Virus record (IMG/VR): IMGVR_UViG_3300044612_001035 | Span: 1 to 29,049 of that record | From: a virus | Length of the DNA: 29,049 nt | Reading direction: 5' to 3' (one strand) | Shown: piece after piece, positions 1 through 29,049 of the stretch | How the letters are laid out: the number at the start of each line of letters is the position of its first letter | Numbering within the stretch: the first letter of the stretch is position 1 | Notes under the pieces: generated by a model | What the model saw: the letters and a program-made list of their open reading frames with translations, nothing else | Told to the model about the DNA's origin: nothing | Databases searched by the model: none | Translations under genes and position numbers: made by a program

Positions 1-66
1 CGTCTTGAGTTAAATAAAACTCTTTTTGAAAAGCCAGTATATAAACCTATTGAGTTTATAGACTAA
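1..66 (+). CDS. C-terminal end of an upstream gene (partial)
   Basis: Frame 1 is open from the first base to a TAA at 64-66. It gives 21 residues ending in PIEFID. The fragment is too short to recognise, and its start lies outside the window. It is kept because it is on the same strand as the late genes, and a plausible promoter overlaps and follows its end. It could also be a chance open stretch. Confidence 0.45.
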   Translation, partial: RLELNKTLFEKPVYKPIEFID

Positions 67-77
67 GTGGATATAGT
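50..77 (+). promoter_or_regulatory. possible sigma-70-type promoter before the first complete gene
   Basis: TTGAGT (50-55) and TATAGT (72-77) are separated by 16 bases, close to a host-type -35/-10 pair. Transcription would start near 84, about 20 bases before the ATG at 104. In AT-rich DNA such pairs arise by chance, so this is weak evidence. Confidence 0.3.
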
Positions 78-103
78 GTTAAAAGTGAGTTACTATAAAG
101 CCA

Positions 104-472
104 ATGGGATTTAATAATTTTTACGATTTAGATAAAGGTGATCTTAATAAAGCTTCTGAAAAAAATACAGAACATAGGCTTGGGCGTTATGTTTATCGCA
201 GAATTGATAATACAAATTACACAATTGTCTTAAACCAAGATCATTTTATTGAATTTCATAATCTTACGGGAAATAGAACTTTAAACTTACCTGATATTGC
301 AACCGTTCCAGTGGGGCAAACTTATATTATTATGAAAGATGGTTCAGGGCATAGTATTACTTTAGATCCCTTTAGTTCTCAAACAGTAAACGGTTCTGCG
401 ACTTATACTCTTAGTGGAAGCCATACGACTATTAACCTAATTGCAACCCCAACGGAGTGGCACACATGGTAA
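104..472 (+). CDS. small beta-rich virion/tail-fibre-type protein
   Basis: 122 residues. The C-terminal two thirds follow a pattern common in phage fibre and structural modules: a TGNRTLNLPD stretch, then TYIIMKDGSG, then ITLDP, then a TVNGSATYTL strand, and a final W. This suggests a small beta-sandwich or trimeric fibre domain. No catalytic motif or signal peptide is visible. The only Shine-Dalgarno is a weak AAAG before the ATG. The gene overlaps the next one by 7 bases (ATGGTAA), so the two are probably translated together. Calling it a virion component is inferred from its composition and its place beside the terminase. The exact role is unknown. Confidence 0.6.
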   Translation: MGFNNFYDLDKGDLNKASEKNTEHRLGRYVYRRIDNTNYTIVLNQDHFIEFHNLTGNRTLNLPDIATVPVGQTYIIMKDGSGHSITLDPFSSQTVNGSATYTLSGSHTTINLIATPTEWHTW

Positions 473-1344
473 AACGTATAGAGCCATTACCCGAAACGCT
501 GCCAATATTTGATACTGAATATCTAGACCATAAACTAATTCAAGATTTATGGCAAATATTTATTGCTTTTCGCCAAGACCCAAACAGAAGCAGCAAAATA
601 CGTCCTACTGGCGATATTGCTATGCGGGTTTATACAGAAAAGCTAAGGGAACGCGGGCATGGAAAAAAAAACAAAGCCATTGTATTAAATATAATGCACC
701 GCTATGGGTTTTCTGAACGATTTAAAACGGGAGAAAAAGCTTATCTTCGTAAGTTTAAGGAAGCAAATAAACAAAAGGAAGAATCTTTAAAAACTGAAGC
801 TCAAATGCACGATGAATTAGGGAAAGAAGTTTACGAAAAAGCAGTTAAAGCATTGGCTCAAGGTTATGGGTATAAAACTGTAGCTACAAGATTGAATATT
901 CCCGAGGATACCGCAAAGAGTATATATCATTCAAAACCAGTACAAGAATTAATTAAGGATTTAAGGGATAAATCTTTACGCAAAACGGAAACTGAAATAT
1001 TTGAGGAACTTATGGCAGAAAATAAAGAAATTAAAGATAAGTACACGCAGATGATACCAAAGCTTGCTCAAACGGTAGAAGACTTGCAAGCCAAAATGGA
1101 TAAATATATTGAAGATCCCGAAGCTTATGGGATTTCGCATGAAACTGTTTTTAAAGAAAGCTTAAAGATTATGCGAATGTTCGGTGAAGCAACAGACCAA
1201 TTAACTCCTAAAAAAGAAGTTAAGGGCGGGCAAGACGAAGCATATAAAATTATTATAGAAATGTCTCAAAAAAACCAATTACCAAGTGCAGAAGCAGAAA
1301 AATTACTTGAGGCGAAATATCAACCGCCAAAATTACTGGAATGA
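466..1344 (+). CDS. probable terminase small subunit
   Basis: About 292 residues. The start is placed at ATG 466 because GGAG at 454-457 sits 8 bases upstream. An in-frame GTG at 457 overlaps that site and is less likely. The protein is charged and mostly helical. Its middle holds a helix-turn-helix-like stretch (ALAQGYGYKTVATRLNIPE followed by a second helix), as expected for the DNA-recognition domain of TerS. A long coiled-coil region follows, which would suit ring assembly. The stop overlaps the TerL start by 4 bases (ATGA), the usual TerS-TerL arrangement. There is no strong family signature, so the call rests on position, size and the HTH-like segment. It would recognise packaging sites and load the large subunit. 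Confidence 0.6.
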   Translation: MVKRIEPLPETLPIFDTEYLDHKLIQDLWQIFIAFRQDPNRSSKIRPTGDIAMRVYTEKLRERGHGKKNKAIVLNIMHRYGFSERFKTGEKAYLRKFKEANKQKEESLKTEAQMHDELGKEVYEKAVKALAQGYGYKTVATRLNIPEDTAKSIYHSKPVQELIKDLRDKSLRKTETEIFEELMAENKEIKDKYTQMIPKLAQTVEDLQAKMDKYIEDPEAYGISHETVFKESLKIMRMFGEATDQLTPKKEVKGGQDEAYKIIIEMSQKNQLPSAEAEKLLEAKYQPPKLLE

Positions 1345-2930
1345 TTTTAGATAGACTATACACTGATCAAGATTTTACCCCAGAGTTTATCACTTTGAAA
1401 ATGAGCCAATGGGCAAATGATCCTTTTCTTTGGATGGTCGAACAAGTCTTTACGATTGATGAATCGGACAGGGGCAGTCCATTAAAACGCTTCCCCCCTT
1501 ACGCTTATATTAAACATTTAATTGATGAATATTTTAAGAACAAAGTTATTGTTGTTAATAAAACAAGGCGTATGATGGCAACGCATATTTTTAGTACCCT
1601 AATGGTGCATCAGCTTTTATTTGTTCCTTATTCTGAAAATGTCATTGTTTCCATAAATGAAGATCGAGCTAAAAAAGTTATCGCTACAAGATGTAAAGCG
1701 GTATATGATAAGTTGGATTTTCGCTTCCCTTACCCTAAATTAACTGAGGGGAAAGAGATTAGAGTCTCTGAAATGCGAAATCCTTTAATCGGTTCAACAA
1801 TTACAGCACTGCCATCAGGTTCAGATAAGTGCAGGGGTCTAACAATTACTAATGCTTTCTATGATGAATTAGCATTTCAGCAGAATGTAGATCAAAACTT
1901 AAAAGCTTTAAAGCCTGCCCTAGAAGGTGGAGGAAGGGCAGCTTTAGTATCTACTCCACGTTTTGGTACTAAATTCCAAGAACTGGTAACCAAAATAGCT
2001 AAAAACGCACAGATTGAAAAACTAATGACTGGTTTAGCTAAATACCGTAATGAATACAATCAAACCGTATTGCAGCTTCATTATACCGCTAATCCGTTTA
2101 AACGTAGCGATGAATGGTATCACTCGGAACGCTATGGAGCTTATCCGAATGGTGAGCCGATACCTGGAGCCTCGGGGGTTGATAGCTATACTTGGGACCA
2201 AGAGTATGAACTTAAGTTTACCGTTCCAGTTGGCAAGCTTGTAATTCCTGAATTTTCTAGAGAAATTCATTGTGAGCCGTATAAAGATTATCCATTTGAT
2301 GAAGATTTGCCTTTACATATTGGTATTGACTTTGGTTCGCATTATCCAGCAGTTGCATTTTTCCAAAGGGATTCTTTAAATCGGTGCATCTTGCATGACG
2401 GAATTTTAGCCGAAGATATGGAGTTAGAAAATTTCATGGCTTTAATCTCAGAATATATCGCTAAACATTTTTCTGATGCGGAATATATTTTACATGCAGA
2501 TCCAGCAGGGAAATCAGCAAATAGCCAAGGTACTGCACCGCCTGCATTTAAGATATTAGAAAAGTTTTTTAAGCGGAAAGTTCACGGGATTAAATCTGCT
2601 CCATCCGATAGAGCTGCCGCCATACGAAATAAAATGTCTCGCAGAATTGGCGATGCTATGGGGATAATTGTTAATCCTGCGGGTGGAATGTTTATTTCTA
2701 AAAATGGCGATAAACGAAATGGGCTATTTATTGAAACTTTTGAAACGGGCTGGGTTTATGATATGCCAAAAGAAGGGGCGTATCATATCAAGGAAGAACC
2801 GAAGAAAGATGGGTTTTATGACCACTTAATGGATGCTTTAGGCTATGCTTTTATTGATGTATTTCCTTTGTTAAAAGGGAACACTATTGCTAGAAAATCC
2901 AAGCCTAAACGCAAATTTTTGCATTATTGA
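1341..2930 (+). CDS. terL: terminase large subunit (packaging ATPase and nuclease)
   Basis: 529 residues, a normal length for TerL. The N-terminal ATPase shows a divergent Walker A at about residues 73-82 (NKTRRMMATH, without the classical GKS/GKT). Walker B ends in D175-E176 (LTITNAFYDELAF), and a VSTP coupling motif lies near 203-206. The C-terminal RNase H-like nuclease has acidic residues at D330 (HIGIDFGSHY), D387 (LHADPAG) and D498 (YDHLMDALGYAF), in the expected order. It would cut concatemeric DNA and pump it into the prohead through the portal. The start ATG overlaps the TerS stop. The motif order makes this a confident call. The degenerate Walker A is unusual but is seen in divergent phage terminases. 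Confidence 0.93.
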   Translation: MILDRLYTDQDFTPEFITLKMSQWANDPFLWMVEQVFTIDESDRGSPLKRFPPYAYIKHLIDEYFKNKVIVVNKTRRMMATHIFSTLMVHQLLFVPYSENVIVSINEDRAKKVIATRCKAVYDKLDFRFPYPKLTEGKEIRVSEMRNPLIGSTITALPSGSDKCRGLTITNAFYDELAFQQNVDQNLKALKPALEGGGRAALVSTPRFGTKFQELVTKIAKNAQIEKLMTGLAKYRNEYNQTVLQLHYTANPFKRSDEWYHSERYGAYPNGEPIPGASGVDSYTWDQEYELKFTVPVGKLVIPEFSREIHCEPYKDYPFDEDLPLHIGIDFGSHYPAVAFFQRDSLNRCILHDGILAEDMELENFMALISEYIAKHFSDAEYILHADPAGKSANSQGTAPPAFKILEKFFKRKVHGIKSAPSDRAAAIRNKMSRRIGDAMGIIVNPAGGMFISKNGDKRNGLFIETFETGWVYDMPKEGAYHIKEEPKKDGFYDHLMDALGYAFIDVFPLLKGNTIARKSKPKRKFLHY

Positions 2931-2933
2931 AAT

Positions 2934-2969
2934 AGAAATATACTTTAGGTGTAACTTAACCTTAAGGAG
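2934..2969 (+). promoter_or_regulatory. candidate late promoter and strong RBS (copy 1 of a 20-bp leader element)
   Basis: Bases 2934-2953 match 7313-7332 upstream of the major capsid gene at 19 of 20 positions. The core is TATACT (2939-2944) followed by TTAG. AAGGAG at 2964-2969 lies 9 bases before ATG 2979. Transcription would start near 2951. The shared block, larger than a -10 hexamer, suggests a dedicated high-output leader. Confidence 0.6.
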
Positions 2970-2978
2970 ATTTTTAAA

Positions 2979-3581
2979 ATGGCAAGAACAAATTTAAATA
3001 TTGTTGGCGTTAGAGCAGCAAACGCAACAGATTTAGTTGATGTTACTGGAGTTGATACTAAAGATGTAATCGCCCCAATGACATCAGGCAGAACGGATAT
3101 ATTAGCGGTTGGTGCTAACGCAGCAAACGGTACTCCAATTTCATCTTACAATGGCATAACTTCAACATTAAAGCAAAGTTTAGCAATACATTATGATTTC
3201 GCAACGGATGGCGGAGCGATTGGTACAATTCAATTAAGAGGCGGCGTGCTTCCAATAAACGCAATTATTACAAATGCTTGGCTTGAAGTATTAACTGGAT
3301 TTTTACCAACGACAACTTCAACAATTGCACTTGGTGTAACTGGTGCAGCAACAGCATTAAGAGCAGCAGCGGTTGCGACAGGTACTGTAGCACTTGATGC
3401 AGTAGCAAGAGTTGCGGTAATCGCTCCACAAACTCCAGCTTCTTTCGTTGCTAAATCTACAACTGCAAACAGAAACTTTATTATGACAATAGCAGCAGGT
3501 GCTTTTACAGCAGGACAATTTGTTCTTCACGTTGATTACGTTGTATCTGCATTAGATACTTCAACTGCTGCAACTAACTAA
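2979..3581 (+). CDS. abundant virion protein, possibly capsid decoration protein
   Basis: 200 residues, rich in A, T, V and G, with almost no cysteine or charge clusters, typical of a beta-rich structural protein. A central block (LAIHYDFATDGGAIGTIQL, then LPINAIITNAWLEVLTGF) resembles a recurring motif of phage head or fibre-associated proteins of unknown detailed function. The gene has one of the strongest Shine-Dalgarno sites in the window (AAGGAG, 9-base spacing). It also shares a nearly identical leader with the major capsid gene, which implies high expression. A decoration or cement role is inferred from expression signals and its position between TerL and portal. A fibre role is possible. 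Confidence 0.6.
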   Translation: MARTNLNIVGVRAANATDLVDVTGVDTKDVIAPMTSGRTDILAVGANAANGTPISSYNGITSTLKQSLAIHYDFATDGGAIGTIQLRGGVLPINAIITNAWLEVLTGFLPTTTSTIALGVTGAATALRAAAVATGTVALDAVARVAVIAPQTPASFVAKSTTANRNFIMTIAAGAFTAGQFVLHVDYVVSALDTSTAATN

Positions 3582-3583
3582 AA

Positions 3584-4012
3584 ATGGCTGATGTAACTAC
3601 TGCTCTATTAAATGGCGTAAGCCCTAGTACGACAGGGACGTTTTATTCTCGTGGGTTCTCAACAAGAGACCTGCGAGATATTTCGTTTTTTCTTTTAATG
3701 CCAACAACGACTGGCACAACCAGTACACTAGATATATCTATAGAAGAATTTGATACTATAGATGCAAATGGTGATCCAGCGAACGCAGAAAGAATTAGAA
3801 CAATATCACTAACTAGCCCAGCAGGCAGCGTGGTATCGGCTTTCACTCAAGTGGTAGCGGGGACAAGTTCGCCAAATGCGACACTTCAACAAAAATTAAA
3901 TTCAAACGATAACAACCTAAACAAATTTATTCGTGTAAAATATGTAGTAACAGGAACTGCAACGCATTTTACTAATATCAATGTAATTATGGCAGCTAAC
4001 CAGAAAGTGTGA
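3584..4012 (+). CDS. small structural protein of unknown function
   Basis: 142 residues, rich in T, S, N and V, with predicted strands throughout and no enzymatic motif. It starts 2 bases after the previous stop, and its own stop (TGA) overlaps the GTG start of the portal gene, so it belongs to the same transcription unit. Composition and placement between an abundant virion protein and the portal suggest a minor head or decoration protein. No family is recognised. Confidence 0.55.
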   Translation: MADVTTALLNGVSPSTTGTFYSRGFSTRDLRDISFFLLMPTTTGTTSTLDISIEEFDTIDANGDPANAERIRTISLTSPAGSVVSAFTQVVAGTSSPNATLQQKLNSNDNNLNKFIRVKYVVTGTATHFTNINVIMAANQKV

Positions 4013-6279
4013 ACAAGCTTGATATAAACGAAATACCAGATAATCAGCTAGAAGCTTTTTCTAGCCATATCAATACTTTAATCGATTCAGTAAAAAACAA
4101 TAACGATTTCTATACTTCAAGGGCGATTATAGATAAGGTCATCTTGCAAGATGAAGATGTTGATTTATCTGATCGCAATAGTGTAGTTTATCAAAGGCTT
4201 AATAATGATAATTTAATTGAGCGTGTTGTTGAAGAAGAAGATATTGATGAATTTTCAACACTTAAAGATCCTATTCTTTATCGTATTTACAGAACATGGG
4301 TGAATAATATTAAGAACGCATGTTTCCCAACAAGTGGGGATTATGTAAACATTGATAGAAATTTTAGCTCTCAGTTTTACAAAATGGGTTTAAAAAAGTT
4401 TTTACCTCAAGTTAATCAATCGTGGATTAATATTATTAAAACTGAAAATCAAAGGTTTAATTTTAAAAAGAAATATTCAGCAGCAATAGCCGAATTGGTA
4501 GCTTATGGCAATACTGGGATTATTCATTATTTTGACCCAGTAGATAATATTGTAAATATTAAAACCCCAGGCATTGGAAGATTTAGCATTTATCCAATGA
4601 CAGATAATTGGAGAGAGTCAAATTTAATTTTAGAATACGATGTAAATTATAGTGATTTATTAAACCGTGCTGATTTAAACCAAGACTTAGTTGAAGCAAT
4701 TAAGCCAATTTTAACTTATAGAGATTTAGGGGACAATCAATTTGTCGGTGCTACATCTCGCATGTCGGACATTTCAAATCAAGCTCCATACGGTCAAGTT
4801 CGCTGTTATGATTTGTATTTACCGAGTGTTTATTTAGAAAATAAAGAAGATCGCAAAGACCCAATAATTGCAAGTGGTGTTTATATTACTGCCATTCAAG
4901 CACCTGAAACAATTGAAGGAACAGATTTAGAAGCTTTTGGATTTAAGGACAATCTTGTAATTTTAGCAGCACACGAAGGGGCAAGCCCTTACGACCACGG
5001 GATATGTTTAGCAGCAGCAGGAACAACTTTGCCTGGAGTGTTTTATCACCAAGGGTTTATTAGACCTTTCTTGTCTCATCAACTATTGTTAAATCAGTTG
5101 ATTTCAGGTACGTCTAGGGTTGTTGGTCTATTGTGTGATCCACCATTAAATATTATTCGTAATCAAGATTATGATTATGACAACAGATCAGAGATTCCAG
5201 AATTTGAGCCAGGGGCAATGTATGAAGGGTTTGATGTTAAAGCTTTAGTTCCGCCAGAATATAATCAAGTAGTTTCCCAATATGGAGCTTTAACGCAGGT
5301 AGTAACTAATATTGTTGAGCAAAGCTCAGGATTAAGCAAAGCTCAAATGTCGGGCGTTACTTCTTCTCGAACTTCTGCAAGTGAAATTAAAGAAGTTGTA
5401 TCAAGCGGGCAATTGAATATAGTTGATGCTTCTAATCAATTTGACGAAGAAGTTTTACAACCTTCTGTTAGCAACCGAATTATTTTAACTCAACAGTTTT
5501 TAAGAGAACAAATAGAAGAGATTGAAGATCCTGCACTACGTGAAGCAATGTTACTCGATAATCCATTGTTTGAACGTTTATTAAACTACTCAGGAATTGA
5601 AGAAACTTATGAGCAATTTTATGAAGAAAATCAAAACGAACTTGATAAAAACTCTGAAATTATAGATACAATAGAGGGATTATTTGGGGAGATTGAGCAG
5701 CTTCAACAATTTGCAGCTTCTCCACCTAAAGATTTTGTACCACCAGATGTTACGATAAACCCTGAAACTTTAGAGCAAACCCCAAACGCAGCAGAAATTG
5801 AACAGCTTAAAATGCAACATGAGCAAAATGAGAAAGCTCAACGAGATCAAGCTTTAAATGATGTTAAGTTAAAACAAAAAGAAATTGAACGTAAGAAAAA
5901 AGAAGTTAATGCAAATGTTCAAGAAATCCCAGAGCCATCACTTGGCTTATACTATGATTTACTTGTTTACCCGATTAAAGAATCAGATGTTCAAATCACT
6001 GGATCTAAAACGACTTTAAGCAAGGAATACGCAAGACAGAACTTAAAAGAATTTGTTGGCTTCTTGCAGGCAGCGCCAGACGTATTAGCAGAATACGACA
6101 TGAGTTCAGTAGTAGAATACTTTGCTAGAACTCTATCAATCCCATTAAGCAAACTTAAAAAAGACGAAGCAGAGAAAAGAAGAGATGAAGCGGCTAGGCA
6201 GCAGCAAGCAGAATTTGAGCAAGAACTTCAATTAAAATATGCTCAAAACCCTGGAGCTCAACCGCCAAAGTTTAGATAA
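4009..6279 (+). CDS. portal (head-tail connector) protein
   Basis: 756 residues. It starts at a GTG overlapping the preceding TGA by 4 bases. The N-terminal half shows portal features of short-tailed phages: a helical region, then AYGNTGIIHYFDP and PGIGRFSIYPM, which match the stem and wing core of T7 gp8-like portals. Later, LLNQLISGTSRVVGLLCDPPLN and SSGLSKAQMSGV precede a helical crown. The C-terminal quarter is rich in Q, E and K and coiled-coil-like. The length is above the roughly 500-540 residues of T7-type portals, the extra being mainly the C-terminal charged region. It forms the ring through which TerL packages DNA and to which the neck attaches. The position upstream of scaffold and capsid genes agrees. 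Confidence 0.85.
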   Translation: MNKLDINEIPDNQLEAFSSHINTLIDSVKNNNDFYTSRAIIDKVILQDEDVDLSDRNSVVYQRLNNDNLIERVVEEEDIDEFSTLKDPILYRIYRTWVNNIKNACFPTSGDYVNIDRNFSSQFYKMGLKKFLPQVNQSWINIIKTENQRFNFKKKYSAAIAELVAYGNTGIIHYFDPVDNIVNIKTPGIGRFSIYPMTDNWRESNLILEYDVNYSDLLNRADLNQDLVEAIKPILTYRDLGDNQFVGATSRMSDISNQAPYGQVRCYDLYLPSVYLENKEDRKDPIIASGVYITAIQAPETIEGTDLEAFGFKDNLVILAAHEGASPYDHGICLAAAGTTLPGVFYHQGFIRPFLSHQLLLNQLISGTSRVVGLLCDPPLNIIRNQDYDYDNRSEIPEFEPGAMYEGFDVKALVPPEYNQVVSQYGALTQVVTNIVEQSSGLSKAQMSGVTSSRTSASEIKEVVSSGQLNIVDASNQFDEEVLQPSVSNRIILTQQFLREQIEEIEDPALREAMLLDNPLFERLLNYSGIEETYEQFYEENQNELDKNSEIIDTIEGLFGEIEQLQQFAASPPKDFVPPDVTINPETLEQTPNAAEIEQLKMQHEQNEKAQRDQALNDVKLKQKEIERKKKEVNANVQEIPEPSLGLYYDLLVYPIKESDVQITGSKTTLSKEYARQNLKEFVGFLQAAPDVLAEYDMSSVVEYFARTLSIPLSKLKKDEAEKRRDEAARQQQAEFEQELQLKYAQNPGAQPPKFR

Positions 6280-6282
6280 GTT

Positions 6283-6537
6283 ATGCAAAGCAGAAAAGTA
6301 CAAAACACTATAAAGAATACAGGGTTATCGTTTGATGCTCTGTTAGATAAAGCTCTTGATAAAGCAAGAAAAGTAATTCCCGATGACTGGGGAATTATTT
6401 TAAATTATATAGATTCTCAAGCAACAATTACGCCTAAAGTATTAAATCTTACAATAGATGAGGCGGCAAAAGAAGCTTATGGGGTAGCGAAGGTGTCAAA
6501 GATAGTTTATAGATTGACAAATTCAAAAGAAGAATAG
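6283..6537 (+). CDS. small protein between portal and scaffold, unknown
   Basis: 84 residues, helical, beginning 3 bases after the portal stop. It contains ALLDKALDKARKVIPDDWG and a C-terminal AYGVAKVSKIVYRL helix. No motif is recognised. Its place in the head assembly cluster and tight spacing support a real gene, perhaps a head assembly accessory. Confidence 0.55.
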   Translation: MQSRKVQNTIKNTGLSFDALLDKALDKARKVIPDDWGIILNYIDSQATITPKVLNLTIDEAAKEAYGVAKVSKIVYRLTNSKEE

Positions 6538-6553
6538 ATAGGAGCAAGACAAG

Positions 6554-7309
6554 ATGACTGATGAATTAAATATTACAGAAGACCAAATCCTTGACGGAGC
6601 AGAGGCAACAGCAGAAGAAATTGTAACAGAAGAAGTTCAAGGGATTGAAAGTTGGCTAACAGAAGACGAGCCAGAAGCAAAGCAAGAAAACAATGTATTA
6701 CCTAATGCGGTAAAAGATTTGTATGCAGAAATTGAAGCATTAAAAGCGGAAAAACAAAAACCTGCACAACAGGAAGAAGAGAAGCCTGTAGAAAAAGCGG
6801 CTACCTTGGCTGAAATGCAAAGGCTGTTAGATCAAAGAGATCAAGCGGCTAGGCAAGAGAAAATACTAGAAGCAAATTACAATGCTTGTGCATCGGTAAT
6901 TGATTCTTATTTAGATGGGGTAGACGCTTCAATTAAAAAAGTTTGTGGAGACGATAATGAAAACAAAGACTTTCTAGTTGATTACGCACAAGAATCTTTA
7001 CAGCTTGCAATTTTGCAAACTCGAATAAAGGCAGAAGCAGCAGGAAAAGTATTAGTTCCCGAAGATATAAGACGCATAGGAAAAGAACATGCTAAAAAGT
7101 TTGTATCTGTTTTAAAGAAATTTGAAAAAGGTGGTACTCCACAGGAAACTAAGGCTGGAGCAATTGGTACAGCAGTTAAGCCTTCAAGTCTTAATGCAGT
7201 AGAAAGAATAAACTTTCAAAAAGAATATACAAGAGCAAAGCAAGAAGGGAAATTAACTTATCAGATGGCGGTTAAGGCTAGAGAGATGGGCTTAAATTTG
7301 AATAAATAA
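6554..7309 (+). CDS. probable capsid scaffolding protein
   Basis: 251 residues. The N-terminus is very acidic (repeated EE, DE and TEE up to about residue 60), followed by a long Q/E/K helical region, and the last 50 residues are basic. This charge layout, an acidic and coiled-coil body with a basic C-terminus that can contact the capsid shell, is characteristic of phage scaffolds. It lies directly upstream of the major capsid gene. A clear AGGAG at 6540-6544 supports the ATG. No protease domain is visible. The call depends on position and composition, because scaffolds share little sequence. Confidence 0.72.
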   Translation: MTDELNITEDQILDGAEATAEEIVTEEVQGIESWLTEDEPEAKQENNVLPNAVKDLYAEIEALKAEKQKPAQQEEEKPVEKAATLAEMQRLLDQRDQAARQEKILEANYNACASVIDSYLDGVDASIKKVCGDDNENKDFLVDYAQESLQLAILQTRIKAEAAGKVLVPEDIRRIGKEHAKKFVSVLKKFEKGGTPQETKAGAIGTAVKPSSLNAVERINFQKEYTRAKQEGKLTYQMAVKAREMGLNLNK

Positions 7310-7312
7310 AAC

Positions 7313-7361
7313 AGAAATATACTTTAGATGTACCCCTTAAGAAAGGGGCAAGTCTAAGGAG
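7313..7361 (+). promoter_or_regulatory. candidate late promoter, leader hairpin and RBS of the capsid gene (copy 2)
   Basis: Bases 7313-7332 repeat 2934-2953 with one change; the core is TATACT at 7318-7323. Immediately downstream, CCCCTT (7333-7338) and AAGGGG (7343-7348) form a 6-bp hairpin with an AAGA loop, close to the predicted RNA 5' end. AAGGAG (7356-7361) lies 11 bases before ATG 7373. The hairpin is absent from the first copy and may protect the mRNA end. Confidence 0.62.
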
Positions 7362-7372
7362 ATATTTCACAA

Positions 7373-8608
7373 ATGGTAAACCCAATAAACAGTGTTCTTT
7401 CAATCAATGATGCAAGAACGTATATGGAAGATGTCCAATCGGACATCATTAAAACCTCTGGAGTTAGAGCACCTTTCTTGATGAAGCACATGGCAACCGT
7501 TAGCAAAATGGGTTCCAAAGTTCAATGGTTTCAACAAGCAATTTCAAGGGGCGTATTAACTTTAACAGGAAGTTATTCAGCAGGTGGAACAACGTTCACG
7601 GTAGCTGCTCCAACAAGAGCTAATCCGTTTGACGTAGAAATTAAGCCTGGTATAACAAGATTAGTTAATCAATCTGGTTCTGCAAAATGGTTAGTAACTG
7701 GTGCGAACGGGGCTTTTACGAGCTTAACCATTCAGCTTTTAAGTGGTTATGCTGATCCAGCAACTTTAGCAATCGGTACTCAACTATTTACAGATAGAGC
7801 GGGCGAGATTGGTGATGGTTTTGGGGCAAATAATGACATTTCTCTAGCGGGATCTGATTTTAACTTCTACTCAAATTTCTTCCATGATATTCAAATCGCT
7901 GGTCCAGTAGCTAATGGTAAATTTAATTATGCTGGTATCAATGAATTAGATTTCAGCAATCAAGAAGAAAACTTACTTCCAACGATTATCAGAATGTTAG
8001 AAAGAAAAGCATTAAAAGATATTCGTTTAGAAGGTTCAAACCCATTAACGGCAGATGGTTTCACTAGAACTGCTGGTACTGGTGCTCAAGCTGGTGGTCT
8101 TAAGTTTTACATTGAGAACTCTGGTGGATACACTGTTACTGGTGGTAGTGCAAGTTTAACTGAGGCTACAGTAGAAGCAGATGTAATTGCTCTTAGAGAT
8201 CGTGGAGCATTACAAGGTCCTAAAGTATTTACTAGACCAACTGACCTAACAAACATTGATATGTATGTATCTGAGAATGGTTTATCTGCTCTTCAATCTC
8301 AAGTTCGTTTCCAAAGAGAAAACGCTCAAAATGTTGATGGCGGTTTAGGTTCATCTCAAGCGTATCACATGCTTGTTAATGGATGTAAATTAAACGCTCT
8401 TGTTTCTGACGGCGTTGGCGACAATGAAGTGTTCTATGTTCCTGCTGTAAATGATGTAATCCAAATCAACGTAATGAGAATGTTTGAGAAAGTTGGCAAT
8501 CCGTTTGAGGATGGTGATGGAATCAAGCAAAAATACGGTACTACTTTTACAGAATGTGTAAAAGCTCCATGGACTCTAGGCTACAGAAATAACTTAGTGG
8601 TTATCTAA
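7373..8608 (+). CDS. major capsid protein
   Basis: 411 residues, a usual size for an HK97-fold capsid protein. The N-terminal helical arm is followed by a beta insertion (TLTGSYSAGGTTFTVAAP). The middle holds the long spine-helix region (LLPTIIRMLERKALKDIRLEG), then a glycine-rich loop and a C-terminal P-domain ending ECVKAPWTLGYRNNLVVI. The pattern resembles capsid proteins of divergent podo- and siphophages, perhaps the group annotated DUF5309, though I cannot assign it firmly. Support is strong from context: scaffold immediately upstream, a dedicated leader with AAGGAG, and a strong intrinsic terminator directly after the stop. No HK97-type protease is encoded nearby, so maturation without the usual cleavage is possible. 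Confidence 0.85.
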   Translation: MVNPINSVLSINDARTYMEDVQSDIIKTSGVRAPFLMKHMATVSKMGSKVQWFQQAISRGVLTLTGSYSAGGTTFTVAAPTRANPFDVEIKPGITRLVNQSGSAKWLVTGANGAFTSLTIQLLSGYADPATLAIGTQLFTDRAGEIGDGFGANNDISLAGSDFNFYSNFFHDIQIAGPVANGKFNYAGINELDFSNQEENLLPTIIRMLERKALKDIRLEGSNPLTADGFTRTAGTGAQAGGLKFYIENSGGYTVTGGSASLTEATVEADVIALRDRGALQGPKVFTRPTDLTNIDMYVSENGLSALQSQVRFQRENAQNVDGGLGSSQAYHMLVNGCKLNALVSDGVGDNEVFYVPAVNDVIQINVMRMFEKVGNPFEDGDGIKQKYGTTFTECVKAPWTLGYRNNLVVI

Positions 8609-8614
8609 CAAAAA

Positions 8615-8640
8615 AGAGAGGGGAAACCCTCTCTCTTTTC
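8615..8640 (+). terminator. intrinsic terminator after the capsid gene
   Basis: An 8-bp stem, AGAGAGGG (8615-8622) with CCCTCTCT (8627-8634), closed by a GAAA tetraloop (8623-8626) and followed by CTTTTC. It begins 7 bases after the capsid stop. The short T-run suggests partial termination, giving the capsid gene more transcript than the tail genes downstream. Confidence 0.8.
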
Positions 8641-8687
8641 TTGCTTAACAATATAACAATAGCATTAAAGAAAAGAAAGGAGAAGAT

Positions 8688-9494
8688 ATGCCATTTTTAG
8701 TATTAGCTGGTGCTCAAATATACGATGGGGACATGAAGCGTCATTATAATAAACCACACCCCGCAACAGGCTTATTAGAGAGGATTGTCGTTCAAGAGGG
8801 AGAGTATACGACTCCACTACGTTTAGGCTTTGGGGATGAGTGCGGTTTTATAGCAAGCTCGCCTGAATTTAAAGAAATAGTTTATAGAGGCGTTCCAAAT
8901 TTAAAAGAAAAGAATTGGACGACTAATCCAGTATGGAGAGTTCCATCTAACCGTTACTTTGGTCTTATAGAAAGAGATGGTGATGAAATAGATTATACGC
9001 CAATGCACCAAGCGTTTTTAAGATTATTAAAATTTTATAAACTCAATCAAACTCAACCAGATCAAGTAATTTGGTATGAGCCTGATATTGCCGATATTAT
9101 GATTCAAAACTGGGGTCATCAAAAGAATTGGCATTTCCCTTTATGGTTAATTAAAGAATTAGTCAAAATGGGTGAATTTGAAAATGCTTTAAAACGTAGA
9201 AAGTTATCTTCTGACGGTGGCGAGTATGTTCTGACTCAGCAAGAGTATGAGCAGTTAATGGGAGCTATCAAAGAAAGAGAACTTATTGAAGCTGAATCAT
9301 CGCAAGAGGCAGAAGAGTTAGGGTTGAAACTATTGCTTAAGAGTTATTACGATGATAAAAAAACTCAAACAATAAGGGATGCAATGCCTGCGGCTCAAAA
9401 AACGAAAAAACAAAATAGAGATCGTGGAGAATTGCAATCAATGATTTCAGGGCAACTGGAGAAAGAGCAAGAACTTGGTAGTAACGTATCTTAA
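8688..9494 (+). CDS. neck/tail-region structural protein, unknown
   Basis: 268 residues with a very strong AAAGGAG ending 5 bases before the ATG. The N-terminal 130 residues are mixed (DECGFIASSPEFKEIV, VWRVPSNRYFGLIERDGDEI). The C-terminal half is helical and charged, with KQNRDRGELQSMISGQLEKEQ near the end. The position after the capsid and before the tail adaptor is where podoviruses keep minor head or neck components, so a virion role is likely. No known family is recognised. Confidence 0.6.
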   Translation: MPFLVLAGAQIYDGDMKRHYNKPHPATGLLERIVVQEGEYTTPLRLGFGDECGFIASSPEFKEIVYRGVPNLKEKNWTTNPVWRVPSNRYFGLIERDGDEIDYTPMHQAFLRLLKFYKLNQTQPDQVIWYEPDIADIMIQNWGHQKNWHFPLWLIKELVKMGEFENALKRRKLSSDGGEYVLTQQEYEQLMGAIKERELIEAESSQEAEELGLKLLLKSYYDDKKTQTIRDAMPAAQKTKKQNRDRGELQSMISGQLEKEQELGSNVS

Positions 9495-10167
9495 TTTACT
9501 CAATGATGCTAGGGGGTTGGAGGCTGATTCTCCAATCCCTTTAATTGAAGCAACGACTGCGACAAGCGGTAATGCTTTAAAAGGTATTCAAGCAGTAAAT
9601 CAAGCGGTACAGTGGGTTTTAGAATCTTCTTCTGATTATGATTTTTATAATCCTGTAGAGAATTTAACAGCTACACTAGGGAATGGTATATTAACAGCTC
9701 CAACGGGTGGCTGGGACCCTCAATTAATAACTAAATTAGTTTTAGTTGAAGCAGGGGAAAACTACTCTGAGATTTTACCTCGTTCTAAAACAGAGGGTAA
9801 AGAGTTAGAGTTCGTTAATACTGACCAAGGTAGACCGCTTTATTATTACATTGACGAGGGAGTAGTTAAATTAGTTCCCGTTCCTGACGCGGCTTATACT
9901 GTTCAAGCTTTTTATAATTATGAAATGCTTAGAATTACAGCAAGTAATATATCGGGTAACATTATTTTCCCTACTAGCTTTCAAAGGGCTTTAGTTTTAG
10001 CGACTCACGCATGGTTAAGAAAAACGAAAGGTGATCCTGAATGGAGACAGCTTTTAGATATGGATGCAAAAGAGGCATTGAATAAGGCGATTATTAAAAA
10101 CAAGTTTAATTTAAAAGTTAAAGGTCGCAGAAAGTTCAGGGTTAGATCAAGGGATAGGAATTGGTAG
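9475..10167 (+). CDS. probable head-to-tail adaptor (tail tubular protein A type)
   Basis: 230 residues, starting at a TTG that overlaps the previous gene by 20 bases. No ATG or GTG occurs nearby in frame, and AAAGAG lies 8-10 bases upstream. The sequence matches the T7 gp11-like adaptor pattern: a helical start (YLNLLNDARGLEADSPIPLIEAT then AVNQAVQWVLESS), a beta domain (LVLVEAG...YYYIDEGVVKLVPVPDAAYTVQAFYNYE), and a C-terminal helix (FPTSFQRALVLATHAWLRKTKGD) with a very basic tail. It would bind beneath the portal. Order relative to the nozzle gene downstream fits short-tailed phages. The family call is from pattern, not from an alignment. Confidence 0.7.
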   Translation: MVVTYLNLLNDARGLEADSPIPLIEATTATSGNALKGIQAVNQAVQWVLESSSDYDFYNPVENLTATLGNGILTAPTGGWDPQLITKLVLVEAGENYSEILPRSKTEGKELEFVNTDQGRPLYYYIDEGVVKLVPVPDAAYTVQAFYNYEMLRITASNISGNIIFPTSFQRALVLATHAWLRKTKGDPEWRQLLDMDAKEALNKAIIKNKFNLKVKGRRKFRVRSRDRNW

Positions 10168-11810
10168 AAGCCACACAAACCCTACTAATAAATGATTTTA
10201 GCGGTGGTTTAAATCTCCGTGATGCTGAAATTGCTTTACCTTTAAACGAAACACCAAGGGCTTATAACTTTGAAATTGTTACACAGACAGGATTACAAAA
10301 GATTAATGGCTTTGAAAACCTTTTTGAGTTTTCTTTCCCTAGTCATATTAGCTGGGATTATGTGGATGTATATACTGATGATGATTTGAATTATTCAATC
10401 GTTGGAGTTAGTTATCCAAATATTTATTTAATTAATCCTGTATCTGGGGCTTATGAATTAATAGGGACTGGGTTACATAGCATTGGTGAGCCGATTGGAG
10501 TAGAAGCTAACGGTGGATATTTCTTAGTTGATGGAGCTAATGCACCAAGATATATTTATAAAAAAACAGTAACTACAGTTACATGGCCGCCTGTTTATAC
10601 AAATAATAATAATGCTTCTGGGAATTTAGACGAAAGCCCTTATGCCACGGCAACTAATCCAACCGCTAGTACCGTAGGCTTTCCTTCGGTAGCAGCATTT
10701 CATGCAAATAGAATATGGCTAGGTGGAGATGCTCGCAATCCACGTAGATTATATGTTTCCAAGATTGGGGATATATCAAACTTTTCTTCTAATGATCCGT
10801 TAGCTTTTGATATTGCTTTTTTTGTTGATATGCCCGTAGTTAGACCTACTGTCGCCTTAAAGGTTTTATCAAACAAAAATTTAATTGTTTATTGTGATAA
10901 TCAAATTGTAGTAGTGCAAGGTATTAATCCGCCTGGTACGGCTTATCCTCAACCTCATTTTTCTTTTGAGGTTTTAAACAGTGAGCTTGGATGTTTAAGC
11001 AAATATTTAGTTCAGGCTAAGGGTGATAATGACCATTATTTTGTAAGCAATCAAGGGCGAATTTTCCAGCTATCAAGTACCGATAATTTCCAAGATGCTA
11101 AACCTTTTGGTTTAACGCATAAGATATTCCCCCTTTTACAGCAATATGATAATGAAGTTTTCACAAGAGGAAGATTGATTAACTTTCCTTTAAAGGGTGA
11201 ATTGCAGTTTTGGTTTCCAAGTAAAACAACGAAGCGTTATCCCGACCAAGCTTTAGTATTAAGCTATGGAGATCAACCCAGTAGTGAGACGTGGAGCCTG
11301 ATTAAAGAGTTTGACGAAGACGAAAACATATTAAAGTTAAGGTCATTTTATCTAGATAGAGTTACAAATGAATTGGTTCTGGTAACAGATAAGGCATTTT
11401 TGCAAACAAACAAAGGCTTTAATTTCAACGGAAACCCGATTAAGTCTATATATCAATTGGCAACATTAGATTTTGGGCAACCAAACAATACTAAACAAAT
11501 TACGAACATCACAATTAATGCACGCTCTTCTAGCGGCACAACAATGAAAGTAAAGCATACTTGGGAGAATGGGGCTTCTGGTTCTGAGGATGTTCAAATC
11601 CCTGCATTACCAAATAGCTTTTGGGGTGAAGCTGAATGGGGTGTTGATATTTGGCTATCTAGTGCAGGGCTGCCAATTGTATCTAAAAAGTTTACTCCAG
11701 CGAATCCAACGGGCAAGTATTTAAAGTTATTTATTGAGCATACTTCTGATAGCGAAGATGTGATTATAGATTCTATTGTTATAGATTTTCAAACCATAGG
11801 CAAAGAGTAG
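10161..11810 (+). CDS. probable tail nozzle (tail tubular protein B type)
   Basis: 549 residues, beginning at TTG 10161 inside the end of the previous gene (TTGGTAG overlap), with AGGA upstream. The opening NDFSGGLNLRDAEIALPLNE and the FHANRIWLGGDARNPRRLYV segment near the first third are typical of nozzle or stabiliser proteins of short-tailed phages. The rest is beta-rich with repeated Y, W and F strands, compatible with a propeller-like fold plus a C-terminal beta domain ending IDSIVIDFQTIGKE. It would form the distal tail tube and bind the fibres. Position after the adaptor and before the ejection proteins matches T7-like order. Confidence 0.75.
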   Translation: MVEATQTLLINDFSGGLNLRDAEIALPLNETPRAYNFEIVTQTGLQKINGFENLFEFSFPSHISWDYVDVYTDDDLNYSIVGVSYPNIYLINPVSGAYELIGTGLHSIGEPIGVEANGGYFLVDGANAPRYIYKKTVTTVTWPPVYTNNNNASGNLDESPYATATNPTASTVGFPSVAAFHANRIWLGGDARNPRRLYVSKIGDISNFSSNDPLAFDIAFFVDMPVVRPTVALKVLSNKNLIVYCDNQIVVVQGINPPGTAYPQPHFSFEVLNSELGCLSKYLVQAKGDNDHYFVSNQGRIFQLSSTDNFQDAKPFGLTHKIFPLLQQYDNEVFTRGRLINFPLKGELQFWFPSKTTKRYPDQALVLSYGDQPSSETWSLIKEFDEDENILKLRSFYLDRVTNELVLVTDKAFLQTNKGFNFNGNPIKSIYQLATLDFGQPNNTKQITNITINARSSSGTTMKVKHTWENGASGSEDVQIPALPNSFWGEAEWGVDIWLSSAGLPIVSKKFTPANPTGKYLKLFIEHTSDSEDVIIDSIVIDFQTIGKE

Positions 11811-11813
11811 GAT

Positions 11814-11819
11814 TATACT
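11814..11819 (+). promoter_or_regulatory. TATACT box close to the start of the first ejection gene
   Basis: TATACT followed by TAA lies 8 bases upstream of ATG 11828, in the short gap after the nozzle gene. No convincing -35 is visible. If used as a -10, transcription would begin at or next to the start codon. It is grouped with the boxes at 2939, 7318, 19337, 22109 and 23219. Confidence 0.35.
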
Positions 11820-11827
11820 TAATATAT

Positions 11828-12994
11828 ATGGCTAAAAAAGGCAGTTCTGGTGGTGGTGGCGGTGGCGGAAAAGCTGCTACAGTTGCCAATTCTTTGGCAG
11901 GTGTTAAGACGTTAGGTCCAGCAGCAGTAGCACCAATAGCGATTGATGCGATAGCAGGTGCAGTAGAGGCAGCTGCTCCAAAGTTTACATCAGGAATTAC
12001 AGAAGACGACATAAATAAAGGTCGCGGCGATATCAACAAAGGCTTTAGACAAGGAAGCGATATCCTTAGGGGTGGCGTAACTTCTGGCTCAGGCGTTGAA
12101 ATTGGGAGCTTAACTCCACAAACAAGAAAACAAAGACAAGATGATAAGATTAGAGCTATTTATGATTCAGAAGCTTTAGCTGGAAAAACCGAAGCTGAAA
12201 AAAAAGCTTTTGTTGAAAGATTTAGGCAAGGTGAACTTGGAAAGAAAGGCAGAGGTTTAGTTAAAGAAGCCTTGACGGGTGGCGGTTATAAATATGATCC
12301 TGCTACTGGCAAATATGTACCAAGCGAAACAGACCCATTTCTAACGACCCCATCTGATGAATTAAGAAAACAAGGTATAGAAAATACTGGTGATATTTTT
12401 GGCGAGATGGGAGATTTAACTTCTTTAATCGGTGAAGATGTTAAAGGTGCATTAGAGTATAAACAAAATTTAAGAGATTATTTTTCTAACCTTACTGGAT
12501 CAATGGATCAAGAAGGTTTAACGGCTCAAGATCAAGCAGATTTAGATGCACAATATACATCAGGGAGAAGAAGAGTCCAAGAAACTTTAAGAGATGATCT
12601 TCAAAGAACAATGGGTGACTTAACGCAACGTGGCTTTAGTTCTTCTAGTTTATCTAATCAAGCCTTGCAGCGTGGAGCATTTGACCCATTAAGTAGAAAC
12701 ATAGTAGATTTAGAGGCAAGCCAAGCAGGAATGAGGCAGGATATATTAAACGCTCGTACCTCACGCAGAGGGCAAGCGTTTAGAAATTTACTTGGTGCTG
12801 GAGCTCAATTAGGCTCAGGTGGATTTAGTAGTTTAACTTCTGGTATTGTATCGCCAACTGCTTATGGTGGCTTTACTGATCCTCAATCTGCTGAATTTAT
12901 GTATCGTGGCTTAAAAGATCAAGCTGGCAGACAAGATACACGTGGCACTAACTTAGCTACAATTCAAACAAAAGATAGGATGATTCAGTATTAA
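11828..12994 (+). CDS. internal virion (ejection) protein, first of three
   Basis: 388 residues. The N-terminus MAKKGSS is followed by an oligoglycine run and an alanine-rich hydrophobic helix (about residues 18-50). The middle is charged and helical. The region RRRVQETLRDDLQRTMGDLTQ followed by RGFSSSSLSNQALQRG is a pattern often seen in podovirus internal core proteins, where a helix with S-rich turns packs with partner proteins. It is followed within 2 bases by another glycine-rich gene and then a giant one, the same order as T7 gp14-gp15-gp16. An ejected core protein that helps DNA cross the envelope is therefore likely, by context more than sequence. Confidence 0.6.
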   Translation: MAKKGSSGGGGGGGKAATVANSLAGVKTLGPAAVAPIAIDAIAGAVEAAAPKFTSGITEDDINKGRGDINKGFRQGSDILRGGVTSGSGVEIGSLTPQTRKQRQDDKIRAIYDSEALAGKTEAEKKAFVERFRQGELGKKGRGLVKEALTGGGYKYDPATGKYVPSETDPFLTTPSDELRKQGIENTGDIFGEMGDLTSLIGEDVKGALEYKQNLRDYFSNLTGSMDQEGLTAQDQADLDAQYTSGRRRVQETLRDDLQRTMGDLTQRGFSSSSLSNQALQRGAFDPLSRNIVDLEASQAGMRQDILNARTSRRGQAFRNLLGAGAQLGSGGFSSLTSGIVSPTAYGGFTDPQSAEFMYRGLKDQAGRQDTRGTNLATIQTKDRMIQY

Positions 12995-12996
12995 TT

Positions 12997-13845
12997 ATGC
13001 AAAACTTAGGCGGCAGAGGATGGAGAGTTTTATCAGGAGCAGTCGAAGGAGCTAGCAACGCTTACGATGAATACGCTGATAAAGAGATCAAAAAACAAAG
13101 AGCAGAGTCTTTAAAAGAAGCTTTGGGCGGTTTAGGTTATGACAAGTATAGCCAATTCGTAGATCCTACTACTGGTGGATTAAATGAGCTTGGTAGTACA
13201 TTTTTAAAAAGCGATTTAGACCAGCAAGAGATGCTAGCAAAATATGCAGCGTTAGGGGATTTAGAATCAATGAAAAGATCAGGGCGTTTAGCGGCAGATA
13301 AAGAACTTGCTGATTATAAACATGGTCTTGATTATGGTTCTGATATGAATTTACAGAAAATGAAGTTCGAGCAACAAAAAGAATTAAGAAGATTATTCCC
13401 TAGCACTGGTCGCAGTGGTGGGACTGGTGGTAAGCCTGATCTGCCTTTTGATGTTAAATTAAATCAAGATCGTGCTAAAAAGTTAGGCACGCAGAAAAAC
13501 TGGGAATCTTACATTGGTGAGACAGGTGCTAACATGCCTTTATTAAATACTGGTGGAATAGACAGGGGAGCAATCCAAAGCATGGTAGGTGCTGGAACAG
13601 CTCCAGCTAAGTGGAATAATAAAGTAAATCAAGGCGAATTTAAAGGTAGAGCAGCTTTAACTCCAGAAGCTTATGCAGCAGCAAAAGCACAAGGTTTTAG
13701 TTTTCCTAAAGGCACGAAGATCGGGGTATCTCCAGAAGAGGCTCGCATGATTAGAGCAAGGTCTCAAGGTATTATTCCACAGAGCAATCAAGGCGGGGTA
13801 ATCCAAGCTCTAACGGGAGCTATTAAGAACAGAGCAAAACAATAG
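12997..13845 (+). CDS. internal virion (ejection) protein, second of three
   Basis: 282 residues. The ATG is 2 bases after the preceding stop, and its TAG is directly followed by the ATG of the next gene. An N-terminal amphipathic region (WRVLSGAVEGASNAYDEYADKE) leads into a charged helical domain, then a G/S-rich hinge (STGRSGGTGGKPDLP) and a basic C-terminus (TGAIKNRAKQ). No catalytic motif is seen. Its place between two ejection-type proteins suggests a core or inner-tail component like T7 gp15, although it is much shorter. Confidence 0.55.
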   Translation: MQNLGGRGWRVLSGAVEGASNAYDEYADKEIKKQRAESLKEALGGLGYDKYSQFVDPTTGGLNELGSTFLKSDLDQQEMLAKYAALGDLESMKRSGRLAADKELADYKHGLDYGSDMNLQKMKFEQQKELRRLFPSTGRSGGTGGKPDLPFDVKLNQDRAKKLGTQKNWESYIGETGANMPLLNTGGIDRGAIQSMVGAGTAPAKWNNKVNQGEFKGRAALTPEAYAAAKAQGFSFPKGTKIGVSPEEARMIRARSQGIIPQSNQGGVIQALTGAIKNRAKQ

Positions 13846-16800
13846 ATGGATCTTGTTGAGTCTATTAATAAAATAAAAGCAAAAACAGTAGATCCATTAT
13901 TGGAAGATCAGGCTATTAAATATCTCGCAGGGAAGGTACAGAAAGGGCAAATTAACGAATCCAATGTAAACGAGGTTGTGTCTAAGATTAATTCTGGGCA
14001 TATAGAGTCGGGTGGTTTTGCGAAAGAAGCCATAGCAGATGCAATAAGAAGCGTTCCCATAGCTGGTAAAACAATAGCAGCAGGGATTAAATCAGCGGCA
14101 GAGATTCCAGCATTAATGCTAGAAGTTCCCGAAGCTGTAAAAAGCTTATCTTCTTTTGGCGGCAGGAAGGGCGTTAAGCAAGCATTAGGCGGGGCTGATT
14201 TAGCAGGTGGTTTAGCTCAAGCTGGAAAGTTTACAAGAGATTTAGCAAGTGATGTTACAGGGATACAAGACGGGCAAGGATTCCAGGATTTACCCACTGG
14301 TATTGGTACTGTAGCGGGGGCTTTAATTAGCGGAGCAGCATACTTTAAAGCTATTGGAGCAGCTACAGAAGGTGCTTTAGCGGCAAACATATTTAAAGAT
14401 TTAACAGCTAAGGGGATTGCAAAGACAGCAGCACAGGCAGGGACTAAAAGATTTATCGCAGGTACAGCAGCTAATACGATAGCAGGCTCTCCATTATCTC
14501 TAGCAGCTTCAATGGACGAAGAGGGGAATATTAACCCTAAAGACTTAGCTTTAAATTTAGCTATAGATACTGCATTCGGTGGAGTAATAGAAGGTGCTGG
14601 AGCAGCATTAACAAAGAATTACGGCAAGCAAGCTTTAAGAGAAGCGGGCAGAATGGCTCAAGGGCAAGAAGGTTTTATCTTTAGAGGTAATAGTAAAGAG
14701 TCTTTAAAAGGGATAGCTGAAACAAATAGGGCATTTAATAGACGTAACGTAGAAACTTACAAGGCTAAAGGTGCTAACGAAGCAAGAGCAGCAGAAGAAG
14801 CAAAAGCAGCAGCAGCACTGAAATATGAAAAGATTGAATCTGATTTAATGCAAGCTAGGTCTTTGACGGAGCAAAGGCAAGGACAATTAGCAGAAGAACA
14901 AACACGCTTAGGGCTTAAAGATGAGACTAGGCAGAATGTATCTACCTTAAATGAAATGTATGAAGCCGAAAAGCAGACAGTATTCAAGCAGATAGACACA
15001 GAGCAAGACAAGTTAGTATCTGAAATTCAAAGAGAAAGCGAACAAAAAACAAAAGATTTAGTTAAGCAAAAGGCTGACATAGACAAGCAAGAACGTACAT
15101 TAACTAAACCGTTTGACCTAGAAGAAAAGAATTTAGCTAAACAACAGAAGCAAGTTAATGACTCTTATCAACGTGCTAAAAAGCAGGCTGAGACGGAGCC
15201 TGTAGAAATCGCTCAAGCTCCTGAAGCTATTTCCCAAGAAACTCCAGTAGCACCACAAAGAAATTATGAAGAAGAATTCAATCTTTTTCAAACAGAAACA
15301 AATACTAAATACGAAAATTTAAAAACTCAATTAGAAGAATCTAAGCAGAAAAAGATTGCAGAACTTGATACTAAATTCAAACAGAAGCAAGAATCTTATG
15401 CACGTGAAATTGAGCAATCTAAAGCAGAGTATTCTAAGTCGCTTGATGAAATTGACAACTTACCAGACTCGGTAAGTAAAGAAAAAAAAGCAAAACGAGT
15501 TAAACAATATTTTGAAAATAAATTACAAAGCTTAGAAAGAAATAACCAAAAGCTAGAAGGTCTATATTCTCAAGCGGTTAAGCAAACCGAAGAACAGATT
15601 GCTAGTAAATTAACGGCATCTCAAGGTGATTTTGAAAAGAGTTTAAGGTCAAAGCAAACGGAATTAGCAGAGCAGCAATTAGGCAAACTTGATCCAACTT
15701 ATCAAATTTCGTTTAATAAATTTCAAAAAGACTTAAGCTCTCAAGTTAAAGCTAAGGTTGAAAATATTAAGATTTTTAAAACAAAAAAAACTGATGCCTT
15801 AAAGCTTGAATTGCAAAAACTAAAAGAGGCTTCTGCGGAAGCTGATATTTCTTACAACAAGATTAAACGTGATTCCTTACAAGAAGGAGCATTAGAGAAA
15901 TTCGATGAAACAGAAAAAGCAATAGTTGCAACAAAAAAGAAACTAGATAATCTTAAAAAACTTTATGCACAAAAATTAAAAGAAATAAACGAAACAGCCA
16001 ATCGTCAAATTGAAATAGTAAAAGCTAAAGCAGAGCAACAATTAAAAGCACAAGAAGACAAAGTTAATGCCTTAAAACAAAAAAGACAAGATAAGCGTAG
16101 TAAATCAGGAGAGCTTTTAACGCAAGAAGAACTAAATGCAATTCCAAGTATTAAAACAGCAAACATTGCACTTGGTAAATATAAATATCAAGCAAAAGAA
16201 GCAACTCAAAGAAAGATAGCGAATATTAAATCTTTTGCAAAAGAAAAGATTGGAAAACTTGAATCGGGGCTAAAAGAAGAAAAGGCAAACCTTGAATCTC
16301 TTTTACAGCAAAAAGAATCATTAAAACCTATTTTAGATAACCCATCTTTAAAAAAAGCAGAGGAACAACGAAATAAAATACAAGAGCAATTAAATAAATT
16401 TAAAAATAAAATTTATCCAGAGAAATTAAAAAAACTGCAAGAAACAGTAGCAAAACAAATAGACACGGTAAAAACAAAACAACAGCAAGCATTAGAAGCA
16501 AAGCAAACTGAAATAAGTCAATTAAGAGCAGACGTAGAAACAAGGCGTTTACAAGATACAGAGCTGCAAAAGCAACAACTTAAAGAGCAAAGACTTAAAG
16601 CGTTAGATGATGAATACAATGCAGCTAGATCAGATGTAGATACTAGGCTTAGTGTAACTAATGCAAATAGAAACCAAGCTGTATCAGAGTTTCAAACTAA
16701 GAAACAAGCTTTACTAGAGCAACAACAAAAGCTAGAGCAAGAAGTTAAAGACAAAATAGATTATCTAAATAGACGTAGAGAGGTATTGAAGAAGCAAAAA

Positions 16801-19329
16801 GAAGTTGCTTTAGATCGTCAATTTAAAAAAGATGCGTTAAGAGAGTACAGAGCGAAGATGGGAATAGAGACTCCTGTCTTGCGTAATGCTGATGATATCG
16901 AAGTAGATCGAATGATTGCTAAAGAGGAATTAGATCAGATTGATTCTCAGCTAGCAGAACTTAGAAATAAGATGAATCCACCAGATACGAACGTATCTAA
17001 ACAAGGGGCTAATATCCCTGCGGCAACGGCAGAAACTTTCTATGCAGATATGATGCAGGCAATGTATCCAAATAATAAAAAGTTAAAAGCGAAGACAGCT
17101 CGTCATGGGGCTTTTGTAAATGATGTTGATATTCCAACTGCAACAACTAAACCTGAAAATATTGTTGTAAAAAAGATAGGTGAAGCTGGAGATTTAGCGA
17201 ACGATGTATTACAACCAATGATCTCAGGGTTAAGGGATGTATCGGCTAGGCTTGCTGGAAAAGTTAGACAGTTTGAATTTATGGCTGCAAAAAAAGCTAA
17301 TAAATATTTAGAGCCTGCTGCGACTTTCTTTACTAAACTAAATAGATTTTTAACTAAAGAAGAAAAAGAACTATTTAATTCATATCTTGTTAAGGGAGAT
17401 CAAGAAAGTATTTTAGCTTTCCTTAGCAAAATAGATGCACAGGGCAAACAATATCAGGAATTACCTGCTTTAATTAAAGCTCCTGTTAAGTTTTTAAATG
17501 CAGAAGATACAAGCAGAGATTTTCTTAAACACATTAATAAACCTTTGACTGAACAATGGCAAGCGGTAAGAGAAACGCTAGACGATTTACACGGGCAGTT
17601 AGAAGATGCTGGTATAGAAGTTGGTTATATTCAAGATTATTTCCCTACAAGCGTTAAGAAAGATAGCGTTGATACGTGGCGTGAAATATTCGGTATCGGC
17701 ACAGAAGAAAGATCAGCTTTTGATGCGGCTTTAAAACAAGAAAGAAAAAGACTTGGAAGAGATTTAGACCTTGACGAAGAGAACGAATTTATAAACAAAT
17801 ACTTAAGAGGTTACGGGAATACAAATAGCACACCAGTATTAGCAAACTTAAAAGCTAGATCAGGGCTTGCTCAAGGCATGGAAGGATTAACCTTTAGAGA
17901 TGCTAAAGGCGAAGAGCGTTTAATCTCAACTTTATATAATGACCCATCAACAACTTTAGAAAATTATATTAACAGGGCTACTTTTGATATAGAATCTAGA
18001 AAATTCTTTGGCAGAACAGAAGAGGGATTGGATACAAGTATTGGTGCTTATGTTAATGATTTAATGGTATCGGGTCAAATCAAGGGATCTGATGTAGACA
18101 AGGTTAAAGAATTATTGACTGCTAGATTTGTTCAAGGTCCAAAAAAACCAGCAGATTTTACAAGGCTTGGAAAAGATTTAGCGATAGGTTTTGCGTTAAA
18201 TGATATTGGTTCAGCTTTAGTTCAAGTCAATGAAACGGGAATGAGCTTTTATCGCAACGGTTTATTAAATACAATTAAGGGATTAGGACAGGCTTTTAAT
18301 CCCAAGGCTTTAAAAACTTTAGATTTAGGTATCCAAAGGATTGGAGCTGATTATGCAGATGCTCCATCTATTATGCGTGCAGCAGTAGATTTAGGGTTAA
18401 AACTAAACGGCTTTAAGGCAGCTAACAAACTAATGCAAGAAACGCAAATTAATGCAGGTTTTAATTACTTTAAAAATGTCTTTGCTAAAGAGAAGGGAGC
18501 TAGGTTTAATAAAGAATACTCTTACCTAAAAGGTGCTTTTGGAGCTGAGGAAGCGGATAGAATGGTTGATGCCTTTAGAAGCAAGAGCCTGCAAGAAGCT
18601 TTTGACGATGATAGTATTGGGCTAGCTTTATTTGATAGACTAGGGGCAACTCAAGTTATTTCTTTAAGTGATATGCCTAAGGTTTATTTAAAGCATCCTA
18701 ACTCAAGAATGTTTTATGCACTTAAGAGTTTTGCTTTGAAGCAGCTCCAGTTTATTAAAGACGAATCATATAGCAAGATAGCTGGTTCTATAAAGTCTAT
18801 GGCAACAGAAGGAGCAAATCCTAAGAATATAAAACTAGGTGGCGAAGGACTGCGTAACCTAATGGCACTAGGTTTAATCGTTGGTGGCACAAATACTGGC
18901 GTAAATTATTTAAGAGATGCCTTAAGGGGCAAGACTAGCGAGGATTATCAATCCTTAGAAGAAAGAGCTGTTGAAGGTTTAATGCAGGCGACTGTTCCAA
19001 TAGTCAATCCGTTTATCTTCTATAAGATTCAAAAAGAAGGGATTGGTAACGCTCTTAAAAACTGGGTTTCCCCTGCGACTCCACTTATAGATAATATTAG
19101 TAAAGATACTTTAGAATTTGGCAAGGCAATGGATAAAGGGGAAGACTATAACCCGTGGTTATCAAGAACTTTATTTAGCATGATTCCTGTAGCTGGTGCG
19201 ACTTTATGGTCGTGGAGTCCTGCTGGACGTGAGCAATACGAAAAAGTAATAAAAGCTAAAGTTAAAAACAGAGCAACTAAAGAAAAGAAAGTAAAAGAAA
19301 AAGAACTTGCAGAGTTGAGAGGCTATTAA
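13846..19329 (+). CDS. giant internal virion / DNA-ejection protein
   Basis: 1827 residues, the largest product here and longer than T7 gp16 (about 1318). Approximate domains: residues 1-270 contain alanine/glycine-rich hydrophobic helices (IGTVAGALISGAAYFKAIGA) that could span or insert into a membrane. Residues 290-1050 form a very long K/E/Q coiled coil with few breaks. Residues 1060-1827 are a mixed globular part with W, Y and F motifs (VNETGMSFYRNGLL; VGGTNTGVNYLRDALRG) and a lysine-rich end. I see no lysozyme or transglycosylase signature at the N-terminus. The likely role is formation of the trans-envelope conduit during ejection. It starts directly after the previous TAG, so translation is probably coupled. 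The polyvalent-protein type of large phage protein is an alternative. Confidence 0.7.
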   Translation: MDLVESINKIKAKTVDPLLEDQAIKYLAGKVQKGQINESNVNEVVSKINSGHIESGGFAKEAIADAIRSVPIAGKTIAAGIKSAAEIPALMLEVPEAVKSLSSFGGRKGVKQALGGADLAGGLAQAGKFTRDLASDVTGIQDGQGFQDLPTGIGTVAGALISGAAYFKAIGAATEGALAANIFKDLTAKGIAKTAAQAGTKRFIAGTAANTIAGSPLSLAASMDEEGNINPKDLALNLAIDTAFGGVIEGAGAALTKNYGKQALREAGRMAQGQEGFIFRGNSKESLKGIAETNRAFNRRNVETYKAKGANEARAAEEAKAAAALKYEKIESDLMQARSLTEQRQGQLAEEQTRLGLKDETRQNVSTLNEMYEAEKQTVFKQIDTEQDKLVSEIQRESEQKTKDLVKQKADIDKQERTLTKPFDLEEKNLAKQQKQVNDSYQRAKKQAETEPVEIAQAPEAISQETPVAPQRNYEEEFNLFQTETNTKYENLKTQLEESKQKKIAELDTKFKQKQESYAREIEQSKAEYSKSLDEIDNLPDSVSKEKKAKRVKQYFENKLQSLERNNQKLEGLYSQAVKQTEEQIASKLTASQGDFEKSLRSKQTELAEQQLGKLDPTYQISFNKFQKDLSSQVKAKVENIKIFKTKKTDALKLELQKLKEASAEADISYNKIKRDSLQEGALEKFDETEKAIVATKKKLDNLKKLYAQKLKEINETANRQIEIVKAKAEQQLKAQEDKVNALKQKRQDKRSKSGELLTQEELNAIPSIKTANIALGKYKYQAKEATQRKIANIKSFAKEKIGKLESGLKEEKANLESLLQQKESLKPILDNPSLKKAEEQRNKIQEQLNKFKNKIYPEKLKKLQETVAKQIDTVKTKQQQALEAKQTEISQLRADVETRRLQDTELQKQQLKEQRLKALDDEYNAARSDVDTRLSVTNANRNQAVSEFQTKKQALLEQQQKLEQEVKDKIDYLNRRREVLKKQKEVALDRQFKKDALREYRAKMGIETPVLRNADDIEVDRMIAKEELDQIDSQLAELRNKMNPPDTNVSKQGANIPAATAETFYADMMQAMYPNNKKLKAKTARHGAFVNDVDIPTATTKPENIVVKKIGEAGDLANDVLQPMISGLRDVSARLAGKVRQFEFMAAKKANKYLEPAATFFTKLNRFLTKEEKELFNSYLVKGDQESILAFLSKIDAQGKQYQELPALIKAPVKFLNAEDTSRDFLKHINKPLTEQWQAVRETLDDLHGQLEDAGIEVGYIQDYFPTSVKKDSVDTWREIFGIGTEERSAFDAALKQERKRLGRDLDLDEENEFINKYLRGYGNTNSTPVLANLKARSGLAQGMEGLTFRDAKGEERLISTLYNDPSTTLENYINRATFDIESRKFFGRTEEGLDTSIGAYVNDLMVSGQIKGSDVDKVKELLTARFVQGPKKPADFTRLGKDLAIGFALNDIGSALVQVNETGMSFYRNGLLNTIKGLGQAFNPKALKTLDLGIQRIGADYADAPSIMRAAVDLGLKLNGFKAANKLMQETQINAGFNYFKNVFAKEKGARFNKEYSYLKGAFGAEEADRMVDAFRSKSLQEAFDDDSIGLALFDRLGATQVISLSDMPKVYLKHPNSRMFYALKSFALKQLQFIKDESYSKIAGSIKSMATEGANPKNIKLGGEGLRNLMALGLIVGGTNTGVNYLRDALRGKTSEDYQSLEERAVEGLMQATVPIVNPFIFYKIQKEGIGNALKNWVSPATPLIDNISKDTLEFGKAMDKGEDYNPWLSRTLFSMIPVAGATLWSWSPAGREQYEKVIKAKVKNRATKEKKVKEKELAELRGY

Positions 19330-19336
19330 ATTAGAG

Positions 19337-19342
19337 TAAACT
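19337..19342 (+). promoter_or_regulatory. TAAACT box before the fibre module
   Basis: TAAACTTAAAAC begins at 19337, and GTG 19352 follows the hexamer by 9 bases. The same TAAACTTAAA string occurs at 22109 and 23219, each time just before a gene start. It may be a promoter -10 box. No Shine-Dalgarno better than ACAGAG is present. Confidence 0.4.
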
Positions 19343-19351
19343 TAAAACAGA

Positions 19352-20074
19352 GTGGCAACTAAAGGCGATTTAACAACTCCATCATCTAGCTCATTAACTA
19401 CGTTTACTAATGGTGCTGGTAATTTTATTGATGCAGTTGATGCGAATGGTAACTTTGCTTATTTACTTGGGCAATTAATAACTTTAAATAATGTAATAGC
19501 AGATCAAATGCCTCAACTTGGTGTGGCTAGCGTTTATACTGCTTTGCAAACTTTTACTACAATTGCGGTAAATATAATTAATGAAGCGACTTTAAACGGG
19601 GATATAGTTTTAGATTGTAACGGTTCAGGGAAAGTACGTTACGCAGATGGCTCTAGCGACACCGAAATAGCTTCTAAAGGTTATGTTCAAGGTGTAGCTT
19701 TTACGGCGGGTAATGTTCCTAGTGGCGGTACTGCTTCGACTTGGCTAGAGGGTGACGGTACTTGGACTGACCCAAGAACATATACCCCGTGGACGACAAG
19801 GGCTGTTAATTTTACGGCAGTAAATAAAGGTCAATATTCTATCAATACTGGATTAAATGTTCAATTACCTTCACCTACTGCAACAATTCACCTTAGGGTA
19901 AAACCAGCAATAGGACAAGATTTTACAGCGACACCATCAACTTTGGTAAGGGCAGGCTCAGAGCAAATAGCAGGAGATGCAGCTAGCTATACGATGGACG
20001 TAAACGCTATCTATGAGATTACAAGTAATGGTACTAACTGGGATGTATCAATAGCACCAATAGGGAGAGTTTAA
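19352..20074 (+). CDS. tail fibre-type protein
   Basis: 240 residues from a GTG start. The N-terminus (GDLTTPSSSSLTTFTNGAGNFIDA) and the central SKGYVQ...PSGGTASTWLEGDGTW segment are typical of phage tail-fibre linkers. The C-terminal third is a beta domain ending NGTNWDVSIAPIGRV, like receptor-binding heads. The 3-base gap to the polyglycine gene suggests that the two form parts of one fibre or adhesin. There is no chaperone domain. The receptor is unknown. Confidence 0.65.
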   Translation: MATKGDLTTPSSSSLTTFTNGAGNFIDAVDANGNFAYLLGQLITLNNVIADQMPQLGVASVYTALQTFTTIAVNIINEATLNGDIVLDCNGSGKVRYADGSSDTEIASKGYVQGVAFTAGNVPSGGTASTWLEGDGTWTDPRTYTPWTTRAVNFTAVNKGQYSINTGLNVQLPSPTATIHLRVKPAIGQDFTATPSTLVRAGSEQIAGDAASYTMDVNAIYEITSNGTNWDVSIAPIGRV

Positions 20075-20077
20075 TAT

Positions 20078-21319
20078 ATGGTAAATGCAAGTGATTTATT
20101 TGGCGGTGGAGGTGGAGCAGTTGAGATCATCAACGGCTCAGGATACACTCCCGATTTTAGAATACCTTTGGTTTTAAAAAAGAACTCTAACAGTTCTAAT
20201 GATTTTACTTCTACTGGTAACTTTACCTTTGGTACTGGATACCATAACTTTAGAAACTTCACTATAGGCGTTGGTCATCAAATGACTTTATCTGCTGGTT
20301 TAACTATTATAAATTGTTCAGAGACTTTTACCTGCGGTGGTAATGGTATTACTGGGGCAACTGGAACGCTTTTAACTTTAGCTGATAATTATACTTTACA
20401 AACCGTTGGTTCCGTAGGAACTGGTGGAGCCGCTGGGACTGGTGGTGCTAATCCTTCAATAACTCCCCCTGGAAACGGAACTGCTGGCGGTGCTGGCACT
20501 GCTGGTGGAGTCGGTGCTGCTTCTATGAGTGGAGGCGGTGGCGGTGGCGGCGGAGTTCCAGGCGACACAGGCAGGAATGGTGGTGCAGGCGTTACTAGTG
20601 GAACTGGAAATGCTGGTGCTGGTTCTGGTGGAACTGGTGGCGGCGGCGGTTCTGGTGGTGCTAGTGGCAATGCGGCTGGTGGGGCAGGCAGCAGTGGAGG
20701 CGGCGGTAATGCTGGTGGTACTGGAGGTACTGGCGGTGCTAACGGTGGAAATCAAGCTTGTGGATTAATTATCATCGCTAAAAACGTTGTAGTATCCGCC
20801 AATATTAATTTAAGTGGTGCTATTGGTGCTAACGCTGGTAATGGTACTAATGGTGCTAATGGTGCTGGTACTGGTTCTGGTGCTGGAGGCGGTGGCGGTG
20901 GCGGCGGTGCTGGTGATGGCGGTAGAGGCGGACTTTTAGGCATATTCTGTAAATCCTTAACTCATACCTCTGGAGCTATATCTGCTAATGGCGGTAACGG
21001 CGGGATTGGTGGTAATGGCGGTAATGGTGGTAATGGTACTGGTGCTACGGCTGCTGGCGGCGGCGGTGGTGGTGGTGGTGCTGGTGGAGTTGGTGGAACT
21101 GCTGGTAAATTAATACTTGCTTATGGTTCAGCTACTCTATCTGGTGGTACAAGAACAGCTACGGCGGGTACTGGTGGTGCTGGCGGCACTGGTGGCACTG
21201 GAGGTACTGGAACATCTGGAGCTGGTGCTGCTGGTGGAGCAAGTGCTACGGCTGCTATAGGTTTAACCAATCTATACTATCTAAACCAAGATATTAGAAC
21301 AGGCGACCCATTCAGCTAA
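20078..21319 (+). CDS. polyglycine-rich tail adhesin
   Basis: 413 residues. A beta-rich N-terminal 120 residues leads into about 260 residues dominated by glycine in GG, GGA, GGT and GNG patterns, interrupted by short hydrophobic strands (ACGLIIIAKNVVV, GLLGIFCKSLTH, KLILAYGSATL). The C-terminus is NLYYLNQDIRTGDPFS. Packed polyglycine-II helices between beta segments are known from the S16 gp38-type phage adhesin, and this looks like a similar architecture by composition. It probably forms the tip that contacts the host surface. The DNA is locally much richer in G than its neighbours because of GGT/GGC/GGA codons, which creates spurious proline- and serine-rich frames on the other strand. Confidence 0.7.
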   Translation: MVNASDLFGGGGGAVEIINGSGYTPDFRIPLVLKKNSNSSNDFTSTGNFTFGTGYHNFRNFTIGVGHQMTLSAGLTIINCSETFTCGGNGITGATGTLLTLADNYTLQTVGSVGTGGAAGTGGANPSITPPGNGTAGGAGTAGGVGAASMSGGGGGGGGVPGDTGRNGGAGVTSGTGNAGAGSGGTGGGGGSGGASGNAAGGAGSSGGGGNAGGTGGTGGANGGNQACGLIIIAKNVVVSANINLSGAIGANAGNGTNGANGAGTGSGAGGGGGGGGAGDGGRGGLLGIFCKSLTHTSGAISANGGNGGIGGNGGNGGNGTGATAAGGGGGGGGAGGVGGTAGKLILAYGSATLSGGTRTATAGTGGAGGTGGTGGTGTSGAGAAGGASATAAIGLTNLYYLNQDIRTGDPFS

Positions 21320-21337
21320 AGCAATTTTAGGAATTTT

Positions 21338-21607
21338 ATGAAACCAAACAAAGGCAAAGCAGTAGCTAAAGAAAACTTTAATTTCAAGAAAGAGCATAAA
21401 TCTGATAAAGGCGGTTTGACAGAAAAAGGGCGTAAAGCTTATAATGCAGCTACAGGTTCTAACTTACAAGCACCTCAACCACAAGGCGGAGCTAGGAAGA
21501 AATCCTACTGTGCTAGAAGCAAAGGACAGATGAACGATTATAATATTGATTGTTCTAAAACTCCTGAAAAAAGGATTTGCAAGGCTAGAAAGAGATGGAA
21601 GTGTTAA
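21338..21607 (+). CDS. small basic Cys-containing phage protein (DUF6321-like)
   Basis: 89 residues, strongly basic. The order KGGLTEKGRKAYNAATGSNLQAP, then ARKKSYCARSKGQM, then ICKARKRWKC at the end matches a widespread small phage protein family that I recall as DUF6321. Its function is not known. AGGA sits 5 bases before the ATG. It heads a run of four lysine-rich small genes. DNA binding is plausible from charge, but this is only inference. Confidence 0.7.
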   Translation: MKPNKGKAVAKENFNFKKEHKSDKGGLTEKGRKAYNAATGSNLQAPQPQGGARKKSYCARSKGQMNDYNIDCSKTPEKRICKARKRWKC

Positions 21608-21609
21608 TT

Positions 21610-21738
21610 ATGAAAAAGAATAGCTTATACGGGAATATTAACAAAAGAAAAGAAGCAGGCACTTCTAGACCTAAGTCTAAATCTACAATAGATCCTAAGG
21701 TTTACAAGAAGATGAAAAAAAAGAAAGGTGGTTTTTAA
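21610..21738 (+). CDS. 42-residue basic protein, unknown
   Basis: ATG at 21610, two bases after the previous stop, with GGAAG upstream; TAA at 21736-21738. The product starts MKKNSLYGNINKRKEAGTS and continues with a lysine-rich tail. The SLYGNINKRKEAGTSRPKSKST pattern recalls tiny proteins found beside DUF6321-type genes in other phages. Tight spacing on both sides supports translation. No function is known. Confidence 0.65.
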   Translation: MKKNSLYGNINKRKEAGTSRPKSKSTIDPKVYKKMKKKKGGF

Positions 21739-21857
21739 TGCCAAAAAAGCTAGAAAAATGTGTTAAAAATGTTCAAAAAACGGGTAAGGATAAATCCAGT
21801 TCTTATGCGATTTGTACTGCAAGTTTAAAAAAAGACAAAGCTAAGAAGAAAAAATAA
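21738..21857 (+). CDS. 39-residue basic protein with a YAICTASL motif
   Basis: The ATG overlaps the last base of the previous stop (TAATG), and the TAA ends at 21857. The product begins MPKKLEKCVKNVQKTGKDKS and contains SSYAICTASLKK. A KCV...YAICTASL pattern is a short helical element seen in many phage proteins. Its function is unknown to me. A good AAAGG lies just upstream, and two bases separate it from the next gene, so the cluster is probably one translational unit. Confidence 0.65.
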   Translation: MPKKLEKCVKNVQKTGKDKSSSYAICTASLKKDKAKKKK

Positions 21858-21859
21858 CA

Positions 21860-22111
21860 ATGGCTGAACGCAATTATAAAAAAGAATACTCAAATTATCA
21901 CAGTTCTAAAGAGCAAAAAGAAAAACGTGCTTCTCGTAATGCTGCTAGAAGAAAGATGGAAGCGGATGGGAAATGCTCTAAAGGAGATGGACGAGACATT
22001 GACCATAAAAACGGCAATCCAAAAGATAATTCTAAATCAAACTTAAGAGTTCAATCTAAATCACAGAACAGATCATTCCCAAGAAACAGTAATGGCGGTA
22101 AAAAGAGATAA
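21860..22111 (+). CDS. HNH-type nuclease-like protein
   Basis: 83 residues. A basic helical N-terminus (SKEQKEKRASRNAARRKM) is followed by GDGRDIDHKNGNPKDN, with D48-H49 and N51-G-N, then SNLRVQS and a terminal N70-R. This is the H-N-N pattern of phage HNH proteins: DH, NGN...DN, NL, N. The protein is very short, so activity would depend on the compact metal-binding core. It could nick DNA near packaging ends or act as a homing nuclease. HNH proteins often accompany terminases, but this one lies in the fibre module. It could equally be an inactive DNA-binding relative. Confidence 0.7.
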   Translation: MAERNYKKEYSNYHSSKEQKEKRASRNAARRKMEADGKCSKGDGRDIDHKNGNPKDNSKSNLRVQSKSQNRSFPRNSNGGKKR

Positions 22112-22114
22112 ACT
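22109..22114 (+). promoter_or_regulatory. TAAACT box 6 bases before a start codon
   Basis: TAAACT is followed by TAAAAC and then ATG 22121. The string overlaps the stop of the HNH-like gene. If it acts as a -10 box, transcription would start at or within a base or two of the ATG. No Shine-Dalgarno is present, which fits a leaderless start. Confidence 0.4.
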
Positions 22115-22120
22115 TAAAAC

Positions 22121-22441
22121 ATGAGCGGACTAGGACCAAGAGGAACATCAGCAACACCAGTAGCTATTTTAGGTGGAGCAACGCACGCAATCTCTTTTAC
22201 TGGAACAAGTGCAAGAAACACAACGGCTTTTAATACAAGAACTAGGGTTTTATCCGCAATGGTAGCAGACCAAAACTGTTACATTGAAGCTGGTGATAGT
22301 ACGGTAGTAGCCACTACATCAAGCACTTACTTAGCTTCGGGGGCAGTATATAGTTTCGGCATCGACTCAAACATTACACATATAGCTGTTATCAGGGCTA
22401 CTGCTGATGGTACACTAAGATTCTTTGAATCAAAGTCTTAA
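22121..22441 (+). CDS. small virion-type beta protein
   Basis: 106 residues. GLGPRGTSATPVAILGG at the start, then VLSAMVADQNCYIEAGDSTVVAT and a C-terminal THIAVIRATADGTLRFFES. This pattern, a compact beta barrel with an ADQ-CYI-AGDS strand, resembles small phage decoration or fibre-associated proteins. The stop lies 12 bases inside the 3' end of the convergent sigma gene. The virion role is inferred. Confidence 0.6.
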   Translation: MSGLGPRGTSATPVAILGGATHAISFTGTSARNTTAFNTRTRVLSAMVADQNCYIEAGDSTVVATTSSTYLASGAVYSFGIDSNITHIAVIRATADGTLRFFESKS

Positions 22442-23194
22442 GGCTTCGTAATCCCCCCGCAAAGATTCTTTTAGAAATGTCAAGTTCCTATTTAACATTT
22501 TATTTAATTCAAAGCAAGTTAGGTTATAGATTTCACACAATTTGCTTTTAGTTAGCTCTTGATTCAAGTAACTTAAAACTATAGGGTATTCATCCTCGGG
22601 GATTTGAGATAAGAAGTATTCTAAATTTTCCGAAAGATCATCATATTCTTTTGAGGCAAAAGGGATACTTTCTTTAATTAATTCATGGTCGTTCAAAGGT
22701 GCGTCTATAGATTCTACTAATTGACTTGAATAGGCTTGATATAGTTTAGTAAATTGATTTTTTGAAAGCTTCAATTTCTCTCTAATAGTTTCAAGCGGTT
22801 CAACATTAAGAAGATTATGCAGTTCTTGAATTGCATAATATTTCAACACTGGAATTTTAATTGTTGAAGAAGTTTGAATAAACTTCTGAATCCGTTGATT
22901 AACCCATTGTCCAGCATAGGTGCTAAATCTATAGCCTAGCTTTGGATTAAACTTTTCGGCGGCACGCTTTAACCCTGTAACGGCTTCTGATATTAAATCT
23001 TCTAATTCATAGCCTCGGTCAATAAATCTATTAGCGATGTGTCTAGCTAGTCTTAAGTTATGATAAATCAAAATCTTTTCATAGTTTAGTCTTGATAATT
23101 CATTTTGATTAAACCATAAAGCCAGTTCCCTTTCTTCACTTTCCTTAAGGACTGGTATTTGTTTTATTTTGTTTAAAAGGTCGGATAAACTCAT
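22430..23194 (-). CDS. phage-encoded sigma-70 family RNA polymerase sigma factor
   Basis: 254 residues from the ATG at 23194. A longer reading from 23296 would overlap the opposite gene at 23232 and adds no sigma sequence. A region 1.2-like start (LLNKIKQIPVLKESEERELA) precedes a clear region 2 at residues 38-107, including NLRLARHIANRF, LEDLISEAVTGLKRAAEKF and YRFSTYAGQWVNQRIQKFI. TIKIPV at 111-116 marks region 3.0, and a weak region 4 lies at about 200-247. Aligned to E. coli sigma-70 by eye, W433 becomes Q96, T440 becomes Q103, H455 becomes L117 and E458 becomes Y120, while Q437 (Q100) is kept. The region 4 helix lacks the usual RERIRQIE pattern. It probably redirects host polymerase to phage promoters. 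It is the only minus-strand gene in the fibre module, inserted between rightward genes. Confidence 0.88.
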   Translation of the reverse strand: MSLSDLLNKIKQIPVLKESEERELALWFNQNELSRLNYEKILIYHNLRLARHIANRFIDRGYELEDLISEAVTGLKRAAEKFNPKLGYRFSTYAGQWVNQRIQKFIQTSSTIKIPVLKYYAIQELHNLLNVEPLETIREKLKLSKNQFTKLYQAYSSQLVESIDAPLNDHELIKESIPFASKEYDDLSENLEYFLSQIPEDEYPIVLSYLNQELTKSKLCEIYNLTCFELNKMLNRNLTFLKESLRGDYEALRL

Positions 23195-23200
23195 ATTTAT

Positions 23201-23206
23201 ATTATA
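23201..23206 (-). promoter_or_regulatory. TATAAT box 6 bases upstream of the sigma gene
   Basis: Reading leftward, TATAAT is followed by ATAAAT and then the ATG at 23194. There is no Shine-Dalgarno. The perfect -10 hexamer at this distance suggests a host-read promoter producing a leaderless or nearly leaderless sigma mRNA. The gap of 37 bases to the rightward gene at 23232 must hold both divergent promoters. Confidence 0.45.
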
Positions 23207-23218
23207 AAGTACATAGGA

Positions 23219-23224
23219 TAAACT
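23219..23224 (+). promoter_or_regulatory. TAAACT box opposite the sigma promoter
   Basis: TAAACTTAAA starts at 23219, and GTG 23232 follows the hexamer by 7 bases. This third copy of the string lies in the 37-base divergent gap shared with the sigma gene promoter. It is a candidate for a promoter read by the sigma factor itself, which would couple the two directions. Confidence 0.4.
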
Positions 23225-23231
23225 TAAAGTA

Positions 23232-23384
23232 GTGAGTAACGGATTAGACCTTGAATTAGATTTAATGCTAGGGCAGCAAGTCGTAGCAGGGGACATTCCA
23301 GTGGAAACTTTTTACATTCTTCAAGAAGACAGTTTTAAAATTCTTCAAGAAGATAGTTTTGGGATATTAACAGAAAATGCCTGA
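23232..23384 (+). CDS. 50-residue tail-type protein with tandem ILQEDSF repeats
   Basis: GTG 23232 to TGA 23382-23384. The product starts MSNGLDLELDLMLGQQVVA, followed by VETFYILQEDSF, KILQEDSF and a degenerate GILTEN. Two 24-bp units (23316-23339 and 23340-23363) encode the repeats and differ at few bases. The stop overlaps the next ATG (23377) by 8 bases, a coupling that supports translation. Short repeats of this type occur near fibre genes of other phages. The function is unknown. Confidence 0.65.
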   Translation: MSNGLDLELDLMLGQQVVAGDIPVETFYILQEDSFKILQEDSFGILTENA

Positions 23385-23574
23385 TTCAAAAATATCTGGA
23401 TTAACGGAAGGAACGGTAGTAGATAATGCTAACGATTGGTTTCTTTATGTAGATACATCAGACACTACTCAAGATTTAATAACAGGAACAACAAAAAAGA
23501 TAAGACCTAGTAATATACCAGTAAACAGCAAAGCCATAGAAGAAATGAAAAGGATAAGTTTTATCAGATCATGA
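23377..23574 (+). CDS. small fibre-associated protein
   Basis: 65 residues. MPDSKISGLTEGTVVDNANDWFLYVD followed by TTKKIRPSNIP is the 'KISGLTE ... D.SD ... GTTKKI' module commonly found in phage fibre or baseplate-tip proteins. Here the module stands almost alone, so it may be a small adaptor or the N-terminal part of a split fibre. It overlaps its neighbours on both sides (8 bases before, ATGA after). Confidence 0.6.
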   Translation: MPDSKISGLTEGTVVDNANDWFLYVDTSDTTQDLITGTTKKIRPSNIPVNSKAIEEMKRISFIRS

Positions 23575-24413
23575 TTATTCTTAACAATGTTACGAATTTA
23601 ACAATAGAGCTTAGTGGCAGTGTCACCACGAACCAACTACCTTTTTATTGTTCATATAGGGATTGTGCAGAAGGAGAGCTAACACCCTCCTTCACTTCAG
23701 GAGACACAAATAATACTAGCGTAATAAACCTAGCACCAGCAGCAGCTTCGGGTAAGACTAGAATTATTGATTTCTTTAATGTTTTTAATTTAGATACAAC
23801 TGCGAAGACAGTCATAATTAAAGTAGAAACTAGAAGATTGTTTTCGGTTGTACTTTCCCCGAGCGAAACTTTGCAATACACTGATTCACAGGGATTTCAA
23901 GTATTGACCACGGCTGGCAGCGTGAAGCAATCTATCAATCAAGGGTCAAATGCTGCGGATTCAGGATTCCAAATATCGGTTCTGAGTTTAGACGTGACCA
24001 ATGCCAATGTAGTCGCTAACACAATGCAAGACGTTACGGGATTGAGTTTTTCTATTCTAAACGGCAAACTTTACGAGTTCGAGTTTAACATCCAGTATAC
24101 GGCAGCTTTAACGGCTACAGGCTCTAGATGGGGTGTTAATGCTTCGGCTGGTGCAGCGACCAATTTATCTTTGGTAAGTGAATATTCTTTAACAACTACA
24201 ACCACAACAAGAAACGCTTTAATTCAGGCTTTTGACTCACCAGCAGCGACTAATGCAACATCAGCAACGACAGGTAACAACTGGGCTAATATCAAGGGTG
24301 TAATCAGAGCGACAGCGGATGCTACTTTAATCGCAAGATTTGCCTCGGAAACCACTTTGAGTGCTATAGTAGCGAAAGCTGGTTCTACGGTAAAATGGAG
24401 GCGAATTGATTAA
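23571..24413 (+). CDS. virion/tail fibre protein, unknown
   Basis: 280 residues. It starts at an ATG overlapping the previous stop by 4 bases. The first 110 residues form a small beta domain (IIDFFNVFNLDTTAKTVIIKV, LSPSETLQYTDSQGFQVL) resembling a structural module of phage virions. The last 150 residues are T/A/S-rich strands (GSRWGVNASAGAATNLSL, FASETTLSAIVAKAGSTVKWRRID), like a trimeric fibre head. No enzyme motif is seen. It is probably a receptor-facing part of the tail. Confidence 0.6.
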   Translation: MIILNNVTNLTIELSGSVTTNQLPFYCSYRDCAEGELTPSFTSGDTNNTSVINLAPAAASGKTRIIDFFNVFNLDTTAKTVIIKVETRRLFSVVLSPSETLQYTDSQGFQVLTTAGSVKQSINQGSNAADSGFQISVLSLDVTNANVVANTMQDVTGLSFSILNGKLYEFEFNIQYTAALTATGSRWGVNASAGAATNLSLVSEYSLTTTTTTRNALIQAFDSPAATNATSATTGNNWANIKGVIRATADATLIARFASETTLSAIVAKAGSTVKWRRID

Positions 24414-24639
24414 TCATTTTTCTTTAACTGAAAATAACACCCAACTAGAGTTAATAGAGGCGACTACTTTTTTTGTTCCTTTACCGAATGAACCTTTAGA
24501 AATTCAATCAGAAGAACCTGTATTATGGACTTTACATCTAATTAATGTTGAAAACGCAGCAGATGGAAGAGCTTTTACTTTAGATGCAGGAGAGAAGGAT
24601 TATATCTCTGCTTTTTTAAGGATACACAATTTAATATAA
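24406..24639 (+). CDS. small protein in the fibre operon, unknown
   Basis: 77 residues from TTG 24406, with GGAGG 4 bases upstream and an 8-base overlap with the previous gene. It has hydrophobic strands (ATTFFVPLP, PVLWTLHLINVE) and an acidic composition. No family is recognised. The tight overlap supports a real gene. It may be a fibre accessory. Confidence 0.5.
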   Translation: MINHFSLTENNTQLELIEATTFFVPLPNEPLEIQSEEPVLWTLHLINVENAADGRAFTLDAGEKDYISAFLRIHNLI

Positions 24640-24653
24640 GGATACATAATTAT
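24618..24653 (+). repeat. 20-bp spaced direct repeat carrying AAGGA
   Basis: AAGGATACACAATTTA (24618-24633) is repeated as AAGGATACATAATTAT (24638-24653) just before the collagen-like gene. The second copy supplies AAGGA 9 bases before ATG 24652. The first copy lies in the end of the upstream gene. It looks like a small duplication of a ribosome binding site region. Confidence 0.6.
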
Positions 24654-25488
24654 GTTAGGCGGAGCAGGTGCAGCAAAAATAGAAAACAAATTAGTTCAGA
24701 TAGGTGAACTATTCAGTGAAGAGTTTAGAGAGCCTTTAAAGGGCAGAGTTTTAGAAGTTTTTAACGAGGAAGTCGATAAGCTTCTAAGTGAAAGAATGGA
24801 TAAACTTAAAGGTGCAAAAGGCAACAAGGGAGATCAAGGCGAAGCTGGTAAAGATGGTCTTAATGGAGCTAATGGACTTGACGGCAAAGACGGATTAAAC
24901 GGAGCCAGTGGTAAAGATGGAGCTAATGGAAAAGACGGTCTAAATGGAAAAGATGGACTTGATGGTGCTAACGGGAAAGATGGCTTAGATGGTAAAGATG
25001 GGTTTAACGGGAAAGATGGATTAAATGGAAAAGATGGTCTAAATGCAGAATTGGATTATGAATTTATCAAAAAAGAAATTGCTTGGTTGTTTGAAGAATG
25101 GAAATCTAATCTAGGAGACTTAACTGGTAAGCAGGGCGAACGAGGCGAAAAAGGCAAAGATGGTTCAGAATACCCTACAAAAGAGACAATCTTAATTAGC
25201 AGCGAGCTTACCCAAGTAGCAGCATTTGAATTAAAGCAATCTAACTATAAAGCTTTAATCCAAATTACGGCCATCGGCTCACAGGGTACTTTCTTTGACG
25301 TAGAATCAAGGATTTTAATTCAAAACCTTCTAGGTGAAAATAAAATACTTTCAAATACAAATGGTGCTTCGTTACCAGTAAACCTTTCTAACTTAAACTA
25401 CTCAGTTAAGATTGAAAACAACTTATTGAAAGTTTTTCTTTCAGGCAAGGCAGATGAGCAAATCGGTGTTACAGTGGTATTAAAATGA
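24652..25488 (+). CDS. collagen-like tail fibre
   Basis: 278 residues. Residues 1-50 are an attachment domain of hydrophobic helices. From about 53 to 130, Gly-X-Y triplets repeat continuously, mostly GKDGLNG, GKDGLDG and GANGKDG units. A helical break (AELDYEFIKKEIAWLFEEW) follows, then a short second collagen stretch (GKQGERGEKGKDGS). Residues 178-278 form a beta-rich C-terminal domain. Collagen-like triple helices are well known as stalks of phage fibres, so this is probably a trimer with a C-terminal receptor or trimerisation head. Its stop overlaps the next ATG (ATGA). Confidence 0.8.
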   Translation: MLGGAGAAKIENKLVQIGELFSEEFREPLKGRVLEVFNEEVDKLLSERMDKLKGAKGNKGDQGEAGKDGLNGANGLDGKDGLNGASGKDGANGKDGLNGKDGLDGANGKDGLDGKDGFNGKDGLNGKDGLNAELDYEFIKKEIAWLFEEWKSNLGDLTGKQGERGEKGKDGSEYPTKETILISSELTQVAAFELKQSNYKALIQITAIGSQGTFFDVESRILIQNLLGENKILSNTNGASLPVNLSNLNYSVKIENNLLKVFLSGKADEQIGVTVVLK

Positions 25489-25811
25489 GTGAAGTCGAAA
25501 TTGCTTTTAAAACTTATGAGATCACCAGCATTATCGCTGCCATCATTGGCAGTGTTTTTACTGGCTTAATGGTCTTTAACGCCTTGGTTAATAATCCACG
25601 ATTTAAAGCGTTAGAGGAAAAGGTAATCGCTTTTGAAACAAAACATAACCGCTATGACGAAGATATTAGAAGTTTAAGAGAATCTATGATTAAGGTAGAT
25701 GGTACGCTCAATGCGATACAACAAGGCGTTTCAGATCTGAAAGAGCAGTTTAAAAAGTTCTTGGACAAGGAAGAGAAAAAAAGAGAAAGAGAAGAAGATA
25801 GGCGTTCTTGA
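25485..25811 (+). CDS. single-span membrane protein, possible holin or spanin-type lysis protein
   Basis: 108 residues. One hydrophobic segment at about residues 13-33 (ITSIIAAIIGSVFTGLMVFNALV) is followed by a long charged coiled coil ending in a K/R/E-rich tail. This layout, an N-terminal anchor and soluble helix, fits an inner-membrane holin-like or i-spanin-like lysis protein, or a haemolysin XhlA-like protein. There is no signal peptidase motif. It is the last gene of the fibre operon and lies before a terminator. The probable endolysin is on the opposite strand 1.5 kb away. The function is not certain. Confidence 0.5.
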   Translation: MSEVEIAFKTYEITSIIAAIIGSVFTGLMVFNALVNNPRFKALEEKVIAFETKHNRYDEDIRSLRESMIKVDGTLNAIQQGVSDLKEQFKKFLDKEEKKREREEDRRS

Positions 25812-25836
25812 TTAGGCATCGAAAGTTTGCTATACT
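25808..25836 (+). promoter_or_regulatory. sigma-70-like promoter followed closely by a terminator
   Basis: TTGATT (25808-25813) and TATACT (25831-25836) are separated by exactly 17 bases. Transcription would start near 25843. The next element downstream is a strong terminator only about 30 bases later, so the product would be a short RNA or an attenuated leader. Confidence 0.5.
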
Positions 25837-25842
25837 TTTAAG

Positions 25843-25909
25843 CCTACACTCGTTTTTCTTTTCGTTTGAATTAAACCCTCTAATTAAAAACTAGAGGGTT
25901 TTTTATTTG
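25843..25909 (+). ncRNA. candidate short RNA ending at an intrinsic terminator
   Basis: The region from the predicted start (about 25843) to the end of the T-run contains no ORF with a ribosome binding site. It would be a 60-70 nt RNA with a pyrimidine-rich 5' half and the terminator hairpin as its 3' half, a typical small-RNA layout. Alternatively it is simply the trailer of the fibre operon plus a chance promoter. Confidence 0.3.
25874..25909 (+). terminator. intrinsic terminator at the end of the fibre operon
   Basis: AACCCTCTA (25874-25882) pairs perfectly with TAGAGGGTT (25892-25900) around a 9-base A-rich loop, and is followed by more T residues (TTTTATTT). It ends the long rightward transcript after the membrane protein gene. 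Confidence 0.85.
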
Positions 25910-25936
25910 CAATAAATATGTAAAGCCTTTTATCAT
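25907..25936 (+). promoter_or_regulatory. possible promoter of the winged-helix-like gene
   Basis: TTGCAA (25907-25912) and TATCAT (25931-25936) are 18 bases apart. Transcription would begin near 25943-25944, at the ATG. No Shine-Dalgarno is present upstream of that ATG. It starts immediately after the terminator T-run, consistent with a new transcription unit. Confidence 0.4.
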
Positions 25937-25943
25937 ATTGGTT

Positions 25944-26447
25944 ATGAAAGTTGCAAACATGGAAACGAAAAGAAAAAAAGATTATACGCAAGAGTTATAT
26001 TTTGACGTTATTGACGAAATTAAAAGGCAATATGGAGATGGTATTTTTAGAGAGAAACCTAATCTATTTGCTCAAGTAGCTGAGCTAATTAATGAAGATA
26101 AGCCGAAACAAAAAGCTCCTAAAAGTCCTAAAAAGAAACAGATAAAACCCGAAAGATCAAGGCTTCTACCTATTTGGACTGGCAGGAAAACAACTATATT
26201 AAAGCCCGAAAGCCAAGCTGTAAAAGATTGCATTTTAAAGCTAGGTGCTAATGGTGAATGGTTCACAAGATCAGATGCAAAGGAAGCGATTAAATCTGTT
26301 CTTACTAATTTGGATAATATAGATAGCACTATTCATTCACAGCTTGTGGTTTTACAACGGCATGGGATTATTAAGAAGGTTGGAGAAGGTAAAAGTAAGG
26401 TTAGCACTACGGGTAAGAAGAAGATTAATTATTATGCTTTAATATAG
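25944..26447 (+). CDS. putative DNA-binding protein with winged-helix-like C-terminus
   Basis: About 167 residues from ATG 25944; ATG 25959 is an alternative start. The N-terminal 50 residues are helical and basic. A P/K-rich linker (KQKAPKSPKKKQIKPERSR) joins a C-terminal domain of about 75 residues: GEWFTRSDAKEAI, then a helix with NIDSTIHSQLVVLQRHGIIKKVG, then a strand pair ending KKINYYALI. This order of helix, recognition-like helix, and a beta wing ending in an aromatic strand is what small phage winged-helix proteins look like. It could regulate the adjacent RNA island or bind phage DNA. There is no enzymatic motif, and no family is assigned. Confidence 0.55.
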   Translation: MKVANMETKRKKDYTQELYFDVIDEIKRQYGDGIFREKPNLFAQVAELINEDKPKQKAPKSPKKKQIKPERSRLLPIWTGRKTTILKPESQAVKDCILKLGANGEWFTRSDAKEAIKSVLTNLDNIDSTIHSQLVVLQRHGIIKKVGEGKSKVSTTGKKKINYYALI

Positions 26448-26452
26448 CCTTG

Positions 26453-26461
26453 TGTTATAAT
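26453..26461 (+). promoter_or_regulatory. extended -10 promoter of the tRNA-like element
   Basis: TGTTATAAT (26453-26461) is a perfect TGn plus TATAAT extended -10. The next 6 bases are ACTTCT, so RNA would start at G26468 or G26469, exactly the 5' end of the acceptor stem. The surrounding TTGTGTTAxxATACTT recurs exactly 100 bases downstream. Confidence 0.6.
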
Positions 26462-26467
26462 ACTTCT

Positions 26468-26538
26468 GGACGGGGTTGGAATATTAAATGTTCTGAGTAC
26501 ACGTGATCAGGAAGTAGGTTCGAATCCTACCTCCGTCC
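26468..26538 (+). tRNA. tRNA-like element, non-canonical (decoding unclear)
   Basis: A 7-bp acceptor, GACGGGG (26469-26475) with CTCCGTC (26531-26537, one G-U pair), and a canonical T-arm GTAGG-TTCGAAT-CCTAC (26514-26530). G26468 can pair with C26538 as an extra pair, as in tRNA-His. The middle is abnormal. No D-arm with a GG loop can be drawn. The best anticodon-like arm is a 6-bp stem TTCTGA/TCAGGA (26491-26496 with 26507-26512) with a 10-base loop GTACACGTGA. A competing fold makes a loop ATTAAAT (26483-26489) with a Leu TAA anticodon, but then no D-arm remains. CCA is not encoded. It could be a degenerate tRNA, a D-armless tRNA, or a structured tRNA mimic. Confidence 0.5.
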
Positions 26539-26552
26539 CTTTAAAAATTTTG

Positions 26553-26561
26553 TGTTAAGAT
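26553..26561 (+). promoter_or_regulatory. extended -10 promoter of the hairpin/tRNA-Tyr unit
   Basis: TGTTAAGAT (26553-26561) resembles an extended -10 and lies in the second copy of TTGTGTTAxxATACTT. With 6 bases of spacing, transcription would start at A26568, which is the first base of a 14-bp hairpin. Confidence 0.5.
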
Positions 26562-26567
26562 ACTTTT

Positions 26568-26610
26568 AGCTATTGAGTTTTAACTGCGGAGCGGGGAAAG
26601 TTTAATAGCT
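26568..26610 (+). ncRNA. 14-bp RNA hairpin at the start of the tRNA-Tyr transcript
   Basis: AGCTATTGAGTTTT (26568-26581) pairs with AAAGTTTAATAGCT (26597-26610) over 14 uninterrupted positions, three of them G-U wobbles. The 15-base loop is purine-rich and contains GCGGAGCGGGG. The wobble pairs indicate selection for RNA rather than DNA symmetry. The hairpin starts at the predicted transcription start and ends 4 bases before tRNA-Tyr. It could be a processing signal, a separate small RNA, or a leader exposing a Shine-Dalgarno-like loop. Confidence 0.55.
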
Positions 26611-26614
26611 TTAA

Positions 26615-26701
26615 GGGCAGGTGTCCGAGTGGTTAATGGAGATAGACTGTAAATCTATTGGCTTTTTGTCTACGCTGGTTCAAATCCAGCTCTGCCCACC
26701 A
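26615..26701 (+). tRNA. tRNA-Tyr (anticodon GTA)
   Basis: 87 bases including an encoded CCA. Acceptor GGGCAGG (26615-26621) pairs with TCTGCCC (26691-26697), with a terminal G-U, discriminator A26698 and CCA 26699-26701. The D-arm carries the usual GTGGTTAATGG. The anticodon stem ATAGA/TCTAT (26642-26646 and 26654-26658) holds loop CTGTAAA with GTA at 26649-26651. A long variable arm is present as expected for bacterial tRNA-Tyr. The T-arm is GCTGG-TTCAAAT-CCAGC. All parts are canonical, and it should be functional. Confidence 0.95.
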
Positions 26702-26712
26702 TTTTTACAAAA

Positions 26713-26755
26713 AAAAGCACTAGGGGAAAAATTGAAAAACCTAGTGCTTTTGTGT
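26713..26755 (+). terminator. intrinsic terminator after tRNA-Tyr
   Basis: AAAAGCACTAGG (26713-26724) pairs perfectly with CCTAGTGCTTTT (26740-26751), 12 bp, around a 15-base A-rich loop, followed by GTGTG rather than a long T-run. The A-run on the left side would provide a T-run for leftward transcription, so it may work in both directions. Confidence 0.75.
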
Positions 26756-26786
26756 GTATGGAAGGAAAGAAAAAAACCGTTTAAAA

Positions 26787-26869
26787 GGTTTCATAAATAA
26801 TATAGCATGCTATTATATTTTTTGTGCGGTTTCATAGACGCATAATTGGAGTGGTTTGATAGACACTCC
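26787..26869 (+). repeat. GGTTT(C/G)ATA repeats forming two hairpins with a shared loop
   Basis: GGTTTSATA occurs at 26787, 26828 and 26853. The last two are part of hairpins. Bases 26822-26828 pair with 26839-26845 around loop GTTTCATAGA. Bases 26848-26853 pair with 26864-26869 around loop GTTTGATAGA. The loops differ by one base, while the stems differ in sequence yet stay paired. Nine T residues follow the second hairpin, directly before ATG 26879. Confidence 0.65.
26802..26813. promoter_or_regulatory. 12-bp perfect palindrome (possible operator)
   Basis: ATAGCATGCTAT is a perfect inverted repeat in the AT-rich gap between the tRNA terminator and the shared-loop hairpins. Its size suits a dimeric regulator or a start site for replication proteins. 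There is no direct evidence for either. Confidence 0.35.
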
Positions 26870-26878
26870 TTTTTTTTT

Positions 26879-27310
26879 ATGTATATTAGCTTAGAGTTTT
26901 GTGAGAAATATCAAGATATTGATTTTTTAACTTTGGCTATGGGGAATGGAGTAGATACCCAAGAAGGTTTAAGTGTATGGGATACTTTTAACAGAAGGAT
27001 TAAAGACCCCTCGGGTGTATACAAGGTAGGTAAATACTACGTAGATAAAGACAAGGTAACGGCTTTAACTGATTCGGTTTTGTTCAATGCTTTACCTGTA
27101 CAAGGGTTTGAGCAAGAGATATTAGCCTTAATTAACTTGCGAGGTAGGGATTATAGACAGGCTTTAGAGAACTTGTGGTCTCGCATTATTGATAACAAGT
27201 TATTAAAGTTACCTAAGATAGATTTTGGACAAAGAATTAAAAACGCAAGAGCAAGAGACCGAGATAAAAACAAAAGCCCTGCAAAGCTGGGGGGCAAGCA
27301 GGGCAGTTAG
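26879..27310 (+). CDS. unknown protein downstream of the RNA island
   Basis: About 143 residues from ATG 26879. A longer reading from a TTG at 26846 would translate the hairpin and T-run and is unlikely. The sequence starts MYISLEFCEKYQDIDFLTLAMG, then GLSVWDTFNRRI, a short strand region (GVYKVGKYYVDKDKV) and helices ending in a basic tail. There is no Shine-Dalgarno: a hairpin and nine T residues sit immediately before the ATG. The last codons overlap a terminator stem for the opposite strand. It may be a regulatory protein, but no motif supports a function. Confidence 0.55.
   Translation: MYISLEFCEKYQDIDFLTLAMGNGVDTQEGLSVWDTFNRRIKDPSGVYKVGKYYVDKDKVTALTDSVLFNALPVQGFEQEILALINLRGRDYRQALENLWSRIIDNKLLKLPKIDFGQRIKNARARDRDKNKSPAKLGGKQGS
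27262..27304 (-). terminator. terminator of the leftward operon, inside the opposite gene
   Basis: On the minus strand, GCCCTGC (27304-27298) pairs with GCAGGGC (27282-27276) around a 15-base loop, followed by TTTTGTTTTTATC. The stem lies in the final codons of the rightward gene, so the gene end and the terminator share sequence. It would end transcripts of the M15 peptidase operon. Confidence 0.7.
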
Positions 27311-27352
27311 GTTATATGCTTTTCTTTATACCTGATGGGGTTTAAGGTTTGG

Positions 27353-27769
27353 TTAATAGCTCCAAGTGGCATATTCTGGTCTTAAATCTAAGTGAATAAA
27401 TTTTGCTTTAGGGTTTATAGCTCTACCGCCTTTTTTAAAAGTAGCATTAATAAAAGCGTAAACTTCTGCAAGTGGAACGCCTACCACATAAAAATCAACA
27501 GCTAAACCCGTAGTGTGCTGGCTTCCACCTTTGCGACCCTGCTTAATTTCCCATGCAGTGGGTCTATAGCCACTGGTGATAATTACTGGCTTATTATAAT
27601 AGTCTCTAACTATTTGGATGGCAGTAGCGGTTCTAGTTAAGTTCCTGTCAATCTCTATACTCCATGCTTGCTCAATGAATGGCAGGATTTCAGCTTTGTT
27701 TACAGTAGGGGTGTAAAGAAGTTCATAGAGGCTTACATTAGGTGTTATTTGGCGGTTTAAAATCGTCAT
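27353..27769 (-). CDS. M15-family peptidase, probable endolysin
   Basis: 138 residues. ITSGYRP at 64-70, GGSQHTTGLAVDFYV with H85 and D92, and FIHLDLR with H126 and D128 give the zinc-binding H...D...H set of M15 peptidoglycan peptidases (M15_3/DUF882-like). There is no signal peptide, so it would need a holin for export. Length is close to that of single-domain phage endolysins of this class, and no cell-wall binding domain is present. It is the last gene of the leftward operon, 16 bases after the DUF1353 gene. A loose AGAGG lies about 13 bases upstream, and TAAAAT plus 6 bases precedes the ATG. It should cut peptide crosslinks during lysis. Confidence 0.88.
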   Translation of the reverse strand: MTILNRQITPNVSLYELLYTPTVNKAEILPFIEQAWSIEIDRNLTRTATAIQIVRDYYNKPVIITSGYRPTAWEIKQGRKGGSQHTTGLAVDFYVVGVPLAEVYAFINATFKKGGRAINPKAKFIHLDLRPEYATWSY

Positions 27770-27785
27770 GCTTATATTTTACCTC

Positions 27786-28187
27786 TTATTTCCACTTAGG
27801 ATTCTTAAGCCGATTCCATCCAACAACTGCAAGGTAAGCAGCTTTACGCCTCCAAAAAGGGAAGCCATCAGCTTTTAAAATGAGTTCAAATAATTTATGC
27901 GTAACTTCTTGGCTCTTGATCTGATAGCAGCATAGGGCATCGTGGAATAAAGCAGCTCTTAGGGTCGTTCCCTCAAAGGGTTCACCAACGATAGGTTGTA
28001 GCCATTTGGGTATGCTCATTCCATCTGTTAGATAGTCTTTAGGAACTACTGCTTCAACACCATGTAGCTTATGCTTGGGCTTGGTTACCTTAGTATGATA
28101 GTGCTTCTTAACACGCAATAATAATTTAACTTGTGAGAAATCAATCTCCAAGTCTTGCTTGAAATCAAATTCGCTAAATTCTAGCAC
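27786..28187 (-). CDS. DUF1353 family protein
   Basis: 133 residues from a GTG that overlaps the stop of the small upstream ORF by 7 bases, with AAAGG just before it. The segment DGMSIPKWLQPIVGEPFEGTTLRAALFHDALCCYQ, followed by FWRRKAAYLAVVGWNRL, is the DUF1353 signature, including the conserved D, S, P and HD-like residues (HDALC). Function is not established. DUF1353 genes are frequent near phage lysis or tail genes. Adjacency to the M15 peptidase suggests a lysis-related role, which is inference. Confidence 0.8.
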   Translation of the reverse strand: MLEFSEFDFKQDLEIDFSQVKLLLRVKKHYHTKVTKPKHKLHGVEAVVPKDYLTDGMSIPKWLQPIVGEPFEGTTLRAALFHDALCCYQIKSQEVTHKLFELILKADGFPFWRRKAAYLAVVGWNRLKNPKWK

Positions 28188-28255
28188 TTGCCTTTTTTAC
28201 CAGTCTTAGGAGCTGGCATAGATTTTTTAGGTGCTGGTTTTGATTTGATCTTCAT
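28181..28255 (-). CDS. 24-residue basic peptide
   Basis: ATG at 28255, TAG ending at 28181. The product is MKIKSKPAPKKSMPAPKTG followed by KKGKC, a proline/lysine-rich peptide with two APK units. The stop overlaps the GTG of the DUF1353 gene (GTGCTAG), the coupling seen elsewhere in this phage. TATAAT lies exactly 6 bases upstream of the ATG. It is too short for function assignment and could be a translated leader controlling the downstream genes. Confidence 0.5.
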   Translation of the reverse strand: MKIKSKPAPKKSMPAPKTGKKGKC

Positions 28256-28261
28256 AAAGAA

Positions 28262-28267
28262 ATTATA
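28262..28267 (-). promoter_or_regulatory. TATAAT box 6 bases before the basic peptide
   Basis: Reading leftward, TATAAT then TTCTTT then ATG 28255. No Shine-Dalgarno is seen, so a leaderless mRNA is possible. It would provide separate expression of the peptide, DUF1353 and endolysin genes. Confidence 0.45.
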
Positions 28268-28269
28268 TA

Positions 28270-28527
28270 CTATTTTTTAAAACCTACATCCTTTTCAAAT
28301 TTAACACTAATCTCGAACTGATAGCCGTTCATATTGTGTGTATAGGTTTCATTTAGACTCTTAAAATCATTACTATGGCTTGCAGTAATAATAGCCCTAG
28401 CAAGCTGCTCAAGCTCTTTCTTTGCAAACTCTTCAAGCTGTTTATTCAAGAAGGCTTTAATCAAATTAAGCCTTAAAGATTCCTCTGTTAGCTCTTTTAG
28501 TTTTTCTTTAAATTTTTCAATTAGCAT
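28270..28527 (-). CDS. small helical protein, unknown
   Basis: 85 residues. The first 45 are K/E/L-rich and coiled-coil-like (IEKFKEKLKELTEESLRLNLIKAF, QLEEFAKKELEQLARAIIT), followed by a short strand region ending KFEKDVGFKK. GGAG lies 10 bases upstream, and the ATG overlaps the end of the membrane protein gene (ATGCTAA). No family is recognised. Confidence 0.6.
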   Translation of the reverse strand: MLIEKFKEKLKELTEESLRLNLIKAFLNKQLEEFAKKELEQLARAIITASHSNDFKSLNETYTHNMNGYQFEISVKFEKDVGFKK

Positions 28528-28765
28528 TTTGTTTTTTCTCCAATTCTTCTGTTTTCATAGACTCTAAATGAAGAGCCAATATTAAAAAATAAATAAGCAT
28601 AAACCAAAATAAAAAAATTACCAAAAGACAGCTAGCTACTGGGATTGGAGGGCGACAGTAATATAGAATGCAAAGATAGAAAGGAATGGTCAAGGCAGAT
28701 GTAATTGAAAAGCAAGCCGTCGTAATGGCTATTCTTTCTATTTTTGTCATTTCAACGTGTCTCAT
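28517..28765 (-). CDS. two-span small membrane protein, possible holin
   Basis: 82 residues. Two hydrophobic segments at about residues 12-33 (IAITTACFSITSALTIPFYLCIL) and 42-65 (VASCLLVIFLFWFMLIYFLILAL), separated by a short turn with proline and arginine, then a charged tail (ESMKTEELEKKQNAN). This is the shape of a class II holin. It is in the same leftward operon as the M15 peptidase, which supports a lysis role. Its start overlaps the RusA stop (ATGA), with AGGA upstream. Membrane topology is inferred from hydrophobicity only. Confidence 0.6.
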   Translation of the reverse strand: MRHVEMTKIERIAITTACFSITSALTIPFYLCILYYCRPPIPVASCLLVIFLFWFMLIYFLILALHLESMKTEELEKKQNAN

Positions 28766-29049
28766 TCAAAAATCCTTTTAGCTAGATCAACTTCTAATTT
28801 AGACTCTTCCTCTTTAATTTCTTCAATTATCACGCCAATAAAGGGTGTTTCTGCATAAAATTTGATAAAAGGTTCTTTAAAAGATACAACTTGTGCGTCA
28901 TCGTGGTAAGCATAACCATTAAGTGAATCTAACACTAACTTTGCAAAGTTGTCTAAATCTGGCTTAACGGTAGGTCTAATTAAGCCTGAAAGCATTAAAG
29001 CTCTTTGCTTTTTAGGAGTAGATTTAGCAACAGGATAACCGCCTACTAA
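28762..29049 (-). CDS. RusA-type Holliday junction resolvase (partial, 5' end outside window)
   Basis: The frame is open from the window edge to TGA at 28762-28764, 95 visible residues. An internal Met at 28995 is not the start: upstream codons reading GGYPVAKSTPKKQRALMLSG continue the RusA pattern. The core KPDLDNFAKLVLDSLNGYAYHDDAQVVSF carries the RusA acidic residues (D-x-D-N and the D-D pair). RusA resolves branched DNA during late replication so that concatemers can be packaged. It is the first visible gene of the leftward operon. Confidence 0.85.
   Translation of the reverse strand, partial: LVGGYPVAKSTPKKQRALMLSGLIRPTVKPDLDNFAKLVLDSLNGYAYHDDAQVVSFKEPFIKFYAETPFIGVIIEEIKEEESKLEVDLAKRIFE

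Follow-up and report, generated by a model that had tools for sequence, protein, structure and literature searches.

The sigma factor gene of a tailed phage that lies on the minus strand at 22430..23194 of the window (the whole stretch of DNA analysed, 29,049 nucleotides, a linear IMG/VR virus record) raises the question of which promoters its product would read. The coordinates given in an earlier note on this DNA are correct: the open reading frame runs on the minus strand from an ATG at 23194 to a stop codon at 22430-22432 and encodes 254 amino acids. According to four libraries, the protein is a sigma-70-family factor, as it was matched by Pfam Sigma70_r2 (1.4e-13, 50.8 bits, cut-off 24), NCBIfam TIGR02937 (63.6 bits, cut-off 42.9), PHROG 351, which was its best profile match (1.2e-34, residues 8-241), and RpoS chains in the PDB (1.7e-18). 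Homologues are 90, 91 and 77% identical to it. The gene is the sole clear minus-strand gene within the plus-strand late block of this tailed-phage genome, which contains terminase (PHROG 2, 8e-29), connector and tail genes. A small HNH_3 endonuclease gene (21860-22111) is located two genes ahead of it. Elsewhere in the window, the gene at 13846-19329 encodes 1827 residues with a long glutamine/lysine-rich middle, and had no PHROG match.

The domain order is the same as in PHROG 351 sigmas and in bacterial RpoS and SigA, the best profile matches, but the protein lacks region 1.1 and the non-conserved region, its region 3.0 is shorter, and W433 and the -35-reading residues are lost. It is not a Group 4 (ECF) sigma, which would have only regions 2 and 4, as stretches of regions 1.2 and 3 align and are modelled as helices. 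Nor is it a Group 1 (primary) sigma: W434 is kept, and W433, H455/E458 and R584/E585/R588 are replaced.

Region 2, which is responsible for -10 reading and melting, spans residues 43-107 (22874..23068, minus strand, Pfam Sigma70_r2) and includes Q96, W97, Q100 and Q103. We mapped its residues in three ways: by phmmer against PDB sigmas, by MAFFT with E. coli RpoD, RpoS, RpoH and FliA, and by hhalign of family profiles. The earlier note had claimed that W433, T440, H455 and E458 of sigma-70 are replaced, and it was right: region 2.4/3.0 of this phage sigma is changed. W433->Q96, T440->Q103 and H455->L117 appeared in both the MAFFT and the phmmer alignments, and E458->Y120 appeared when phmmer aligned the protein to SigA without gaps; in MAFFT, there is a gap at that position. 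The profile comparison, named beforehand as the one that could refute the claim, does not restore the canonical residues. Moreover, Q96, Q103, L117 and Y120 are invariant in the homologues of 77-91% identity (90, 91 and 77%), so that the proposed conservation check also came out in favour of the replacements, all four being fixed in four homologues down to 77% identity. Further substitutions in the phmmer and MAFFT alignments are R436->N99 and R451->K113. Unchanged are Y425, F427, S428, T429, Y430, W434 and Q437; residues to which the reading of -12T and -11A has been linked are among them (PMC2613000, PMC4593229).

Conservation of the W-dyad is confined to primary sigmas; at these positions, bulky hydrophobic residues are preferred in alternative ones (PMC4593229). 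Among the alternative E. coli sigmas aligned by MAFFT, position 433 is Q in FliA and H in RpoH, and RpoS carries E and K at 440 and 458, respectively. Judged from these alignments, the four changes are the mark of an alternative sigma, within the known range rather than unique, because T440 and E458 are variable among ordinary sigmas and the Q at 433 recurs in FliA. Regions 1.2 and 2 had both been described as clear. This holds for region 2 (Sigma70_r2, 1.4e-13), but region 1.2 is weak by sequence, with 13.4 Pfam bits against a cut-off of 22, and draws its support from a structure model, in which residues 1-109 fit sigma-70 with an rmsd of 2.1 A over 108 residues.

A candidate target of such a factor is the sequence TA(A/T)ACTT(A/T)A (TAWACTTWA), which is present on the plus strand directly upstream of six late genes in the window. 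It occurs as TATACTTTA at 2939..2947, preceding gene 2979-3581, and at 7318..7326, preceding the probable major capsid gene 7373-8608; as TATACTTAA at 11814..11822, preceding gene 11828-12994; and as TAAACTTAA at 19337..19345, 22109..22117 and 23219..23227, preceding genes 19352-20074, 22121-22441 and 23232-23384, respectively, the last of which is divergent from the sigma gene. Five of these places had been proposed as transcription templates (2934, 7313, 19337, 22109 and 23219), and each has a real conserved element; the sixth, 11814, had been missed. Two more copies are found inside plus-strand genes, at 20390 and 24801. The -10 had been expected to be altered, which is true only in a mild form: TAWACT retains -12T, -11A and -7T, consistent with the kept equivalents of Q437, W434, Y430 and N383, and it is the C at -8 and the extra TWA that are distinctive.

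If the first T of the element is taken as -12, start codons fall at about +1 (22121), +2 (23232), +3 (11828) and +4 (19352), and the mRNAs of these four genes would have almost no leader. At 2939 and 7318, the element lies 31-46 bases ahead of the start codon, and the leader in between has a separate Shine-Dalgarno sequence, AAGGAGAT. In phiEco32, transcription starts 6-8 bases past the element (PMC8948821); the same spacing at 22109 would place the start point inside or past the first codon. The position of four sites 3-6 bases ahead of a start codon would also suit a translation or RNA-processing signal that is no promoter at all. We find this very improbable, as the sites at 2939 and 7318 are far from the start codon and are followed by a Shine-Dalgarno sequence of their own, and as the distances suit a start point 12-13 bases past the first T.

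The six sites are orthologous in four sigma-bearing genomes, those of the window, G1 (25.7 kb), G2 (42.7 kb) and G3 (40.9 kb), and five more fragments have TAWACTTWA too, in those parts of them that are available. The window and G3, the 77% relative, are identical in 54/54 motif columns, as compared with 124/186 (67%) in the 31 columns upstream, some of which are coding; as all the sigma-bearing genomes are close relatives, this conservation is partly due to common descent. The ratios of motif counts on the late strand to those on the other strand were 8:1, 9:1, 8:3 and 13:1 in the four genomes, and a reversed-pattern control gave 0-5. A count-only k-mer test scored A-rich patterns equally high, and a composition-aware test was used in its place. 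In the latter, a scan of every 9-mer with two wildcards, TAnACTTnA ranked first in the upstream regions of the window (14/500 shuffles were as good) and second in G3; the unbiased p of the motif is only about 0.03 in one genome. The motif is sharp, as one-mismatch copies were not found upstream of late starts in the window. A search for the looser GGATAAACTTAA gave a number near chance (11 vs 7.1).

Two syntenic relatives without the sigma offered a comparison. One of them, a prophage carried by a Candidatus Caenarcanales MAG (contig JABSOS010000004.1, about 32-72 kb), has the same late module (terminase 63%, capsid 53%). At the sigma position it carries a different minus-strand gene, adjoining a homologue of 22121-22441, and we found no sigma in the prophage region. 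The syntenic relative IMG/VR 3300038585_000195 (terminase 43%) has no sigma either. The exact motif is upstream of 6/21 late starts in the window, 0/18 in the prophage and 0/17 in IMG/VR 3300038585_000195, that is, 0/35 late starts in the sigma-less relatives vs 6/21 (Fisher 0.0017), although these relatives are distant (TerL 63% and 43%), and their motif could differ for other reasons. This distribution suggests that the phage sigma and TAWACTTWA may work together.

The same comparison bears on whether the host primary sigma would use the six sites as ordinary promoters, with TATACT or TAAACT as their -10s, perhaps assisted by a phage activator, the phage sigma having other promoters or a different purpose. 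TAWACT shares four or five of six bases with TATAAT, so that the host sigma might read it, and at 19337 there is a TTGAGA 16 bases upstream. Nevertheless, we regard this explanation as rather unlikely. The six sites have no common -35 or TGn, the primary consensus has neither the fixed C at -8 nor the TWA downstream, and the sharpness of the motif at the late starts of the window is also against it. In addition, the motif is absent from the sigma-less relatives and is not enriched in the prophage-bearing host, the whole MAG having 520 copies vs 578 of the reversed control.

Sequences of the host type do occur elsewhere. A TATAAT on the minus strand at 23201..23206, six bases before the sigma ATG, is conserved in all relatives checked (window, G1, G2 and G3) and is likely a host-read promoter from which the sigma gene would be transcribed nearly leaderless. 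In G2, one early gene on the minus strand carries a perfect TTGACA-18-TATAAT; a strong sigma-70 promoter was not seen at most other early genes. Another perfect TTGACA-18-TATAAT, present also in G2, lies at 21416-21446 inside the ORF 21338-21607, where it encodes LTEKGRKAYNAA and possibly reflects coding constraint. TTATAAT also precedes a tRNA-like sequence (GGACGGGG...GGTTCGAATCCTACCTCCGTCCC) at 26468-26538, which adjoins tRNA-Tyr, was not called by ARAGORN, and is a weak tRNA-Sec-type match under the curated score.

At the late sites, we found no recurring hexamer in the -35 region: the best TTGACA match averaged 3.3/6 vs 2.9 by chance over the six sites, with a weak TTGACA-like hexamer at 19337 and in parts of 2939/7318. 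In G2, the flank of the 22109 site beyond about 18 bases upstream, including the -35 region, is replaced, and the element is intact. The protein shows a matching picture. It gave no Pfam Sigma70_r4 match at E<=10, and a degenerate region 4 (residues 187-254; 22433..22636, minus strand), a predicted helix-turn-helix, was recovered by hhalign, which carries the alignment through residue 247, and by modelling. Structure prediction was of no use with four close homologues as input (mean pLDDT 41); including one viral sigma of greater distance raised the pLDDT to 67. In this second model, region 4 is predicted to form a helix-turn-helix (helices 216-222 and 227-244) with a pLDDT of 83-89 for residues ~200-240, which, as the input alignment contained one canonical sigma, is no more than supportive; the placement of the domains relative to each other is unreliable (rmsd about 24 A over all domains).

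The recognition helix comprises about residues 226-240 (22475-22519, minus strand). In sigma-70, R584, E585 and R588 read the -35, and R584C by itself relaxes the reading of -31 (PMC2613000). In the phage sigma, these residues correspond to C227, F228 and N231, and the pair at 584/585 differs among the relatives (C-F, L-I, F-I and Y-F). Thus, the earlier claims that the recognition helix has lost its charged pattern and that there is little or no -35 contact agree with the C/F/N substitution, with a region 4 devoid of known -35-reading residues, and with a late element that has no common -35. Region 4 drifts faster than region 2 between the window and G3, with identities of 66% and 89%, respectively, and of 67% for the recognition helix. 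In contrast to this drift in the rest of region 4, residues 241-253 show full conservation; these 13 residues perhaps make a core contact. The conserved C-terminal tail reads FLKESLRGDYEALR (22436-22477).

Could region 4 read a -35 of its own kind, as in phage 7-11 gp47, from a weak shared upstream element that six copies do not reveal? The model predicts the region 4 fold, and upstream of the element an A recurs 8 bases away and a G 4 bases away. Yet the base-reading positions are occupied by hydrophobic residues that differ from relative to relative, upstream identity is at background farther than about 10 bases from the element, and the 22109 flank in G2 has been replaced, which makes such reading unlikely in our opinion.

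We consider it probable that the protein is a late-gene sigma that reads TAWACTTWA, a single -10-like element, in place of the host primary sigma and with no specific -35. Early genes and the sigma gene would be read by the host holoenzyme, the sigma being made from its host-type TATAAT promoter. Late in infection, the phage sigma would associate with host RNA polymerase in place of the host primary sigma, and the phage holoenzyme would recognise TAWACTTWA at the six late-gene starts through region 2. This region would read -12T, -11A and -7T as in sigma-70, and the adjoining TWA would be contacted perhaps via region 1.2. Region 4 would keep its fold for core binding with the base-reading residues lost, and because of that loss no specific -35 would be needed. 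We infer the reading of the motif by the sigma, the late timing, the position of the start points and the roles of individual residues, and link the sigma to the motif because the two co-occur, the kept residues match the kept bases, and the -35 is missing on both sides.

The earlier note had drawn an analogy in logic to T4 gp55, a late sigma without region 4 that reads a single -10-like element and acts together with gp33 and the clamp gp45. This is not the closest model: gp55 depends on gp33/gp45, and phiEco32 gp36, with its single element and no -35, is closer. A late sigma with a single -10-like element would be common to gp55 and the phage sigma, but region 4, absent in gp55, is degenerate here. 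That the sigma is gp55-like to the point of needing a co-activator and a clamp or a link to replication is highly improbable; the single -10-like element without a -35 and the degenerate region 4 would fit, but the helix-turn-helix modelled in region 4 is unlike gp55, and the late element TAWACTTWA differs from TATAAATA, that of gp55.

The podovirus late/middle sigma gp36 of phiEco32 reads a single element at about -10 (tAATGTAtA) and no -35 (PMC8948821). As there, the sigma is phage-encoded, a few element copies lie ahead of structural genes, and late genes run opposite to early genes. Sequence comparison reveals here one conserved element with no common -35, a candidate target of this sigma. 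Unlike gp36, which has no region 4 homology, the protein has a degenerate region 4 that aligns in hhalign, and the element differs, being here the sigma-70-like TAWACT; phiEco32 is absent among the sequence matches listed for the phage sigma. Phage 7-11 gp47 (SaPh711_gp47) is likewise a late phage sigma with a region 4-like C-terminus, but it reads the bipartite GTAAtg-16-aCTA (PMC8948821), and a second element was not found here. Since the promoters computed for phage 7-11 (PMC4331800) gave way to a different motif on experiment (PMC8948821), a computed motif calls for restraint.

As for the host, a non-photosynthetic member of the Cyanobacteriota is plausible for the phage of the window, given the single prophage relative. 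Among 382 genomes of the host class, that prophage was the only one found. Family-profile searches for more distant sigma-bearing relatives returned the same close ones and unrelated sigmas only, and in the phages collection the terminase had only weak matches and the capsid protein no relative. More tentatively, region 4 may be a core-binding module without DNA reading within a full sigma-70 plan, in a lineage linked to non-photosynthetic Cyanobacteriota, where the enlarged -10 (TAWACT + TWA) would set start codons at +1 to +4 and so couple promoter choice to leaderless translation.

Single-element phage sigmas are already known from phiEco32, which limits the surprise. For the phage lineage of this sigma we found no cultured member. 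The candidate sigma-promoter pair can draw on six templates, on four sigma variants that occur in nature, and on two relatives lacking the sigma. Its confirmation would show how -35 reading can be lost from a sigma that retains region 4, and would provide a late-promoter motif for annotating these phages.
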